Assembly: GCF_030435705.1 (NCBI RefSeq)
Contig: NZ_CP129382.1
Location: 1,736,001-1,800,000, forward strand
Direction of reading: 5' to 3'
DNA length: 64,000 nt
Source of the DNA: Rhizobium sp. SSA_523
Lineage (GTDB): Bacteria; Pseudomonadota; Alphaproteobacteria; Rhizobiales; Rhizobiaceae
Part shown: in pieces, positions 1-64,000 of the stretch
How the letters are laid out: the number at the start of each line of letters is the position of its first letter
Position numbering within the stretch: the stretch's first letter is position 1
Position numbers and translations under genes: made by a program
The notes under the pieces: model-generated
What the model was told of the DNA's origin: nothing
The model's database searches: none
Seen by the model: only the letters and a program-made list of their open reading frames with translations

Positions 1-304
1 GGTCGCACGCAGATGCGATCTGTTCGAAAGCCCTTCTGAGACCTCGTGCGATGTGAGGGGGCGGATGGGACATCGTTCCGGAAGTATAGAACCACTCCGG
101 CTTCTGCTGCTTACGGATCAGGTAGAACACGTCCGCAAGCACGAGAGCGGCATCTCGCAGAAGTGGGAAGCGTTCGAGGCTCGGCCCGTCCTCGAACGCG
201 CGCATGACTTCCCTTGCCGCTTCCCGTCTTGCTGTCGTCACTTCGGCTCCGGGAGGAGCGAAGCCATGTCGAAAAGATCCGAGAAGCCTGCTGTCCTGTC
301 CCAT
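1..304 (-). CDS. Unknown protein, partial (N-terminal part)
   Basis: An open frame starts at an ATG complementing 302-304 and stays open to the window edge, so only the first 101 residues are visible. A GGTGGAG ribosome-binding site lies just upstream of the ATG. The visible part is mixed and charged, with no signal peptide and no membrane segment; it includes RDAALVLADVFYLIRKQQKP and ends ARGLRRAFEQIASACD. Its amino-acid composition is convincingly coding. I do not recognise the family. The gene diverges from the two small plus-strand genes that follow. Confidence 0.6.
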   Translation of the reverse strand, partial: MGQDSRLLGSFRHGFAPPGAEVTTARREAAREVMRAFEDGPSLERFPLLRDAALVLADVFYLIRKQQKPEWFYTSGTMSHPPPHIARGLRRAFEQIASACD

Positions 305-471
305 TTGCTCCACCCGCTCCCTTTCCGGAGACGATGGATCGATGGAAGGCAAGGCACAAAGCCCACAGGTTCCGCGCGGTCTTACAAGATGACGCTCGGC
401 TTCTCATGATTTTTTTGCAGGTCGCCGAACAATCCATCCTGGCCGTCGTTAGGTTCCAGAAGGAGATGCAC

Positions 472-702
472 ATGTCCAAGATCGCAGACGGCCTGAACGA
501 TCGCCCGAAGGACGCCTCTATCGCGCAGAGCGGTCCTGGTCTCCCCGACGATTCCAGCCAGCCGATCGAGGCAACCGACGAGGAAGTGGAGCGTGTCCGC
601 GCCAAGCTCCAGAACGACGCACGCGACGTGGACGAAGCCCGCGAGAAAGTGAAGAAGGAAATCGACGATCAGGTCGAGCTGCCGCAGCGCGGATCGGCAT
701 GA
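472..702 (+). CDS. Small acidic hypothetical protein
   Basis: This is a 76-residue, very polar protein. The ATG at 472 is chosen because AGGAG (461-465) sits 6 nt upstream. The C-terminal half (EEVERVRAKLQNDARDVDEA and on) is strongly charged and predicted helical or coiled-coil; the N-terminal third is probably disordered. No enzyme motif, signal peptide or membrane segment is seen. It is followed 25 bp later by another small plus-strand gene, so the two may be co-transcribed. The function is unknown. Confidence 0.55.
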   Translation: MSKIADGLNDRPKDASIAQSGPGLPDDSSQPIEATDEEVERVRAKLQNDARDVDEAREKVKKEIDDQVELPQRGSA

Positions 703-727
703 GCCGATGCCAGGAGCGTTCACTTCC

Positions 728-949
728 ATGAGCATATTCGCCTTCGACCTCGACGATCGGGGACAGCCCATCCAAGTATGGGAGACGGTCGTCGATGGAG
801 ACGAACCGGGTGCTGTCGAGGAGGCGAAGGAACTCGCCAAGGACCATGCGGGAACCCTCGTCGTCAAGCGGGAGGGCCATCCCGCTGTCGGCGAGGAAGG
901 TGCTCCGATCATCGTCTTCCAGACGGGCAGAATCGGTGACTTCGACTAG
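728..949 (+). CDS. Small hypothetical protein
   Basis: This is a 73-residue soluble protein starting MSIFAFDLDDRGQP. The start at 728 is preferred over an in-frame ATG at 707 because AGGAG at 712-716 can serve it, though the spacing of 11 nt is long. The sequence is acidic, with probable alternating strand and helix (VKREGHPAVGEEGAPIIVFQ). No family is recognised. Its stop codon overlaps the stop of the broken minus-strand response regulator through a shared CTAG. Confidence 0.5.
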   Translation: MSIFAFDLDDRGQPIQVWETVVDGDEPGAVEEAKELAKDHAGTLVVKREGHPAVGEEGAPIIVFQTGRIGDFD

Positions 950-1335
950 CTGGCGAGTCGTCGCCCTTCTCCTGCGGCCATGTTTCCGACCATCGCGGCG
1001 ATGGCATCCAGCCCATATGACTTCGGGGCTGACACGGCGTCGCCAGGGAGATCTTCCGCCCGGAGGCGATTTCCGCCTGACGCGATGATGACCGAGACGT
1101 GCATGTGGGTCATTGAAATCATCTTAGCGAAATCGAGGCCGCTCAGGCCGCTGGGCATGCGACGTCCGTGACGACGGCATCGATATTACGTTGCCCGAGG
1201 ACGGCCACGGCTTCGAGGACGGTTCGCAGCCTCGACCACCTCGTAGCCTTCGTGGAGAAGCGTGTCGGCGAGCATCATCCGGTCAGGATTTCGTCTTCGA
1301 CGATGAGAACAGTACGCTGACAAATGGCCGAAAGG
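946..1335 (-). pseudogene. Response-regulator receiver domain, frameshifted
   Basis: Read across three frames, the minus strand gives a CheY-like receiver: VLIVEDEIL, then MMLADTLLHEGYEVVEAAN, then AVAVLGQRNIDAVVTDV, then MPSGLSGLDFAKMI. The acidic pocket (EDE), the phospho-acceptor region (VVTDV) and the following MPxxxG segment are all recognisable. The joins need at least three indels; two look like single-base losses, just before MMLAD and just before MPSG. No kinase or output domain lies beside it. It is either a true pseudogene or a stretch with sequencing errors; the other decayed genes within 4 kb favour a pseudogene. Confidence 0.7.
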
Positions 1336-1522
1336 CCCCTCGCCAAAAGCGAAACCTTTAGCCATCGGACGGCCACCAACGGCGCAGTAACAGGCGTGGG
1401 AACCACACGTCGGATATGTCGGCCGGTGCAAAATTAGTCCAGCATAAACTCTGAGGTGGGAGGAAGGCGAAAGATCACACTTGATCTTCAACCCCTGGCA
1501 ACCGACAAATTATAAGTTGCTG

Positions 1523-1825
1523 ATGCAACGCAGGGGGGAGTCTTTGAGTCTATCAACGCTATCGGATGATCAGCTTCGGGTGGAGTTCGAGCGCGGGCGA
1601 GACGATCTCTCCGTGCTCGAAGCGATCAACACCGAATTGAATAAACGCGATACCGACGACGCATTCGAGCTTCAGCTCGATGTCGTCGGCGTTCTGGCCA
1701 AGCTCAGAAAGACAGCCAAGCCACCATCGACCGCTGCAAAGCCAGCCTTGATGCCTTATCGGCGACCTCGACGCGCTGTGCAAAGGCGCGCAGGAAGAAG
1801 CCGGTCAGGAGTTTTGGCCCGCTGA
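1523..1825 (+). pseudogene. Small unknown gene, probably frameshifted
   Basis: The first 55 residues (STLSDDQLRVEFERGRDDLS and on, through DVVGVLAKL) look like an intact helical protein. After about 1705 the frame turns into low-complexity Arg/Pro-rich sequence. In the neighbouring frame a more natural continuation is found (KDSQATIDRCKASLDALSAT), and a third frame carries KGAQEEAGQEFWPADHA. This suggests an ancestral gene of about 115-120 codons broken by two indels. The family is not recognised. It overlaps, on the opposite strand, the recombinase scrap at 1800-1907. Confidence 0.4.
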
Positions 1826-1907
1826 CCACGCGAGGCGGCGTCATCCTCCGGTTGCAGACGCGCGAATGCTCCTGCACCGAATCAAAGGTCTCCCGATCGA
1901 TCAGGCA
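1800..1907 (-). pseudogene. Serine recombinase fragment
   Basis: About 36 residues read CLIDRETFDSVQEHS, then NRRMTPPRVVSG, then LLTG. This matches the end of the Recombinase domain and the lead-in to the zinc-ribbon in large serine recombinases, where a LIDRETFDxVQ-like segment is followed by PPRVVSGPxLLTG. Neither the catalytic resolvase domain nor the zinc-ribbon cysteines are present. It runs directly on from the TraG scrap in one open frame, so the fusion arose by deletion or recombination among mobile elements. Confidence 0.6.
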
Positions 1908-2035
1908 TGTGGCATCGGTCGGATCGAACAGCAGCACGCGACCATGCTGCGCGCGAAAGCCGCCGTCAGCGTCCAATTCCATCCCTTGATGTCGTGGATG
2001 ATGGTGCTACCCAGCCAGGCCAGCAGCGTCGGCAC
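1908..2035 (-). pseudogene. traG: TraG/VirD4 coupling-protein fragment, frameshifted
   Basis: The peptide VPTLLAWLGSTIIHDIKG, then WNWTLTA, then (after a one-frame shift) FRAQHGRVLLFDPTD is the conserved segment that follows the Walker A motif in VirD4/TraG type IV coupling ATPases (consensus VxPTLLxWPGSxIxxDIKGE...LTAxxR...GRVLxFDPT). The Walker A segment itself and the rest of the protein are missing. It is fused in frame to a truncated LysR gene upstream and to a recombinase fragment downstream. It is a relic of a conjugative element. Confidence 0.65.
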
Positions 2036-2530
2036 GAGGGCAACATCAAGTTTGCCGTCGCGCACCATCGCCACTGTTTGCGCGGACGGACCTTCCACGA
2101 CGACCTGATCGACATCGGGGAACTCGATGTGAAACCGTGTGCGCAAGTCGGCGATGAAACCGCCAGTGATCGAAGAGATGAGTCCGGTGGCGAGTTGCCC
2201 GGTCGTACCGGACGAAATCGCACCGGCCGTTCGGATGGCATGATCGAGATGGCCGATGCCGGTCGCGACCTCGGAAACGAAGAGGCGCCCGGCTTCGGTC
2301 AGGCCAACACCACAATGACGGCGCTTGAACAGGAGGATTCCCAGTGTCTCCTCAAGCGCTTTGATACGGGCGCTGATGCTCGACTGCGTGGTGCCTAACG
2401 CGTTTGCCGCATGCCGAAAATTAAGATGTTCGGCGACAGCCGAAATATGCATAAGCGCAGTCAGTGGAACTCTTAAATCCGAGAATACCAGGCAAGGTAC
2501 TGCCAGAAACAATTCTCCCTTTTGTATCAA
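2036..2530 (-). pseudogene. LysR-family regulator, truncated
   Basis: The N-terminal winged helix-turn-helix is clear (FRHAANALGTTQSSISARIK, then ALEETLGILLFKRR and LTEAGRLF). The first part of the substrate-binding domain is also present (ATGLISSITGGFIADL, RFHIEFPDVDQVVVEG). After DGKLDVAL the LysR sequence stops at about 2036 and is replaced in frame by TraG sequence, so roughly half the effector domain is missing. The only start near the left end is a TTG at 2530 without a clear ribosome-binding site. If expressed, it would make a DNA-binding domain on a chimeric tail. Confidence 0.65.
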
Positions 2531-2551
2531 CGCATCGGAATTGATCTGTCG

Positions 2552-3175
2552 CTACGACGAAGATTCCATGGTGAAATTTTGTTCCCGAAACTCCAAGATT
2601 TTGTCGATTAAACCCCATTCCAATGCTTCTTCCGCGGTCATAAAGTGATCGCGATCCATGCCCTTTTCGAACTGTTCGAATTGACGTTTGCAGTGTTTAG
2701 CGTAGAGCCGAGTCATCCTATTCTTGGTCTTCAGAATTTCTTCTGCATGAATGAGCATGTCAGAGGCTTGGCCCTGGAAGCCACCCAATGGCTGGTGTAT
2801 CAAGATGCTCGCGTTGGGTAGTGCTGCACGTTCGCCAGGCTCTCCTGCCATCAGCAGAAAGGAACCCATAGAGCGCGCCGTTCCCATGCACAGCGTATGC
2901 ACCGGCGCGCGGATGTAGCGCATAGTGTCATACATCGCCAGACCACTTGTAACGACTCCGCCGGGTGAGTTGATGTAAAGACTGATTGGCTTCTTCGGGT
3001 TTTCAGCCTCAAGAAAGAGCAATTGGGCGCAAACCAATGCTGAAACAGTGTCGTTCACCTCTCCATTTAGGAAGATGATCCGCTCGCGGAGAAGACGCGA
3101 AAAAATGTCGAATGAGCGCTCCCCTCTGCTGGATTGTTCGACAACCATGGGGACGAGTTGCATCGCTTCGCGCAT
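2552..3175 (-). CDS. clpP: ClpP-family serine protease (accessory paralogue)
   Basis: This 207-residue protein is full length for ClpP, the proteolytic core of cytoplasmic AAA+ proteases. The triad is intact: Ser102 in [13 protein letters not shown], His127 in ILIHQPLGG and Asp176 in [21 protein letters not shown] is also conserved. The RSMG active-site context and the [14 protein letters not shown] segment differ from the housekeeping ClpP, so it looks like one of the accessory alphaproteobacterial paralogues. The ATG at 3175 has GGAG upstream. No clpX or clpA is next to it. It lies 43 bp after the SRPBCC gene and may share its transcript. The stretch looks lower in GC than the rest of the window. 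Confidence 0.9.
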
Positions 3176-3218
3176 CGGCGAACTCCAATTCTTTTAAACG
3201 TTAAAGAAAGCCGTCCGA

Positions 3219-3575
3219 TCAGGCGGCAAGCATGAGGATTTGGCTGTTGTTGTTTGCTGCCTCAATTGTTCTGTCGAGTCGCGCCACATCAAGCTCGTGT
3301 ATGATCCGCAAGCTCGTTCCTCCGCTCTCATTCGGAGCAATCCTGAACGTCACCGTGCTTTCGACGAATGGCGGCGTGTTATCCCGCATCCTGTAGCTCA
3401 CTTCTTCGCCCGGCGTTGACGTCGTCGCGTCGGGATTGGCGAGCGCGTCTTGGGGCAGCCAGTTTGCTCGAAATTCGGGGATGCTCAGCGCGCGCCAAAC
3501 CTTTTCTGTCGGGGCATCGAGTTGATACTCAAAATCTATGCCAGCTCTCTGCTCTTCGGTCTTATTGTCCTTCAT
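3219..3575 (-). CDS. SRPBCC/AHSA1-like protein
   Basis: This is a 118-residue START-like (SRPBCC) protein: FEYQLDAPTEKVWRALSIPE is the usual opening strand and helix, followed by PGEEVSYRM, STVTFRIAPNESGGTSLRI and a C-terminal helix ending in NNNSQILMLAA. Such proteins bind hydrophobic small molecules or assist protein folding; the ligand is unknown. Its ATG overlaps the stop of the upstream ArsR gene (ATGA), a pairing that is common for ArsR regulators with AHSA1-like proteins. It is shorter than classical AHSA1 proteins but appears complete for this sub-family. Confidence 0.8.
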   Translation of the reverse strand: MKDNKTEEQRAGIDFEYQLDAPTEKVWRALSIPEFRANWLPQDALANPDATTSTPGEEVSYRMRDNTPPFVESTVTFRIAPNESGGTSLRIIHELDVARLDRTIEAANNNSQILMLAA

Positions 3576-3886
3576 TGATCCATATCCTTCAGCAAGACCT
3601 TGAGGGCTTCAATCCGTGCCGGCCAATAAGCACGGTATTTTGCAAGCCATTGAGCAATGAGAGACAATCCCTCGGGATCGACCTCATAATTCACGAAACG
3701 CCCCTGCCGCTGTTCCCTCACCAGCCGGGCACCGCGCAAGACGGCAAGATGCTGGGACATAGCTGGTTGGCTAATATCCATACCCTCACGCAAGGCGCTG
3801 GCGTTCATGCCCCCTGCCGCTAACTTCTCGAAGATCGTGCGGCGGGTCGGGTCGGACAAAGCTCTAAAAATATCATTTTCGATCAT
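3572..3886 (-). CDS. ArsR-family transcriptional regulator
   Basis: This 104-residue winged helix protein opens with IFRALSDPTRRTIFEKLAAG, the hallmark of this ArsR sub-family. The recognition region is MDISQPAMSQHLAVLRGARL, followed by the wing VREQRQGRFVNYEVDPEGL. The metal-binding cysteine motif of classical ArsR is absent, so it is not a metal sensor of that type. It is translationally coupled (4-nt overlap) to the SRPBCC gene, which it probably controls along with itself. The C-terminal WLAKYRAYWPARIEALKVLL segment is typical of the AHSA1-associated group. Confidence 0.88.
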   Translation of the reverse strand: MIENDIFRALSDPTRRTIFEKLAAGGMNASALREGMDISQPAMSQHLAVLRGARLVREQRQGRFVNYEVDPEGLSLIAQWLAKYRAYWPARIEALKVLLKDMDQ

Positions 3887-3932
3887 GCCAAGACATAAGC
3901 ACAGACTTATGCGATTCGCAATTCTATCTTAG

Positions 3933-4557
3933 TTAGAGGCTCAGCCCCCTCTGCCGCCCCATTTGCCACGACACCGAACCGCCCTGGACGAAGCCGGCCA
4001 CCTCCTTGCCGAGCTGGCGGTCGATGACCGGCCGCCACGGCGGCAGAGCGGACCGGCAGGTTCTTGCCCGCCGCCATCTCGGCCCAGCACGAGCAACTTC
4101 ACGGTTGCGCAGCGTGGCGGTGAGATTACGGCGATAGCGAATGCCGCCATCCTCGTGCCGGATCGCTCGGCCGATAGATGCCGTCCTCGGCGATGTCCGC
4201 GATGGTGGGATCGGATGGGCGGCCGGCCCTGTCAATCGGCCAGATCTCGACGATGCTGCCGGTGCGGGCATCCCTCAACGCGGGTGGCTTCGATGCCGGG
4301 AACGTGTGGGGTTCGGCTGTCGATCCCGTCCACCACGACGGTCGGGCTCTCCTATCTCGTCGGTCAGATATTCGTCCACGACACGGCCGACGATCGACAC
4401 TTCGGACGCGGCGTCGTGAAGGTGGAAAATCGCCGGGTCGAGGCCACCGGCCTTCAGCGCCTTTTGCATGATGCGGATGATGTCGCCGCGCTCGCCCATC
4501 TCGCACAGCGTCGGCCCCAATCTCCGTCCCGCCTCCCATCTGCTCAGCGTCTTTCAT
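3933..4557 (-). pseudogene. Conjugative relaxase (TraI/VirD2-like, DUF3363), C-terminal relic
   Basis: Three minus-strand frames together give the C-terminal region of a DUF3363 relaxase. They contain GERGDIIRIMQKAL, then SIVGRVVDEYLTDEIGE, then TVVVDGIDSRTPHVPGIEA, then TGSIVEIW...TIADIAEDGIY, and finally WRPVIDRQLGKEVAG with VSWQMGRQRGLSL at the end. The order matches that family and the final segment looks like a native C-terminus. At least three frameshifts separate the pieces, and the catalytic N-terminal half is absent. With the TraG scrap 2 kb away it indicates a decayed conjugative element. Confidence 0.65.
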
Positions 4558-4745
4558 CGGTTGCCGTCATACCCGCCGCAGATCGAAGCCGGACGGTACC
4601 TGAACGGCCACGCCTCGTCCCACGCGGCACATTTCGACGGCGTCCGTTCGCAGTCGAAATATGCCCGGTCTTTGCAACCGCACTGCCTTGCAGCCGGCAG
4701 CGACGCGCCTATCTTGCGATTGAGGGCCACGCCTTGGAGACAATC

Positions 4746-4940
4746 ATGGATAGTTCGCGGAAACGCCTTCTGCATGAACTCGCGCTCATTGTCGGCGGGG
4801 TCCTTGCCTTCTTCCTCTTCCTGTTCATCACCGGACACGATCCCGACGAGCGGCCCTTGACGCTTCTCGAATGGGTGATCGGAGGGGCCCTCATCGGTCC
4901 GGGCTTCGGTTATCTCCTGAAATGGCGAGGTGCGAAATAG
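4746..4940 (+). CDS. Small two-TM membrane protein
   Basis: This is a 64-residue protein with a basic N-terminus (MDSSRKRLLHE) and two hydrophobic stretches, roughly residues 11-30 (LALIVGGVLAFFLFLFITG) and 42-58 (WVIGGALIGPGFGYLLKW). A polar loop (HDPDERPLT) lies between them. The ATG at 4746 has GGAGA upstream at suitable spacing. It is an inner-membrane protein of unknown function and belongs to no family I can name. It stands alone between the relaxase relic and a divergent secreted-protein gene. Confidence 0.55.
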   Translation: MDSSRKRLLHELALIVGGVLAFFLFLFITGHDPDERPLTLLEWVIGGALIGPGFGYLLKWRGAK

Positions 4941-4987
4941 CGACGGCATGTCGCCCTTCGCAAACCTTCAGGATTTCCCGCAGGGCC

Positions 4988-5488
4988 TCATCTGGTCCGG
5001 CTGATATTCACCAGCGCGCTGGTGCCGACCTGCGTGAACTGATACGCGACGCCGCTCCTTTGCCAAAAGGCGCTGGTGCTCTCGATCACTGGCTGGCTGT
5101 CGAAATCGTCAGGCGGTCCAAGGCGCGCTTTCAAAGCGTCGAGAAGCGCCCCGGGCCTTGGCGTGGAATAGGCGCAGGCCTGATGGCCGTTCCTCCCGAC
5201 AGACATCCAGTATGACAGACTCTCCGCGCCCTCCGACCCGTCGCGCTTCCATCCGACCAGCTCCACCGGCCCGCCATTATGAGCCTGGAAGCCGCTGCGC
5301 CACGCCGAGGTATCGGCATCGCTCATGCGGCGCCAGCCGAGCTTGTCGCCTTCCTGCGCCGCCTCCTGCACGCCTGGGGCCGTGCACAGGGTGAGAAGAT
5401 GATCGACAGTCAGGTCCGCCGGAGGGGCGGCCGCCGCGCCTGCAGTCCCGATGAGGACGCAGAGAACCGTGACCGCCGTCTTGCGCAC
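4988..5488 (-). CDS. Secreted protein of unknown function
   Basis: From a GTG at 5488 the protein has 166 residues and a textbook signal peptide (RKTAVTVLCVLIGTAGAAAA, with cleavage probably after AAA). GCGGAG lies upstream of the GTG; an in-frame ATG at 5527 would add 13 residues before the signal sequence and is less likely. The mature part has two cysteines (CTAPG and QACAYS) that could pair, and a run of strand-like segments ending VAYQFTQVGTSALVNISRTR. It is probably a small periplasmic beta-rich domain; no family is recognised. Confidence 0.6.
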   Translation of the reverse strand: MRKTAVTVLCVLIGTAGAAAAPPADLTVDHLLTLCTAPGVQEAAQEGDKLGWRRMSDADTSAWRSGFQAHNGGPVELVGWKRDGSEGAESLSYWMSVGRNGHQACAYSTPRPGALLDALKARLGPPDDFDSQPVIESTSAFWQRSGVAYQFTQVGTSALVNISRTR

Positions 5489-5818
5489 CGCAAAAGCTCC
5501 GCGAGGGTCAGGAAGGGCCCACCGCATAGTCCACCTTGTTCGACGCTTCATTGAGCAACTGACCCTGATCTGTGCCGACCCGCTTGAGGATGATTGTCCG
5601 ACTATATGGCAAATCTTGCGCAGATTGCGAGGCCGGGACATCGCTGCCCTTCTGTCATCGCCCGGTCCGCCTCATTTCCGCATCCCCTTCCTCTGCCCCG
5701 TCCCTCCTCTGCCCGTCCCTCTCTCCTCTCCGTTCCGAATTTTTGGGCGAGACAAGAGATCGGGATTGACACCCTTCAGAATCATAGACATTTTATATCC
5801 AGGATTAGGAGCGATATT
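5489..5818. promoter_or_regulatory. Divergent intergenic region with possible Rrf2-operon promoter
   Basis: This 330-bp gap separates two divergent genes. A TTGACA (5766-5771) is followed by an AT-rich patch (ATTTTATAT, about 5790-5798), but the spacing to the best -10-like hexamer is longer than 17 bp, so the promoter call is weak. AGGAG lies 7 nt before the ATG of the Rrf2 gene. The pyrimidine-rich stretch at about 5670-5740 is unexplained. Nothing else is recognised here. Confidence 0.3.
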
Positions 5819-6331
5819 ATGAAACTCAGCGAAGGCGTGGAGCAGGCCATTCACTGCACGGCGTTCCTGGCGGGACTGTCGAAAGAGGGCGTGCTTTCGG
5901 CAGCATCGCTTGCGGAACTGCACGGTGTGTCGACGAGCTATCTCCTGAAGCATTTGCAGGCGCTGTCCGGCGCCGGGATCGTCGTGACGACGCCCGGCCC
6001 GAAAGGCGGCTATCGACTGGCGAAGGCGCCGAAGGAGATCAGCCTGCTCGACATCGTCCTCGCGGTTGAAGGACCGGCGCCCGCGTTCCGATGCGCAGAG
6101 ATCCGCCAGCGCGGACCGAACCCTCTGCCGCAGCGCTACTTCACCAGGCCCTGCCAGATCAACGCCGCGATGCTGAAGGCCGAGAAAGCCTATCGCGCAG
6201 AACTCGCCAAGGTCTCCGTCGCGGACCTTCTGGCGGACCTCGGTGCAGACGACGACGGCGGGATCGCCGCCCGCGGATGCGCCTTCCTCGAACTCCACGA
6301 ACGCAAGACGGGCAATCGCGCCTCGTCATAG
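5819..6331 (+). CDS. Rrf2-family transcriptional regulator
   Basis: This is a 170-residue protein. The winged helix is typical of Rrf2: SAASLAELHGVSTSYLLKHL, then the wing GPKGGYRLAKAPKEISLLDIV. Cysteines at about 92, 112 and 154 could sense redox state or bind a cluster, but they do not form the compact IscR-type C-x5-C-x5-C pattern. The ATG is selected by AGGAG 7 nt upstream. It is followed 11 bp later by an NmrA-like reductase and then an AhpD-like protein on the same strand. This suggests a redox- or electrophile-responsive operon that it autoregulates; the signal is unknown. Confidence 0.85.
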   Translation: MKLSEGVEQAIHCTAFLAGLSKEGVLSAASLAELHGVSTSYLLKHLQALSGAGIVVTTPGPKGGYRLAKAPKEISLLDIVLAVEGPAPAFRCAEIRQRGPNPLPQRYFTRPCQINAAMLKAEKAYRAELAKVSVADLLADLGADDDGGIAARGCAFLELHERKTGNRASS

Positions 6332-6342
6332 GAGAAAGCACT

Positions 6343-7095
6343 ATGAGCAAGATGAAGAAGGTCGTCGTCATCGGCGGCACGGGCCTGATCGGCTCGAAGG
6401 CAGTGAAGCTTCTGCAGGACGCCGGCCACGAAGCCGTCGCCGCAAGCTCCCGCAACGGCATCAACGCCTATACGGGAGAAGGACTGGCCGAAGCGCTGAC
6501 CGGCGCCGACGCCGTCATCGACGTGTCGAACAGGGTGTCCTTCGACAAGGCCGTCATCACCGACTTCTTCGAGACGTCCAGCCGGAACCTGACGCGCGCC
6601 GAACAGGCCGCAGGCGTCGGCCATCACGTCGTGCTCTCGATTGTCAATACAGACCGGCTGTCCGCCAATGCCTACATGGCGGGCAAGCTTGCCCAGGAAG
6701 AGGTCGTCCGGTCTTCGGACCAAGCCTATACGATCGTGCGGGCAACGCAGTTTTACGAATTCATGGAGACGCTGGTCGACGCCTACGCCGCCGACGGCAC
6801 CGTGAGCGTGCCGGATATCGACTTCCAGCCGATCGCAGCCTTCGACGTCGCGGCCGCTCTGGTTAAGGCCGCGCTGGGAGAGCCGAAGAACGGGATCGTC
6901 GATCTCGCAGGTCCCGACCGCGCAGCCTTCACATCCTTCGCCCGAACCTATCTGGATGCGAAAGGCGACGATCGCCCGGTAAGGGCCGATGCCGCCATCG
7001 ATTATTTCGGCGCGCCGGTCATGGCCGGTTCGCTGGTGCCTGAGGGAGCCTTCATCAAAGGCCGGATCACGTTTTCCGAATGGCTTCGGGCATGA
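6343..7095 (+). CDS. NAD(P)-binding NmrA-like oxidoreductase
   Basis: This 250-residue atypical short-chain dehydrogenase has the dinucleotide-binding motif VVVIGGTGLIGSKAVKLL at its N-terminus. A GADAVIDVSN segment and the LSIVNTDRL...YMAGKLAQEEVV region follow, as in NmrA/SDR-a5-type proteins that act as quinone or nitroarene reductases or redox sensors. There is no transmembrane segment, so it is cytoplasmic. GGAG precedes the ATG. Its position between an Rrf2 regulator and an AhpD-like protein suggests a role in oxidative or electrophile stress; the substrate is unknown. Confidence 0.82.
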   Translation: MSKMKKVVVIGGTGLIGSKAVKLLQDAGHEAVAASSRNGINAYTGEGLAEALTGADAVIDVSNRVSFDKAVITDFFETSSRNLTRAEQAAGVGHHVVLSIVNTDRLSANAYMAGKLAQEEVVRSSDQAYTIVRATQFYEFMETLVDAYAADGTVSVPDIDFQPIAAFDVAAALVKAALGEPKNGIVDLAGPDRAAFTSFARTYLDAKGDDRPVRADAAIDYFGAPVMAGSLVPEGAFIKGRITFSEWLRA

Positions 7096-7145
7096 CGCGA
7101 GCTGCCGCCAATCCCATTCACTTCCCGCAACACAAGGAAAGTCCC

Positions 7146-7592
7146 ATGTCCCGCTTGAACTGGTCCGAAATCTCCCCCGACGGCGCGAAGGCGCTCTTCA
7201 GCGTCCACCACTATGTGACGAAGAAGACGAGCCTGCCGGAAGAGCTCATTCACCTCGTCTTCCTGCGCGTCTCGCAGATCAACGGCTGCGCCCATTGCAT
7301 CGACATGCACAGCCGCGATCTGCGCAAGACCATGTCCGTCGACAAGGTGACGCTGGTGCCGGTCTGGGACGAGGTGCCGCATCTGTTCACCGACCAGCAG
7401 CGGGCAGCCCTCGCCTGGGCCGAGGAGGTGACGAATGTCAGCCAGACCCATGCCTCCGACGAGGCCTATGCCGCCGCCGCGGCCGTTTTCGATCCCAAGG
7501 ATCTGGTGGACCTGACGATCACGATCGCCGCCATGAACGCCTTCAACCGGCTCGGCGCGCCGTTCCGCCTGCCGGTGGCGGCCAAAGCCTGA
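7146..7592 (+). CDS. AhpD/carboxymuconolactone decarboxylase-like peroxidase
   Basis: This 148-residue all-helical protein carries the AhpD core CAHCIDMHSRDLR: Cys48, Cys51 and His55, the redox pair and the relay histidine of alkylhydroperoxidase D-like proteins. The flanking VSQINGC and the later AAMNAFNRLGAPFR segments fit the family. It probably reduces organic peroxides using a thiol donor. The ATG at 7146 is preferred over a GTG/ATG further upstream because the family starts near the LNWSEISPD helix. It is the last gene of the Rrf2-NmrA-AhpD operon. Confidence 0.87.
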   Translation: MSRLNWSEISPDGAKALFSVHHYVTKKTSLPEELIHLVFLRVSQINGCAHCIDMHSRDLRKTMSVDKVTLVPVWDEVPHLFTDQQRAALAWAEEVTNVSQTHASDEAYAAAAAVFDPKDLVDLTITIAAMNAFNRLGAPFRLPVAAKA

Positions 7593-7654
7593 TGAAGGCT
7601 TGCCGGCAGGCGGTTTGCCGTGGACGTTCCGGCTCAGGGCGCCAGATATAGCGG

Positions 7655-8161
7655 ATGATCTATTTTACCGGAGACACCCATTTCGGCGATCCGCGCGTCC
7701 TTCGCCTGGACCGCAGGCCCTTTGCCACCATGGCCGAACACGACGTCGCGCTGATCGGGTCCTGGAACGAGACCGTCGCGCCCGAGGACGAGGTCTGGCA
7801 TCTGGGAGACGTCATGTCGGCGAAAGCCGGCGATTGCACGGCGCTCCTTGCCAGGCTGAACGGCCGGAAGCATCTGATTATCGGCAATAATGATCCAGCA
7901 ACGACGATCGCGTCGCCGGGCTGGGAGAGCGTCCAGCATTATGCGGAAATTGCGCATGCGGGGCATCACCTGATCCTGTGCCACTATGCCTTCCGCACAT
8001 GGAACCAGATGGGCAAGAAATCCATCAATCTGCACGGCCATTCGCATGGCCGGCTGAAGCCCCTGCCCCGGCAGTTCGATGTGGGCGTCGACGCGCAGGG
8101 GCTGCGGCCCGTCACGCTCGAGGCCATCCTGCAACGCTCCCCGAGAAAACCGGACCTGTAA
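7655..8161 (+). CDS. Metallophosphoesterase
   Basis: This 168-residue calcineurin-like phosphoesterase has all the metal-ligand motifs in order: FTGDTHFGD, WHLGDV, IIGNND, LCHYAFRTW and HGHSHG. A dinuclear metal centre is therefore expected. The protein is short, consisting of the core fold only, as in stand-alone hydrolases of YfcE type or phage-like phosphoesterases. It has no signal peptide and is cytoplasmic. The substrate cannot be told from sequence. It lies 62 bp after the AhpD gene and might be read through from that operon. Confidence 0.85.
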   Translation: MIYFTGDTHFGDPRVLRLDRRPFATMAEHDVALIGSWNETVAPEDEVWHLGDVMSAKAGDCTALLARLNGRKHLIIGNNDPATTIASPGWESVQHYAEIAHAGHHLILCHYAFRTWNQMGKKSINLHGHSHGRLKPLPRQFDVGVDAQGLRPVTLEAILQRSPRKPDL

Positions 8162-8239
8162 TCCATCTGCTGCGATTTGGGCCGGACGCAGGAGCATGTC
8201 CGCATTCGATGCACGGACGCAAAATCTCATTGGGTTGAA

Positions 8240-8268
8240 TTGACTGACCGCCAGTCAGTCGCTATTGC
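8240..8268 (+). promoter_or_regulatory. Promoter with embedded TetR-type operator (ABC exporter)
   Basis: The -35 hexamer TTGACT (8240-8245) and the -10 hexamer TATTGC (8263-8268) are separated by exactly 17 bp. Inside this spacer region lies the palindrome GACTGAC-N5-GTCAGTC (8242-8260), a perfect 7-bp inverted repeat of the type bound by TetR-family dimers. Bound repressor would occlude RNA polymerase. The regulator is probably the TetR gene at 12004-12615, at the end of the same cluster. Confidence 0.65.
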
Positions 8269-8385
8269 TGTGCGGAACAGGCCTGATCCGGCGGCAATCG
8301 GCGGCTTGCCCCTCCTCCTGTCGTAAGGGACGGGCGGGCGCCGATGACGGCCGCAAACCAGGTCCGGCAATACGGAGTTTTTCTC

Positions 8386-10113
8386 ATGATGTCCGTCCTG
8401 TCCGCCGCCACGCCGCGCTTGAGGCGCCTCATGATCGGCAGCACCCTGATCGGTCTTGCCGTCACGGCCTGCCATGGTCTGCAGGGCATTTGCCTTGCCG
8501 GGGCGATCAACGCGCTTCTCCAGGGCGGCCCGTCGTCGGGGGCCGGATCGCCTCTCGCCTGGCTCGGCGCGGTTTCCGCCATCATCGTGGTCCGGGCCGG
8601 CCTTCTATGGTGCGCGGAGATGACCGCGCAGACGACGGCGCTGGCCACCAAGGAGGACCTGCGCCGGCGGCTGCTCGCCCATCTTCTCGATCTCGGCCCG
8701 GGCGTGACGCTGCATCGTCGAAGCGGCGATCTCCAGGCGACGATCGTCGGCGGGGTGGAGGCGGTGGAGGGCTATTACAGCCGTTATCTTCCGGCCATCG
8801 CCATCGCCGTCATCGGCTGCGCCGCCGTGCTGGCCGTGCTGTCGGTTGTCGACTGGCCCTCGGCGCTGCTGCTGGGCGGCTTCGTCCTCGCCTTTCCGCT
8901 GCTCGACCGCGCCTGGATGCGCTGGCAGATGCCTGCCGTGTCCGGCGTCTTCGCGGCAATGGGCGCCTTCGGCGCCGAGCTGCTGGACAGCCTGCAGGGC
9001 ATGGTAACCCTCAAGGCCTTCAATGCCTCCCCTGCCTGGCGGCAAAGCATTGCCACGCGCGCCGAAACCCTGGCGGAGGAATCGATCCGGGCGGCGGCGG
9101 TCACGATGATGCGCACCGGCGTGACCGGCCTTGTCACGCTGGCAGGCATGGGCCTCCTGGTGTCGGTCGATGCCTTTCGTGTCGCGGCCGGTGACCTGTC
9201 GCCCTTCGCCCTGTTCCTGGCGCTCTTCCTGGCGCGCGAGGCATTCCGCCCGCTCGACCGTTTGGAGAAGGAATTCCATACCGCCTGGTCGGCCGGCGGC
9301 GCGATGCAGGCCATGCACGACCTGCTTTCGCTCGGGCCCCCGGTGGTCGAGCCGACTATGCCCGCACCCCGCCCCGCGGCGACCGATATCTGCTTCGACA
9401 GGGTCGATTTCAGCTATCCGGGCAGCGCAGATCCTGCGCTGAGCGATGTCTCCTTCACGGTCAAAGAGAAGGAGTTCGTGGCCATTGTCGGCCCTTCGGG
9501 CGCCGGGAAATCGACCCTTGCCGCGCTCCTGCCCCGCTTCTTCGATCCGGGCCGCGGGACCATAAGGATCGGCGGCACCGATATCCGCACTGTGTCTCTC
9601 GCCACGCTGCGCAGGCTGCTCGGCGTGGTGTCACAGGATACGGTGCTGCTCAACGGCACCATTGCCGACAATCTGCGCATGGCAAGGCCCGATGCCGGGG
9701 ATGCGGAGCTGACTGCCGCCATCGAGGCGGCGCATCTGGGACCCTTCCTCCGCAGCCTGCCGCAGGGCCTCGATACGCCGCTCGGCGAACGCGGCGGCGC
9801 CCTCTCCGGCGGCCAGCGCCAGCGGCTGGCGATTGCCCGCGCCCTGTTGAAGGATGCGCCGATCCTCCTTCTGGACGAGGCCACCTCGAATATCGATCCG
9901 GCGAGCGAGAAGGCCGTCCAGTCGGCGATCGACGGCTTCAGCGGCCGCCGCACAGTGATCGTCATCGCCCATAGGCTTTCCACCATCGCCGCGGCAGACC
10001 GGGTGCTCCTCTTCGACAAGGGCCGGCTGATCGAGGCGGGGCCGCCGCAGGATCTGATGACCGCCGGCGGTGCCTTTGCCCGGCTGGCCGCACTGCAAGG
10101 AGACGCGTCGTGA
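8386..10113 (+). CDS. ABC exporter half-transporter, subunit 1
   Basis: This is a 575-residue fused permease-ATPase. The membrane domain (about residues 1-310) has several hydrophobic segments and resembles CydD-type exporters (LLDSLQGMVTLKAFNAS). The ATPase domain has Walker A GPSGAGKSTL, the signature LSGGQRQRL and Walker B ILLLDEATSNID with its catalytic Glu, plus a switch His (IAHRLSTIAAADRV). The ATG at 8386 is chosen because CGGAGT lies 8 nt upstream; an in-frame ATG at 8344 has no clear ribosome-binding site. It overlaps subunit 2 by GTGA, so a heterodimer in the inner membrane is likely. The substrate is unknown. Confidence 0.87.
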   Translation: MMSVLSAATPRLRRLMIGSTLIGLAVTACHGLQGICLAGAINALLQGGPSSGAGSPLAWLGAVSAIIVVRAGLLWCAEMTAQTTALATKEDLRRRLLAHLLDLGPGVTLHRRSGDLQATIVGGVEAVEGYYSRYLPAIAIAVIGCAAVLAVLSVVDWPSALLLGGFVLAFPLLDRAWMRWQMPAVSGVFAAMGAFGAELLDSLQGMVTLKAFNASPAWRQSIATRAETLAEESIRAAAVTMMRTGVTGLVTLAGMGLLVSVDAFRVAAGDLSPFALFLALFLAREAFRPLDRLEKEFHTAWSAGGAMQAMHDLLSLGPPVVEPTMPAPRPAATDICFDRVDFSYPGSADPALSDVSFTVKEKEFVAIVGPSGAGKSTLAALLPRFFDPGRGTIRIGGTDIRTVSLATLRRLLGVVSQDTVLLNGTIADNLRMARPDAGDAELTAAIEAAHLGPFLRSLPQGLDTPLGERGGALSGGQRQRLAIARALLKDAPILLLDEATSNIDPASEKAVQSAIDGFSGRRTVIVIAHRLSTIAAADRVLLFDKGRLIEAGPPQDLMTAGGAFARLAALQGDAS

Positions 10114-11870
10114 CCCTCGCCGCAACCTCGCCATCACAAGGCGCCGGCGCTCTGTTCGGCCTCTTGCCGCTCATCAAGGGCAATCGCCGCCGCAAGCTCA
10201 TCCTCACCCTTTGCTCCGGTATTCTGGCGCAAGGCGGAACGCTCGCCACCCTGGCCATGCTCGCCTTTATCGCCGGACAGGCGGTCGCCGGCGCGCCGCC
10301 CGGACATCTCGTGCCGCCCGTCATCCTGCTCGCCATCATCGTGCCGGTCGCGGCCGGCGGGCGCTGGTGGCAGGCGCATATCTCGCACGACTTCGCCTTC
10401 ACCCTGATCGGCGATCTGCAGCTCGGCATTTTTGACGGGCTGGACCGCGCCGCGCCTTTCGCGGTCCTCGGCAGGCGGACGGGGGACCTCGCCTCCATCG
10501 CCACCGGCGATGCCGAGCTGATGGAAACCTTCTATGCCCATACGCTGGCCGATTATATCGGCGCGGTGATTGTGCCGGTGGCGGCGCTGGCGGGCCTTTT
10601 TCTCCTCCATCCGCTTGCGGCGCTGACGCTCCTGCCCTTCCTGCTTCTGGTCGCCTCTGTCCCGGCCTGGCTGTCGCGCCGTGCCGGCCAAGAGGGCGAG
10701 ACGGTGCTGGCGGCGCTCGGTCATCTGAATGCCGAAACGGTGGAGTTCATCCAGAGCCAGCGCGAATTGTCCTTGTTCGGGCGAGGTCGCGATGCTCTGG
10801 CGAAATTGCTGGCGCATACGGCGGCGCTTGGCGCCGCGCAGCGGCGCTACGGCTCCCGCGCCGGGCTGGAATATGCCGCCATCGACGCGTTGACCGCCTG
10901 TGCCGTGCTGGCCGCATCGCTGGTCGGTCTGCACCTGGTCGAGCGCGGCGTCCTCGGCCTGCCGCTCCTGCCGCTGGTCGTCATCCTGTCCGGCGGCGCA
11001 TTGGCGCCCATTGCGGAGGTGACGCAGACGGCGCGCAAGTTCGGTGAGTTGAAGGCCGGCGCGCGGCGCATTCTCGACATCTTCCATCAGAAGCCGCGAA
11101 TCCTCGACCGGGGACATGAGGCGCCGCCGCGAGACACGACCATCCGCTTCGAAGGGGTCGGCTTCGGTTACGGCGGCGCGCGCGCCCCGGTTCTCGCCGG
11201 CTTCGAGTGCACCATCCGACCTGGCGAGACGGTGGCTCTCGTCGGTCGCTCCGGCGCGGGCAAGACGACGGCGGCCAATCTCTTGATGCGGTTCTCGGAA
11301 ACCGATCAGGGCCGGATCACGATCGGCGGCGTCGACATCCGCGACCTGCCGGTCGCCGTGCTGCGCCGGCTCGTCGCCTATGTGCCGCAGGACCTGCATC
11401 TGTTCAACCGGTCGGTGGCCGAGAACATCCGTCTCGGCCGGCCGGACGCGACGGATGCGGACGTGGAGCATGCCGCCCGCCTGGCGCAGGCGCATGATTT
11501 CATCGCGGCAATGCCGCAGGGCTATGACACGCTGTGCGGCGAACGGGGTGCAAGGCTTTCCGGCGGCCAGCGCCAGCGCATCGCGATCGCCCGGGCGCTG
11601 GTGACGCAAGCGCCCATCCTGCTTCTGGACGAGGCCTCCGCCAATCTCGACAGCGAAAACGAGCGGGCCCTCCAGAAGGCGCTGTCCGGCATTCGTGATG
11701 CCGGCCGCAGCGTGCTGATGGTCGCCCATCGCCCGTCGACGATCCAGGCCGCCGACCGGATCCTGGTGCTCGATCAAGGCCGCCTGGTGGAGGCCGGCAC
11801 CCATGCCGCCCTGGCCGTGCCGGGCACGCGTTACAGTCAGCTGATGGCGCTGGCGCAAACCCCTGCGTGA
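10110..11870 (+). CDS. ABC exporter half-transporter, subunit 2
   Basis: This 586-residue permease-ATPase starts at a GTG overlapping the stop of subunit 1. The membrane domain covers about residues 1-330. The ATPase domain has [25 protein letters not shown] and ILLLDEASANLD, so the Walker B glutamate is intact. Both subunits therefore look catalytically competent. The pair resembles CydDC, IrtAB or multidrug exporters; without a cytochrome bd operon nearby, CydDC proper is unlikely. The adjacent TetR gene and the TetR-type operator in the promoter favour an inducible efflux or siderophore-type role. Confidence 0.87.
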   Translation: MTLAATSPSQGAGALFGLLPLIKGNRRRKLILTLCSGILAQGGTLATLAMLAFIAGQAVAGAPPGHLVPPVILLAIIVPVAAGGRWWQAHISHDFAFTLIGDLQLGIFDGLDRAAPFAVLGRRTGDLASIATGDAELMETFYAHTLADYIGAVIVPVAALAGLFLLHPLAALTLLPFLLLVASVPAWLSRRAGQEGETVLAALGHLNAETVEFIQSQRELSLFGRGRDALAKLLAHTAALGAAQRRYGSRAGLEYAAIDALTACAVLAASLVGLHLVERGVLGLPLLPLVVILSGGALAPIAEVTQTARKFGELKAGARRILDIFHQKPRILDRGHEAPPRDTTIRFEGVGFGYGGARAPVLAGFECTIRPGETVALVGRSGAGKTTAANLLMRFSETDQGRITIGGVDIRDLPVAVLRRLVAYVPQDLHLFNRSVAENIRLGRPDATDADVEHAARLAQAHDFIAAMPQGYDTLCGERGARLSGGQRQRIAIARALVTQAPILLLDEASANLDSENERALQKALSGIRDAGRSVLMVAHRPSTIQAADRILVLDQGRLVEAGTHAALAVPGTRYSQLMALAQTPA

Positions 11871-12003
11871 TCCGCCAGAACCTTTCGCCGCGGCGCTCGC
11901 ATTCGCCCCGGGGCCTTGCCGGCAGGGATAAACGGCCGTCACGGCGATTGCCGGCAAGACGCTGAAATGCCGGATGGTGTAAGGATGTGCTCGGCAAAAT
12001 CAG

Positions 12004-12615
12004 ATGAGCACAGCGATGACCAACGATACGGCAAGACGACCCCGCACCAAATCCGCCGAGATCCGGCGCGAGGAATTGATGGATGCGGCGCAGGCCCTGT
12101 TTCTGGAAAAGGGATTTGCCGCCACCAATGTCAGCGAGATCGTCGAGGGCGCCGACGTCGCGAAGGGAACCTTCTATCTCTATTTCAAGACCAAGGAGGA
12201 TGTGCTGACCGCCTTGCAAATCCGCTTCGTCGAGAGCTTCTGCGAGAAGATCGACGGGGCGATGGCGCAGCACCATGATGACTGGCCGTCCCGCCTCGAT
12301 GCCTTCGTGGCGGTCTGTCTTGACGCCTATCTCGACTCCATGCCGGTGCATGATCTGGTGTTTCATCAACATCGGCCGGCAAACCGCGCCATGAAAGCGG
12401 GCAATCCGGTGATCACCCGGCTGATGGCTCTCCTGAAGGCAGGCGCCAAGGATGCCGCGCTGGAGATGGGGGACCCGCGCCTGACGGCCGTCATGCTGTT
12501 CGATGCCCTGCACGGCGCCGTCGACGACTGTCTGGCCTCCGGCAAGCCGATCAGCCGGGCAGAACTCTTCCAGACCGTCGCAAATTTCTATCGCAATGCC
12601 CTGCGCATGCGATGA
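12004..12615 (+). CDS. TetR-family transcriptional regulator
   Basis: This is a 203-residue protein. The N-terminal helix-turn-helix is canonical: ELMDAAQALFLEKGFAATNV, then SEIVEGADVAKGTFYLYFKTKEDV. The ligand-binding helical domain (about 75-203) is variable, as expected. It follows the ABC exporter by 133 bp on the same strand and probably represses that operon through the palindrome at 8242-8260. An in-frame ATG at 12016 is a possible alternative start. The repeat at 12634 immediately follows. Confidence 0.88.
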   Translation: MSTAMTNDTARRPRTKSAEIRREELMDAAQALFLEKGFAATNVSEIVEGADVAKGTFYLYFKTKEDVLTALQIRFVESFCEKIDGAMAQHHDDWPSRLDAFVAVCLDAYLDSMPVHDLVFHQHRPANRAMKAGNPVITRLMALLKAGAKDAALEMGDPRLTAVMLFDALHGAVDDCLASGKPISRAELFQTVANFYRNALRMR

Positions 12616-12633
12616 CGCGGCCGCAGTCCGGAC

Positions 12634-12660
12634 GCAAAACCGCTAACGCACTTTTGCTGG
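12634..12660. repeat. Rhizobial-type palindromic element, copy 1
   Basis: The core is GCAAAACCGCTAACG followed by CACTTTTGCTGG, with a 6-bp stem GCAAAA/TTTTGC. A second copy in the opposite orientation lies at 47830-47856; the two share GCAAAACCGCTRACGCR plus CTTTTGCTGG. Both sit between the 3' ends of convergent genes (here tetR and dnaE2). A role as a bidirectional transcription end or a mobile short repeat is inferred. Confidence 0.6.
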
Positions 12661-12667
12661 GCCTTCT

Positions 12668-15600
12668 CTAGTGAAAATTCCGGCTCTTCACCTTCAGGGT
12701 GTCGATGTGCAGGTCGGGAATGAATATGTCGCGTACCTTGTTCGGTTTCGGCCGATCCCGTGCGTCCCCGGCTCCCGGCGAACCATGCGCGAATTCGTCG
12801 CCGCGGCCGCTCGGATTCTTGAATGCGGTGTCGCGATCCGCCAGCGCCGAAAGCTCGTCAGACAGATCGTCGAGCTGTCTCGCGATCAGATGCACGACAT
12901 CCCCCTCTCTCTGGATCTTGCCCTGGATCGCCATCATGCTCGCCGTGAGAACGACGCGCCGCCGCTTCTCGAACAGGCTCGGCCAGACGACGATATTGGC
13001 AATGCCGGTTTCATCTTCCAGGGTGATGAACATCACGCCCTTGGCGCTACCGGGCTTCTGCCGCACCAGAACGAGGCCCGCCAGGCACAGCCAGCTCCCG
13101 TCGCGGGCATTCATGGCCTCGGCACAGGTGACGATCCGGCGCGCCGAGAGGTCACGGCGCAGGAAGGAGATCGGATGCTCCCGGAGCGTGAGCCCGGCAT
13201 GGGCGTAATCCTCAACGACATTGTGGCCTTCCGTCATCTGCCGGAGAGCCACGTCCGGCTCCTGCTGCTCGGCAACGGACCTCATCTCCCGCTCGGCGGC
13301 GGCGACGAACAGCGGCAGAGGCTCGTCGCGCAGCGCCTTGATCGCCCACAAAGCATCGCGGCGCTCCAGTCCGAAGGCGGGCCGGAAGGCATCGGCCTCC
13401 GCGAGCTGGACAAGCGCTGCCGCGGGAACCTCCGAACGCCGCCAGACATCGTCGACGCTCTCGAAAGGCCGCTCCATGCGCGCCGCAACGATCCGGGCGG
13501 CATCGGCGACGGCCAGCCCGGCGACCTGGCGCATGCCGAGCCGGATGGCGTGGCGGTCCGAGCCGGGGATCTCTTCCAGGGTACAATCCCATCTTGAATG
13601 GGCAACAGAGATCGGCCGGACCTCGACCCCGTGCTTGCGGGCATCGCCGATGATCTGCGCCGGGGCATAAAAGCCCATGGGCAGCGAATTCATGAGCGCC
13701 GCGGCAAAGGCATCCGGATAATGGCACTTGATGAAGCAGCTCGCATAGGCGATCAGCGCAAAGGATGCGGCATGGCTTTCCGGAAAACCATAGGAGCCGA
13801 ATCCTTCCAGCTGCTTGAACGTCCTTTCCGCAAATTCCCGGCTGTAGCCGTTATTGACCATCCCTTCGATCAGCTTGGTCTGGAAGCGCGAGACGCCGCC
13901 CGTGAACTTGAAAGTGGCCATGGATTTGCGCAGCTGATCGGCCTCGCCCGCGGTAAAGCCGGCGCAGACCATGGCGACCTTCATCGCGGATTCCTGGAAA
14001 AGCGGCACGCCGAGCGTCTTGCCGAGCACTTCTCGCAGTTCCTCGGTGGGATATTCGACCGGCTCCTTTCCCTCCCGGCGGCGCAGATAGGGATGAACCA
14101 TGTCGCCCTGGATGGGGCCGGGGCGGACAATGGCGACCTGGACGACGAGATCGTAGAAGGTCCTCGGCTTCATCCGCGGAAGCATGGCCATCTGCGCCCG
14201 GGATTCCACCTGGAAGGTCCCGAGCGTATCGGCGCGCCGGATCATCGCATAGGTCGCCTGATCCTCCTGCCTTATCCTGGCCAGGTCGAGATCCTCGTTC
14301 TTGTGCTCCCGGATCAGGTCGAAGGCCTTCTGCATGCAGGTGAGCATGCCGAGCGCCAGCACGTCGACCTTCATCATCTTCAAGGCTTCGACATCGTCCT
14401 TGTCCCATTCGATCACCTGACGGTCCTGCATCGCCGCCGGCTCGATCGGCACCAGGTCGTCGAGGCGCGAACGGGTGAGCACGAAGCCGCCGACATGCTG
14501 GCCGAGATGGCGTGGCGCACCCATCAGCTCGCGCGCCAGGCGCAGCGTCATCACGAGCCGGTAATCGTCGGGATTGAGGTTCAGTTCACGCACATTGCGC
14601 TCGGTGATCTCCTCCGACCATGACCAGAGGCCGGAGGAAAGCGCCTTCGTCACATCCTCGGGCAGGCCCATGGCCTTGCCGACATCCCTGATCGCACCCT
14701 TGGCCCGGTACCGCGTGACGGTGCAGACAAGCGCCGCCCGGTCGCGGCCATAGGTCTTGTAGATCCACTGGATCACCTCTTCGCGCCTCTGGTGCTCGAA
14801 ATCCACGTCGATGTCCGGCGGTTCATTGCGCTCCTTGCTGACGAAGCGCTCGAACAGCAGGTCATTGGTTTCCGGATCGATCGAGGTAATGCCGAGAATG
14901 TAGCAGATGGCGGAATTGGCCGCCGATCCCCGGCCCTGGCACAGGATGCCCTGCGAGCGCGCAAAGCGGACAATGCTGTAGACGGTCAAGAAATAGGGGG
15001 CGTAATCCATCTCCTTGATGAGGTCGAGCTCATGCCTGACCGACCGCAGGACCTTCTGCGGGAGCCCCTCGGGATAGCGGATCGGAATGCAGTCGCGCAC
15101 GCACTGCTCGAGCGACTGCTGGGCATCCAGGCCGTCGATCAGCGCCTCTTCGGGATATTCGTAGGTCAGCTCCTCGAGACTGAACTTGCACTGCTCGACG
15201 ATTTCCAGGGTCCGCGCCAATGCCTCCGGATAGCGCGGAAAGAGACGCTCCATCTCCTCCGGCGGCTTCAGATAGCGATCGGCATGCCGCTCGCGATCGA
15301 AGCCGACATCGTCGATGGTCGTATTGTTGCGGATGCAGGTGACGATGTCCTGAAGCTGCCGCCGCGACGGCTCGTGAAACAGGACGTCATTGGTGACGAC
15401 CGTCTTCACCTTGAACCTCGCCGCCATGGTCGCCAGGTCGTGGAGCCTGAGCTGATCATTCGGCCGACGCCGGAGGCAGAGCGATACATAGGCGCGCCTG
15501 CCGAATATCTCGGCCATCTTGCGCATCTGGATGGCGCAGCCATCATCCGCGAGATCCGGCACGAGGATGCCGATCATCCCCTCGGCATAAAGGGCGAGGT

Positions 15601-15928
15601 CCTCGAGGTGGAGGATGCAATTGTCCTTGCCGCCCCTGCCCTTGCCCAGCGTGATGAGCCGGGTCAGCCTGGAATAGGCGGCCTTGTCCACCGGATAGAC
15701 GAGGACCGACATCCCATCCTGCAGATCGAGGCGGCAGCCGACGACGAGGCGGATGCCGGTCTCCCGCGAGGCTTCGAGCGCTCGAACGATTCCGGCCAGC
15801 GAATTCCGGTCCACCACGCCAAGCGCCTCGATGCCGAGTTCCTTCGCCGTCTCGAACAGTTCACGCGCCGAGGACGCTCCCCGCAGGAAGCTGAAATGCG
15901 TGGTCACCTGAAGCTCGGCATAGCTCAT
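12668..15928 (-). CDS. dnaE2: Error-prone DNA polymerase DnaE2
   Basis: This 1086-residue C-family polymerase begins [20 protein letters not shown], the N-terminal PHP domain. The catalytic PDIDVDF motif is at about residues 371-377, followed by the palm and fingers and an OB-fold ([19 protein letters not shown]). The ATG at 15928 overlaps the imuB stop (ATGA); upstream codons in this frame belong to imuB. DnaE2 performs translesion synthesis with ImuA and ImuB during the SOS response. The gene is the last of the imuA-imuB-dnaE2 cassette, and its 3' end faces the TetR gene across the small palindromic repeat. Confidence 0.96.
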
Positions 15929-17436
15929 GCGAAGATTCCGTGCATGAACCACCTGTGCGATCCGGTTTCGGGATCCAGGCCGTCGCCGGAACGGAAGATC
16001 CAGAAGCGTTCGCCCTCGTCGTTCTCGATCGCGAAATAATCCCGCACCGCCTCCAGCTCGTTCGGATGCTTCCACCATTCGCCGAACACGCGCTCCGGCC
16101 CGTCGGCCCGTTTCACCCGGTGGCGCCGGCCGCGCCATGTAATGCTGGCGGGTGGATAATCCGGCAGAAGCGCAATGGCCTGGATCAGCTCGGGCCTGTC
16201 GAAGAGCCTGATGGGCCTGCGCCAGTGGCTGACCCAGCCCGCGGTCTCCTCGGCATCCACGGCCTCTATCCGCCGCACGCTGCGCTCGGGAACATCCGAT
16301 GCAAAGGGCGCCACGCGATAGACCCGCTGCCCGCGATTGGCGAAGATGTCGATCAGCGGCGTGACATCCTGTACCTCCTCCTCGACCAGCGAGGAGGCCT
16401 TCTGCTCCTGCGCCAGCGGCTCGGTCGAAACAGCGACGAGGACGAGCTTTTCAATGCCGAAACCGGGTTCGATCTTCTCTGTCCGGTCTTTGAAGAGCTT
16501 GGTCAGCCAGGCGATATCGCGCGCGGGCTTGGCGGTTCCGGCGCGTATCGCCTGGATGGTATTGTCGACCTTGTGGACGATGAGGTCCGTCCGCCGCACC
16601 CCGAGGCCGCGCCTTTCGAGCTCAGTGACCAATTGCACGACCAGCCTGCCGACATATTTGTTGATCGTCTCGGCGGCACCGATGGGTTCCTGAAAGGCAC
16701 GCGAGACCTCGACCAGCTCCGCCGTCCGGATGGGATCGATCGGGTCCGACATCCGGCCATACATCTGGTCGAGCCGGCGGCCGACCTCTGGCCCGAAGCG
16801 AAGGGCAAGCGGCGCTCTCGGCGTATTGGAAAGCTCGCCGATCGTCTGGAAACCGAGGACGCGGAGATCCTGGACGACCTTTTCCGGCAGCCGCAGCAGC
16901 GAGATCGGAAGCGCCTCGACGGCGCGTATGATCTCGCCCGGCGGAACGATGACGACATCCCTGCTGATGGCGCGGACGCAGGCATGCGCCGCTCCCCATG
17001 TATCGGCTATCGCCACCCTGGCTGTGAGTTTGCGGGAACGGAACAGGTTGACGATGCCGGTGATCATCGGCAGTTCGCCGCCCTGCAGGTGATCGGCCCC
17101 TTCCGTGTCCATGACGATGCCGTCCGTCCCGTCGACGGCGACGATGGGCGAATAATGACCGAGCGCCCAGAGGCCAAGGCGGTCCAGCGCCGCCGCATCC
17201 GCGGCAGGATCGGCATCGACGAGCAGCAGGCCGCGGAAGATGGCCTGCGCCTTGGCAGCGGGCATGCCCACACGCACCCCCGCCTTCCTGGCGGCGGCAT
17301 CGGCAGCCGAGACCCATCGCTTCGACCCTGCGCGGGCGATCACGGCCAGGGCCTGCTCAGGCGGAATGGAGGGATCGGCGCGACGAATGCGATCCGTCGG
17401 CAGATCCGGAAGATATATGGATACGACCCTTGTCAT
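15925..17436 (-). CDS. imuB: Y-family polymerase-like protein ImuB
   Basis: This 503-residue protein begins [20 protein letters not shown] and is related to Y-family polymerases. ImuB proteins lack the full set of catalytic acidic residues and act as the hub that recruits DnaE2 and the beta clamp. The ATG at 17436 is chosen because the preceding 13 codons lie within imuA. It overlaps the end of imuA by 80 nt and the start of dnaE2 by 4 nt, giving a translationally coupled operon. Induction through the LexA box at 18178 is expected. Confidence 0.93.
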
Positions 17437-18109
17437 CACACGCTCCGACGTGAAACTCAGCACATTCGCCCGCACGCGATCTCATCAGCTCCAAAAACCA
17501 GCGCGGCCGCCCGACGCCCGGCACCGGAAGCTCCTCTGATGGCAGAACACTCACTCTCCACCGCGTCGTCGCCGCCGTCGGCTGGCCGAAGTCATTCGCC
17601 TCGGTCTGCCGCCGCCACCGCCGAACCGCCAGGGCGATGGTTCCCGTTCGCTCGGCGACGAGATGAAGCCGTCTGCTCACCACCATCGGCAATCGAACCA
17701 TTTCGCCGACCACCGCCCCGAGGCCGCCGAAACTCAGGGCCTCCTCCATATTGGCGGCGACATCCTCCTCCTTGTCGCCCTCCACGAAGATCACTCTCTT
17801 CGGATGCAGTCCCGCCTGTGCAAGCGCCGGAAAGAAAAGATCCGGCCGGGTCAGGCACCAGACGACCGGTCCCCTTGTGCGCGCCGCAATGCCCGCGGCA
17901 AACAAAGCTGCCGCCGCGCCATCGACGGTTCCTGATCCTCCGCCCGCAAATTCATGCAGGGCCCCCAGGGCCAGACCGCCCCCCGGCAGCACGGCATCGA
18001 TCTCCGGCACGCCGAAAGGCAGGCAGCCGGCTTTCGCGACGCCCTCTCCCTGGATGGAGGAGATGCGTTCGCGCAGATCAGCAAGAACTTGATCGCGGGC
18101 AGCCGACAT
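17357..18109 (-). CDS. imuA: ImuA, RecA-like mutagenesis accessory protein
   Basis: This 250-residue protein of the ImuA/SulA-like group contains GCLPFGVPEIDAVLPGGGLA and LGALHEFAGGG, the typical opening of the RecA-like fold. WCLTRPDLFFPALAQAGLHP and VIFVEGDKEEDV follow. It works with ImuB and DnaE2 in damage-induced mutagenesis. It is the first gene of the operon; the LexA box is 69 bp upstream of its ATG. Its last 27 codons overlap imuB in another frame, as in other cassettes of this kind. Confidence 0.92.
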   Translation of the reverse strand: MSAARDQVLADLRERISSIQGEGVAKAGCLPFGVPEIDAVLPGGGLALGALHEFAGGGSGTVDGAAAALFAAGIAARTRGPVVWCLTRPDLFFPALAQAGLHPKRVIFVEGDKEEDVAANMEEALSFGGLGAVVGEMVRLPMVVSRRLHLVAERTGTIALAVRRWRRQTEANDFGQPTAATTRWRVSVLPSEELPVPGVGRPRWFLELMRSRAGECAEFHVGACDDKGRIHISSGSADGSHSSRRSLHSA

Positions 18110-18177
18110 CGTTCGCGCAAATCCTTTCGGCTCACGTTGGGGGTTAATACAGCATCATGCCGCCAGAAATGCCTGAT

Positions 18178-18192
18178 GTTCTCTTTCTGTTC
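18178..18192 (-). promoter_or_regulatory. LexA (SOS) box of the imuA operon
   Basis: The sequence GTTC-TCTTTCT-GTTC is an exact match to the alphaproteobacterial LexA consensus GTTC-N7-GTTC, a direct repeat rather than the palindrome of enterobacteria. It lies 69 bp upstream of the imuA ATG, in the only promoter-sized gap of the cassette. The imuA-imuB-dnaE2 operon should therefore be repressed by LexA and induced by DNA damage. Confidence 0.85.
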
Positions 18193-18511
18193 CGTTATCG
18201 GCAGGGAGTCAAGTCGCTCGAAAATAGGAAAACAATCTCAGAACTTTAGCAAATCCTCAGATTTTCGTTTTGAATCAGTTCGCTAGGAAGCTCCCCCAAC
18301 CGACCGGTCTTATTGAAGAAAATTTTTTACCCCGAAATCGAAAAGGCCCGTTGCATCCAGGTCTCACCGGTTTCCTCGACGAAGGTCTGCTCCTGTCCAC
18401 ATTTGTCCGGCTTCGTTCCGGCTTCGGCTGCTTGACAAAGCCGAACCAGGATCAGATCACGGACCCTTGGAAAGCCGCAGTGACAGACATGCTGGATGAA
18501 AGACATGCTTT

Positions 18512-19174
18512 ATGAGTGAAAAGAGATCTCCTTTGGAGGCATTGGCAAGACAGCTTTACCGCGACCACAAACAGACCTTCGATCTCATTTTGCCCCAGCA
18601 GGAAACATCACCTTTCGTCACGGCCGCGCATCAAATTTTCGGCGATCCGCCCCAGGCCGGCAAAATCGTCCGCGTCCAGGATCAGCCGTTCATCCTCACC
18701 GGCAGTGGCAAGGCTATTACGAATTTTTTCCCCCTTGCCTGGCATGAGGCGCTGGGCGCGATCCCGCGCGCGTGGAAAGGCTGCGAAAAATGGTGGGCCG
18801 GCTATCCCATCGCCATGTGGATGGAGCAAAGGGCGGGCGATGACAAGGCACGGGGCTATCTCGTCCTCAATGCGGAGATTGGTCCTCTGGCGGATCACGA
18901 CCTGCGTCAGGATCTGATCACCTGCATAGCATCCGCCGCGGCCGAAAAGGGCATGACGCGCATAAGGTTTCCAGCGCGCGCCACCGCGCGATCCAGCCTC
19001 TATTCCCGCTTCCTTCGAGACAATGCCATCGCCCTCGAAAACCCCCAATCCGCCCGGGCCATCGAAACCAGGCTCCTTTCCTTGCTGAGCGGTTTTGCAC
19101 CCGAGATCGACTGCGTCGCCGACGCGCTCGCCTGCTTTGGCCGCAAGGCCCAACCCGGTGCCGAACAAAGCTGA
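18512..19174 (+). CDS. Hypothetical soluble protein
   Basis: This 220-residue protein has no signal peptide or membrane helices. It contains LARQLYRDHKQTFDLILPQQ, FILTGSGKAITNFFPLAWHE and WWAGYPIAMWMEQRAGDDKA, and its C-terminal third is helical. The composition and the long open frame make it a convincing gene, but I recognise no family. The ribosome-binding site is weak (GGATGAAAG). It is transcribed away from the imu operon, with a 402-bp gap between the two starts, and no partner gene follows. Confidence 0.65.
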   Translation: MSEKRSPLEALARQLYRDHKQTFDLILPQQETSPFVTAAHQIFGDPPQAGKIVRVQDQPFILTGSGKAITNFFPLAWHEALGAIPRAWKGCEKWWAGYPIAMWMEQRAGDDKARGYLVLNAEIGPLADHDLRQDLITCIASAAAEKGMTRIRFPARATARSSLYSRFLRDNAIALENPQSARAIETRLLSLLSGFAPEIDCVADALACFGRKAQPGAEQS

Positions 19175-19522
19175 GCGCCCCTTCCCGCTCTCCTTCCCGC
19201 TCTCCTTCCGCTCCCCGTCCTGCCGCCTCCCATCAGCTCCTCCGGCGCATCCTCAAGCTCCGCCGCCTGCTGAAAACGCTCTTGCAATCAGGTAGGAATT
19301 CGTTAACCACGTAAAGGCTGATTCACGCTCAGATTGCAGACGCCGAATCGCGTTCCATATGTGCCGATGGCCCTTCAGAGGATGCCGGCATGACGGAGAC
19401 GGTCCCGACATGAGGTCGGGCACCCCTGGGGTTAACCGTTAGAAGTGCTCACAAAGTTGACGGCCTGTTGCTGGACCTTGCGATGAGGTCCTGGCGCGCG
19501 CCTTTGCCCGCGGACTTTTAAC
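19175..19522. other. Intergenic region before flagellin
   Basis: This gap of 348 bp contains a short tandem CTCTCCTTCCCG-like repeat (about 19183-19220) and a hairpin CCCGAC-atga-GGTCGGG (about 19406-19422), with no T-run. The hairpin could end the upstream transcript or sit in the flagellin leader. No sigma-28 promoter could be assigned with confidence, and no ribosome-binding site stands out before the flagellin ATG. Confidence 0.35.
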
Positions 19523-21235
19523 ATGACCAGCATCATGACGAACACGGCGGCCATCGCCGCTCTCCAGACACTTCGTTCTGTTTCCAGCCAGCTTTCCGAA
19601 AACCAGAACCAGATCAGCAGCGGGCTGCGCATCGAAACTGCCGCCGACAATGCTGCCTACTGGTCGATTTCCACGACCATGACATCGGATGCCAAAGCGA
19701 TCACGGCTGTTGCCGACTCGCTTGGCTTCGGCGCGGCCATTGCAGACACCGCCTATTCCGGAACGCAGGCCATCGTGCGCGTTCTTGATGACTTCAAGGC
19801 GAAACTGGTGGCCGCGAGCGAGCCGGGCGTCGACACGTCGAAGATCCAGAAGGAACTGGTTCAGTTGAACGCCCAGGCGGAAAGCATCGTCGCCTCGTCC
19901 AGCTTCAGCTCCATCAACTGGCTTTCCACCGAGGCCTCGACGCATCTGATGGAAACGCAAAATTTGCAGTCTTCGCTCGTATCCTCCTTTTCCCGCCTGG
20001 CAAACGGCACCGTCTCTGTCGAAACGACGGATGTGAACCTGAAATTGACGAGCATGCTGAACCGCGGCGGCGGCGGTATCCTGCAGAAGGAATTATGGGG
20101 CGTCGGCGATATCGGCGGCTTCCGAAGCACCGGAATCAACTCCGTTGCCCATCAGGGTCATGAAAGCCGGATCTTTACCGGCCCCGCAAGCTTTGCAACC
20201 GGAGACTACATCCTCTTCGACATCAACGTGGATAGCGGCGACCATTCCGCCGGCCTCGATTTCATGGGGCTGACGATCGACAAGGCGGTGGTGGACAGTG
20301 CCCTCGGCATCACCACCGGCGAGATCAATAGTGCAGACGACATGCGCAAGGTCCTCCAGGCGGTGTTCACGGCCAATGGGGTGCCGGCTACCGCCTATGA
20401 GGGACTGTTTTCCGGCGGCCTGGGATCAAACCTCTTCGAGATCGGCTCGCGCGAAACCTCCGGCGAACCCGGTTCGAGCATCACGATCTCCAATGTGACA
20501 TCGGACTTCAACGGTGCCAAGCCCGCAGGCTTTGCCCTGGGTCTCGAAGGTCCGCCGAAGGACAATCACGACAACATGTATCCGAAGGCAAGTATCGACT
20601 TCACCAAGCCCTTCACCGTCTCGCCGAAGTCGGAAATCTTCTTTGACGTGCAGGTTGGCTCCAATGCGCGCCAGACCTATACGATCGACCGGACCACGGT
20701 CGATGCGGCCCTTGGCACCACGGACGGTGCCATTGTCGATGCCGCAAGCCTTGCTGCCGTCATCGCCTATGCCTCGGCCGGAAGCGCCCTGACGGTCACG
20801 GCATCCGGGCCACGGCTGACATTTGCGGCGGATCAGGCGACGTTTCCGGAAGCCGGAAACAGGGCGGCCCGCGTCTTTGTCGGCAATGTCCAGTCCATCC
20901 CGCCCTGGGCCTTGGAATTCGATCTCGCCGAGATCGACATCACCGGCGACAGGTTCACCCTGGCGGAGTATCTGACTGGCGTCGAATACATGCTCCAGCG
21001 GTCCATAGATGGGGCAAGCATGATCGGCGCGGTGAGCGCGCGCATCCAAATGCAGACGGAATTCACCCAGTCTCTGCTGGATACGATGGAGCGCGGCGTC
21101 GGCCGGCTGGTCGATGCCGATATGAACGAGGCTTCGACCCGGCTGAAGGCGCTGCAGGCCCAGGAACAGCTGGCAATCCAGTCGCTCCAGATCGCCAATA
21201 GCAGCGCGCAGAATCTCATGAAGCTGTTCAGCTGA
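19523..21235 (+). CDS. Flagellin with enlarged central domain
   Basis: This 570-residue protein has conserved flagellin ends. The N-terminal D0/D1 region (about 1-165) includes MTSIMTNTAAIAALQTLRSV and ADNAAYWSISTTM; the C-terminal D1/D0 region (about 475-570) ends QIANSSAQNLMKLFS. The central part (about 170-470) is much larger than in usual rhizobial flagellins and holds two related segments (about 218-280 and 359-416), each with an [IL]FFD-like strand followed by TIDxxxVDxALGxTxGxI. It would be exported through the flagellar type III route. No other flagellar gene is in the window, so it is an orphan. The extra domain is probably surface exposed on the filament. Confidence 0.9.
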   Translation: MTSIMTNTAAIAALQTLRSVSSQLSENQNQISSGLRIETAADNAAYWSISTTMTSDAKAITAVADSLGFGAAIADTAYSGTQAIVRVLDDFKAKLVAASEPGVDTSKIQKELVQLNAQAESIVASSSFSSINWLSTEASTHLMETQNLQSSLVSSFSRLANGTVSVETTDVNLKLTSMLNRGGGGILQKELWGVGDIGGFRSTGINSVAHQGHESRIFTGPASFATGDYILFDINVDSGDHSAGLDFMGLTIDKAVVDSALGITTGEINSADDMRKVLQAVFTANGVPATAYEGLFSGGLGSNLFEIGSRETSGEPGSSITISNVTSDFNGAKPAGFALGLEGPPKDNHDNMYPKASIDFTKPFTVSPKSEIFFDVQVGSNARQTYTIDRTTVDAALGTTDGAIVDAASLAAVIAYASAGSALTVTASGPRLTFAADQATFPEAGNRAARVFVGNVQSIPPWALEFDLAEIDITGDRFTLAEYLTGVEYMLQRSIDGASMIGAVSARIQMQTEFTQSLLDTMERGVGRLVDADMNEASTRLKALQAQEQLAIQSLQIANSSAQNLMKLFS

Positions 21236-21318
21236 CGCTGTGTCAGGGCCAAAGGTAGAGCCAGGGCCAGGAGGCCGGTATGGCTTCCCGGGCCCGCAAG
21301 ATCCGAGGCCGCGGCCTG

Positions 21319-21648
21319 TTATTTGACGAGGACGAAGACCTTGCGGACCGGATAGGCATAGGGCTCGTCGTTCACGAAGGTGAAGCCATGGCGCGACAGG
21401 CAGCCGCGCAGCGCGGGCGCGCCAAACCGGCTGTCATAGGCAATCACCGGGCCGGTCGTTCCATAGAGTTCGAGGCTGCACCGGGCCTGCGCATTATTAT
21501 AGGCGATCGTCAGGTGACGGTCGCCGGCGATTGGCACCGCCCCGTACAGGTGAAGGTCGGATCTTGCCTCTGCCGTCGCAACCGCGCAGGTCAGTCCCAG
21601 TCCCAGTCCCAGTCCTAGGGCCATGCCCAATGCCAGCTTGAACTTCAT
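21319..21648 (-). CDS. Small secreted protein
   Basis: This 109-residue protein has a signal peptide MKFKLALGMALGLGLGLGL and cleavage probably after AVATAEA. GGGAGAG directly precedes a run of three ATG codons; the third (21648) has the best spacing. The mature protein has two cysteines (ARCSLELYG and RGCLSRHG) that could form a disulfide, and about five strand-like segments ending YPVRKVFVLVK. The family is unknown. The Gly-Leu run in the signal peptide is encoded by a hexanucleotide tandem repeat. Confidence 0.6.
   Translation of the reverse strand: MKFKLALGMALGLGLGLGLTCAVATAEARSDLHLYGAVPIAGDRHLTIAYNNAQARCSLELYGTTGPVIAYDSRFGAPALRGCLSRHGFTFVNDEPYAYPVRKVFVLVK
21592..21615. repeat. (CAGTCC)4 tandem repeat in a signal-peptide coding region
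   Basis: Four perfect CAGTCC units encode alternating Gly-Leu in the hydrophobic core of the signal peptide of the gene at 21319-21648. Because the unit is 6 bp, slipped-strand changes add or remove Gly-Leu pairs without shifting the frame. Export efficiency could vary with copy number; this is inference. Confidence 0.8.
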
Positions 21649-21902
21649 CATCATCTCTCCCAATAGCGCCACAAGCGGTCAATCGATCGGTCGGCAGCTT
21701 TGCCCCCGAAGCGGGAGGCCCGCACGCAATCACGGCTCCGGACCGTGAACGACGATCGCTCCTGCTTCGTGCTGCGACTAACGGGATCTGTTCCGATTTG
21801 TTCCTCTGCCGGGGCTTGGGTGCCGCGCGAGGCGCGAACGCCGCCGCCTTCAGGCAAAACCGGCACGCAAGGCGCGTGAAGAGCCCGGCTGCGCGGCAGC
21901 GG
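21649..21902. other. Intergenic region, no gene recognised
   Basis: Together with the hairpin at 21903-21937 and the short direct repeats after it, this forms a 410-bp gap between the small secreted gene and the IS110 transposase. It must contain the promoter of the secreted gene, but no convincing -35/-10 pair was found. Open frames here are low-complexity and not believed to be genes. Confidence 0.3.
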
Positions 21903-21937
21903 AAAAAAGGGGCGGAAGCCTGCCGCTTCCGCCCCTT
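21903..21937 (-). terminator. Strong rho-independent terminator (minus strand)
   Basis: A perfect 13-bp stem AAGGGGCGGAAGC/GCTTCCGCCCCTT (21907-21919 and 21925-21937) with a 5-nt loop is preceded on the plus strand by six A residues. On the minus strand it is therefore followed by a T-run. It would stop transcription leaving the IS110 transposase before it reaches the secreted-protein gene. Confidence 0.65.
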
Positions 21938-21949
21938 GAAACCGGGCTT

Positions 21950-22015
21950 GTGCCCGGGTCATGTACCAGGTCATGTGCCCGGTGATGTGCCAGGTCCCGA
22001 GCCAGATCCTGAGGC
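21950..22015. repeat. Short imperfect direct repeats
   Basis: A cluster of imperfect 10-12-bp units of the form CATGTGCCAGGT, CATGTGCCCGGT and GATGTGCCAGGT lies between the terminator hairpin and the IS110 element. There is no associated gene and the purpose is unknown; it may be old target-site or replication-slippage material. Confidence 0.45.
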
Positions 22016-22045
22016 ACGCTTGCGGGCGCCGCACCGGCGCCTAGA

Positions 22046-23215
22046 GTATCCGTTTTGATCAAGTGGGTTTTGGCGTCCATTTTCGATTTTTCCGCAGGAG
22101 AGCGTTTGCCAGCACGATGAGCTTTCGCATGACTGCTGTTATGGCGACTTTCGGTGGTTTTCCGGCGGCTTTGAGCTGGTCGTATTTGGCACTGAGGTCC
22201 GGGTTGAAACGACAGGCAACGAGGGCTGGCATGTAAAGTGCCTGCCGAACGATGGCCCTCCCGCCAGCGATGAAAGCGCGTCCGGTCCATCGTCCGGACT
22301 GGCGGCTCATGGGGGCAAGACCGCAAAGGGCTGCGGCTGTTTTCTCCTCCAATTCGCCCAGTTCCGGCATCTCGATAAGAAGCGTGAAGGCCGTGACCTG
22401 AGATATGCCGGGGATCGAGACAAGGATATCGAACCTGGCCTTCAGGGTCGTATCTTCGATAATCAAGGCCATGATGGCCTCATCCACGGCCTTGATCTGC
22501 CGCTCGATCTGCCGAAGCCTGTCGATATTTTGTCTCTTCAAGAGCAGGTTGGACAGGGTCTTCGACCTGTTCTTCGCGGCGGTCCTGTCCTTGATCAGGG
22601 CCAGACGAGCGATATGCAACTCTTTCAGATCATTGCGGATTTGCGTGTCGGTCTCAAGAATGCGCGGTTGAAGAAGCGCGCCGTAACGCGCCAGCAGTCC
22701 AGCATCGATCCGGTCTGTTTTGGCAAGTCTGCCAGTGGCTTGCGCGAAGCGCCTTGCAAGGCGGGGATTGACCTTGGAGAGGGCCAAGCCTTGCACCATC
22801 ATGAAGCGCTCGAAGGCCTTGTGATAAGGGCCGGTGGGTTCATAGACAATGCGTGCCACTGTCTTTGCGCCGATCCATCTGACAATGGCGGCAAATCCCT
22901 TGCGGTCATTGGCAACCTTCAGTGATTGGCCATCCGGCAGGCTGTGCAGATCGATATGGTCTTTCGAGATGTCTGCGCCGATGGTAATATCCGTCATCTT
23001 TTCTGATCTCCCATGCTTGTCATCCGAGCCCAAAGCTCGGGTATCCGTTCAGGACGATTGGAAAAGATGGGGGCGATCACACTCTAGCTCGGCCCGGCAT
23101 TCGCAAGACTGGCGGCCTGCATGTCCACGATCCGTCCCCCATCGCCGGAAGAGGAGGGCCGTCCTCTCCGGCGCTTCTTTATCTCACCAAGAAGCAAGAA
23201 AATCATAAGACAAGC
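22046..23215 (-). mobile_element. IS110-family insertion sequence (ends approximate)
   Basis: The element holds one transposase gene (22059-22997). No terminal inverted repeats are seen, which is normal for IS110. The 9-bp word GTATCCGTT occurs just past the 3' end (22046-22054) and 43 bp upstream of the start (23041-23049), and may mark the junctions. The 221 bp between the transposase start and the next gene stop contain a hairpin CCGAGC/GCTCGG (23024-23040). In IS110-group elements the non-coding end upstream of the transposase encodes the bridge RNA; if that applies here the element extends to about 23.2 kb. The outer boundary is not certain. Confidence 0.6.
22059..22997 (-). CDS. IS110-family transposase
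   Basis: This is a 312-residue DEDD recombinase. The N-terminal RuvC-like domain has the acidic residues in GADISKDHIDLH, RIVYEPTGPYH and AKTDRIDAGLLARYG. The C-terminal transposase domain has SIPGISQVTAFTLLIEMPEL and GLAPMSRQSGRWTGRAFIAGG with the conserved serine, then VRQALYMPAL. All catalytic residues are present and the frame is intact, so the element may be active. The ATG at 22997 is chosen over an upstream start because the family begins near DITIGADISKD. A strong terminator lies downstream. Confidence 0.92.
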   Translation of the reverse strand: MTDITIGADISKDHIDLHSLPDGQSLKVANDRKGFAAIVRWIGAKTVARIVYEPTGPYHKAFERFMMVQGLALSKVNPRLARRFAQATGRLAKTDRIDAGLLARYGALLQPRILETDTQIRNDLKELHIARLALIKDRTAAKNRSKTLSNLLLKRQNIDRLRQIERQIKAVDEAIMALIIEDTTLKARFDILVSIPGISQVTAFTLLIEMPELGELEEKTAAALCGLAPMSRQSGRWTGRAFIAGGRAIVRQALYMPALVACRFNPDLSAKYDQLKAAGKPPKVAITAVMRKLIVLANALLRKNRKWTPKPT

Positions 23216-23218
23216 ATG

Positions 23219-24577
23219 TCAGCCGGTGGCTATGGCGGACAGTCCGGGCGTACCGAGCAGGCGCTCGGCCAGCCGGGCGGCCTGGACGCGGATATCCGGC
23301 ACGGCGATGATCTCGAAATGCGTCGCCCGGGTGATCGGCCCGACGCCGAAAATGCGCTGGGAACTCTGTCCCTGATCCGTGATCAGCGCGTCATTCGCAT
23401 CGAATTGCAGGCCGAGATGCAAGGGATCCAGGCGTGCCAGACCCTGGTCCAGAAGCGCCTGCAGCAGGCGGCTCGGCACCGGCAGCGAGAGCCGGCGAAA
23501 GCCGCGACAATCGATGGCATAGGCGCCTTCCAGCACCGCCGGGGCCTGTTCGCCGGAGGGCCGGTAAGTCACGCTGGTTGACGAGGCCTGCCGCTCCGCC
23601 TGCCGGAAATGGCCCTTGACGATATGCAGGAGGCCGGCGGCCTGGGCCTCGGCCAGCCGCGCCGCGGATGATGGCGGCATGCGGTGACGATGAATATCCC
23701 ACAGCGTCGCCCCATGGCGGAGAAAGCGCTGCCGGCTGTCCTGGGGAAGATGCCGCCACAGAAGCTGGGTGTGTGGCCGCAGGCCGTCGAGCACATCCCG
23801 CCAGTCGCCGCCGGCCGCCTCATGGGCGCGGATCGTGGCCCGCAGCCAGCGCAGCAGGTAAGCGACGCTCGCACCGATGGGAATATCGGCGGCGGCAAGT
23901 TTCAGCGGCCTTGTCGGCCTGTGCGGCTGCGGCAGCAATCCCCGCCGGGAGATCGCATGGATGGGAGCGGTCTGGCCGGCATCCAGCAAAGAAAGAAGCA
24001 TGTCGACCATGGTCAGCCCGGTGCCGACCAGAATGACCGGAGCCCGGGGATCGGCGAGGGCGGGACGCGTCCAGGGATCCTCCAGCCCGGTCCTTGCGCG
24101 ATCGTCCCGGCTGAAGCCGGTGGCGAGAATGGCAAAATGGCTTGGCACGACCGTGCCGTCGGACAGCGAGACCTCGACGCCGTGATCGTGAACGCGCAGA
24201 CCCACGCATTCCTCATGGAGGATCTGCAGCCGGGGCACGGGGCCCGCCTCCGGCGCCGGCGCCAGAAGATCCGCCAGATAGGCGCCATAGGTCTTTCGCG
24301 GCACGAAATCCATGTCCAGGCCGGGTCCGAAACCCTGGCGCTCGAGCCAGCGGCTGAAATGCGCCGGATCCTCGGCAAAGGCGCTCATATTGTGAACGCG
24401 GGTATTCAACAGGTGGCAGGCCTGGTCGGTCGAATAGGCAAGGCCCGCGCCGACATCCCGACGCGCCTCGACAATGGTGATCCGCAATCTCTGCGGGCTG
24501 ACCCGCCGCTGCAGAAGATGGGCCGCGGCAAGCGTCCCGCTGGCGCCGCCGCCGATGATCGCCACATGCAGCGTCAT
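23219..24577 (-). CDS. FAD/NAD(P)-binding oxidoreductase
   Basis: This 452-residue flavoprotein begins MTLHVAIIGGGASGTLAAAH, the GxGxxG FAD-binding motif. LAYSTDQACHLLNTRVHNMS and a second nucleotide-binding segment (APVILVGTGLTMVDMLLSLL) follow. This is the HpaW/NAD(P)-9-like group of FAD-binding proteins. GGAGG lies 6 nt before the ATG. It is the third minus-strand gene after a one-TM protein and an Rrf2 regulator, so it probably belongs to the same sulfur-related regulon; the reaction is unknown. The IS110 element starts just beyond its stop codon but has not cut it. Confidence 0.78.
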   Translation of the reverse strand: MTLHVAIIGGGASGTLAAAHLLQRRVSPQRLRITIVEARRDVGAGLAYSTDQACHLLNTRVHNMSAFAEDPAHFSRWLERQGFGPGLDMDFVPRKTYGAYLADLLAPAPEAGPVPRLQILHEECVGLRVHDHGVEVSLSDGTVVPSHFAILATGFSRDDRARTGLEDPWTRPALADPRAPVILVGTGLTMVDMLLSLLDAGQTAPIHAISRRGLLPQPHRPTRPLKLAAADIPIGASVAYLLRWLRATIRAHEAAGGDWRDVLDGLRPHTQLLWRHLPQDSRQRFLRHGATLWDIHRHRMPPSSAARLAEAQAAGLLHIVKGHFRQAERQASSTSVTYRPSGEQAPAVLEGAYAIDCRGFRRLSLPVPSRLLQALLDQGLARLDPLHLGLQFDANDALITDQGQSSQRIFGVGPITRATHFEIIAVPDIRVQAARLAERLLGTPGLSAIATG

Positions 24578-24614
24578 TGCACCACCTCCCGGCCGGCAAG
24601 GCCGCAAGCGAAGG

Positions 24615-25073
24615 TCAGGAGGCCGAGAGGACGGTCTCGATATCCGCCTGTTCGTCCTCCACCATCTGCCGCATGGCGGTCAGGGACTTGTTGTCCAGCA
24701 CGGCCGCGATAGCGTCGCGCACCTCCAGCATAGTCAGGCGCACGGCGCAGGCATTCTCGTCGCGGCAATCGTGACAGCGCTGATAGGCTGTCCGGCTGGC
24801 GCAGTGGATCGGCGCCAGCGGACCATCCAGAACCCGCAGGGCATGCCCAACCATGATCGTATCCGGCGAGCGCGTGAGGCAGTATCCGCCGCCGCGGCCC
24901 TTGCGCGTCTGCACGAAGCCGCCATGCCGCAGATCCGCCAGGATGGCGTCCAGGAATTTCTTGGAAATCGCATGTTTCTCGGCAATCTCGACGGATTGCG
25001 CCATCACTCCGGGAGGTAATCCGGCAAGGTGATAGAGCGCTTTCAGCCCGTACTTGCCTTTCATCGACAACAT
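24615..25073 (-). CDS. Rrf2-family regulator with cluster-type cysteines
   Basis: This 152-residue protein starts MLSMKGKYGLKALYHLA, the standard Rrf2 N-terminus. The helix-turn-helix is SVEIAEKHAISKKFLDAILA, with the wing TRKGRGGGYCLTRSP. Cysteines at about 91, 100, 103 and 109 (CASRTAYQRCHDCRDENAC) recall the [Fe-S] binding loop of IscR-like members. It lies in the sulfate-uptake locus and is the best candidate to bind the shared inverted repeats at 25540 and 27830, linking Fe-S or sulfur status to sulfate import. That assignment is inference from position. Confidence 0.88.
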   Translation of the reverse strand: MLSMKGKYGLKALYHLAGLPPGVMAQSVEIAEKHAISKKFLDAILADLRHGGFVQTRKGRGGGYCLTRSPDTIMVGHALRVLDGPLAPIHCASRTAYQRCHDCRDENACAVRLTMLEVRDAIAAVLDNKSLTAMRQMVEDEQADIETVLSAS

Positions 25074-25165
25074 GGAATGGAGCTTCCTTTCGCACAGGTT
25101 CCAGACGGAGCGATTGCCAATCATATACCTGCCGACTTCGGTCTCGACCAGTGTAACCTCGCATC

Positions 25166-25369
25166 CTACCGCTCCTTTGTCTTTACCGGGTGAAGGGCCT
25201 GCGCAAGCTGTTGCGGGGTGCCATCACCGCCGGCCGCCAGCGCGGATGGGGGCGTGGCGGGTGCCTCGTGCCGGATCAGCGGCACGAAGATCATCAGAAA
25301 GACGAGAATGTAGGATGCCAGGAACGCCGCCCAGGCGAGCGCTTGTTCGGATAGTCTGCTGCCGTGCAT
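25166..25369 (-). CDS. Small one-TM protein
   Basis: This 67-residue protein has one hydrophobic helix (about residues 11-32, LAWAAFLASYILVFLMIFVP) after a short polar start, and a Pro/Ala-rich tail ending HPVKTKER. GGGAGATGATG precedes the ATG at suitable spacing. It is the first gene of the minus-strand group leading to the Rrf2 gene and diverges from the SLC13 permease across the operator region. Small proteins in this position often accompany sulfate transporters in rhizobia, but its function is not known. Confidence 0.6.
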   Translation of the reverse strand: MHGSRLSEQALAWAAFLASYILVFLMIFVPLIRHEAPATPPSALAAGGDGTPQQLAQALHPVKTKER

Positions 25370-25539
25370 GTCATCATCTCCCTATGGAACGATGTGAAAC
25401 CAGGCTTTCGGCCCGTATGTGGCCCGTATGTAGACCTGTCGTTTGGTCTGCCTCCCTCCTGTCGTCGGGCTCTTCCTCGGCTCCTTGCCAAGCGGCATGT
25501 AATGTTTGCCGCAGGGTGGGCCTGCTATCAGAATGACTC

Positions 25540-25560
25540 AGTCTACCGTCACAGTAGACG
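25540..25560. promoter_or_regulatory. Inverted-repeat operator, sulfate locus site 1
   Basis: GTCTAC-CGTCACA-GTAGAC is a perfect 6-bp inverted repeat with a 7-bp spacer. A near copy occurs before sbp (27830-27848); both read AGTCTACC-N3-ACAGTAG. This one lies in the 422-bp divergent gap between the one-TM gene and the SLC13 permease, so it could control both directions. The Rrf2 regulator encoded at 24615-25073 is the likely binder. Confidence 0.6.
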
Positions 25561-25791
25561 ATTCTCATTGAAAACGCCCGGCAGAGGAAAAAGTTCTTCC
25601 CCGTTTTGCGAGCCCGGCAAAATCTCCGTTGCGCAGCCGGCCGCCCCCTGTGCCAAGGCTTCGCCATGCGCCCTCTTCGCGCGAACCGAGCCGGTCGGGG
25701 CCAACACACGTGATGGAATATTATCGAAGGCCGCTCCGGATCTGGACTTCTCTCCAAATCTGCTATCCATGGTCGCCGGTGCCACGAGAAG
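25561..25791. other. Leader of the SLC13 permease gene
   Basis: This is the remainder of the divergent gap. No open frame here looks real. The permease ATG at 25792 has only a weak ribosome-binding site (GAGAAG just upstream). No riboswitch-like fold is recognised by eye. Confidence 0.3.
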
Positions 25792-27552
25792 ATGAGTTCG
25801 GGTGTGACCCTCAGCCAAATCCTGATCATCGGCCTGCTTGCAGTCCTCCTTGCCGCCTTTGCCAGCGACCGCTTCCGCGCCGAAAGCGTCGCCATTGCGG
25901 GCCTGGTTGCGGGAACCGTGCTCGGCCTTGTTCCCGCCGACCGGGTGTTTTCGGGCCTGACCAATCCCGCGGTGATCACCGTCGTCGAAGTGCTCCTGAT
26001 CGTTCATGCGCTGGCGAGAAGCCATATCTTCGATCGCCTCGGGGAAATCCTCAATCGCCGCTTCACAGAGCCGCGGACGAAAATCATGGCGCTCTGCGGC
26101 CTTGCCGCCTGCCTGTCGAGCGTGATGAACAATGTCGCGGCCTTCTCGCTGATGCTGCCCGCCTGCTTCTCGCTGATGGCGCGCGGACGCATGCCCGTGC
26201 GGTGGATCTTTCTGCCGCTCTCTTATGCCACGCTGCTCGGCGGCCTGTGGACGACGATAGGCACGCCGGCCAATCTTGTGGCCAGCACCTTTCTGCAACG
26301 CGCCGGTCTTGCGGGTTTTTCCCTGCTGGATTTCGCCCCGGTCGGCATTCTGGCCACGGCCGCCGGCCTGCTGATCCTGGCCTATTGGCTGCCGCGCACG
26401 CTGATGGCCGAGGATGCGCCGGAAGCGGAAGCCGACAGTCTTGCCTTGTCACGGGTGAGCACCGAATTGCAGATCCAGTCCTTCGACGATCCGGCCCCCT
26501 CGGTCGCCGCGCTGGAGGCGAGCCTTGGCGGGCGCATATTCAACATCATCCGCGACGGCCGGCGATTGTTTCCGCTGCGCCCGGAGACGGCCATCGGCCC
26601 CTCCGACCGATTGCTGGTGGAGGCCGATCCGAAGGCCCTGGAAAGGGCGCTTGCCGCAGGAGCCGTATCCTATTTCCGCAAGGCGGCCTCCGGCGAGCGG
26701 CGGCGCATCAGCGCCGTGGTCATGCCGCACAGCCTGCTTGCCGGCTCGTCGATTGCCGCCCAGGACCTGAGCGATGACAGGGGCGTCGAGATCCTGCAGG
26801 TCGAGGGCGAGCCGCTTCGCTATGACGGCCCCTTCGAGGAGGTCACCTTCAAAGTTGGCAGCATCCTGCTTCTGGAAGGCGACGAGGCCGCCATCCACGC
26901 CTTCATCGCCTATCATGAGCTCGTCGAGATCGCCGAAAACAGGACGGCGGCAAACCCTGTCGTAGGGCGCATGCCGCTCGCCATCTTTGCAGCGGGCGTG
27001 GTTGCCGCCGCCTGCGGCCTGCTTGCGCCCGAGCTGGCGCTGGGCGGCGTGGTGGCCTTTCTCACCCTCACCGGCAAGCTGGACATCCGATCCGCCCTGC
27101 GCAATCTCAACTGGCCGATCCTCGTCATTCTGGCCGCGATGCTGCCGCTCGGCGAAGCGGTCGGCACCACCGGCGCGGCTTCCGCCATCGCCTCCGCCAT
27201 GGCGGATCACCTGCCGCTCTCCAATGCCGCCATCGCCGTCTTCTCGCTTCTTTCGATCGCCATGGTCATCACGCCCTTCGTCAACAATGCCACCACGGTT
27301 GCCATCCTGGCGCCGATCGCGATCGAGATCGCTCAATCCACGCAGCTATCGCCGCAAATGCTGGTCATGGCTGTCGCCGTCGGAGCCTCCTGCGATTTCC
27401 TGACGCCTTTCGGGCATCACAACAACACGCTCGCCTACGGGCTCGGGCAATACCGGTTCCGGGATTTCCTCAAGCTCGGCTGGCCGGTCGCCCTCGCAAG
27501 CGTCTCCACCGCCGGCCTGGTTCTGCTGCTCTACTGGCAGGGCCTGGCCTGA
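25792..27552 (+). CDS. SLC13/ArsB-like anion permease with TrkA-C domains
   Basis: This 586-residue inner-membrane transporter has an N-terminal membrane half (about 1-200), two cytoplasmic TrkA-C/RCK-C domains in the middle (about 220-300 and 310-385), and a C-terminal membrane half (about 395-586). The ion-binding loops are visible: SVMNNVAAFSLMLP with GTPANLVAS, and ITPFVNNATTVAILAP with TPFGHHNN. This domain order is common in bacterial sulfate or dicarboxylate:Na+ symporters of the DASS group. The shared operator with sbp-cysTWA points to sulfate or another sulfur anion. The specificity is inferred. Confidence 0.86.
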   Translation: MSSGVTLSQILIIGLLAVLLAAFASDRFRAESVAIAGLVAGTVLGLVPADRVFSGLTNPAVITVVEVLLIVHALARSHIFDRLGEILNRRFTEPRTKIMALCGLAACLSSVMNNVAAFSLMLPACFSLMARGRMPVRWIFLPLSYATLLGGLWTTIGTPANLVASTFLQRAGLAGFSLLDFAPVGILATAAGLLILAYWLPRTLMAEDAPEAEADSLALSRVSTELQIQSFDDPAPSVAALEASLGGRIFNIIRDGRRLFPLRPETAIGPSDRLLVEADPKALERALAAGAVSYFRKAASGERRRISAVVMPHSLLAGSSIAAQDLSDDRGVEILQVEGEPLRYDGPFEEVTFKVGSILLLEGDEAAIHAFIAYHELVEIAENRTAANPVVGRMPLAIFAAGVVAAACGLLAPELALGGVVAFLTLTGKLDIRSALRNLNWPILVILAAMLPLGEAVGTTGAASAIASAMADHLPLSNAAIAVFSLLSIAMVITPFVNNATTVAILAPIAIEIAQSTQLSPQMLVMAVAVGASCDFLTPFGHHNNTLAYGLGQYRFRDFLKLGWPVALASVSTAGLVLLLYWQGLA

Positions 27553-27774
27553 TCTCTGGGCGCGCGCAATCATCGGTCTTGCCGCTGATCACGCCATGGC
27601 TTGCCACAGCCTGCCAGTGCTTGCCGCAGCCAGCCACTGCTCTCGAAACTGGCCTCGGCATGCTGGGGAAAAACCGGTTTCGTGACGCTCTCGCAGAAAC
27701 GATTCTTGCGCGGCGCTCGGGCTTGAGGACCTTTGCTTTGCGGCAATCGGGGCCGGCGCACTGATCCTCTTCTA
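27553..27774. other. Intergenic region between permease and sbp
   Basis: This stretch holds no credible gene. It contains short repeated words (TTGCCACAGCCTG / TTGCCGCAGCC, about 27600-27635). It is followed by the compound hairpin and the sbp promoter region. Confidence 0.3.
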
Positions 27775-27811
27775 GCGGCCGCTGCCGAAGGGAAACAGTT
27801 TTCCCGGCCGC
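27775..27811. terminator. Compound hairpin, possible terminator
   Basis: An outer stem GCGGCCG/CGGCCGC (27775-27781 and 27805-27811) encloses an inner stem GGGAAA/TTTCCC with a CAGT loop (27790-27805). No T-run follows. It lies just upstream of the sbp promoter and could end the SLC13 transcript. Confidence 0.4.
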
Positions 27812-27821
27812 AGAAGCCGCG

Positions 27822-27850
27822 TTGACTTAGTCTACCTGAACAGTAGTCTT
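27822..27850 (+). promoter_or_regulatory. sbp promoter with operator, sulfate locus site 2
   Basis: A TTGACT (27822-27827) fits a -35 hexamer. Immediately downstream is GTCTAC-CTGAACA-GTAGTC (27830-27848), an inverted repeat with a single mismatch that matches the site at 25540. A weak -10 (TAGTCT or TCTTAT) would overlap its right arm, so bound regulator would block the promoter. Confidence 0.6.
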
Positions 27851-27876
27851 ATCGTCATCAACGAGAGGAAGCCATC

Positions 27877-28902
27877 ATGTCCCGATCCAGACAATTGCTC
27901 GGATTTGCCGCAGCCGGCCTGTTCGCCTCCCTGCTTCTTGCGCCGCAGGTCATGGCCGATACGACACTGTTGAATGTTTCCTACGACCCGACGCGCGAAT
28001 TCTACAAGGATTTCAATGCGGCTTTCGCCAAGCATTACAAAGCGGACAAGGGCGAGACGGTGACCATCCAGCAATCGCATGGCGGCTCGGGAAAACAGGC
28101 ACGCTCGGTGATCGACGGGCTGGAAGCCGATGTCGTGACGCTGGCATTGGAAAGCGACATCAACGCGATCGTCGACAACGGCGGCAAGATCAAGCCGGAC
28201 TGGCGCGGGCGGCTTGCCAATAATTCCTCCCCTTACACGTCCACCATCGTCTTCCTGGTGCGCAAGGGCAATCCGAAGAATATCCGCAACTGGGGCGATC
28301 TGGTGAAGGACGACGTGCAGATCGTCACGCCCAATCCGAAGACCTCCGGCGGCGCGCGCTGGAACTACCTTGCCGCCTGGGCCTGGGCCAATGAGGAATA
28401 CAAGGGCGATCAGGAGAAGATCCGCGCCTATATCGCCGATCTCTACAAGCGCGCGCCTGTGCTGGACAGCGGCGCCCGCGGCTCCACCATCACCTTCGCC
28501 CAGCGCCAGATCGGCGATGTCCTGCTTGCCTGGGAAAACGAGGCCTATCTGGCCGGCGAGGAATTCGGCAAGGATTCCTTCGAGATCGTCGTGCCGCCGA
28601 TTTCCATCCTGGCAGAGCCGCCGGTCGCCGTGGTGGACGCGAATGTCGATGCCAAGGGCAGCCGGGCGGTGGCGGAAGCCTATCTGCAATATCTTTACTC
28701 CGACGAGGGGCAGAACCTGGCCGCCAAGCACTTCTACCGCCCGGCAAAGCGCGATGTCGTCAGCCCCGACCTGTTGAAGGCCCTGCCCGACATCAAGCTC
28801 GTCACCATCGACGACCCGATCTTCGGCGGTTGGAAGAAGGCGCAGCCCGAGCATTTCGGCGATGGCGGCATCTTCGACCAGATCTACAAGCCCGCCCGCT
28901 GA
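27877..28902 (+). CDS. sbp: Sulfate ABC transporter, periplasmic binding protein
   Basis: This 341-residue protein has a signal peptide (LLGFAAAGLFASLLLAPQVM, cleavage near MADT). The mature protein shows the prokaryotic sulfate-binding signatures: LLNVSYDPTREFYKDFN, QQSHGGSGKQARSVIDGL and TPNPKTSGGARWNYL. It binds sulfate (possibly thiosulfate) in the periplasm and delivers it to CysTWA. It is the first gene of sbp-cysT-cysW-cysA, 15 bp before cysT. Its promoter carries the inverted-repeat operator at 27830. Confidence 0.95.
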   Translation: MSRSRQLLGFAAAGLFASLLLAPQVMADTTLLNVSYDPTREFYKDFNAAFAKHYKADKGETVTIQQSHGGSGKQARSVIDGLEADVVTLALESDINAIVDNGGKIKPDWRGRLANNSSPYTSTIVFLVRKGNPKNIRNWGDLVKDDVQIVTPNPKTSGGARWNYLAAWAWANEEYKGDQEKIRAYIADLYKRAPVLDSGARGSTITFAQRQIGDVLLAWENEAYLAGEEFGKDSFEIVVPPISILAEPPVAVVDANVDAKGSRAVAEAYLQYLYSDEGQNLAAKHFYRPAKRDVVSPDLLKALPDIKLVTIDDPIFGGWKKAQPEHFGDGGIFDQIYKPAR

Positions 28903-28916
28903 GGAGCCCCGCCGCA

Positions 28917-29774
28917 ATGACATCCGCAACCGTCAGCGGACGGTGGCGCCTGAAGGAGCCGAGCATCATCCCGGGTTTCGGGTTGACGCTCGGCTTTTCG
29001 CTCGCCTACCTTTCGCTCATCATCCTGATCCCGCTTGCCGGGCTCGTCTGGCGCGCCACGGCCATGCCGGGCGAGGCCTTCCTCTCCATCCTGACCGATG
29101 AGCGCACGCTGGCGGCGCTGAAGATCAGCTTCGGCACGGCGCTGATTGCCGCGCTGGTCAACGCCGTCTTCGGCGTTCTGATCTGCTGGGTGCTTGTCCG
29201 CTACGATTTTCCCGGCCGCCGGCTGGTGGATGCCATGGTGGATCTGCCCTTCGCGCTGCCGACGGCCGTGGCCGGGATCGCGCTGAGCGCGCTTTATGCG
29301 CCGCAGGGCTGGATCGGCGCCTGGTTCATGCCGCTCGGCATCCGCATCGCCTATACGCCGATCGGCATCACCATCGCCCTGATCTTCATTGGACTTCCGT
29401 TCGTGGTGCGCACCGTGCAGCCGGTGATGGAGGAGATCGACCGCGAGGTGGAGGAGGCCGCGGCCACGCTTGGCGCCAACCGGTTCCAGACCGTCTTCAG
29501 AGTGCTGCTGCCGAGCCTCACGCCGGCGATCCTGACCGGCTTCGCCCTCGCCTTCGCCCGCGGCGTCGGCGAATATGGCTCGGTCGTCTTCATTGCCGGC
29601 AATATCCCCTATGTTTCGGAAATCGCACCGCTCCTGATCGTCATCCGGCTGGAGGAATTCAATTATGCCGGTGCCACGGCCATCGCCACGATCATGCTGG
29701 CCATCTCCTTTGCCATGCTGCTCGTCATCAACCTGATCCAGGCCTGGAGCCGCGGGAGATATGGACATGGCTGA
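28917..29774 (+). CDS. cysT: Sulfate ABC transporter permease CysT
   Basis: This 285-residue membrane protein has six predicted helices. The EAA loop that contacts CysA is [40 protein letters not shown] and [19 protein letters not shown] are strongly conserved in CysT (also called CysU). The ATG at 28917 follows GAGGAG. It forms the membrane channel with CysW, whose start overlaps the CysT end by 8 nt. Confidence 0.95.
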
Positions 29775-30636
29775 TTCTCACGCTGCAAGGCGGCGATATC
29801 GCGATCCGGCCGATGAGAGCCTGGCGACGAAATTGACGCTGATCGCGATCGGCGCCGCCTTCCTCGCCTTCTTCCTGTTCCTGCCGCTGATCGCCGTCTT
29901 CGTCGAGGCCTTCCGCAACGGTGTGCAAAGCTATTGGGATGCGCTGGTGGAGCCGGATGCGGCGGCCGCCATCCGCCTCACCTTGACGGTCGCGGCGATC
30001 GCCGTTCCCCTCAATCTCGTCTTCGGCGTCGCGGCGGCCTGGGCCATCGCCAAATTCGAATTCAAGGGCAAGGCCTTCCTGATCACGCTGATCGACCTGC
30101 CTTTTTCGATCTCGCCTGTGATTTCCGGCCTGGTCTATGTCCTGCTGTTCGGCAGCCACAGCCTGCTCGGCCCAATCCTCAAGGGCTATGGCATCGAAAT
30201 CCTGTTCGCCGTGCCGGGCATCGTGCTGGCCACGGTTTTCGTCACCTTCCCCTTCGTGGCGCGCGAACTGATCCCGCTGATGCAGGATCAGGGCACCGGC
30301 GACGAGGAAGCCGCGCTGTCGCTCGGCGCCTCCGGCTGGCAGACCTTCCGCTATGTCACCCTGCCCAACATCAAATGGGGGCTGCTCTACGGCGTTCTGC
30401 TCTGCAATGCGCGGGCCATGGGGGAATTCGGCGCCGTCTCCGTGGTCTCCGGCCATATTAGGGGGCTGACCAACACAATGCCGCTGCATGTCGAGATCCT
30501 CTACAATGAATACAATCTCGCAGCGGCCTTTGCGGTCGCCTCGCTGCTCGCCGCGCTGGCGCTCGTGACGCTTGCCCTCAAGACGCTTCTGGAAATCCGC
30601 TTCGGCGCCGGCACGGCCGGCGGACGCCGACACTGA
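29767..30636 (+). CDS. cysW: Sulfate ABC transporter permease CysW
   Basis: This 289-residue permease has six predicted helices. Family signatures are [19 protein letters not shown], the EAA loop [20 protein letters not shown] and [20 protein letters not shown]. The ATG at 29767 is preferred over the one at 29761 because GGAG lies 8 nt upstream. It overlaps cysT by 8 nt and is followed 17 bp later by cysA. It is the partner of CysT in the inner membrane. Confidence 0.95.
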
Positions 30637-30653
30637 AAGGCTCAAGACCCATC

Positions 30654-31697
<1,044 letters not shown>

Positions 31698-31772
31698 ACG
31701 ACCGGGGCCCGGCGCTGCGTCCCTCCCTTCGGAGCTGCGGTTGACGGGAGACCGAGCTTCGCCGGAAGCGTT

Positions 31773-32549
31773 CTAGAAACGAAAGCCGATGCCAAGGCCG
31801 AAGGAGAGGAGCTTCAGGCTCGTCTTAGCCGTCATGCCGCGATTTTCGATCGTCTGCTCCGGCAGGAAGAGCTGCCTCACCTCGGCATTGGCAAACCAGC
31901 GATCGTCCAGCCGGTAATCCATGCCGGCACGCAGCACGGCGCCGTAGCGGGTCGAGACCTTGAAGTGATCGACATAGCCGCCGGCCGGTTCCTCGCCGAA
32001 GAACCAGTTGATCAGCACACCCGCGGCCAGATAGGGGCTGAGGCGTGCATCCTGCAGGGGGTGATATTCCGCCGTCACCGAAAGCGGCAGCGACCAGACC
32101 TTTCCGACCGGGATATCGCCATAGGCGGAACGGTGGATGGTGATGTCGTTGCGCAGCACGCCCGTCTGCCCTTCGATCGCCCAGTGATCCGTCACGAAAT
32201 AGCTGATATCGATATCCGGCAGGATCATGGCCGGCACGTCGATCTCGCCGCCGATCCCATCGATCCTGGTATGCTGGTCATAGGGCATGGCGCCCATTAT
32301 GCGGGCGCGCAGAAGGATATCGCCGGCCTGGAAGGCGCCGGCATCGGGCTTTGCCGGCGACAAGATTTCCGCACCCTCTGCCCGACTGTCCTGGGCCAGA
32401 CTGGGTGGGGCATGGACGGCCGCCAGCTCGAGCGCAAGGCATCCGACAAGCGGCAGAGACCATCGAGACCTGCGGCCGGACCGTCCGCACGCGCCTTCCC
32501 ATTTCAGCCGCGGGACCACCCGCGGATTGAGCGATTGCGTGACCGACAC
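31773..32549 (-). CDS. OmpW-family outer-membrane protein
   Basis: This 258-residue protein starts at a GTG with AAGG upstream. An unusually long basic N-region precedes the hydrophobic core of the signal peptide (LPLVGCLALELAAVHAPPSL, cleavage near LAQ). The mature part has OmpW features: GDILLRARIMGAMP, LPDIDISYFVTDHWAIEGQTG and a C-terminal strand LLSFGLGIGFRF ending in Phe, as needed for BAM-dependent insertion. It should form a small 8-stranded barrel. It converges with cysA and diverges from the diguanylate cyclase. Confidence 0.85.
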   Translation of the reverse strand: MSVTQSLNPRVVPRLKWEGACGRSGRRSRWSLPLVGCLALELAAVHAPPSLAQDSRAEGAEILSPAKPDAGAFQAGDILLRARIMGAMPYDQHTRIDGIGGEIDVPAMILPDIDISYFVTDHWAIEGQTGVLRNDITIHRSAYGDIPVGKVWSLPLSVTAEYHPLQDARLSPYLAAGVLINWFFGEEPAGGYVDHFKVSTRYGAVLRAGMDYRLDDRWFANAEVRQLFLPEQTIENRGMTAKTSLKLLSFGLGIGFRF

Positions 32550-32650
32550 GGCAGACCCTTTCCAAGCAAACCGGCATGAACGGTGTCTGTATAGAGAATT
32601 TTTCTTGCCCTATTGTTAAAACTCGTCCTTCAGAAAACGGATACAGGCAG

Positions 32651-32656
32651 TATAAT
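32651..32656 (+). promoter_or_regulatory. Perfect -10 hexamer upstream of the diguanylate cyclase
   Basis: TATAAT at 32651-32656 matches the sigma-70 consensus exactly and lies 30 bp before the ATG at 32687. The -35 candidate at 17-bp spacing (CTTCAG, 32628-32633) is poor, so an activator may be needed. The surrounding 60 bp are clearly AT-richer than the genes on each side. Confidence 0.5.
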
Positions 32657-32686
32657 AGCTCGTTTTGTTTATTGGAGAGCGCTAAA

Positions 32687-33865
32687 ATGCTAGACATAGA
32701 CACGCTGTTGTTTGCGAGCGTGTCCGCGCGGGGCGGTTTTCTGCTGATCTTTCTTTTGGCAAGCCTAGTCGGTCCGGCGCGGGCGGCCTTCACGCAATGG
32801 TCGATCAGCGTCATCTGCTCAGCGCTCGGCATTCTCATTGCCTATACGGATCCGAGCTATCCCGATTTCCCGCTGGTCAAGGGAACCGGCATCTATGTGA
32901 TCCTCGGCTCCAGTGTCGCTTTGCTCTGGAGCGGCACCCGCGCCTTCTTCGGCAGAAAGGTCGATGGGCGAAGACTGGCCGTGATGCTCGTGGCGCCCGG
33001 CCTCGTCTACGGCCTGATCCGGATCATGGGCGGCGATAGCGACCTGGCGCTGGCCATGATCTTTTCCGTCTTTGCCGTCCTGACGGGCGCAACGGCGAAA
33101 CTGCTCCTCACCCGGCACAGCCACACTATCCTGCGCTCCCAGCTCCTGGTCGGCCTCTCGATTGCCAGCTACAGCCTCGCCTTCTGCGCCTCGCTGGTGA
33201 TCCTGTTCGCCAAGCTCGCCGGCTATGGCGATGGGCTCGGCGCCGAACGCGTCAGCATCCTGACGGCGCTGGTCATCGACCAGTTTTCCAGCGTGCTGAC
33301 CTATGTCGGGCTTCTGGCCATGTCGATGGAGGATGCCCAGGCCCGGATGAAGGAGGTTGCCACGACCGACGCCCTGACCGGCCTTGCCAATCGTCGCGGC
33401 ATCCAGGAGCGGGCGCTCGCCGTCGTCGGCGCTGGAAGGCGCAAGAAGCGGCCGATGGCCCTGCTGATCGCCGATATCGATCACTTCAAATCCATCAATG
33501 ACCGCTTCGGCCATGACGGCGGCGACGCCATCCTGTGCGAATTCGCCAGGCGGTTGAAAGCCACGTTCCGCCGTCAGCAGGATGTGGTCGGCCGCTGGGG
33601 CGGCGAGGAATTCATCGCCGTGGTGCACGATGTGACGCTCGAAGAGGCCCTTTCGCTGGCGCGCCAATTGTGCTGTCGCATCGCCGAGGTACCGTTCGAG
33701 GCCGGGCAGCAGTCGGTTTTCGTCACGGTCTCCATCGGCGTTTCGCCCTTTCTGGAGAACGAGGGCGCGATCGAGCCCGCCGTCAAGCGCGCCGATGAAG
33801 CGCTCTACGAGGCCAAGCGCGGCGGGCGCAATCGCGTCTGCTGGTGCACAGCCGCACCTGCCTGA
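32687..33865 (+). CDS. Membrane-anchored diguanylate cyclase (GGDEF)
   Basis: This 392-residue protein has an N-terminal membrane domain of about seven hydrophobic segments (about 1-215) and a C-terminal GGDEF domain. The active-site loop is GGEEF (about 305-309), preceded by the inhibitory I-site RQQD (about 296-299). VATTDALTGLANRRGI and IADIDHFKSINDRFGHDGGD are intact, so it should make cyclic di-GMP and be product inhibited. The ATG at 32687 has GGAG 9 nt upstream. The signal sensed by the membrane domain is unknown. The last residues (RVCWCTAAPA) include two cysteines. Confidence 0.92.
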   Translation: MLDIDTLLFASVSARGGFLLIFLLASLVGPARAAFTQWSISVICSALGILIAYTDPSYPDFPLVKGTGIYVILGSSVALLWSGTRAFFGRKVDGRRLAVMLVAPGLVYGLIRIMGGDSDLALAMIFSVFAVLTGATAKLLLTRHSHTILRSQLLVGLSIASYSLAFCASLVILFAKLAGYGDGLGAERVSILTALVIDQFSSVLTYVGLLAMSMEDAQARMKEVATTDALTGLANRRGIQERALAVVGAGRRKKRPMALLIADIDHFKSINDRFGHDGGDAILCEFARRLKATFRRQQDVVGRWGGEEFIAVVHDVTLEEALSLARQLCCRIAEVPFEAGQQSVFVTVSIGVSPFLENEGAIEPAVKRADEALYEAKRGGRNRVCWCTAAPA

Positions 33866-34036
33866 TCCACACAATCGGATGAACAAATTGCCGCCGTCGC
33901 CAGTTACCCTGGTTCGAGCCGGAGCGATGCGGCACCTGCCGTCGCCGCCGAACAGACGGCTGACCTTGCGTCAGCGCCGGAAGAACCACCGAGAACGAGC
34001 AAACCAGACCAATATCCGAATGGAGGAAACAAACCG

Positions 34037-34552
34037 ATGATGCGCCAGACCCTAACCGCCACTTTCACCGCCCTTGCCCTTGCCGGGGCAGCCCATGCGC
34101 AGGATGCCGCCACCGGCTCCGCCAAATTCGTCGATGCGGAAGGCAAGTCGAACGGCACGGCGCAGATCATGGCCATGCCTTCCGGCGGCGTTCTGATCAA
34201 GCTGGACGTCAGCGGCCTGCCGGAAAGCCAGTGGGTGGCCTTCCACGTGCATGAAACCGGCAGCTGCGATCCCGCCACCAAGCATGAATCGGCCGGCGGC
34301 CACTTCAACCCCGGGTCCAAGGAGCACGGCTACCAGTCCGCCAACGGGCCGCATGCGGGCGACATGCCCAACCAGTATGTCGGAGCGGATGGCTCGCTCA
34401 AGGCGGAGGTCTTCAATTCCATGGTCACGCTTGGCGAAGGCGAGAACGGCATCAAGGGCCGCGCGCTGATGGTGCATGCCAAGGGCGACGACTATAAGAG
34501 CCAGCCTTCCGGCAATGCCGGCAATCGACTGGCCTGCGCCGTGATCGAGTAA
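34037..34552 (+). CDS. sodC: Periplasmic Cu/Zn superoxide dismutase
   Basis: This 171-residue protein has a signal peptide ending AHA-QDAA. The copper ligands His70, His72, His89 and His147 are present (FHVHETG, SAGGHF, MVHAKGDDY). The zinc ligands His89, His97, His106 and Asp109 are also present, as is the Cys77-Cys167 disulfide pair. It removes superoxide in the periplasm. The ATG at 34037 follows GGAGGAAAC; the next codon is also ATG. It is monocistronic, with a strong hairpin downstream. Confidence 0.95.
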   Translation: MMRQTLTATFTALALAGAAHAQDAATGSAKFVDAEGKSNGTAQIMAMPSGGVLIKLDVSGLPESQWVAFHVHETGSCDPATKHESAGGHFNPGSKEHGYQSANGPHAGDMPNQYVGADGSLKAEVFNSMVTLGEGENGIKGRALMVHAKGDDYKSQPSGNAGNRLACAVIE

Positions 34553-34564
34553 AAAAGGTCCGGC

Positions 34565-34584
34565 CGGAGGGAGCGATCCCTCCG
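34565..34584 (+). terminator. Hairpin after sodC
   Basis: This is a perfect 8-bp stem CGGAGGGA/TCCCTCCG with a GCGA loop, 13 bp after the sodC stop. No T-run follows, so it may act as an RNA-stabilising or weak termination structure. The next 235 bp contain a short direct repeat (GCAGGAGGAGTGCCGC, about 34640-34675) and no gene. Confidence 0.45.
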
Positions 34585-34819
34585 CTGCCGGGACGCGGCA
34601 GAGGAAACGCCGCCAAAGGGACGCCTGAGAGAGGCGGCCGCAGGAGGAGTGCCGCCGCAGGAGGAGTGCCGCGACGCGCTTAGCCTGCGGCGTCCCCGCA
34701 TCCTGTGGAAGACATGCCACATCCATCATCATGCAAGCCTCATCCGTCCGGTATATGTCATATTGAGGATGCCGGATTTCGCAAGGCGCGGTCATCCTGT
34801 CTGACGGCCCCTTTGCTCG

Positions 34820-36679
34820 ATGGTGGATCACGAGATGACCAGCATGCCCCCGCTCGATGTCGTACCAAATGCCAGCCCGAAGGATGAGAAGCTGCCGGAT
34901 GCCGCCGGACCGGCAGGTCTCGGCAAGGAAAAGTCTTTGGCAAAGGCCCCGGTCCGCCGCCATCTGATCCACCTCTCGATCCTGCTTCTGGTCTCCCTCA
35001 TCACGCTGGCGCCCGGCATCAGCCTTTTGCCGCTGACGGATCGCGACGAGGCGCTTTACGTGCAGGCAAGCCGCCAGATGCTGGAAAGCGGCAATTGGGT
35101 GGATATCCGCTTTCAGGACAATCCCCGCTACAAGAAACCGGTGGGCATCTACTGGCTGCAGGGACTGGCGGGACTTGCCAGCGGCCAGCCGCATTCCACG
35201 CCGCTCTGGGTTTTCCGCCTTCCCTCGCTGCTCGGCGCCGTGCTGGTCGGACTGTTCTCCTATGCCATGGCGGATCGCATGGCCCGCCATGATGCCGGCT
35301 CCCGTCACGACGCCAGTGCCGGCCCTGTTGCCGGACACCTTGCGGGACACTTTGCGGGACAAGTCGTCGGCCCATGGGCCGGCCTGCTGGCTGGCCTCTT
35401 TGCCGTCACGACGGTGGAACTGGCGCTCGAGGCCCGCATCGCCAAGACGGATGCCATGTTATGTGCCGCGATCATGGCCAGCCAATTCGCGCTGTTGCAC
35501 GCCTATCTGGATGGAGCGCGTCGGCCGGTCTTCTGGCGCAACGCCCTGTTCTGGCTCTCGCTCGGCCTTGCCATCCTCATCAAAGGACCCGTGGCGCCCA
35601 TGGTGATTGGCTTGACCGGGCTCGGCATCACCTTGACCGAACGCTCCTTTTCGCTGCTGCGCGCCCTGTCTCCCCTTGCCGGCATCGCCGCCATGCTGGC
35701 GGTGGTGCTGCCCTGGCTTCTGGCGATCGGCCTCATTTCCGGCGGCGATTTCTTCCGCGAATCGATCGGCCGCGATGTGCTGGGCAAGATCGCCACGGCC
35801 CAGGAAAGCCATGGCGCGCCACCCGGCACCTATCTTCTGGTGGCGCTGGCCACCTTCTGGCCGCTCTCGGTCTTCGCCTCGCTGGCCTTCAGCTTTGCCT
35901 TTCGGCGGCGAACGGAAAAATCCGTGCGCTTCCTCTTCTTCTGGGCGGTACCGGCCTGGATCGTCTTCGAGCTGACGGCCACCAAATTGCCGAACTATAT
36001 CCTGCCCATGATGCCCGCGCTGGCGGTGCTGACGGGTCTTGCCCTGACGCAGCGAGGGATTGTCCGCGATCACTGGTGGTTCAGGCTGACCTATCTCGGC
36101 GTCGCGCTCGGCGGGCTTGTGCTCGGCATCGGCCTGAATGCCGCGCTGTACCGGATCGAAGGCGAGATCAGTCTTTCCGGCCTGGCGCTCGGCATTGTCG
36201 TCGCCCTGACCGGCATCTGTGCCTCCTGGCTGCTCCTGTCGGGACGGCTGATGCCGGCCATTGCCGCCATGACTGCCAGCGCCGCCACGGCCTATCTCCT
36301 GGCCTTTGCCGTCATCCTGCCGCAGGCCCGCGACCTGTGGCTTTCCGACAGGATCGCCGAGGCGGTTGCCGGCGTGCAAAGCTGCGCCGCCCCGACAATC
36401 CTCGTCTCCGGCTATGGCGAACCGAGCGTGGTCTTCCGGCTCGGCACGCAGACGGCGCTTGTCGATGGCGCGGCGGCCGCGGCGAGATTCGAGTCGGCCA
36501 GCTGCGCCGTGGCCATTGTCGCGGCGGAAGACGGCGCGGCCTTCCGTGCGGCGCTGGCGCGGGCCGGCGTGAACATCTCGCCGGCCGCCACCGCGACAGG
36601 ACGCAATGTCAACGGGCTGCGCCGGCGGGTGATGGAGATCTATGTGAAACCGCAGATGGCGCTCGCGTTTGGCGACTGA
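34820..36679 (+). CDS. ArnT/PMT-family glycosyltransferase
   Basis: This 619-residue integral membrane protein of GT83/39 type has PLTDRDEALYVQASRQMLES, the first periplasmic loop with the catalytic acidic residues. RYKKPVGIYWLQGL and about 12 hydrophobic segments follow. LSVFASLAFSFAFRRRTEKS and TKLPNYILPMMPALAVL fit the family. Such enzymes move a sugar from a polyprenyl carrier to lipid A, a protein or a glycan; the acceptor is unknown. An unusual His/Gly-rich insert (HDAGSRHDASAGPVAGHLAG, about 155-185) is built of short repeats. It is alone in its transcription unit or followed by the DUF2256 gene 55 bp later. Confidence 0.85.
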   Translation: MVDHEMTSMPPLDVVPNASPKDEKLPDAAGPAGLGKEKSLAKAPVRRHLIHLSILLLVSLITLAPGISLLPLTDRDEALYVQASRQMLESGNWVDIRFQDNPRYKKPVGIYWLQGLAGLASGQPHSTPLWVFRLPSLLGAVLVGLFSYAMADRMARHDAGSRHDASAGPVAGHLAGHFAGQVVGPWAGLLAGLFAVTTVELALEARIAKTDAMLCAAIMASQFALLHAYLDGARRPVFWRNALFWLSLGLAILIKGPVAPMVIGLTGLGITLTERSFSLLRALSPLAGIAAMLAVVLPWLLAIGLISGGDFFRESIGRDVLGKIATAQESHGAPPGTYLLVALATFWPLSVFASLAFSFAFRRRTEKSVRFLFFWAVPAWIVFELTATKLPNYILPMMPALAVLTGLALTQRGIVRDHWWFRLTYLGVALGGLVLGIGLNAALYRIEGEISLSGLALGIVVALTGICASWLLLSGRLMPAIAAMTASAATAYLLAFAVILPQARDLWLSDRIAEAVAGVQSCAAPTILVSGYGEPSVVFRLGTQTALVDGAAAAARFESASCAVAIVAAEDGAAFRAALARAGVNISPAATATGRNVNGLRRRVMEIYVKPQMALAFGD

Positions 36680-36734
36680 TCCGAAGGACCCGCCGGCCCG
36701 TAAAAAGGGGCAAGCGCAAACCGGGATGGAGTGC

Positions 36735-36884
36735 ATGCCGAAGCAGAAACCGAAAAGCCTGCTGCCCAGCAAGGTCTGCGCCGCCTGTCAGCGGCCCTTC
36801 CACTGGCGGCGGAAATGGCAGAGGGACTGGGATCAGGTGAAGTTCTGTTCCGAGCGCTGCCGTCGCATGAAGGCCGCAGCGTGA
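36735..36884 (+). CDS. DUF2256 small zinc-ribbon-like protein
   Basis: This 49-residue protein has the DUF2256 layout KSLLPSKVCAACQRPFHWRR then KWQRDWDQVKFCSERCRR, with C-x2-C and C-x3-C pairs that could bind a metal. The ATG at 36735 is chosen for GGAG just upstream. Its stop codon overlaps the ATG of the renalase-like gene (TGATG). DUF2256 genes often lie near photolyase/cryptochrome genes, as here; the role is unknown. Confidence 0.82.
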   Translation: MPKQKPKSLLPSKVCAACQRPFHWRRKWQRDWDQVKFCSERCRRMKAAA

Positions 36885-37894
36885 TGCAAAAACTGGCCAT
36901 TATCGGCGCAGGCCTGTCGGGGACCAGTCTCGCGGCGGAGCTTGCCGGCAGTGCCGAGATCACCATATTCGAGAAAAGCCGGGGGCTTGGCGGCCGGATG
37001 GCGACCCGCAGGCGGGCTCAGGCGAGCTTCGACCATGGCGCCCAGTATTTCACCATTCGCGACCCGCACTTCCGCCACCGCATGGACGGTGCCATGCAGG
37101 CCGGCGTGGTGGCGCTTTGGGACGGCCTGCTGATGGAGCGGGACGAAACCGGCCAGGTGCGGCAATCGACGGATCGCCACGGGCGGTTTGTTGCAGTTCC
37201 GGCCATGTCGGCCCTGGCCCGTCATCTGGCGGATGGCCTGGCCGTCCTCTGCAGCCTGCAGATCCAGTCGGTGGAGGGAGGACCGGGCGACTGGTATCTC
37301 ACCACAAAGGGCGGCGTCTATGGCCCCTATGACTGGGTCGTCTCCTCCGCTCCGGCGCCGCAGACCCAGGCTCTCCTGCCGCTCTCGGCGCTACACAAGG
37401 CCGCGCTCGATCAGGTTCGGATGAGCGGCTGTTTCACGCTGATGATCGATCCGCCGGCCGATACGGATCTTCCTTTCGCCGCCTGCCGATTGACCGGTCA
37501 CCCGATCCTTGGTTTCATCGCCGCCAATCACAGCAAGCCTGGCCGTGCGCCGGATCCCGCGCTTGTCGTCCACGCCCGGAACGATTGGTCGCAGGCGCAT
37601 CTGGACACCGCGCCGGACACCGTGCGCGATCTGATGCTGGAGGCCTGCCGGTCGCTTTTCCCGACCATCGGCTGGAGCGAGGCGAGAATGGTGGATCTTC
37701 ACCGCTGGCGGTATGCCAATGTCGAGACCCCGTTGGGCTCGCCATTCCTGATCGATGCGGACCGCCAGCTGGCCGCCTGCGGCGACTGGTGCATCGGCAA
37801 CCGGGTGGAGGCCGCCTTCCTCAGCGGCTTTCACCTCGCACAGGCTTTGAAAGCCCTGGATCCCGAGCGAGACCCTCCGAAAGCCTCAGCATGA
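36884..37894 (+). CDS. Renalase-like FAD-dependent oxidoreductase
   Basis: This 336-residue flavoprotein begins MQKLAIIGAGLSGTSLAAEL (GxGxxG). It has the family-specific FEKSRGLGGRMATRR and FDHGAQYFTIRDPHFR motifs of renalase-like amine-oxidase-fold proteins, and the C-terminal FAD motif ACGDWCIGNRVEAAFLSG. Bacterial renalases oxidise off-pathway dihydro-isomers of NAD(P)H; this activity is inferred from family only. It is coupled to DUF2256 upstream (1-nt overlap) and to the DUF3429 gene downstream (ATGA). Confidence 0.83.
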   Translation: MQKLAIIGAGLSGTSLAAELAGSAEITIFEKSRGLGGRMATRRRAQASFDHGAQYFTIRDPHFRHRMDGAMQAGVVALWDGLLMERDETGQVRQSTDRHGRFVAVPAMSALARHLADGLAVLCSLQIQSVEGGPGDWYLTTKGGVYGPYDWVVSSAPAPQTQALLPLSALHKAALDQVRMSGCFTLMIDPPADTDLPFAACRLTGHPILGFIAANHSKPGRAPDPALVVHARNDWSQAHLDTAPDTVRDLMLEACRSLFPTIGWSEARMVDLHRWRYANVETPLGSPFLIDADRQLAACGDWCIGNRVEAAFLSGFHLAQALKALDPERDPPKASA

Positions 37895-38319
37895 TACTTC
37901 CGTCCAGAACCCTGACGCAGATCCTGACCTATGCCGGCGCCCTGCCGTTTTTCCTGCTGCTTCCGCCCACATTTCCGCTTCTGGCGGTGCTCGATCCGTT
38001 GAAGGCCTTCCTTGCCTATGGCGCCGTCATCGCCGCCTTCATGGGCGGCTCGCTCTGGGGACTGGTGCAGGCGCGCGAGGCATCGCCCATCCTCCCCCTT
38101 CTCCTCAGCAATCTTCTGGCGCTCTGCGCCTGGCTCTCGCTGCTTGTCGAAGAGGGCCGCGCGGCACTCCTCCTGCAATTGGCGATCTTCCTCGCTCTGC
38201 TCGGCTGCGACCGCCTGCTGCTCGCAGCCGGGCTCGAGCAGCGCTGGTACTGGCGCCTGCGCCTTCGCATCACCGGGCTCGTCTGCCTGGCCTACCTGGC
38301 CAAGCTGATGCTCACCTGA
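37891..38319 (+). CDS. DUF3429 membrane protein
   Basis: This 142-residue protein has about five hydrophobic helices (LTYAGALPFFLLLPPTFPLL, AYGAVIAAFMGGSLWGLVQA, LLLSNLLALCAWLSLLV and two more). The layout and FMGGSLWGL fit the DUF3429 family. Its ATG overlaps the stop of the renalase-like gene by 4 nt, so the two are co-translated. It is an inner-membrane protein of unknown function, and converges on the SDR gene 30 bp further on. Confidence 0.78.
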   Translation: MILPSRTLTQILTYAGALPFFLLLPPTFPLLAVLDPLKAFLAYGAVIAAFMGGSLWGLVQAREASPILPLLLSNLLALCAWLSLLVEEGRAALLLQLAIFLALLGCDRLLLAAGLEQRWYWRLRLRITGLVCLAYLAKLMLT

Positions 38320-38349
38320 GGACGCTCACGTCTTTGCGCTCCGTCTGCC

Positions 38350-39048
38350 TCACCACGCAATGGGCTTGCCGTCATAGGCGAAGAAGCCGCCGGTATCGGC
38401 CGGATCGGCCCGGTCGAGAACCGCAAGCAGATTGCCGGCACTGACGGCGGGCGCCGTCCGTTCATGACCGCTGCCATAGGTTTCGGACAGGGCGGTCGCC
38501 ACGGTTCCGGGATGCAGGGCCAGAAGCACGCTTTGCGGATGCGTGCGCGACAGCTCGATGGAGGCGGTGCGCAGGATCTGGTTGAGCGCTGCCTTGGAGG
38601 CGCGATAGGAGATCCAGCCGCCCAGGCGGTTGTCGCCGATCGACCCGACCCGCGCCGACAGAACCGCCATCAGGCCGCGTTGACGCCGATCGAGCTTCGG
38701 GGCGAAATACTTGGCCACCAGGGCCGGCCCAATCGCATTGAGCGCGAATTGTTTCGCCATGGCCTCGCCCGACAGCTGGCGCAGCGATTTTTCCGGTCCG
38801 ACGCCGTCGATGGTCAGGCCACCCGTGGCGCAGAGGATCAGCTGCAGCCCGGGCTCGACCCGGTCTGCGGCGGCTGCAACGCTCTCCTCCCGCGTCACAT
38901 CCAGCCCGTCCTTGCGGCGGGAGAGACCCACCACCTCGCCGCAGGCGGGATCGGCAGCAAGGGCCTGCACCAGCGCCGCGCCAATACCGCCGCTCTCGCC
39001 GATCACCAGCGCCCGATAGGATTTCGGCAGGGATGTCATCATGCTCAT
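38350..39048 (-). CDS. Short-chain dehydrogenase/reductase
   Basis: This 232-residue SDR has its cofactor motif in RALVIGESGGIGAALVQALA, the conserved Asn in FALNAIGPAL, the catalytic Ser region in LSARVGSIGDN and Tyr-x3-Lys in YRASKAALNQIL. HPGTVATALSETYG follows as usual. It is cytoplasmic; the substrate is unknown. It lies 54 bp after the photolyase gene on the same strand and probably shares its transcript, a pairing seen in other alphaproteobacteria. Confidence 0.88.
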   Translation of the reverse strand: MSMMTSLPKSYRALVIGESGGIGAALVQALAADPACGEVVGLSRRKDGLDVTREESVAAAADRVEPGLQLILCATGGLTIDGVGPEKSLRQLSGEAMAKQFALNAIGPALVAKYFAPKLDRRQRGLMAVLSARVGSIGDNRLGGWISYRASKAALNQILRTASIELSRTHPQSVLLALHPGTVATALSETYGSGHERTAPAVSAGNLLAVLDRADPADTGGFFAYDGKPIAW

Positions 39049-39102
39049 CGCGTCTCCTCCTGGCTCTGCCTGGCCTCTCCGCGGAGGCCTGTGTCGGCGG
39101 TT

Positions 39103-40650
39103 TCAGACCGGTTCGCCTGCATCCAGCCGGCGCAGGAAACGATCCGCGCTGGCGATCGTGCTTCGCCGCTTCTCCTCGCTCATCCGCCGCCACGTCGCAT
39201 AAGGCTGCGCCAGCCGGCGATTGCCCGACAGGCGCGCGCCATGCCGATCGAGGAAATGCCAGTAGAGCGCATTGAAGGGACAGGCATCCTCGCCGGTCTT
39301 CTTCCTGACGTCATAACGGCATCCGGCGCAGTAATCAGACATTTTGTCGATGTAATTGCCGCTTGCCGCATAGGGTTTGGAGCCGAGAAGGCCGCCATCG
39401 GCAAACAGGCTCATGCCGATCACATTGGGCAGTTCCACCCATTCATAGGCATCGGCATAGACTTCCAGATACCATTCATGAACCGCACGCGGCCTCAGCC
39501 CCGCAAGCAAAGCAAAATTGCCCGTCACCATCAGGCGCTGGATGTGATGGGCATAGGCGTGATGAATGGTTTCGCCCACCACCTGCGCAAGGCAGGCCAT
39601 GTCGGTCTTTCCGGTCCAGAAGAAATCCGGCAGCGGGCGATCATGGTCGAAGAAATTGCTTTCGGCATATTCCGGCATTTTCAGCCAGTAGACTCCGCGC
39701 ACATATTCGCGCCAGCCGATGATCTGGCGGATAAAGCCTTCCACCGCGTTCAGCGGCGCCCGTCCCTCCAGATAATGCCGCTCGGCGGCCCGGCAGACCG
39801 ACAAAGGATCAAGTAGGCCGATATTGATGTAGAAGGACAGAAGCGCGTGATTGAGGAAGGGATCCATCGAGAGCATGGCATCCTGCGTCTCGCCGAACTG
39901 CGCCAGGTGATTGTCCATGAAGGTATCCGCAAGCGCCTGCGCATCGGCCTGCGTCACGGCGAAGCCGAAGGCATCGAGCGTTCCGATATTGTCGGGAAAG
40001 CGCGCCGCCACCAGATCGAGAACCTCGCGCGTGATGGCATCCGGCGCGATCGTCAGCCGTTTCGGCCGCAACAGGTCGGGCGCGGCGGGCTTGCGGTTCT
40101 CGCGATCGAAATTCCATCGCCCGCCAAGCGGCTGGTCGCCTTCCATCAACAGGCCCGTCTTGCGGCGCATCTCGCGATAGAAGAACTCCATGACGAGGTC
40201 GCGACGGCCCTCGGCCCAGTGGCGGAATTCGGCCTGCGAACAGAGAAAGCGGTCGTCTTCCCGGATCTCCACCGGGCGGCCGACCCATTGCGCCCAGCTC
40301 TTCATGTCTTCCAGGACCCGCCATTCGCCCGGCTCGGTAACGATGATCCTTTCCGGCTGCAGCGCCTCCACCGCCTGCTTCAGCTCGCCGCGAAAGGAAC
40401 CGCTATTGTCCTTGGCATCGAGCCGCACATAGCGCAGGCTCACGCCGCGCTCTCGCAGAGCCTCCCCGAAATGGCGCATGGCGGAAAAGATGAAGGCGAT
40501 CTTCTGCTTGTGGTGACGCACATAGCTCGCCTCGCTCATGACCTCTGCCATCAGCACCACGTCCCGCTCCGGATCGAGATCGCGAAGGCTCGAGAGATCG
40601 AAACTCAGCTGGTCTCCCAGCACGAAGACGAGATGGCGGCAGGCAGGCAT
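39103..40650 (-). CDS. phrB: PhrB-like iron-sulfur (6-4) photolyase / bacterial cryptochrome
   Basis: This 515-residue protein is closely similar along its length to the Agrobacterium PhrB-type FeS-BCP photolyases. The four Fe-S ligands are present (about Cys353, Cys441, Cys444, Cys457). The N-terminal alpha/beta domain starts HLVFVLGDQLS. FYREMRRKTGLLMEG, LNHALLSFYINIGLL, GFIRQIIGWREYVRGVYW, ETIHHAYAHHIQRLMVTGNF and YADAYEWVELPNVIGMS form the FAD and DNA sites. It should repair (6-4) UV lesions with blue light. An in-frame GTG at 40671 is an alternative start. The SDR gene follows on the same strand. Confidence 0.92.
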   Translation of the reverse strand: MPACRHLVFVLGDQLSFDLSSLRDLDPERDVVLMAEVMSEASYVRHHKQKIAFIFSAMRHFGEALRERGVSLRYVRLDAKDNSGSFRGELKQAVEALQPERIIVTEPGEWRVLEDMKSWAQWVGRPVEIREDDRFLCSQAEFRHWAEGRRDLVMEFFYREMRRKTGLLMEGDQPLGGRWNFDRENRKPAAPDLLRPKRLTIAPDAITREVLDLVAARFPDNIGTLDAFGFAVTQADAQALADTFMDNHLAQFGETQDAMLSMDPFLNHALLSFYINIGLLDPLSVCRAAERHYLEGRAPLNAVEGFIRQIIGWREYVRGVYWLKMPEYAESNFFDHDRPLPDFFWTGKTDMACLAQVVGETIHHAYAHHIQRLMVTGNFALLAGLRPRAVHEWYLEVYADAYEWVELPNVIGMSLFADGGLLGSKPYAASGNYIDKMSDYCAGCRYDVRKKTGEDACPFNALYWHFLDRHGARLSGNRRLAQPYATWRRMSEEKRRSTIASADRFLRRLDAGEPV

Positions 40651-40789
40651 GACGGAACCGATCGATTGCACTTGCCTGGACTACGCGCGGCAGGCGCCAA
40701 TGGATCCCTCAAACGCTGGAAGAATGGCCGGACGGCGACGGCGGCGGCGGGCGCGCGGCAGAGCCCGCAGGCTCCTTACACCAGAGAGA

Positions 40790-41161
40790 TCAGCGGCGTA
40801 TGCCGTCCCTGTCATAGGCGGGCAGGATGCGGGCGACGGAGGCGCAGAAGGCCGCCGGGTCCTTCTCGAACTGCTGCCGATTGTCGTTCACCATGACCTG
40901 CGCCTGCACCTTGCGCTTCTTGTCGGTCCAGCTGAGCCTGTGGGCGAAGCGCTCCATGCCGTTCTTCAGCTTGGCCGCGTCGAAATGCAGTTCACCGCAA
41001 TTGTCATTGGCAACGAGGAAGATGGAATAGGCGGCGAAATCCGCCAGCGGCTTGCGCTCGCCCTCGCCTGCCGGCGCCGGGCCGGCCACCGCAAGGCCCG
41101 CAATGGCGAAAGGCACCACAAGGGATGCCGCAAGGAAAAGAACTGCCGAGGTCCGCCGCAT
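40790..41161 (-). CDS. Small secreted protein
   Basis: This 123-residue protein has a signal peptide MRRTSAVLFLAASLVVPFAI with cleavage near AVAGPAPAGE. The mature part is helical and charged (LADFAAYSIFLVANDNCGEL, KKRKVQAQVMVNDNRQQF) with two cysteines that may pair. The ATG at 41161 has GGAG 9 nt upstream. It is probably periplasmic; no family is recognised. It diverges from nothing and stands alone between the photolyase and the DUF2325 group. Confidence 0.6.
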   Translation of the reverse strand: MRRTSAVLFLAASLVVPFAIAGLAVAGPAPAGEGERKPLADFAAYSIFLVANDNCGELHFDAAKLKNGMERFAHRLSWTDKKRKVQAQVMVNDNRQQFEKDPAAFCASVARILPAYDRDGIRR

Positions 41162-41354
41162 GCATCTGGTCTCCACTGAGCTTCAGTGTGCCCAAACAGG
41201 CGGCGGCCCGCAATGCGCAACCGCATTCATGGTTGCTTTTCGGCAAATGCGGCACCCACCCCTGCGGCGGGGCCGCGCGCCGTTTCATTCCGGAACAGGA
41301 GCAGCCTGCGGTCCGCCCCCTTTGCGGCCGGAGCCGATGCCCCCAAAGTGTCGG

Positions 41355-41591
41355 TCAGGCGCGGCGCAGCGGAATGATCTGCGCCGGAGCGCCATCGAGA
41401 TCGTCCGGCATTTGCGCATTGGGAAGCCGTGTGCGGCCGATGGGAAAGCGCATGATCTTGTCGCCTTCCGGCCATTCGTCGGGACGGCGCGTGAGGAGGT
41501 CGTAAAGCTCCGGCACCAGTCCCTCGCCGTTCTGCTGGGCGAGCTTGTGCAGGCCGATCAGGAAGGTGTTGTCGCGGCGGTCATCGATCAT
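41355..41591 (-). CDS. Small hypothetical protein, coupled to DUF2325 gene
   Basis: This 78-residue soluble protein starts MIDDRRDNTFLIGLHKLAQQ and continues LVPELYDLLTRRPDEWPEGD. The ATG at 41591 overlaps the stop of the upstream DUF2325 gene (ATGA), which fixes the start and shows translational coupling. No motif is recognised. An 80% charged or polar composition and the lack of hydrophobic segments suggest a cytoplasmic partner protein. Confidence 0.65.
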   Translation of the reverse strand: MIDDRRDNTFLIGLHKLAQQNGEGLVPELYDLLTRRPDEWPEGDKIMRFPIGRTRLPNAQMPDDLDGAPAQIIPLRRA

Positions 41592-41995
41592 AGCGAGGCA
41601 TCCCGTTCTTTCATGGTCTGCAGCGCGCGCTCCAGACTGGATTTGGAGCCATTGCGCAAGGGGATGAAGGCCTTGGAGAACTTCTTGCAGCCGGTCTTCA
41701 CCCGCAAACACGCATCATGGCTGATACAGTCGATCGGGCAGAAGACGCAGTCCACCGAAGGCAGGAGCGTGTCGATGCGCGACACGGCCTCGCGCAGACC
41801 GCCATCGTGATGAATCAGCTCTGCGCCGAAATTGCTGGCGATTTCCCGCAGATGGGCCACCTGGCAGTCACGGCCGCCGACATAGAGGAAGCTTTTGACG
41901 CCGCCGCTCTCCTGTCCGCGCGTCGATGTCTGTCCCCGGTCGGCACCCTGGGCACCCTGACGACCTGCTGCCTTGCGCTTATCCTTCTTTGCCAC
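41588..41995 (-). CDS. DUF2325 domain protein
   Basis: This 135-residue protein has a Lys/Gly/Gln-rich N-terminal tail (about 1-32) followed by the DUF2325 domain: SFLYVGGRDCQVAHLREIAS, ELIHHDGGLREAVSRID, VDCVFCPIDCISHDACLRVK and FIPLRNGSKSS. The cysteine-rich centre (C-x2-C-x3-C) could bind metal. It starts at a GTG with AAGGA upstream. DUF2325 proteins are of unknown function and are often tied to iron or redox genes. The next gene is coupled to it by a 4-nt overlap. Confidence 0.78.
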   Translation of the reverse strand: MAKKDKRKAAGRQGAQGADRGQTSTRGQESGGVKSFLYVGGRDCQVAHLREIASNFGAELIHHDGGLREAVSRIDTLLPSVDCVFCPIDCISHDACLRVKTGCKKFSKAFIPLRNGSKSSLERALQTMKERDASL

Positions 41996-42145
41996 GGCTC
42001 GTTTTCCTTCGTGTCTGCGAGTCTGGCCCTTGATCGGGCGTCAGCGTCGCGGACCATAGATAACATGAGAAAACGAGTAAAGATTAAACTGGAGAAAAAT
42101 ATTCATCTTCACCAGGCAAGATTGCGGAATGCCCTGCGCCGAGGT

Positions 42146-42595
42146 TCAGCCGTTGGTCCGGGTGGTGATCCTCGCCTCGATCACCGGCGCGGCCGCGCCG
42201 CGCAGGCGCTTCAGCGTGCTGATCGGCTGCGTGATGCGCGACAGCGCCTGAACGAAGCCTTGCGTTTCAGGCTTTGCGAAGACGATCGCCATCCGGTCAT
42301 CCTCCAGATGGCGCTTGGCGCAGGTGATGAAGATTTCCCGCTCCCCCAGGCAAAGGTAGAACTGGTCCGGCAGGAAGGACAGAAGATGCCCATGCAGGAG
42401 CGCGCCTTCGGTGGAGATCTTGACGATCCGCACCTGCATCGTCGCAAAGCCCTTGACCGCCGCGGTCGGATAGATCGCCCTGACGAGAAGATTGCTGCTG
42501 CGGTAATCGAGATCGACCCGGCCGAGCGTCTGATAATGCTCCGCCAGATAGTGGCGGGATCTCTGTGTTCCGGTCAAAGGCAAGGTCCCCTGCAT
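42146..42595 (-). CDS. Hypothetical protein, possibly PilZ-like
   Basis: This 149-residue soluble protein has a region VRIVKISTEGALLHGHLLSF followed by strands FYLCLGEREIFITCAKRHLE, which resembles the D/N-x-S-x2-G segment and barrel of PilZ domains. The Arg-x3-Arg part that completes a c-di-GMP site is not clear, so binding is doubtful. The ATG at 42595 lacks a good ribosome-binding site; 42634 is an alternative. If it is PilZ-like it could respond to the diguanylate cyclase at 32.7 kb, but this is speculation. Confidence 0.55.
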   Translation of the reverse strand: MQGTLPLTGTQRSRHYLAEHYQTLGRVDLDYRSSNLLVRAIYPTAAVKGFATMQVRIVKISTEGALLHGHLLSFLPDQFYLCLGEREIFITCAKRHLEDDRMAIVFAKPETQGFVQALSRITQPISTLKRLRGAAAPVIEARITTRTNG

Positions 42596-42848
42596 GTCGA
42601 CTGTCTCTGTGTCATCAGGGATAGGCCGGAGCATGCGATGCCCGCAATGGGCGATCGCTCTTGCGCCGCCGGCGCCGCAAGCCTCGGGCAAGCCCCGATC
42701 CCACACCAAGGTCAGCCAGCCGCCTGCGAGCCGCATTCAACCCCTAGCCCACGCCCCGCGCCGCCTCACCGACCGTCCGCCTCCTTGTCGGCTTCCAAAG
42801 CCCGCATGCGGCCGGTGGGCCGGGCTTCCGGGCGTTTCAGAAAAAATT
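42596..42848. other. Intergenic region upstream of preT
   Basis: This is part of a 331-bp divergent gap. The GC-rich left part shows no gene or structure I recognise. It becomes AT-rich from about 42838, where the putative preT operator and promoter begin. Confidence 0.3.
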
Positions 42849-42864
42849 TTGACCGATTGATAAA
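42849..42864 (+). promoter_or_regulatory. RutR-like operator, preT site
   Basis: TTGACCGATTGATAAA matches the E. coli RutR box (TTGACCA-N2-TGGTCAA) at 11 of the 14 defined positions. It also matches, at 14 of 16 positions, the reverse complement of the site at 48638-48653. It lies 62 bp before the preT ATG, and its TTGACC could itself serve as a -35 hexamer. The TetR regulator at 47856-48497 is the likely binder. Confidence 0.6.
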
Positions 42865-42926
42865 TTTTTATCCCGTGTTACGCTCACCCTCAGTTGTTCA
42901 AAAATGCCATAAAAGAGGGAAGCAAC

Positions 42927-44288
42927 ATGGAACGACTGGGAAGCGGTATTGCGGTAGGCCGTCTGGCGCCCGCAGACTACGAACGGAATTTTTCCGACCT
43001 CCATCCGAGACTGGACCGGCACGAGGCGCTTGTTGCCTCCGACCGCTGTTATTTCTGCTATGACGCGCCGTGCATGACCGCCTGTCCGACGGCCATCGAC
43101 ATTCCGCTGTTCATCCGGCAGATCTCGACGGGCAATCCGCTGGGTGCGGCCCGGACCATTTTCGAGCAGAACAGCCTGGGCGGCATGTGCGCCCGCGTCT
43201 GTCCCACCGAAACTCTGTGTGAAGAGGCCTGCGTGCGCAATACGGCCGAGGACCGGCCGGTCGAGATCGGGAGGCTGCAGCGCTATGCGACCGATATCGC
43301 CATGGAGACCAATCGCCAGTTCTTCCAGCGGGCGCCCGAAAGCGGCAAGGTGATCGCCGTGGTCGGCGCCGGCCCGGCAGGTCTTGCCTGCGCCCACCGG
43401 CTGGCGATGAACGGCCATTCCGCCATTATCTTCGACGCGCGCGAGAAAGCGGGCGGCCTGAACGAATACGGCATCGCCACCTACAAGGCGACGGACGACT
43501 TCGCCCAGAAGGAGATCGATTACCTGCTCGCAATCGGCGGGATCGAGATCCGCAACGGAATGGCGCTCGGCCGCGATTTCTCTCTGTCGGATCTGACGGA
43601 GCAATATGATGCCGTGTTCCTGGGGATCGGCCTTACCGGCGTCAACGCGCTCGGCATCGAGGGCGAGGATCTCCTGGGCGTGGAGGATGCGGTGGATTTC
43701 ATCGCCGCGTTGCGCCAGGCATCCGACAAGTCGCAGCTGCCGATCGGCCGAAGGGTCGTCATTCTGGGTGGCGGCATGACGGCCATTGACGCGGCGATCC
43801 AGGCCAAGCTTCTCGGCGCCGAGGAAGTCACCATCTGCTATCGCCGCGGCAAGGAGCATATGAACGCCTCCGAATTCGAACAGGATCTGGCGGCCTCGAA
43901 AGGTGTCACCATTCGTCATTGGCTGGCGCCAAAACGCGTTCTCGGCAAGGATGGCGCCGTGGCCGGCATCGAGCTCGACTATACGGCGCTCGTCGACGGT
44001 CACCTGACCATGACCGGCGAAACCGGAGTGATTGCCGCCGACCAGGTGTTCAAGGCCATTGGACAGTCCTTCCGCGCCAGCGGCATCGGCAGCCTTGCCA
44101 TGGAAAAGGGACGCATCATGGTGGATGCGCAGGGTCGCACCTCGATCGCCGGCGTCTATGCGGGTGGCGATTGCGTCAACCGCGGCGAGGACCTGACCGT
44201 GCAGGCGGTCGCGCATGGCCGCGATGCGGCAGACGCCATTCATCTTGCCTTCGCTTCTGCCGGTCAGCCGGCCGTGGCCTTCGCGTGA
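42927..44288 (+). CDS. preT: NAD-dependent dihydropyrimidine dehydrogenase, PreT subunit
   Basis: This is a 453-residue protein. The N-terminal Fe-S domain has CYFCYDAPCMTACPTAIDI and CARVCPTETLCEEAC. FAD is bound at IAVVGAGPAGLACAHRLAMN, and NAD(P)H is bound near VVILGGGMTAIDAAIQAKLL. VYAGGDCVNRGEDLTVQA closes the FAD site. PreT passes electrons from NADH to PreA, which reduces uracil and thymine to their dihydro forms. The ATG at 42927 has AGGGAAG upstream. preA follows after 18 bp. Confidence 0.95.
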   Translation: MERLGSGIAVGRLAPADYERNFSDLHPRLDRHEALVASDRCYFCYDAPCMTACPTAIDIPLFIRQISTGNPLGAARTIFEQNSLGGMCARVCPTETLCEEACVRNTAEDRPVEIGRLQRYATDIAMETNRQFFQRAPESGKVIAVVGAGPAGLACAHRLAMNGHSAIIFDAREKAGGLNEYGIATYKATDDFAQKEIDYLLAIGGIEIRNGMALGRDFSLSDLTEQYDAVFLGIGLTGVNALGIEGEDLLGVEDAVDFIAALRQASDKSQLPIGRRVVILGGGMTAIDAAIQAKLLGAEEVTICYRRGKEHMNASEFEQDLAASKGVTIRHWLAPKRVLGKDGAVAGIELDYTALVDGHLTMTGETGVIAADQVFKAIGQSFRASGIGSLAMEKGRIMVDAQGRTSIAGVYAGGDCVNRGEDLTVQAVAHGRDAADAIHLAFASAGQPAVAFA

Positions 44289-44306
44289 CCATGGGGAGGA
44301 TGACAC

Positions 44307-45620
44307 ATGGCTGATCTTCGCAATGATTTCGTCGGCATCAAATCGCCCAACCCCTTCTGGCTGGCTTCGGCGCCGCCGACGGACAAGGCCTATAATGTGG
44401 AACGCGCCTTCAAGGCGGGCTGGGGCGGCGTCGTCTGGAAGACGCTCGGCTCGGAAGGTCCGCCGGTGGTCAATGTCAACGGGCCGCGCTACGGGGCGAT
44501 CTGGGGTGCCGACCGCCGCCTGCTCGGCTTGAACAATATCGAGCTCATCACCGACCGGCCGCTGCAGGTGAACCTGCAGGAAATGAAGCAGGTGAAGATG
44601 AACTGGCCGGACCGGGCGCTGATCGCCTCGATCATGGTGCCCTGCGTGGAGGAAGAGTGGAAAGCCATTCTGCCTCTCGTGGAAGAGACCGGCGCCGACG
44701 GCATCGAGCTCAATTTCGGCTGTCCGCACGGCATGAGCGAGCGCGGCATGGGATCGGCCGTCGGCCAGGTGCCGGAGTATATCGAAATGGTGGTGCGCTG
44801 GTGCAAGCACTATACCCGCATGCCGGTGATCACCAAGCTGACGCCGAACATCACCGATATCCGCAACCCTGCCCGCGCCGCAAAACGCGGCGGCACCGAT
44901 GCCGTCTCGCTGATCAACACGATCAATTCCATCGTCTCCGTCGATCTGGATGATTTTGCGCCGGTGCCGAGCATTGGCGGCAAGGGCAGCCATGGCGGCT
45001 ATTGCGGTCCGGCCGTCAAGCCGATCGCGCTCAATATGGTTTCCGAGATCGCCCGCGATCAGGAAACCTATGGCCTGCCGATTTCCGGCATTGGCGGCGT
45101 CACCACATGGCGGGATGCCGCCGAATTCCTGGCGCTTGGCGCCGGCAATGTGCAGGTCTGCACCGCCGCCATGACCTACGGCTTCAAGATCGTTCAGGAA
45201 ATGATCTCCGGCCTGTCCGACTGGATGGACCAGAAGGGCCACCGGACGCTGGACGATGTGTGCGGCCGCGCCGTGCCCAATGTGACCGACTGGAAATATC
45301 TGAACCTCAATTACGTGGCCAAGGCCCATATCGACCAGGACGCCTGCATCAAATGCGGACGCTGCCACATCGCCTGCGAGGATACGTCCCACCAGGCGAT
45401 CACATCCATGGTGGACGGCGTGCGCCATTTCGAGGTGATGGAAGACGAATGCGTGGGCTGCAATCTCTGCGTCAATGTCTGTCCTGTCGAAAACTGCATC
45501 ACCATGGTCGGCCTCGAGCCGGGCGCCCTTGACGAGCGCACCGGCAAGCCGGTGGACCCCAACTACGCGAATTGGACGACCCATCCGAACAATCCGATGG
45601 CACAGGTGGCCGCGGAATAA
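44307..45620 (+). CDS. preA: NAD-dependent dihydropyrimidine dehydrogenase, PreA subunit
   Basis: This 437-residue protein has an N-terminal dihydroorotate-dehydrogenase-like barrel (about 1-330) with FMN-binding features such as SPNPFWLASAPPTDKAYN, GIELNFGCPHGMSERGMG and ISGIGGVTTWRDAAEFLALG. A C-terminal ferredoxin domain carries two [4Fe-4S] motifs (CIKCGRCHIACEDTSHQA and CVGCNLCVNVCPVENC). It catalyses the first step of reductive pyrimidine breakdown with PreT. A terminator hairpin follows. Confidence 0.96.
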   Translation: MADLRNDFVGIKSPNPFWLASAPPTDKAYNVERAFKAGWGGVVWKTLGSEGPPVVNVNGPRYGAIWGADRRLLGLNNIELITDRPLQVNLQEMKQVKMNWPDRALIASIMVPCVEEEWKAILPLVEETGADGIELNFGCPHGMSERGMGSAVGQVPEYIEMVVRWCKHYTRMPVITKLTPNITDIRNPARAAKRGGTDAVSLINTINSIVSVDLDDFAPVPSIGGKGSHGGYCGPAVKPIALNMVSEIARDQETYGLPISGIGGVTTWRDAAEFLALGAGNVQVCTAAMTYGFKIVQEMISGLSDWMDQKGHRTLDDVCGRAVPNVTDWKYLNLNYVAKAHIDQDACIKCGRCHIACEDTSHQAITSMVDGVRHFEVMEDECVGCNLCVNVCPVENCITMVGLEPGALDERTGKPVDPNYANWTTHPNNPMAQVAAE

Positions 45621-45639
45621 TCGGGTTGAAGAAAAAGAG

Positions 45640-45670
45640 CGGGCGGGGCACGAGAGTGGCCTGCCCGTTT
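45640..45670 (+). terminator. Terminator after preTA
   Basis: A stem CGGGCGGGGC/GGCCTGCCCG (one wobble, one mismatch) with an 8-nt loop is followed by TTT, 20 bp after the preA stop. It ends the preTA transcript before the convergent LysR gene. Confidence 0.6.
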
Positions 45671-45781
45671 ATATGCGTCCGAAATGTGCTCGTTGCAGAA
45701 AACCGGCAAAAGGCAGGGGCAACGCTGCATACTCCTCTGAACTCACCACGTGGCTCACAGGCCTTCTATTGCGAACACCCC

Positions 45782-46663
45782 CTACCCCTCGCCCAGCACA
45801 TCCATCATGGCCTTCATTGCCCGGGTGACATGCCGCTCGCGATGCGCAAGCAGGAAGAAGGGCCGCGTCGGCATGGGGAAATCCGGCATGACCAGCCATC
45901 CCTGCGACAGATGCGCCTCCACCGCCCGATAGGAGAGGACAGCCGCGCTGCAGCCGGCTTCCACCGCGGCGATGACCGCCTCGTTCGAGGGAAGCTCCAG
46001 GGTCACCCTCAGTGCCTGCGGCGCGATCCCCAGCCGGCGCAACTCCTCCTCGAGCGCCGCACGGGTGCCGGAACCCTGTTCGCGATGAATCCAGTCGGTG
46101 GCCAGCAGATCGGCAGGTTCCAGCCCCTGGCCTTTCCTCCAGAAATGCCGGCGGCCGACGACCAGCACCAGCCGATCCTCGCCGACCTTGGTCATCGTGA
46201 GTGCCGCAGCGTCCACCCGCCCCTCCACCACGGCAAGATCCGCCCGACCGGCCAGGACCGCCTCTGCCGCGCCCCTCGTATTGCCGACGCTCATATGAAG
46301 ATCCACCTGGCGATGCCGCTCGCGATAGGCCATCAGCCGCTTCGGCAGCCAGTAGCTGGCAACCGTCTGGCTGGCGTGAAGAATGAGACTGCCGGACGGC
46401 GCGCCTGACAGATCCTTCAACAGGCGCCCTGCATCGGCCGCCTTGTCGAGCACCGCCTGCGCCTCGGGCCGGAACAACCGTCCGGCTTCCGTCAGCTCGA
46501 TGCCGCGGCCGACGCGGTTGAACAGCCGAACCCCATGCCGACCCTCCAGTGCCGCAAGCGCCGCGCTGACGGAGGATTGCGTCATGTTCAGCCGCGCCGC
46601 CGCCCGCGTCACATGGCTTTCCTGCGCCACAGCCAGGAAGACCCGCAATTGCTCCAAGGTCAT
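45782..46663 (-). CDS. LysR-family regulator (YeiE-like)
   Basis: This 293-residue protein has an N-terminal helix-turn-helix: MTLEQLRVFLAVAQESHVTR, then AAARLNMTQSSVSAALAALE. The effector domain (about 90-290) includes SGSLILHASQTVASYWLPKR and IHREQGSGTRAALEEEL. This GT-rich pocket is typical of YeiE/CysL-like regulators. It is divergent from yeiH and probably activates it. The ATG at 46663 abuts the ACGAT repeat region. It interrupts the pyrimidine cluster. Confidence 0.9.
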   Translation of the reverse strand: MTLEQLRVFLAVAQESHVTRAAARLNMTQSSVSAALAALEGRHGVRLFNRVGRGIELTEAGRLFRPEAQAVLDKAADAGRLLKDLSGAPSGSLILHASQTVASYWLPKRLMAYRERHRQVDLHMSVGNTRGAAEAVLAGRADLAVVEGRVDAAALTMTKVGEDRLVLVVGRRHFWRKGQGLEPADLLATDWIHREQGSGTRAALEEELRRLGIAPQALRVTLELPSNEAVIAAVEAGCSAAVLSYRAVEAHLSQGWLVMPDFPMPTRPFFLLAHRERHVTRAMKAMMDVLGEG

Positions 46664-46712
46664 ACGATCGTCTCCAGCGATTGAAACGATCATATCAATT
46701 CGTTGGAACGAT
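46664..46712. promoter_or_regulatory. Three ACGAT repeats at 22-bp period (LysR/yeiH control region)
   Basis: ACGAT occurs at 46664, 46686 and 46708, each exactly 22 bp apart, that is two helical turns on the same DNA face. The last two are preceded by GAA. The array fills the short gap between the LysR start (46663) and yeiH. It is a plausible binding array for LysR tetramers; direct evidence is lacking. Confidence 0.45.
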
Positions 46713-46767
46713 GGAAATCCGCCTGCCACAGTTGCTTCACTCGATCCGGGAAACGACAGAGGCCTTG

Positions 46768-47826
46768 ATGACCGCGCATTCGCATTCCACCCGACGGGCC
46801 CATGAATGGCTGGAGACGGTGGTCGGCCTCCTTCCCGGGCTTGCCTTGACGGCAGGCATCGCCACCGCGGCCATGCTGTTTCGCACCTTGACCGGGATCG
46901 AAAGCCTGTCGCCGCTGATCGTCTCGATCGTCATCGGCATGGTGATCGGCAATAGCCGCAAGCCCGCCGCCGCCTGCCGCTTTGGCATCAGCCTGTCGCT
47001 CAAGCGCCTCCTGCGGCTCGGCATCATCCTGCTCGGCCTGCAGATCACCCTCTCGCAACTGGCGTCGCTCGGCCTCTCCGGCCTCTTCGTGGTGGTGGCG
47101 ACGCTCCTCGCCACCTTCATCGCCATCACCCTTGCTGGCCGGCTCTTGGGAGTCGATCGCCGGATGACGGGCCTGATCGCTGCCGGAACCGCCGTCTGCG
47201 GCGCCTCGGCAGTGATCGCCGCCAATGCCGTGGTGCGGGGGCGTGACGAGGATGTCGCCTATGCGGTTGCCTGCGTCACCCTGTTCGGCTCGCTATCCAT
47301 GCTGCTCTTCCCGCTTTTGCTGGTGCCCCTCAACCTCGACAGCACCGCTTACGGCATCTGGTCGGGCGCCACGATTCATGAAGTGGCGCAGGTCGTTGCG
47401 GCAACCTTCCAGAGCGGCGAGGTGGCGGGGCAATACGGCACTATTGCCAAGCTTGCGCGCGTCGTGCTTCTTGCGCCCTTGGTGCTGACACTGGCGCTGA
47501 CGCTGTTTCGCCCGCACACGGAACGTGCTGCCCGCCCCGGCCTGGCTCAGGATCGGACCCGCGCCGGCGCGCCTTTCCCCTGGTTCGTCCTGGGTTTCCT
47601 CGCAATGGTGGCACTGAACAGCGCCGTCGCGATCCCGCCGGAGGTGATTTCGCACGCCAACCTGCTCGCCACCTTCCTGCTCTCCTGCGGGCTGGCCGCT
47701 ATGGGCCTCAACACACAGATCCGCCAACTGGCGGCCGAGGGCCTGCGCCCGCTTGCGCTCGGCGCCTTTGGCTGGCTGTTCATCTCGGCCTTCGGTTACG
47801 GGATGGTGTGCCTGGCGGGGTTTTAG
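46768..47826 (+). CDS. yeiH: YeiH/UPF0324 putative sulfate exporter family protein
   Basis: This 352-residue membrane protein has about ten hydrophobic helices. Conserved features are LSPLIVSIVIGMVIGNS, RLGIILLGLQITLSQL, LIAAGTAVCGASAVIAANAV and IWSGATIHEVAQVVAATFQ. The family is annotated as putative sulfate exporters but the substrate is not proven. The ATG at 46768 gives a length close to E. coli YeiH (349); an upstream ATG at 46711 would fall in the regulatory repeats. It is divergent from its LysR gene. Confidence 0.88.
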   Translation: MTAHSHSTRRAHEWLETVVGLLPGLALTAGIATAAMLFRTLTGIESLSPLIVSIVIGMVIGNSRKPAAACRFGISLSLKRLLRLGIILLGLQITLSQLASLGLSGLFVVVATLLATFIAITLAGRLLGVDRRMTGLIAAGTAVCGASAVIAANAVVRGRDEDVAYAVACVTLFGSLSMLLFPLLLVPLNLDSTAYGIWSGATIHEVAQVVAATFQSGEVAGQYGTIAKLARVVLLAPLVLTLALTLFRPHTERAARPGLAQDRTRAGAPFPWFVLGFLAMVALNSAVAIPPEVISHANLLATFLLSCGLAAMGLNTQIRQLAAEGLRPLALGAFGWLFISAFGYGMVCLAGF

Positions 47827-47829
47827 GCT

Positions 47830-47856
47830 CCAGCAAAAGCGCGTCAGCGGTTTTGC
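47830..47856. repeat. Rhizobial-type palindromic element, copy 2
   Basis: This is the reverse-orientation copy of the element at 12634-12660 (CCAGCAAAAGCGCG then TCAGCGGTTTTGC). It fills the 29-bp space between the convergent yeiH and TetR genes and just touches the TetR stop codon. Its position again suggests a bidirectional terminator. Confidence 0.6.
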
Positions 47857-48497
47857 TAGGTCAAAGGCTTGATCGCCAGGCCGCGCAGGAACAGGTCTTC
47901 GAGAAAACGGGCGGCATCTTCGAACCGGCCCTCGCCGAAGCGGTTGCCCAGCACCGCCTCCACCTGCACGTCGAAATCGGCATAATGCTGGGTGGTGGAC
48001 CAGATGGAGAAGATCAGGTGATAGGGATCGCAGCGGGCCATCTTGCCGGCCTTGATCCAGGCGCGGATCACATTGGCCTTCTCATCCACCAGTGCCTTCA
48101 GCGGCCCGGTCAGTTCGTCCTCGATATGCGGCGCGCCCTGCAGGATCTCATTGGCGAACAGCCGGCTCTCGCGGGGAAAGTCCCGTGACATTTCCAGCTT
48201 GCGGCGAATATAGGAGCGGATCTCGCTCTCCGGATTGCCATCGGCGTTGAAGGCCCGCAGGGGCTCCAGCCAGGTGAAGAGCATGCGGTCCAGAAGCGCC
48301 CGGTGGATGGCTTCCTTGGTGCGGAAATAATAAAGGAGATTGGGCTTGGACATGCCGGCGGCCTCGGCGATCTGGTCGATCGTCGCGCCACGGAAGCCGA
48401 AGGCGGAAAAGACATCAAGCGCCGCCTCCAGGATCTTCTCTTCCTTCTCCTCCTGAATGCGCGTGCGCCGCCGGGTCATCGCCGCCCTTGGAATCAT
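47856..48497 (-). CDS. RutR-like TetR-family regulator
   Basis: This is a 213-residue protein. The helix-turn-helix is ILEAALDVFSAFGFRGATID then QIAEAAGMSKPNLLYYFRTKEAI. The C-terminal domain (LFANEILQGAPHIEDELTGP, FSIWSTTQHYADFDVQVEAV) matches the RutR (YcdC) group, which senses uracil or thymine. The ATG at 48497 is fixed by GAGGAG upstream. It diverges from the amidohydrolase gene; the RutR-like site at 48638 lies between them. Confidence 0.88.
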   Translation of the reverse strand: MIPRAAMTRRRTRIQEEKEEKILEAALDVFSAFGFRGATIDQIAEAAGMSKPNLLYYFRTKEAIHRALLDRMLFTWLEPLRAFNADGNPESEIRSYIRRKLEMSRDFPRESRLFANEILQGAPHIEDELTGPLKALVDEKANVIRAWIKAGKMARCDPYHLIFSIWSTTQHYADFDVQVEAVLGNRFGEGRFEDAARFLEDLFLRGLAIKPLT

Positions 48498-48637
48498 CCC
48501 GCTCTCCTCGCATCCAGGGCCTGGCCGCCTCCGGCAATGCACAAATTTTGCGCCCACAAACCCCGTGCCGGATTTATGTTCATTTTTTCGCTGGTCCGCA
48601 TTTTTCGGCTTGAGAACCGGCACGGACATTGTAAGCT
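48498..48637. other. Leader of the RutR-like gene
   Basis: This is part of a 356-bp divergent gap. It is moderately AT-rich, with no credible gene. It should contain the promoter of the TetR gene; no clear hexamers were identified. Confidence 0.3.
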
Positions 48638-48653
48638 TTTACCAACCGGTCAA
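48638..48653 (-). promoter_or_regulatory. RutR-like operator, regulator/amidohydrolase site
   Basis: On the minus strand the site reads TTGACCGGTTGGTAAA, 12 of 14 defined positions of the E. coli RutR box and 14 of 16 identical to the preT site (42849-42864). It lies 140 bp before the TetR start and 200 bp before the amidohydrolase start, so it may control both. The 200 bp to 48853 hold no other recognised feature. Confidence 0.62.
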
Positions 48654-48853
48654 TTTATCTGCGACACACCGGGCAAAGGCAAGCCCTCCTCTGAGGGAAA
48701 CCTGTCTTGGTTCAACACGCTAGGCCTTGTGCAACAAGTCCGGCCTGGTGACCAGGCCAGACTTTGCTCCCATAAAAAGGTGGCGCAGGACCGCACGAGG
48801 GAACAGCAGCCGCAGCGATGCTTTCAACGGCTGACAGATGAAGGATTGAACGA

Positions 48854-50107
48854 ATGGTGGCAGCACCAGGCGAAAACCTGCGCGTGAACGGTGACCGGCT
48901 CTGGGACATGCTGATGGAGATGGCCCGCATCGGTCCCGGCATTGCCGGCGGCAACAACCGCCAGACGCTGACCGACGAAGACGGCGAGGGCCGCCACCTG
49001 TTCAAATCCTGGTGCGAAGCGGCAGGCATGAGCGTCGGCGTCGACCAGATGGGCACCATGTTCGCCACCCGCGCCGGGACGGATCCGGATGCTCTGCCGG
49101 TCTATGTCGGAAGCCATCTCGACACCCAGCCCACCGGCGGCAAATATGACGGCGTCCTCGGCGTTCTTTCGGGTCTCGAAGTGGTACGCACGTTGAATGA
49201 TCTCGGCATCCGGACCAGACATCCGATCGTCGTGACGAACTGGGCCAATGAGGAAGGTGCCCGCTTCGCGCCCGCCATGCTGGCTTCCGGCGTGTTTGCC
49301 GGGATCCACTCGCTGGATTACGCCTATGCCCGCAAGGATCCGGACGGCAAGTCCTATGGCGAAGAGCTGCAGAGGATCGGCTGGCGCGGCGATGAAGAGG
49401 TGGGCAAGCGCAAGATGCACGCCTATTTCGAATATCACATCGAACAAGGCCCGATCCTGGAGGCCGAGAACAGAAAGATCGGCGTCGTCACCCATTGTCA
49501 GGGCCTGTGGTGGCTGGAATTCACGCTGACCGGGAAGGAGGCGCATACCGGCTCCACGCCCATGACCATGCGGGTGAATGCCGGTCTTGCCATGGCGCGC
49601 ATCCTGGAAATGGTGCAGGATGTGGCAATGTCCGAGCAGCCGGGCGCGGTCGGCGGCGTGGGCCAGATGGTCTTCTCCCCCAATTCCCGCAATGTCCTGC
49701 CGGGCAAGGTGGTCTTCACCGTCGATATCCGCACCCCCAGCCAGGACAAGCTCGACCGCATGCGGGAAAGGATCGAGGCGCGGGCGCATGAGATCTGCGC
49801 AGCGCTCGGCGTCGGCTGTTCCATCGAAGCGGTCGGCCATTTCGACCCCGTCACCTTCGATCCGACGCTGGTGGATCGGGTGCGCAAGGCCGCCGAAACC
49901 CTCGGCTACAGCCATATGAACCTCATCTCCGGTGCCGGCCACGATGCCTGCTGGGCGGCCAAGGTGGCGCCGGCCACCATGATCATGTGCCCCTGCGTCG
50001 GCGGCCTTTCGCACAATGAAGCGGAAGAGATTTCACGGGAATGGGCCGCCGCCGGTTGCGACGTGCTTTTCCATGCCGTGTTGGAAACGGCGGAGATTGT
50101 GGGGTGA
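48854..50107 (+). CDS. Zn-dependent N-carbamoyl amidohydrolase (beta-ureidopropionase type)
   Basis: This 417-residue M20-family enzyme has metal and catalytic motifs GSHLDTQPTGGKYDGVLGVL, TNWANEEGARFAP, YHIEQGPILE, KEAHTGSTPMTMR and the late His in ISGAGHDACWAAK. The family includes L-N-carbamoylases and the beta-ureidopropionase of Agrobacterium. In this setting it should hydrolyse N-carbamoyl-beta-alanine to beta-alanine, CO2 and ammonia, the last step of the reductive pathway. It is divergent from the RutR-like regulator. Confidence 0.92.
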   Translation: MVAAPGENLRVNGDRLWDMLMEMARIGPGIAGGNNRQTLTDEDGEGRHLFKSWCEAAGMSVGVDQMGTMFATRAGTDPDALPVYVGSHLDTQPTGGKYDGVLGVLSGLEVVRTLNDLGIRTRHPIVVTNWANEEGARFAPAMLASGVFAGIHSLDYAYARKDPDGKSYGEELQRIGWRGDEEVGKRKMHAYFEYHIEQGPILEAENRKIGVVTHCQGLWWLEFTLTGKEAHTGSTPMTMRVNAGLAMARILEMVQDVAMSEQPGAVGGVGQMVFSPNSRNVLPGKVVFTVDIRTPSQDKLDRMRERIEARAHEICAALGVGCSIEAVGHFDPVTFDPTLVDRVRKAAETLGYSHMNLISGAGHDACWAAKVAPATMIMCPCVGGLSHNEAEEISREWAAAGCDVLFHAVLETAEIVG

Positions 50108-50259
50108 GCCTGTTGGTCCGGCAAACTCTCCCATTTGCCGCATGGGCGAACGCTGCCTGTAAAGGGAGCGACGGGACGTCTCTTGCTTCGCCCTCGACAA
50201 GGCTTATGCTGTCATACGGGCGAGCTGCAGGCCAGGCTGACGGCACTGGCCGCGCAGAC

Positions 50260-50305
50260 CCCTTCTCCCCCTGGGGAGAAGGTGCCCGAAGGGCGGATGA
50301 GGGGG
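50260..50305 (+). repeat. Palindromic repeat R1 (left flank of DUF559 gene)
   Basis: The unit has a hairpin CTTCTCCCCC/TGGGGAGAAG, then a second small stem CCCGAA/GGGCGG-like segment, and ends GGATGAGGGGG. It is identical at 45 of 46 positions to the reverse complement of R2 (50746-50791). The terminal GAGGGGG lies just ahead of the GTG starts of the DUF559 gene and may act as its ribosome-binding site. Confidence 0.85.
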
Positions 50306-50310
50306 TGGTC

Positions 50311-50727
50311 GTGTCGCAAGATGATGTCACCAGGCGCCGGCCCGGCAAGACCGTTCAGGCCCGCCGGCTTCGACAGTTGGAGACAGAGGAAGAACATTGT
50401 CTCTGGAGCGATCTCAGGGCGCGCAGGCTTAACGGTTACAAGTTCTCTCGGCAGATACCCCTCGGCCCCTATGTGGTGGATTTTCTGTGTCGTGAGCGTT
50501 CGCTCGTGGTTGAATTGGACGGGATCCAGCATGCGGGAAGCCTGTATGACGACCGGCGCACCAGCTGGCTGAATGCCAGCGGATATTCCGTGATCCGCTT
50601 CTGGAATCACGAGGTTCTCCGGGAACGGCGAGCCGTGCTGGAGACAATTCTGGCAGTTCTGGACGGACGCCTCACGCAAGCCTGCGACACAACCCGGTTT
50701 TCACCCGCAATGCGGAGAGCGAAATGA
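50311..50727 (+). CDS. DUF559 endonuclease-like protein
   Basis: This 138-residue protein has a DUF559 (Vsr/restriction-endonuclease-like) domain: LETEEEHCLWSDLRARRLNG, YKFSRQIPLGPYVVDFLCRE, SLVVELDGIQHAG, LNASGYSVIRFWNHEVL. The acidic and basic residues of the PD-(D/E)xK-like core (VDF, VELDG) are present. The start is a GTG at 50311 or 50305; no in-frame ATG exists upstream of the domain. The gene lies between near-perfect 46-bp inverted repeats. It may be a nuclease that works on, or moves with, these repeats. Confidence 0.82.
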   Translation: MSQDDVTRRRPGKTVQARRLRQLETEEEHCLWSDLRARRLNGYKFSRQIPLGPYVVDFLCRERSLVVELDGIQHAGSLYDDRRTSWLNASGYSVIRFWNHEVLRERRAVLETILAVLDGRLTQACDTTRFSPAMRRAK

Positions 50728-50745
50728 TGCGGCCCGCCGGTGCAG

Positions 50746-50791
50746 CCCCCTCATCCGCCCTTCGGGCACCTTCTCCCCAAGGGGAGAAGGG
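50746..50791 (-). repeat. Palindromic repeat R2 (right flank of DUF559 gene)
   Basis: This is the inverted copy of R1, with one difference in 46 bp (a C/T change in the hairpin loop). It begins 18 bp after the DUF559 stop codon. With R1 it gives the DUF559 unit terminal inverted repeats. No clear target-site duplication was seen outside the pair. Confidence 0.85.
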
Positions 50792-50929
50792 AGCGCGCGC
50801 GCTGTACCGTCAGAGACCATGCTTGACCCCCCTGCTTGCCGAACTTGCAAAGCCAAACCCTTCTGCATCGCTCATGCACATCAAAACGACGCATGACCTG
50901 AGAGAGGGAGCGCATGCGGTGCCTCCTAT

Positions 50930-50974
50930 CCCTTCTCCCCTTGGGGAGAGGTGCCCGAAGGGCGGATGAAGGGG
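50930..50974 (+). repeat. Palindromic repeat R3
   Basis: This is another copy in the R1 orientation (CCCTTCTCCCC-TT-GGGGAGAGG then TGCCCGAAGGGCGGATGA), with minor differences from R1. It lies 46 bp before the hydA ATG and so would be in the hydA leader RNA, where it could fold into a stable hairpin. Confidence 0.8.
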
Positions 50975-51020
50975 AACGCCCAGTGACAGCCCAAGATTAT
51001 TTCCGGGAGAGACACACACC

Positions 51021-52475
51021 ATGACCACAGTCATCAAGAACGGCACCATCGTGACCGCCGATCTCACCTATCGGGCCGACGTGAAGGTGGAGGGCGGCAG
51101 GATCGTCGAAATCGGCCCCAATCTTTCCGGCGACACGGTGCTGGACGCAACCGGCTGCTATGTCATGCCGGGTGGCATCGATCCGCATGTGCATCTGGAA
51201 ATGCCCTTCATGGGCACCTATTCGGCGGATGATTTCGAAAGCGGAACACGCGCCGCCCTTGCCGGCGGCACCACGATGGTCGTCGATTTCTGCCTGCCCG
51301 ATCCCGGCCAGTCGCTTCTTGACGCGCTGAAGCGCTGGGACAACAAGGCAACCCGCGCCAATTGCGACTATTCCTTCCACATGTCCGTCACTTGGTGGGG
51401 CGAGCAGGTCTTCAACGAGATGAAGACGGTGGTGGAAGAGAAAGGCATCAACACCTTCAAGCATTTCATGGCCTATAAGGGCGCGCTGATGGTGAACGAT
51501 GATGAGATGTTCGCCTCCTTCTCGCGCTGCGCCGAACTGGGAGCCCTGCCGCTCGTCCATGCGGAAAACGGCGATGTGGTCGCCGCCATGCAGACCAAAC
51601 TGATGGATGAGGGCAATACCGGCCCCGAGGCGCATGCCTATTCGAGGCCCGCGACGGTGGAGGGCGAAGCGACCAATCGCGCCATCATCATCGCCGACAT
51701 GGCGGGCGCCCCCCTCTATGTCGTGCACACCTCCTGCGAGCAGGCGCATGAGGCCATCCGGCGCGCAAGGCAGAACGGCATGCGCGTCTTCGGCGAGCCG
51801 CTGATCCAGCACCTGACGCTCGACGAGAGCGAATATGCCAATCCGGACTGGGATCATGCCGCACGCCGCGTCATGAGCCCGCCCTTCCGCAACAAGCAGC
51901 ACCAGGACAGCCTCTGGGCCGGTCTCGCAAGCGGCTCGCTGCAGGTGGTGGCAACCGATCACTGCGCCTTCACCACCGACCAGAAACGCTATGGGATCGG
52001 CGATTTCCGCAAGATCCCGAACGGCACCGGCGGCCTGGAAGACCGCATGCCGATGCTGTGGACCTATGGGGTCGCCACCGGCCGCATCACGATGAACGAA
52101 TTCGTGGCCGTGACCTCGACCAATATCGCCAAGATCCTCAACATCTATCCGAGAAAGGGCGCAATTCTGGTGGGAGCCGATGCCGATCTCGTCGTCTGGG
52201 ATCCGCAGAAGGAAAAGACCATCGGCGCCGGCAACCAGCAATCGGCCATCGATTACAATGTCTTCGAAGGCAAAAAGGTGAAGGGCCTGCCGCGCTATAC
52301 GCTGACACGCGGTGCCGTCGCGATCGAGGACGGCGCGGTCAAGACGCGCGAGGGGCATGGCCAGTTCGTCGCCCGCGAGCCCTATCCGGCGGTGTCCAAG
52401 GCGCTTTCGACCTGGAAGGAATTGACGGCTCCGCGCAAGGTGGAGCGCAGCGGCATCCCGGCATCCGGGGTTTGA
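51021..52475 (+). CDS. hydA: Dihydropyrimidinase (D-hydantoinase)
   Basis: This 484-residue cyclic amidohydrolase has metal ligands in GGIDPHVHLEMPF (His56, His58), the carboxylated lysine in FKHFMAYKGAL (about Lys153), His180 in LPLVHAENGD, the VVHTS region and the Asp in ATDHCAF. Substrate-loop residues such as NGTGGLEDRMPML are present. It opens dihydrouracil to N-carbamoyl-beta-alanine, between PreTA and the amidohydrolase. GGGAGAG precedes the ATG. Repeats R3 and R4 flank the gene. Confidence 0.95.
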   Translation: MTTVIKNGTIVTADLTYRADVKVEGGRIVEIGPNLSGDTVLDATGCYVMPGGIDPHVHLEMPFMGTYSADDFESGTRAALAGGTTMVVDFCLPDPGQSLLDALKRWDNKATRANCDYSFHMSVTWWGEQVFNEMKTVVEEKGINTFKHFMAYKGALMVNDDEMFASFSRCAELGALPLVHAENGDVVAAMQTKLMDEGNTGPEAHAYSRPATVEGEATNRAIIIADMAGAPLYVVHTSCEQAHEAIRRARQNGMRVFGEPLIQHLTLDESEYANPDWDHAARRVMSPPFRNKQHQDSLWAGLASGSLQVVATDHCAFTTDQKRYGIGDFRKIPNGTGGLEDRMPMLWTYGVATGRITMNEFVAVTSTNIAKILNIYPRKGAILVGADADLVVWDPQKEKTIGAGNQQSAIDYNVFEGKKVKGLPRYTLTRGAVAIEDGAVKTREGHGQFVAREPYPAVSKALSTWKELTAPRKVERSGIPASGV

Positions 52476-52568
52476 TAATGGAAACATCTAGACCCGCAGC
52501 GCTTGTTACCAAACCTGTCAATTGTCTCTGTGACGTTGATCTTGGTGGAGCCGCGCAGGGCGCGTCCT

Positions 52569-52613
52569 CTTCTCCCCTTGGGGAGAAGGTGGCCCGTAGG
52601 GCCGGATGAGGGG
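52569..52613 (+). repeat. Palindromic repeat R4
   Basis: This copy in the R1 orientation (CTTCTCCCC-TT-GGGGAGAAGG then TGGCCCGTAGGGCCGGATGA) lies 94 bp after the hydA stop. The second stem differs from R1 by compensating changes (GGCCC/GGGCC), which shows that base pairing is conserved. The rest of the 354-bp gap from 52476 to 52829 holds no gene. Confidence 0.8.
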
Positions 52614-52771
52614 TCTTGCGATGACGTCACCCAATTCAGCCTGGAGAAGACGAGACGGCGCTGGAAGGGCGGCTGATTGCTTGCTGCGAACTGACGCGTT
52701 TTTATCCCGCAATCAAACGATGAAGGTGAAAGAGATCAGGTCTTGACGCAAACGATACGGAAAGTTGCTGT

Positions 52772-52818
52772 CCCCTCACCCGGCGCTATCGCGCCACCCT
52801 CTCCCCAAGGGGAGAGGG
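52772..52818 (-). repeat. Palindromic repeat R5 (variant)
   Basis: This inverted copy has CCCTCTCCCC-TT-GGGGAGAGGG as the main hairpin and a different second stem (GGCGC-tatc-GCGCC). It ends 11 bp before the cupin stop codon and could act as part of its 3' end. Confidence 0.7.
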
Positions 52819-52829
52819 GGAGCCTCGCC

Positions 52830-53240
52830 TCACCGCGCCAGCGCATCCAGTTCCGGCAGCAGGACCACGCTCTCCTGCTCGTTGGGATCGGTGCGGGCGA
52901 TGATCGCTGTCGCCGGCTCGTCGGACGTGTTTGCCGGAAGATGCGGCACGCCGGCCGGAATGTAGAAGAGCTCGCCGGCACTGACCACGACATGGTTTTC
53001 CAGCCGGTCGCCGTACCAGGTATCCGCCCGGCCGGCGAGCATGTAGATCGCCGTTTCATGGCTTTCGTGCAGATGCGCCTTGGCCCGCGCACCGGGCGGC
53101 ATGGTGAGAATATGCATGCAGATGCCCTTTGCACCCACCGTCTCCGCCGCAATGCCTTCGAAATAGCTGAGGCCCTGCTTGCCGTCATAGGTGGCGCCCG
53201 GCTTCACCAGCCGGCAGGTGGGCTTTGATGATGCATCCAT
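52830..53240 (-). CDS. Cupin-domain protein
   Basis: This 136-residue single-domain cupin has motif 1 HLHESHETAIYMLAGRADTW and motif 2 AGELFYIPAGVPHLPAN, with three His and one Glu in position to bind a metal. It has no signal peptide. The ATG at 53240 follows GGAGG. It is divergent from the importer operon and opposite to hydA. It may sense or process a pathway intermediate, or act in sugar or amino-acid metabolism; the substrate is unknown. Confidence 0.82.
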   Translation of the reverse strand: MDASSKPTCRLVKPGATYDGKQGLSYFEGIAAETVGAKGICMHILTMPPGARAKAHLHESHETAIYMLAGRADTWYGDRLENHVVVSAGELFYIPAGVPHLPANTSDEPATAIIARTDPNEQESVVLLPELDALAR

Positions 53241-53364
53241 GGTCCATATCCTCCAATTGCGTGCCTGCAGGCGCCTCGCGCCTGCTGCAGGGCCGCTCAC
53301 GGCTTCGGAAGATAGCAGAAATCATGCCCCTGAACACGATCCCCACCCGGCCGGAGACGCTTCG

Positions 53365-54189
53365 ATGACCGCTGCCCCCGCCCCGTTCGCCTCATCTGCC
53401 GTCTCATCTGCCGCATCGGTTGTCTCCGCCCGAGATCTCGGCCTCACCTTCGAAACCGGCGATGGTCCGGTACATGCCCTCACCGGTGTCAATCTGGATA
53501 TCCGCAAGGGCGATTTCGTCTCCTTCATCGGCCCTTCCGGCTGCGGCAAGACCACCTTCCTGCGCGTCATCGCCGATCTCGAACGGCACACGGCGGGAAC
53601 GATCGCGATCAACGGCATGACGCCGGAAAAGGCCCGCCTGGCGCGCGCCTATGGCTACGTCTTCCAGGCCGCCGCCCTTTATCCCTGGCGAACCATCGAG
53701 AAGAACATTGCCCTGCCGCTGGAGATCATGGGCTATGACGCGGCAGACAGAAAGGCGCGCATCGCCGCCATGCTCGATCTCGTCAACCTGACGGGCTTCG
53801 GTCAGAAATATCCGTGGCAGCTCTCCGGCGGCATGCAGCAGCGAGCCTCGATCGCCCGCGCGCTCGCCTTCGATGCCGATCTCCTGCTGATGGACGAACC
53901 CTTCGGCGCGCTGGACGAGATCGTCCGCGACCATCTGAACGAGCAGCTGCTGAAACTGTGGGAAAAGACCAACAAGACCATCTGCTTCGTCACCCATTCC
54001 ATTCCGGAAGCGGTCTATCTCTCCACCCGTATCGTCGTGATGAGCCCCCGGCCCGGCCGGGTGACCGACGTGATCGAATCAACGCTTCCCCGCGACCGGC
54101 CGCTGGAAATCCGCGATACGCCGGAATTCCTGGCGATCGCCCACCGCGTGCGCGAAGGGCTGAAAGCGGGGCACAGTTATGAGGAGTAG
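53365..54189 (+). CDS. NitT/TauT-type ABC importer, ATPase
   Basis: This 274-residue ATPase has Walker A GPSGCGKTTFLRVIADLE, the Q-loop GYVFQAAALYPWRTIEKN, the signature LSGGMQQRASIARALA, Walker [13 protein letters not shown] and switch His CFVTHSIPEA. The Q-loop and GGMQQR sequence are typical of nitrate/taurine/thiamine-precursor importers. It is the first of four co-directional genes (ATPase, two permeases, binding protein). Substrate is probably a pyrimidine, hydantoin or ureido compound, judged from the neighbours. Confidence 0.92.
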   Translation: MTAAPAPFASSAVSSAASVVSARDLGLTFETGDGPVHALTGVNLDIRKGDFVSFIGPSGCGKTTFLRVIADLERHTAGTIAINGMTPEKARLARAYGYVFQAAALYPWRTIEKNIALPLEIMGYDAADRKARIAAMLDLVNLTGFGQKYPWQLSGGMQQRASIARALAFDADLLLMDEPFGALDEIVRDHLNEQLLKLWEKTNKTICFVTHSIPEAVYLSTRIVVMSPRPGRVTDVIESTLPRDRPLEIRDTPEFLAIAHRVREGLKAGHSYEE

Positions 54190-54303
54190 GAGCACTGGAT
54201 CGGTGCCAAGCCCGGCTTTGACATCAGCGACGCATGGAGCCCTGCCATATCCCCAGGCAGATTGGCGGATGATGGGCATGGCCGCCTTGGCGGGAGACAC
54301 CCG

Positions 54304-55185
54304 ATGACGTCATCGCTCCTGCGCGACCGCATCCTGCCGGTCCTGACGGTGATCGCCGCGATCCTTCTCATCTGGCATGTCTTCGTCGTCTATCTGAACG
54401 CCCCCTTCGTGCGCGACCAGGCGGCGCGGGCCGGCGAAACGCTGACGCTGGGCCAGGTGGTGGAGCGCTCCTTCGTCCAGGAACGGCCCGTCCTGCCGGC
54501 GCCGCATCAGATCCTGGCCGAACTCTGGGACACGACGGTCGCCAAGCCGGTCACCTCCAAGCGCAGTCTCGTCTACCATGCCGGGATCACGCTGTCGGCA
54601 ACCCTGATGGGCTTTGGCATGGGCAGCGTACTCGGCATTCTGCTTGCCGTCGCCATCGTCCACAACCGGGCGATCGACAAGTCGCTGATGCCCTGGGTGA
54701 TCGCCAGCCAGACCATCCCCATCCTCGCCATCGCGCCGATGATCATCGTCGTCCTGAACTCCATCGGCATATCGGGCCTGCTGCCGAAAGCGCTGATTTC
54801 CACCTATCTCTCCTTCTTTCCCGTCGTCGTCGGCATGGTGAAGGGGTTGCGCAGCCCGGACACGCTGCTGCTGGACCTGATGCACACCTATAATTCGAGC
54901 CCCCGCCAGATCTTCTGGAAGCTGCGCTGGCCGGCCGCCCTGCCCTATCTCTTCACCTCGCTGAAGGTGGCGATCGCCATCTCGCTGGTCGGCGCCATTG
55001 TCGGCGAATTGCCCACCGGGGCGGTGGCCGGGCTTGGCGCGCGCCTGCTGTCGGGCTCCTATTACGGCCAGACGATCCAGATCTGGGCGGCGCTCTTCAT
55101 GGCCGCGGGCCTTGCAGCCGTGCTCGTCACGATTGTCGGCCTTGCCCACGGCCTGGTGCTGAAACGCATGGGGGCACGCCCATGA
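54304..55185 (+). CDS. NitT/TauT-type ABC importer, permease 1
   Basis: This 293-residue membrane protein has about six helices, with ILPVLTVIAAILLIWHVFVV at the N-terminus. The cytoplasmic coupling loop is LLLDLMHTYNSSPRQIFWKL then RWPAALPYLFTSLKVAIAIS. A sizeable periplasmic segment (about 35-80) follows the first helix. The ATG at 54304 has GGGAG upstream. It overlaps permease 2 by 4 nt (ATGA), so a heterodimeric channel is expected. Confidence 0.9.
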   Translation: MTSSLLRDRILPVLTVIAAILLIWHVFVVYLNAPFVRDQAARAGETLTLGQVVERSFVQERPVLPAPHQILAELWDTTVAKPVTSKRSLVYHAGITLSATLMGFGMGSVLGILLAVAIVHNRAIDKSLMPWVIASQTIPILAIAPMIIVVLNSIGISGLLPKALISTYLSFFPVVVGMVKGLRSPDTLLLDLMHTYNSSPRQIFWKLRWPAALPYLFTSLKVAIAISLVGAIVGELPTGAVAGLGARLLSGSYYGQTIQIWAALFMAAGLAAVLVTIVGLAHGLVLKRMGARP

Positions 55186-56048
55186 ACCTCTATCTTGTCG
55201 CCGCCGTGATCGTCTGGCTTGGTGCCTGGGCCCTCAACGAATGGCTGGTGCGGCAAAGACCTGCGACGCCTTTGCTGGCCCGTGGGATCGGCATCGCCGT
55301 GCCGCTGATCTTCGGCGTGACGCTGCTGACCGTCTGGCAATGCCTGGTGCGCGGTTTCGAGATCCCGCCCATCCTGCTGCCGGCGCCCACCGCGATCTTT
55401 TCCCGGCTGATCGCCTCCCTGCCGATCCTCTGGGCGGATTTCCAGCAGACATTCCTCAAATCCGTCCTGACCGGCTATGTGGCCGGCTGCGGCCTCGGTT
55501 TTCTGGTGGCGATCCTGATCGACCGGTCGCCCTTCCTGCAGAAGGGCCTGCTGCCGATCGGCAATTTCGTCTCGGCGCTGCCTGTCGTCGGCGTGGCGCC
55601 GATCATGGTCATGTGGTTCGGCTTCGACTGGCCCTCGAAAGTGGCGGTCGTCGTCATCATGACCTTCTTCCCCATGCTGGTGAACACCGTGCAGGGGCTT
55701 GCCGCCTCAAGCCATATGGAGCGCGACCTGATGCGGACCTATGCCGCCTCATGGTGGCAGACGCTGATCCGGCTGCGCCTGCCGGCCGCCTGGCCCTTCA
55801 TCTTCAACGCGCTGAAGATCAACTCGACTCTGGCGCTGATCGGGGCCATCGTGGCGGAATTCTTCGGCACGCCCATTGTCGGCATGGGCTTTCGCATTTC
55901 GACCGAGGTGGGACGGGCCAATATCGACATGGTCTGGGCCGAGATCACCGTCGCCGCCGTGGCCGGCTCGGTCTTTTATGGTCTGGTGGCGCTCTCCGAG
56001 CGGGCCGTCACCTTCTGGCATCCCTCCGTCCGTGGTGGCCGGAGGTAA
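55182..56048 (+). CDS. NitT/TauT-type ABC importer, permease 2
   Basis: This 288-residue permease has conserved FEIPPILLPAPTAIFSRLIA at the N-terminal side, the coupling loop SSHMERDLMRTYAASWWQTL then IRLRLPAAWPFIFNALKINS, and GAIVAEFFGTPIVGMGFRIS. About six to seven helices are predicted. It pairs with permease 1. The binding-protein gene follows after 26 bp. Confidence 0.9.
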   Translation: MNLYLVAAVIVWLGAWALNEWLVRQRPATPLLARGIGIAVPLIFGVTLLTVWQCLVRGFEIPPILLPAPTAIFSRLIASLPILWADFQQTFLKSVLTGYVAGCGLGFLVAILIDRSPFLQKGLLPIGNFVSALPVVGVAPIMVMWFGFDWPSKVAVVVIMTFFPMLVNTVQGLAASSHMERDLMRTYAASWWQTLIRLRLPAAWPFIFNALKINSTLALIGAIVAEFFGTPIVGMGFRISTEVGRANIDMVWAEITVAAVAGSVFYGLVALSERAVTFWHPSVRGGRR

Positions 56049-56074
56049 GAACCAAAAAAGAGGGAACGCAAGTG

Positions 56075-57067
56075 ATGAACAGGAAGATCGCATCGCTGAT
56101 GCTGGCCGCAGCCGTCTCGCTGACGGCCATGTCGGCCGCCGCCGCCGACAAGGTGACGCTGCAGCTGAAATGGGTCACGCAGGCGCAGTTCGCCGGCTAT
56201 TACGTGGCCAAGGACAAGGGCTTCTACGAGGAAGAGGGGCTGGACGTGGAGATCAAGCCCGGCGGGCCGGACATCGCGCCCCCGCAGGTGCTGGCCGGCG
56301 GCGGCGCCGACGTGATCGTCGACTGGATGCCGTCTGCGCTCGCCACGCGCGAAAAGGGCGTACCCCTCGTCAATATCGCCCAGCCTTTCAAGACCTCCGG
56401 CATGATGCTCACCTGTCTGAAGGAAAGCGGCATTGCCAAGCCTGCCGACTTCAAGGGCAAGACGCTGGGCGTCTGGTTCTTCGGCAATGAATATCCCTTC
56501 CTCTCCTGGATGAGCACGCTCGGCATCAAGACCGATGGTTCCGCCGAAGGCGTGAAGGTGCTGAAGCAGGGCTTCAACGTGGACCCGCTCCTGCAGAAGC
56601 AGGCCGCCTGCATCTCCACCATGACCTACAACGAATACTGGCAGGTCATCGATGCCGGCATCAAGCCGGAGGAACTGGTCACCTTCAAATATGAGGATGA
56701 AGGCGTGGCGACGCTGGAAGACGGCCTCTATGTGCTGGAGGACAAATTGAAGGACGCCGCCTTCCAGGAGAAGATGGTCAAATTCGTCCGCGCCTCGATG
56801 AAGGGCTGGAAATGGGCAGAGGAGAATCCGGATGAGGCCGCCGGCATCGTGCTGGACAATGATGCCTCCGGGGCCCAGACCGAAAAGCACCAGAAGCGCA
56901 TGATGAGCGAAGTGGCCAAGCTGACCGCGGGCTCCAACGGCGCCCTCGACATGGCCGATTACGAGCGCACGGTGAAGACCCTGCTCGGCGGCGGTTCCGA
57001 TCCGGTCATCACCAAGGAGCCGACCGGCGCCTATACGCTCGACATCACCAAGGCCGCCCTGAAGTAG
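56075..57067 (+). CDS. NMT1/THI5-like substrate-binding protein
   Basis: This 330-residue protein has a signal peptide (KIASLMLAAAVSLTAMSAAA, cleavage near AAADK). The mature part starts VTLQLKWVTQAQFAGYYVAK, with KDKGFYEEEGLDVEIKPGGP and DIAPPQVLAGGGADVIVDWM, the NMT1/THI5 family pattern. Related proteins bind pyrimidine-like thiamine precursors, riboflavin or nitrogen heterocycles, which suits uptake for this catabolic cluster. The exact ligand is unknown. A strong terminator follows. Confidence 0.9.
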   Translation: MNRKIASLMLAAAVSLTAMSAAAADKVTLQLKWVTQAQFAGYYVAKDKGFYEEEGLDVEIKPGGPDIAPPQVLAGGGADVIVDWMPSALATREKGVPLVNIAQPFKTSGMMLTCLKESGIAKPADFKGKTLGVWFFGNEYPFLSWMSTLGIKTDGSAEGVKVLKQGFNVDPLLQKQAACISTMTYNEYWQVIDAGIKPEELVTFKYEDEGVATLEDGLYVLEDKLKDAAFQEKMVKFVRASMKGWKWAEENPDEAAGIVLDNDASGAQTEKHQKRMMSEVAKLTAGSNGALDMADYERTVKTLLGGGSDPVITKEPTGAYTLDITKAALK

Positions 57068-57091
57068 GAACCGGCCAGCCGACCGGAAATG

Positions 57092-57118
57092 AAACGCGCG
57101 GCCAGGGTCGCGCGTTTT
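57092..57118 (+). terminator. Rho-independent terminator after the importer operon
   Basis: A perfect 9-bp stem AAACGCGCG/CGCGCGTTT with an 8-nt loop is followed by TTTT-like sequence, 25 bp after the stop of the binding-protein gene. It ends the four-gene importer transcript. Confidence 0.8.
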
Positions 57119-57575
57119 GCCGTTCAGGCAGACGCCATCGGCACCCCTGCCAAGGCGACGGGTGGAAGGCGGCCAGCACGCTGAGAGACAGCAGCGAGGC
57201 AGCCGCTGCGGCACGATCTTCGGCAACCCGTCAAAAACTATGATGGCAAGGATCATGCGCGGACCATTGATCCGCTTGTGCGCTGCGATTAAAGTGATCA
57301 CGATTTGTTGTGCTGTGGTCTTGCAGCGCTCGGCAGACGTAGCCACCTATGCTCGGTTGCGACGACCTTGTCGGCCACTGACAGGCACTACGGACGAAGA
57401 GCAATGGCCAGGCGACGGCCAAGGCAATGGACTGGGTAACCCTCCCCGACCCGTTGCGCGCTGTGTGACCCATCTTGCGCTTGGGTCCGCGCCGCGAAGG
57501 CTCGCACCGGATGGCAGATCGCGCAACAGACAGTCAGACTTAATCGATAATGCCAGGATAGGCCGGATAATACAG
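57119..57575. other. Intergenic region upstream of the RND pair
   Basis: This gap of about 457 bp holds no convincing gene. Codon use in the open frames across it is unlike that of neighbours. It should contain the promoter and any operator of the efflux genes, but no palindrome or hexamer pair stood out. The stretch from 57230 to 57330 is less GC-rich than the genes. Confidence 0.3.
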
Positions 57576-58817
57576 ATGATTACCCGACAGTCACAGCTTG
57601 CCATGTTCACTGCTGCACTTGGCCTTTTCGCGCTCGGTTCGCCGGCAGGCCCGGTTTCTCCGGCGCTTGCGCAGGAGCCTGCAGCGCAGGGCCAGCAGAA
57701 CCAGCAGGGCCAGCAGGGCCAGCAAAGCGAGGTCCGGCTGCCGGCGATCGTCGTCACCTCCGTCACCGACAGGCCGTTGACCGACAGCATCCTTGCCAGC
57801 GGCAGCATCCGCCCGGTGCAGGAAATCTTCGTGCAGCCCCTGGTCGACGGATTGTCGATCAAGTCGCTCTCGGTCGATGTCGGAGACCGCGTAAAGGCGG
57901 GCGATGTCGTGGCCGAGCTCAACAAGGATGCGCTGCTCCTGCAGAAGAGCCAGCTGGAGGCCAACAAGGCCAAGGCGGAGGCCGCGCTGGCGCAAAACCA
58001 GGCGCAGGTCATCGAAGCGCAGGCCACCGCCAATGACGCGAACCGTCAGCGCGACCGGGCCATCAATCTCAGCCGAAACGGAACACTCTCCACATCCCAG
58101 CTCGAACAGCAGACGGCTTCGGCAGAGGCCGCGGCAGCACGGCTGAACGCCGCCCGGCAGCTGGTCAATGTCGCACAGGCCGATATCAAGGTGGTGGAAG
58201 CCCAGATCGACGATATCGACCTGAAACTCGACCGCACCGACGTCAAGGCGCCGGTGGATGGCGTCATTTCGGTAAAGGATGCGAAGGTCGGCGCGATCGC
58301 GACCGGCGCCGGAACGCCGCTTTTCACCATGATCCGCAATGGCGAGATCGAACTCGTGGCCGATGTGCCGGAAAGCGATATCCGCCGTATCCGCGTCGAC
58401 ATGCCGGCCAAGGTGACCATTGCCGGCACCCGCGAGGCCGTGCCCGGCAAAGTGCGGCTGGTCTCGCCGGTGGTTGATCCGGCGAACCGCCTCGGTTCGG
58501 TACATATCCTCGTCGATGCCGCCAGCGGCGCGAAATCCGGCATGTATGCCAGCGCGCGCATCATCATCGAGGAGACGACGGCCCCGACCCTGCCGCAATC
58601 GGCTGTCACCACCGAGCGCACCGGCACCATCGTGCGCAAGGTGGAAGATAATGTCGTGAAACAGGTCAAGGTCGAGACCGGCATTCAGGATGAGGGTTTC
58701 GTGCAGATCCTGTCCGGGCTGCAGCCGGGCGATCTGGTGGTGGCCAAGGCCGGCGCCTTCGTGCGCGACGGCGATCGCATCAATCCGGTTCGCGATGAGC
58801 CGGCTGCATCGAACTGA
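57576..58817 (+). CDS. RND efflux periplasmic adaptor (membrane-fusion protein)
   Basis: This 413-residue protein has a signal peptide (about 1-35) and a Gln-rich segment (GQQNQQGQQGQQS, about 38-51) encoded by short DNA repeats. The adaptor fold follows: lipoyl half EIFVQPLVDGLSIKSLSVDV, GDRVKAGDVVAELN, a long alpha-hairpin (about 115-225), the second lipoyl half VKAPVDGVISVKDAKVGAIA, and beta-barrel and MP domains (about 240-413). It links the RND pump to an outer-membrane channel not encoded here. The RND gene follows after 14 bp. Confidence 0.92.
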   Translation: MITRQSQLAMFTAALGLFALGSPAGPVSPALAQEPAAQGQQNQQGQQGQQSEVRLPAIVVTSVTDRPLTDSILASGSIRPVQEIFVQPLVDGLSIKSLSVDVGDRVKAGDVVAELNKDALLLQKSQLEANKAKAEAALAQNQAQVIEAQATANDANRQRDRAINLSRNGTLSTSQLEQQTASAEAAAARLNAARQLVNVAQADIKVVEAQIDDIDLKLDRTDVKAPVDGVISVKDAKVGAIATGAGTPLFTMIRNGEIELVADVPESDIRRIRVDMPAKVTIAGTREAVPGKVRLVSPVVDPANRLGSVHILVDAASGAKSGMYASARIIIEETTAPTLPQSAVTTERTGTIVRKVEDNVVKQVKVETGIQDEGFVQILSGLQPGDLVVAKAGAFVRDGDRINPVRDEPAASN

Positions 58818-58831
58818 CGGGGACGATCGCC

Positions 58832-61800
58832 ATGAACTTTTCCGCCTGGGCCATTCGCAACCCCATCGCGCCGCTTCTCGCCTTCGCCCTGCTGCTGTTT
58901 CTCGGCATCCAGGCCTTCTACCAATTGCCGATCACCCGCTTTCCGAACATCGATGTGCCGGTCGTCTCCATCACCGTGACACAGAGCGGCGCATCGCCCT
59001 CCGAACTGGAAATGCAGGTGACGAAGGAGGTGGAGGATGCCGTCGCCTCCATCAGCGGCGTCGATGAGATCACCTCGACCGTCACCGACGGCCTGTCGAC
59101 CACGGCCGTGCTGTTTCGCATTGAAAAGCCGACGGAAGAGGCGGTCCAGGATGTGAAGGATGCGATCGACCGCATCCGCGGCGACCTGCCGGCCTCCGTC
59201 GAGGAGCCCATCGTGTCGAAGGTGGATGTGGAAGGCCAGGCCATCCAGACCTTCGCCGTCTCGTCACCCAATATGACGCTCGAGGAACTGTCCTGGTTCG
59301 TCGACGACACGATCACCCGCGGCCTGCAGGGGCAGCCGGGCATCGGCCGGATCGACCGCTACGGCGGCGCCGACCGGGAAGTGCGCGTGGCTCTCGACCC
59401 CGACAAGCTGAATTCCTACGGCATTACCGCGCCGGAGGTGAATGCGCAGCTGCGCAGCGTGAATGTCGATCTCGGCTCGGGCCGCGGCCAGGTTGGCGGC
59501 AATGAGCAGAGCATCCGCACGCTAGGCGATTCGCGCAGCGTTGCCGATCTCGCCAATACCACGATCGCCCTCTCCAATGGCCGCTTCGTCACGCTGTCGG
59601 ACCTTGGAACGGTCACCGATACCTATGAGGAGCCGAAGAGCTTCTCGCGCTTCAACGGCGATCCGACCGTCACCTTCGCGGTGTTCCGCGCCAAGGGCGC
59701 CAGCGAGGTCTCCGTGGCGGAGACCGTGGCCCAGCAGCTCGAGGTCATCCGCAAGGCCAATCCCAATGTGTCGATCCAGATGGTCGACGATTCGGTCTAT
59801 TTCACCTATGGCAATTACGAAGCGGCAATCCACACGCTGATCGAAGGGGCGATCCTCGCCGTCATCGTGGTGCTGCTCTTCCTGCGCAACTGGCGCGCCA
59901 CGCTGATTTCGGCGCTGGCTTTGCCGCTCTCGGCCATCCCGACCTTCTGGGTCATGGATCTTCTGGGCTTCTCCCTCAATCTCGTCAGCTTCCTCGCTTT
60001 GACGCTCGCCACCGGCATTCTGGTGGATGACGCGATCGTCGAGGTGGAGAACATTGCCCGCCACATCAAGATGGGGAAGACGCCCTACCGGGCAGCGCTC
60101 GAGGCCGCCGATGAGATTGGCCTGGCGGTGATTGCCACGAGCTTCACGATCATCGCCGTCTTCGTGCCGGTCTCCTTCATGCCCGGCATTCCCGGCCAGT
60201 ATTTCATCCAGTTCGGCCTGACGGTGGCGATCTCGGTGTTCTTCTCGCTGCTTGTGGCACGCCTGGTGACGCCGCTGATGGCGGCCTATCTGATGCGCGC
60301 CGAAGACGCGATGGACGATCATCACGACAATGACGGCCGCCTGATGAAGGCCTATACGCGGCTGGTCACCGGCACGACGAAGCGCTGGTACATGCGCTAT
60401 GCGACGCTGGCCGGCGCCATCCTCTTCCTGATCGGCTCGATCATGCTGCTGATGCAGGTTCCCGGCAGCTTCATGCCGCCGGAAGACAGTTCGCGCATCA
60501 CGCTCTCGGTGGAACTGCCGCCGAATGCGACGCTGGACGAGACGTCGGCGACGACCAACAGCATTTATGACATGATCCGCGGCGTCGACGGCGTGGAAAG
60601 CGTCTTCGTGCTGGGCGGTGCCTCGCCAAAGGGCGATCTCGAGCTGCGGCGCGCAACGATCAATGTCCTGCTCGGCAAGATCGAGCACTCGCTGCTGAAG
60701 ACCCTGGTCAACAAGGGCCTCGGCTCGCTGCCGCTGATCGGCGCGCATCTGCCGAAGATGCAGGTGGACGGACGCACGCGCCCGCAATGGGATATCGAGA
60801 AGGAAATCTTCGCCGCCCTTCATGCCGTGCCGGATGTGCGCATCACCAAGCTGAACGATCGCGGCGAGCGGGAATTGTCCTTCAACTTCCTGGCCGATAC
60901 CAGCGAGAAGCTGGATGAGGCCGTGGCCAAGCTGGAAAGCCGGCTGCGCGCCTCGCCCATCCTCGCCAATGTCTCCTCGGAAGGCGCCCTGCCCCGGCCG
61001 GAACTGCAGATCCGCCCCCGCAAGGACGAGGCGGCACGGCTCGGCATTACGCCGCAGCAGATTTCCGAAACCGTCCGCGTGGCGACCATCGGCGACGTTG
61101 ATGCGGCTTTGCCGAAGATCTCCCTTGACGACCGCCTGATCCCCATCCGGGCCCAGGCCTCGCTCGACGTGCGCCGCGATCTGCAGGCCATCCGCAATCT
61201 GAAGATCAAGACGGCAACCGGCGCCACCGTGCCGCTGTCGAGCGTTGCCGATATCGACTATTCGGAAGGTCCGAGCTCGATCAAGCGCAACAATCGCAAC
61301 CGTGTCGTCTCCATCGGTTCGGACGTGCCGCAGGGAACGGCCCTCGACACGGCAACGGCCGAGTTCAAGCGCATCGTCGAAGAGACGGACCTGCCTTCGG
61401 GCGTGGGCCTGGCGGAAAGCGGCGATGCCAAGATCCAGGCCGAAATGGTCCAGGGCTTCGGCAATGCCATGCTTCTCGGCCTGCTTCTGGTGCTGGTCGT
61501 GCTGATCCTGCTGTTCAAGGACGTGATCCAGCCCTTCACCATCCTCTTCTCGCTGCCGCTTGCCATTGGCGGCGTGGCGGTGGGCCTCATCGTCACCAAC
61601 AATGCGCTTTCCATGCCGGTGCTGATCGGCATTCTGATGCTGATGGGGATTGTGACGAAGAACGCCATTCTGCTGGTGGATTTCGCCATCGAAATGCGCC
61701 GGCACGGCATGGAGCGCGTGTCGGCCATGGTGGAAGCGGGCCGCAAGCGCGCCCGGCCGATCATCATGACCTCGATCGCCATGTCGGCGGGCATGCTGCC

Positions 61801-62164
61801 CTCTGCGCTCGGCGTGGGCGAAGGCGGTTCCTTCCGCGCCCCCATGGCAATTGCCGTCATCGGCGGCATTATCGTTTCCACCGTCCTCAGCCTTGTCGTC
61901 GTCCCGGCCTTCTTCCTGATCATGGACGACCTGTCCGGCCTGCTTGCACGCATCTTTGGCGGTCTGGTCGGCAAGAAGGAGGTCGAGGAGCCGAACCTCT
62001 CCGAAGAGGAACTGAGCCGCAAGGCGCGCGAGACCGGCCGCAGGCTGGAAGACATCGAGCAGCGGCTGAACCGCTTGCAGGCCCGCGAAACGCAGGAAGA
62101 GGCGCCGCGATCCACCCATGGCGGCAACAACGTCCTGCGGCTGCCGCCTCTGGCCGCTGAATAG
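58832..62164 (+). CDS. RND-family efflux transporter
   Basis: This 1110-residue inner-membrane pump has 12 predicted helices and two large periplasmic loops. The proton-relay residues are present in ATGILVDDAIVEVENIARH (Asp399, Asp400). It opens NFSAWAIRNPIAPLLAFALL and has VTQSGASPSELEMQVTKEVE, the multidrug (HAE-1-like) pattern. The long C-terminal tail (about 1040-1110, ELSRKARETGRRLEDIEQRL) is a charged coiled-coil not found in most relatives. The substrate is unknown. Confidence 0.93.
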   Translation: MNFSAWAIRNPIAPLLAFALLLFLGIQAFYQLPITRFPNIDVPVVSITVTQSGASPSELEMQVTKEVEDAVASISGVDEITSTVTDGLSTTAVLFRIEKPTEEAVQDVKDAIDRIRGDLPASVEEPIVSKVDVEGQAIQTFAVSSPNMTLEELSWFVDDTITRGLQGQPGIGRIDRYGGADREVRVALDPDKLNSYGITAPEVNAQLRSVNVDLGSGRGQVGGNEQSIRTLGDSRSVADLANTTIALSNGRFVTLSDLGTVTDTYEEPKSFSRFNGDPTVTFAVFRAKGASEVSVAETVAQQLEVIRKANPNVSIQMVDDSVYFTYGNYEAAIHTLIEGAILAVIVVLLFLRNWRATLISALALPLSAIPTFWVMDLLGFSLNLVSFLALTLATGILVDDAIVEVENIARHIKMGKTPYRAALEAADEIGLAVIATSFTIIAVFVPVSFMPGIPGQYFIQFGLTVAISVFFSLLVARLVTPLMAAYLMRAEDAMDDHHDNDGRLMKAYTRLVTGTTKRWYMRYATLAGAILFLIGSIMLLMQVPGSFMPPEDSSRITLSVELPPNATLDETSATTNSIYDMIRGVDGVESVFVLGGASPKGDLELRRATINVLLGKIEHSLLKTLVNKGLGSLPLIGAHLPKMQVDGRTRPQWDIEKEIFAALHAVPDVRITKLNDRGERELSFNFLADTSEKLDEAVAKLESRLRASPILANVSSEGALPRPELQIRPRKDEAARLGITPQQISETVRVATIGDVDAALPKISLDDRLIPIRAQASLDVRRDLQAIRNLKIKTATGATVPLSSVADIDYSEGPSSIKRNNRNRVVSIGSDVPQGTALDTATAEFKRIVEETDLPSGVGLAESGDAKIQAEMVQGFGNAMLLGLLLVLVVLILLFKDVIQPFTILFSLPLAIGGVAVGLIVTNNALSMPVLIGILMLMGIVTKNAILLVDFAIEMRRHGMERVSAMVEAGRKRARPIIMTSIAMSAGMLPSALGVGEGGSFRAPMAIAVIGGIIVSTVLSLVVVPAFFLIMDDLSGLLARIFGGLVGKKEVEEPNLSEEELSRKARETGRRLEDIEQRLNRLQARETQEEAPRSTHGGNNVLRLPPLAAE

Positions 62165-62349
62165 CGGCTGCTGGCGACACATGCGATCACCTGGCACGGC
62201 CGCAGCAAAGCTGCGGCCGAAGCCCGCATTGGACGCGCTTTCGCCTGAAGCCGGCGCCGACTTGATCGATATCAACTCGGCCCTCAATCGGCAGTGCTAA
62301 TCTACCTCCATCGCAATCCGGCACAGGTATCCGAGGGGGTCAGAACTTG

Positions 62350-63036
62350 ATGCTCGACCGCAATCACAAAGCCAATCAGCGCGAAAGGAACCAGCTGGCC
62401 AAGACGAATTTCATGCGCGCCGTTTCGGCCGCTGCAATGTCTCGGCTGCTGGATATGGCGCATATCACGGCCGTTCCGGCAAGGGGAATGGTATTCAGCG
62501 AGGGCGAACCGGCGCAGGCCTTCTACTGCGTCCTCAGCGGCTATGTCCGCCTCTACCGCGTCAGCCGCGACGGCCGCCAGGCTGATATCCGCGTTTCGGG
62601 TCCCGGCGATCTCTTTGCCGAATGCCTGATCTATGGCGGCGACACCTATCGCTTCAGCGCCCAGGCGGCCGAAATCAGCCATGTCGCGCGTTTCGACATA
62701 GCCGAGATGCGGGCGCTTGCCGACCAGGACCAGAGCGTGTCGCGCGCCATCATGGCGACCTTGTCCGATCATCTGCTGTCGACCATGGATTGCGTGGTGA
62801 ATGACCGTCTACACACGGCGCCGCAGCGTGTGGCGGATTATCTCCTTGCCCGTTGCGGCGTCGAAAGCGGCCAGGTCTCCGTGCGGCTGCCGTTCCAGAA
62901 AAGCCTTCTCGCCGGCATGCTGGGCCTGGCGCCGGAAGCGCTGTCGCGTGCCTTTTCATCGCTGCGCCGCACCGGCGTCACCGTGCGCGGCCGCGTGATC
63001 CAGATCGGCGACGTGGACGCCCTGCGGCAGGTCTGA
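62350..63036 (+). CDS. Crp/Fnr-family regulator
   Basis: This is a 228-residue protein. The cyclic-nucleotide-binding-like domain has GMVFSEGEPAQAFYCVLSGY and VSGPGDLFAECLIYGGDTYR. The C-terminal helix-turn-helix is VRLPFQKSLLAGMLGLAPEA then LSRAFSSLRRTGVTVRG. The N-terminal Fe-S cysteines of FNR are absent. It follows the RND gene on the same strand after 185 bp. The signal and targets are unknown. The ATG at 62350 has GAGGGGG upstream. Confidence 0.88.
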   Translation: MLDRNHKANQRERNQLAKTNFMRAVSAAAMSRLLDMAHITAVPARGMVFSEGEPAQAFYCVLSGYVRLYRVSRDGRQADIRVSGPGDLFAECLIYGGDTYRFSAQAAEISHVARFDIAEMRALADQDQSVSRAIMATLSDHLLSTMDCVVNDRLHTAPQRVADYLLARCGVESGQVSVRLPFQKSLLAGMLGLAPEALSRAFSSLRRTGVTVRGRVIQIGDVDALRQV

Positions 63037-63069
63037 AAGCAGCCAGATGGAGCAGCGCTCTATGAAAGG

Positions 63070-63888
63070 TCAGGCCGGGGCAAAGCGCCAGGCATTGCCG
63101 GCGCGTTCCACGTGCACGAAGCCGGAGACATGGCCGCCGGATGCGGCAAAGCGTTCTTCGGAGGCGCGTGCGAAAATCGAGCGGCGGCTTGCGGCACCTT
63201 GGGCGGCATCGGCATCGTAGATGAAGCAGACATCGGGGTCTTCCAGCTGCAGGCTCGGCGCATGCACCAGGTCGCCCCAGAGCAGCAGCCGCTCGGCCCC
63301 TTCGCCGATCAGATAGCCGGAATGGCCGGGCGTGTGGCCCGGCATGGCGATTGCCTCGATCTGCGGCAGGAGGGGACCCTCCTCGACCGGCCGTACCCGC
63401 CCGCCATAGCTGGAGAGCAGCCGCTTGTGAATATCGAAGCCGCCTCGCCGATAGGCCGGCACCTGATCCTTCAGCGCGCTGTTGCCGAAGAAATCGAGAT
63501 CCGCCTGCGGCGCGAAAATCTCGGCATTCGGAAAATAGGCGTCGGATTGATCAAACAGTCCCAGCGCATGATCGCCATGAAGGTGGGTAAGAAGCACGCG
63601 CACGACATGCTGCGGCTTCACGCCCTGGGCGGCCAGCGCGGCCCGGCCGAGGCCAAGCTGCGGCCCCCAGAAAGGACCGGTGCCTGCATCCACCAGAGTG
63701 AAGCCGTCCGGACCTTCGAGGAGAAACAGATTGACATCCATGTCCACCGTTTTCGCACCCCAGGCAGCGACCGCCGCATCGCGCGCTGCCGCGTTGCCGG
63801 CATGCGCGAGATGCTCGACCGGCGCACTGTAGACGCCGTCGATCAGGATCGAGACCGTATAGGCGCCGAAGCGCCGCGCCTCAGGCAT
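63070..63888 (-). CDS. Metallo-beta-lactamase-fold hydrolase
   Basis: This 272-residue MBL-fold protein has the metal motif LLTHLHGDHALGLF, with GPDGFTLVDAGTGPFWGPQL before it, then IEAIAMPGHTPGHSGYLIGE and LLLWGDLVHAPSLQ. All expected His/Asp ligands are present. It has no signal peptide. The ATG at 63888 overlaps the 3' end of ureG by 8 nt, so it is translated with the urease accessory genes; an earlier start at 63903 is possible. Function is unknown; lactonase or thioester hydrolase are options. Confidence 0.87.
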   Translation of the reverse strand: MPEARRFGAYTVSILIDGVYSAPVEHLAHAGNAAARDAAVAAWGAKTVDMDVNLFLLEGPDGFTLVDAGTGPFWGPQLGLGRAALAAQGVKPQHVVRVLLTHLHGDHALGLFDQSDAYFPNAEIFAPQADLDFFGNSALKDQVPAYRRGGFDIHKRLLSSYGGRVRPVEEGPLLPQIEAIAMPGHTPGHSGYLIGEGAERLLLWGDLVHAPSLQLEDPDVCFIYDADAAQGAASRRSIFARASEERFAASGGHVSGFVHVERAGNAWRFAPA

Positions 63889-64000
63889 GCTGCAAGCCAC
63901 CATGCGTTTGCAGGAACTGCACGATGTGATCGACGCCTTCGCCGCGCTTCAGATCGGTGAAGACAAAGGGCATGCCGCCCCGCTGCTTGCTGGCGTCGCG
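63881..64000 (-). CDS. ureG: Urease accessory GTPase UreG, C-terminal end (partial)
   Basis: The last 39 residues are visible at the right edge: RDASKQRGGMPFVFTDLKRG, then EGVDHIVQFLQTHGGLQHA and stop. The PFVFTDLKRGEGVxxIVxFL pattern is the C-terminal end of UreG, the GTPase that loads nickel into urease. The rest lies outside the window. A urease operon is therefore expected to the right. Ammonia release by urease would fit the neighbouring pyrimidine nitrogen pathway. Confidence 0.75.
   Translation of the reverse strand, partial: RDASKQRGGMPFVFTDLKRGEGVDHIVQFLQTHGGLQHA

What the first reader, a model, noticed from the sequence alone, without database searches (positions are those of the whole stretch)
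50260..50791. DUF559 nuclease gene bounded by 46-bp, 45/46-identical inverted repeats: a possible mobile REP-type unit
Seen in sequence: R1 (50260-50305) and the reverse complement of R2 (50746-50791) differ at one base; the enclosed gene encodes a DUF559 endonuclease-like protein. R1 ends in GAGGGGG just before the GTG start, so the repeat seems to supply the ribosome-binding site. At least three further copies lie within 2 kb. Known: REP palindromes of other bacteria can be moved by a dedicated protein (RAYT). Inference: DUF559 could be the mobilising or processing enzyme of this rhizobial repeat family.
Basis: partly seen in the sequence, partly recalled or inferred. Interest (0 to 1): 0.75.

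Follow-up and report, generated by a model that had tools for sequence, protein, structure and literature searches.

The report
Nuclease paired with palindromic DNA repeats
A small, little-studied DNA-cutting enzyme family sits next to, and rises and falls with, a family of scattered palindromic repeats across many bacteria, which suggests (but does not yet show) that the enzyme spreads the repeats.

Summary
In detail: R1 and R2 are 46-nt inverted repeats (45/46) around the genome's only DUF559 gene. They are REPs: a pyrimidine/purine hairpin, a small second hairpin, and a tail (GGATGAGGGGG) facing the gene. The link is far wider than guessed. Of 140 DUF559 loci sampled across Pseudomonadota, 138 have such a hairpin within 400 nt (213 of 1,294 neighbouring ORFs), and 65 lie between inverted copies (7 of 1,311 ORFs). 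Genomes with a clear DUF559 hit carry five or more core hairpins in 76 of 116 cases, against 10 of 236 without DUF559; Y1 transposases make no difference. Some repeat classes follow DUF559 clades, one perfectly. Repeats come as doublets of clustered length, present or absent at sites in relatives. The window's gene is sedentary: its clade sits at one junction in five genera. So 'mobile DUF559 unit' is not the best reading; a resident Vsr/homing-fold nuclease with cognate dispersed REP doublets, working like a RAYT REPtron but with an unrelated enzyme, is. That the enzyme moves or copies the repeats is inferred. Among the 14 held papers with a word beginning DUF559, none appears from listing or passages to report the link.

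The parts
50260..50305 (+). R1: REP; hairpin CCTTCTCCCC..GGGGAGAAGG, small hairpin GCCCGAAGGGC, tail GGATGAGGGGG facing the gene; corresponds to the right half of an upstream doublet whose left half is not intact here
50311..50727 (+). DUF559 (PF04480) Vsr-fold PD-(D/E)XK-type nuclease gene, probable GTG start, 138 aa; only copy in the genome
50746..50791 (-). R2: REP, inverted relative to R1, tail facing the gene; left half of the downstream doublet
50929..50974 (+). R3: REP, right half of the downstream doublet
50746..50974 (.). downstream REP doublet R2-R3, 229 nt; as single-stranded DNA folds at -76.5 kcal/mol, z -11
52566..52613 (+). related REP (GCCCGTAGGGCC variant of the small hairpin, same GGATGAGGGG tail)
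52772..52820 (-). related REP with a different small hairpin (GGCGCTATCGCGCC) and tail CCCCTCACCC
48854..50107 (+). upstream neighbour: M20 peptidase-family hydrolase (anchor gene of the site)
51021..52475 (+). downstream neighbour: amidohydrolase, dihydropyrimidinase-like (anchor gene of the site; similar genes are annotated hydA)

Best explanation
This is a REP system with a resident, non-RAYT enzyme. DUF559 is a small Vsr/homing-fold nuclease that recognises its own repeat family (shown: association, orientation, clade matching for some classes; inferred: recognition). It nicks or cuts at the hairpin-plus-tail end of REP doublets and/or at short targets that share GG(G)T with the tail end. 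Host repair then copies a doublet into the break, because a lone nuclease of this fold is not expected to join strands (inferred). The gene is kept under purifying selection and, in the window's clade, stays put, while the doublets are dispersed and present or absent between relatives (shown). The copies touching the gene may reflect local action of the enzyme and supply its ribosome-binding site (inferred).
Against: No cleavage, binding or transposition data. In 75 of 140 loci the two-sided test is negative. 36 of 116 clear-DUF559 genomes have 0-2 core hairpins, and 10 genomes without DUF559 have at least 5; some DUF559-free relatives keep B tails (G024 20, G026 12, G032 29). Tail classes F, T, S and A2 are not clade-bound (17, 16, 10 and 4 changes), class A needs 7 changes, the tree has many open forks, and I defined the classes after seeing the tails. 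The two sides of a gene differ in class in 21 of 78 loci. The two cleanest insertion sites give no clear target duplication, and insertion was not polarised against deletion with a species tree. Co-occurrence does not give the causal direction.
Confidence: 0.58

Rival explanations
1. DUF559 is a Vsr-like repair nuclease (5mC deamination or similar) and the repeats are its binding or regulatory sites; the nuclease does not spread them, it only tolerates or uses them.
For: A Caulobacter DUF559 protein, VsrA, is needed for the SOS response seen when a solitary cytosine methyltransferase is missing, and is predicted to act in mismatch repair (PMC12907096, passages). Fold near Vsr. Repeat tail sits at the ribosome-binding position.
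Against: Does not explain why dispersed copy number follows DUF559 presence nor why some repeat classes follow DUF559 clades.
Confidence: 0.17
2. Hitch-hiking: repeats are moved by another factor (an unrecognised transposase or a RAYT/TIRYT) and DUF559 genes are cargo or neighbours that travel with them.
For: Di Nocera 2013 reports tyrosine-transposase genes with terminal inverted repeats sharing GGGGWSAS, which a GGGGTGAG tail fits (PMC3733652, section 16; the fit is my own reading). Ten genomes have five or more hairpins and no DUF559. The sites studied are hot-spots for small genes.
Against: The window genome and 20 of the 23 genomes of its family in the draw have no Y1_Tnp match; Y1_Tnp has no effect on hairpin counts; other small genes at the same site carry no such repeats, 0 of 24 intergenic stretches.
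Confidence: 0.15
3. The whole REP-DUF559-REP segment is a transposon-like mobile unit.
For: Inverted flanks. A site 1.8 kb after the dihydropyrimidinase gene, scorable in 15 of 21 loci, holds a DUF559-plus-doublet unit in 2, a doublet alone in 5, nothing in 3, almost nothing in 1, an unrelated gene in 4. Some genomes have 7-10 DUF559 matches, a few of them fragments.
Against: The window's gene is at one site in five genera; its two flanks come from two doublets; relatives have the gene with an upstream doublet only (L127, L130); L143 reads like a remnant of the gene's 3' end. The 80 regions fall in only 25 contexts, the largest with 21 and 19 loci.
Confidence: 0.08

Closest known systems
REPtrons / RAYT (TnpA-REP) with REPINs
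   Same: Gene bordered by REPs, cognate REP class per enzyme, dispersed inverted doublets, abundance correlated with the gene, gene itself not seen to move (features as told in PMC8266576 and PMC3116915, passages).
   Different: Enzyme has a Vsr-type nuclease fold, not HUH-tyrosine; tag is GGATGAGGGG, CAGAGGGGGG or GGGTGAGGG, not GTAG; the window REP has two hairpins; own genome has no Y1_Tnp match.
CGTC-tagged REPs of Alphaproteobacteria
   Same: Short tagged palindromes, mostly as dimers, most in alpha-Proteobacteria; reported to lack a dedicated transposase apparently (PMC3733652, abstract and sections 6 and 16).
   Different: The window repeats do not carry the CGTC tag; no word beginning DUF is found in that paper's main text.
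RIME / ABC repeats of rhizobia
   Same: Recalled only: rhizobial intergenic palindromic mosaics; the window repeats may be of that kind.
   Different: Not compared with published RIME sequences; no Rfam family above its gathering score in 49000-53500.
Vsr and homing endonuclease I-Bth0305I
   Same: Nearest solved folds after the DUF559 structure 3hrl.
   Different: 17-21% identity; no intron, intein or methyltransferase partner was looked for or shown here.
Caulobacter VsrA (CCNA_02930)
   Same: DUF559 protein with genetic evidence of DNA damage in vivo (PMC12907096, passages).
   Different: Its flanks were not examined here.

Membership tests
DUF559 (PF04480) | profile match above cut-off | tested here: met
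   133.9 bits against cut-off 20.6
Vsr-fold nucleases | fold and conserved acidic/histidine residues | tested here: met
   [not shown]
Vsr (very short patch repair) | cuts at T:G mismatches with a partner cytosine methyltransferase | not testable with these tools
   biochemistry needed; partner gene not looked for
RAYT REPtron | HUH-tyrosine (Y1_Tnp, PF01797) enzyme | tested here: not met
   G000 has no PF01797 match at E<=0.001; DUF559 fold is different
RAYT REPtron | GTAG tag beside the hairpin | tested here: not met
   tail is GGATGAGGGGG
RAYT REPtron (by analogy) | enzyme gene flanked by inverted REPs | tested here: met
   window; 65 of 140 loci two-sided, 138 of 140 at least one side
RAYT REPtron (by analogy) | dispersed inverted doublets of set length | tested here: met
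   B doublets 150-199 nt in 32 of 50, A doublets 160-199 nt in 13 of 19; facing-tail order of A tails 6 cases
RAYT REPtron (by analogy) | repeat number tied to enzyme gene | tested here: met
RAYT REPtron (by analogy) | enzyme gene single-copy and not mobile | tested here: inconclusive
   single in G000, in place at one junction in five genera, but 7-10 matches in some genomes and a unit present/absent at a second site
RAYT REPtron (by analogy) | enzyme cleaves cognate REP | not testable with these tools
   biochemistry needed
CGTC REP | CGTC (or TGTC/CCTC) end motif, 8-9 bp stem with AT pairs first | tested here: not met
   sequence and fold of R1-R3 against section 6 of PMC3733652
insertion sequence / MITE | target-site duplication at both ends | tested here: inconclusive
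   two clean occupied/empty pairs share GG(G)T at one junction and show no clear duplication
homing endonuclease | cuts and occupies a specific cognate site | tested here: inconclusive
   fold similar; the gene is intergenic at a conserved junction; cutting not testable

The most novel reading that the evidence does not exclude
DUF559 nucleases are the dedicated enzymes of a third, RAYT-independent superfamily of REPs spread over Pseudomonadota and further phyla: a Vsr/homing-type nuclease that copies cognate REP doublets around genomes by cutting and host repair, a convergent counterpart of the REPtron.
Probability: 0.5. Interest if true: 0.92.

Novelty: new variant of a known kind. Interest (0 to 1): 0.82.

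Why it matters
RAYTs are the enzymes named for GTAG REPs, and a 2013 survey states that the mostly alphaproteobacterial CGTC class apparently lacks a dedicated transposase. Here a widespread domain of unknown function gains a testable role, and a large repeat class gains a candidate enzyme. Where the repeat class follows the DUF559 clade, specificity can be tested by swapping partners. If right, RAYT-like repeat systems arose at least twice with unrelated nucleases, and the DNA damage tied to Caulobacter VsrA may involve repeats as well as methylation sites.

Tried and rejected
Considered and dropped: (1) Rfam RNA family: nothing above a gathering score. (2) RAYT as mover: no dependence on Y1_Tnp; 24 of the 30 Y1 loci had full flanks and none had an inverted repeat scoring 16 or more, but these are the best-scoring Y1 matches, probably IS200-like, so RAYT flanks proper were not tested. 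(3) Hairpin as mere terminator or generic intergenic feature: ORF controls and same-site control. (4) Long synteny comparison of hairpin-rich G203 and G207: about 7 kb of 206 kb collinear in my chain, no use. (5) Plasmid near-matches for empty sites at strain level gave no strain-level empty/occupied pair in the rows I read; four Sinorhizobium-labelled records cover 73-74% of the Shinella site query in two pieces. (6) PMC9927313 holds DUF5590, not DUF559.

Caveats on counts: the score threshold (16) was fixed after the first test and the tail classes; ORF controls come from my own crude gene finder, and short-ORF controls alone gave 0 of 314, 0 of 31, 0 of 67, 1 of 28 and 0 of 58 and 3 of 170. 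Searches hold identical loci (L194/L238, L198/L239, L202/L241, L216/L240). Clade sets list only genomes whose DUF559 loci I held, with G008 and G052 added, so 'others' includes genomes with unassigned DUF559. The co-occurrence test is not corrected for phylogeny; one search is a partial correction on genera that I picked out of the tables. The 80 regions of the window's family were taken mostly in the E-value order of the rows, with skips (five rows near contig starts, some lower rows), and the 60 others by hand from the listed rows; the flanks of these loci had not been read when I chose them (the window's and those had). Named loci: 75 of 80 scored; L321, L325, L328, L352 left out by me and L309 by the script as too near contig ends. 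Some named loci are the same genomes as G handles, so overlap.

Full report
What is there. The window holds, between an M20-type hydrolase gene (48854-50107) and a dihydropyrimidinase-like gene (51021-52475), one DUF559 gene (50311-50727) with R1 (50260-50305) before it and R2 (50746-50791) after it; the arms are 46 nt and 98% complementary. It is the only DUF559 match in the genome. R1 and R2 each fold as two hairpins, CCTTCTCCCC..GGGGAGAAGG and GCCC..GGGC, with an unpaired tail GGATGAGGGGG; R3 alone prefers another fold. R2 pairs with R3 (50929-50974) in a doublet with outward tails that folds at -76.5 kcal/mol, z -11.

The site in relatives. In 30 loci (own genome and 29 relatives) the same intergenic stretch runs from 37 bp (L122, L123, L125) to 1,399 bp; 6 of 30 hold DUF559 and all 6 have the repeats, while none of the 24 others does, although most of these hold other small genes by my reading. 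L135, L140 and L142 read doublet - DUF559 - doublet; L127 and L130 have the upstream doublet only; L143 reads like the 3' end of a DUF559 gene, so loss occurs. Hence R1 and R2 are neighbours from two doublets, not the two ends of one element. In the 80 larger regions of the window's family, 21 hold one of the two anchor genes and in 17 the DUF559 gene lies between them, in five genera (genus codes): it looks inherited in place.

How general. I took 80 DUF559 regions from the window's family and 60 from further genera, families, orders and classes. An inverted repeat scoring 16 or more joins the two flanks in 28 of 80, 7 of 11, 16 of 20, 3 of 9 and 11 of 20 (family, other families of the order, other orders of the class, further genera of the family, other classes of the phylum), against 3 of 874, 0 of 87, 1 of 140, 2 of 67 and 1 of 143 ORFs of the same regions. 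With a gapped aligner the family figure is 32 of 80 against 3 of 874 ORFs and 0 of 314 short ORFs; flanks swapped between genomes still reach 16 in 250 of 2,000, so the repeats are shared between genomes. A REP-type hairpin lies within 400 nt on at least one side in 138 of 140 DUF559 loci and on both sides in 62, against 213 and 16 of 1,294 ORFs. Among named genomes the two-sided figure is 43 of 75 against 4 of 401, with cases in Hydrogenophaga and Sphingomonas and single or few cases in Chloroflexi, Nitrospirae, Deltaproteobacteria and Peribacteria; other loci of Chloroflexi and Deltaproteobacteria are negative. The arms are mostly CCCTCTCCC..GGGAGAGGG-like hairpins. Over 169 loci the nearest tail faces the gene upstream in 92 of 134 (21 away, 21 unclear) and downstream in 71 of 115 (16 away, 28 unclear).

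Genome-wide link. In 397 Pseudomonadota genomes the core hairpin (CCCTCTCCCN{2,8}GGGAGAGGG) occurs five times or more in 76 of 116 with a clear DUF559 hit (E<=1e-20), 8 of 45 with a weak hit and 10 of 236 with none. Of 19 genera holding both states, 16 have more hairpins with clear DUF559, none fewer, 3 tie. Split by Y1_Tnp: 39 of 56 (both), 37 of 60 (clear DUF559 only), 9 of 144 (Y1 only), 9 of 137 (neither). The exceptions on both sides are listed: 36 clear-DUF559 genomes have 0-2 strict hairpins; some of these have palindromes of the same build beside the gene (for example G301 and G216).

Matching of enzyme and repeat. I sorted tails into nine classes after seeing them. On a DUF559 tree of 169 rows (short alignment, 73 open forks) class B (CAGAGGGGGG) is exactly one well supported clade of 38; class A needs 7 changes (shuffled 26.3), C 4 (7.9), H 3 (6.9), while S, A2, T and F are weakly or not clustered; all labels need 47 changes against 112.8 when shuffled. 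The two sides of a gene carry the same class in 57 of 78 loci. Paralogues in one genome (G301, G216) carry different classes. Outside the gene, B tails have a median of 35 copies in 29 genomes where I hold a B-clade gene, 0 in 17 genomes without DUF559 and 5 in all 51 others; A tails 3.5 in 20 genomes, 0 in 17 and 0 in all 60 others. Three DUF559-free relatives still hold 12-29 B tails (G024, G026, G032), which fits loss of the gene after spread, but also shows that the two can part.

Movement. Doublets cluster in length (B: 32 of 50 between 150 and 199 nt; A: 13 of 19 between 160 and 199). Between relatives with about 92% identical flanks a B doublet is present in L046 and absent in L069 and L084, and present in L078 and absent in L070. 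The empty sites read GGTGG and GGGTT where the doublet ends in GGGGGGT, so the junction shares GG(G)T; these are two cases only, without a clear target duplication. At a second site, 15 of 21 loci could be scored: three empty, one nearly so, five with a B doublet, two with another DUF559 gene and its doublet, four with an unrelated gene (contents read by eye, the two DUF559 genes also). Direction (gain or loss) was not polarised.

Mechanism. Shown: the gene-repeat association, tail polarity, clade matching for some classes, doublet build, presence/absence, conserved putative active site. Inferred: that DUF559 binds its cognate REP and cuts at the tail or at GG(G)T-bearing targets, and that host repair does the joining. 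The reverse reading, that repeats serve the enzyme as control sites, is the main rival; it leaves the copy-number link unexplained.

Known or new. It works like a RAYT REPtron but fails its two defining features, the Y1 enzyme and the GTAG tag. It is not CGTC. Searches of the held library listed no paper whose title or abstract start speaks of DUF559 with REPs; a word beginning DUF559 is in 14 held papers, of which I read passages of PMC12907096 and PMC9927313 and saw the others as listings. Subscription papers and bioRxiv are largely outside that library, so this is no proof of novelty.

Noticed in passing
L397 (Sinorhizobium meliloti Ak57, CP090106.1 2668482-2673859): Doublet - DUF559 - doublet, with an ISRm16 (IS4-like) transposase gene just beyond the DUF559; the downstream doublet breaks off on the ISRm16 side, as if the IS had landed in a REP.
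   Followed up: partly
window 50107-51021 and the site about 1.8 kb after the dihydropyrimidinase gene in relatives: Two intergenic sites of this gene cluster are hot-spots that hold unrelated small genes in different species.
   Followed up: partly
P0001, P0006, P0008, P0012, P0014 and others: Deposited DUF559 proteins often carry long N-terminal extensions that look like translated REP doublets (SGPSGHLLPAGEK..FSPTGRRWPEGSDEG); perhaps wrong start calls.
   Followed up: no
G203 region: A hairpin-rich genome also carries a GTAG-type palindromic doublet next to a CTCTCCCC..GGGAGAGGG repeat, so two REP kinds may live in one genome.
   Followed up: no
G129, G090, G371, G166, G194, G199, G230, G316, G286, G531: Ten genomes with five or more core hairpins but no DUF559 match; lost gene or another mover.
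   Followed up: no
[not shown]
   Followed up: no
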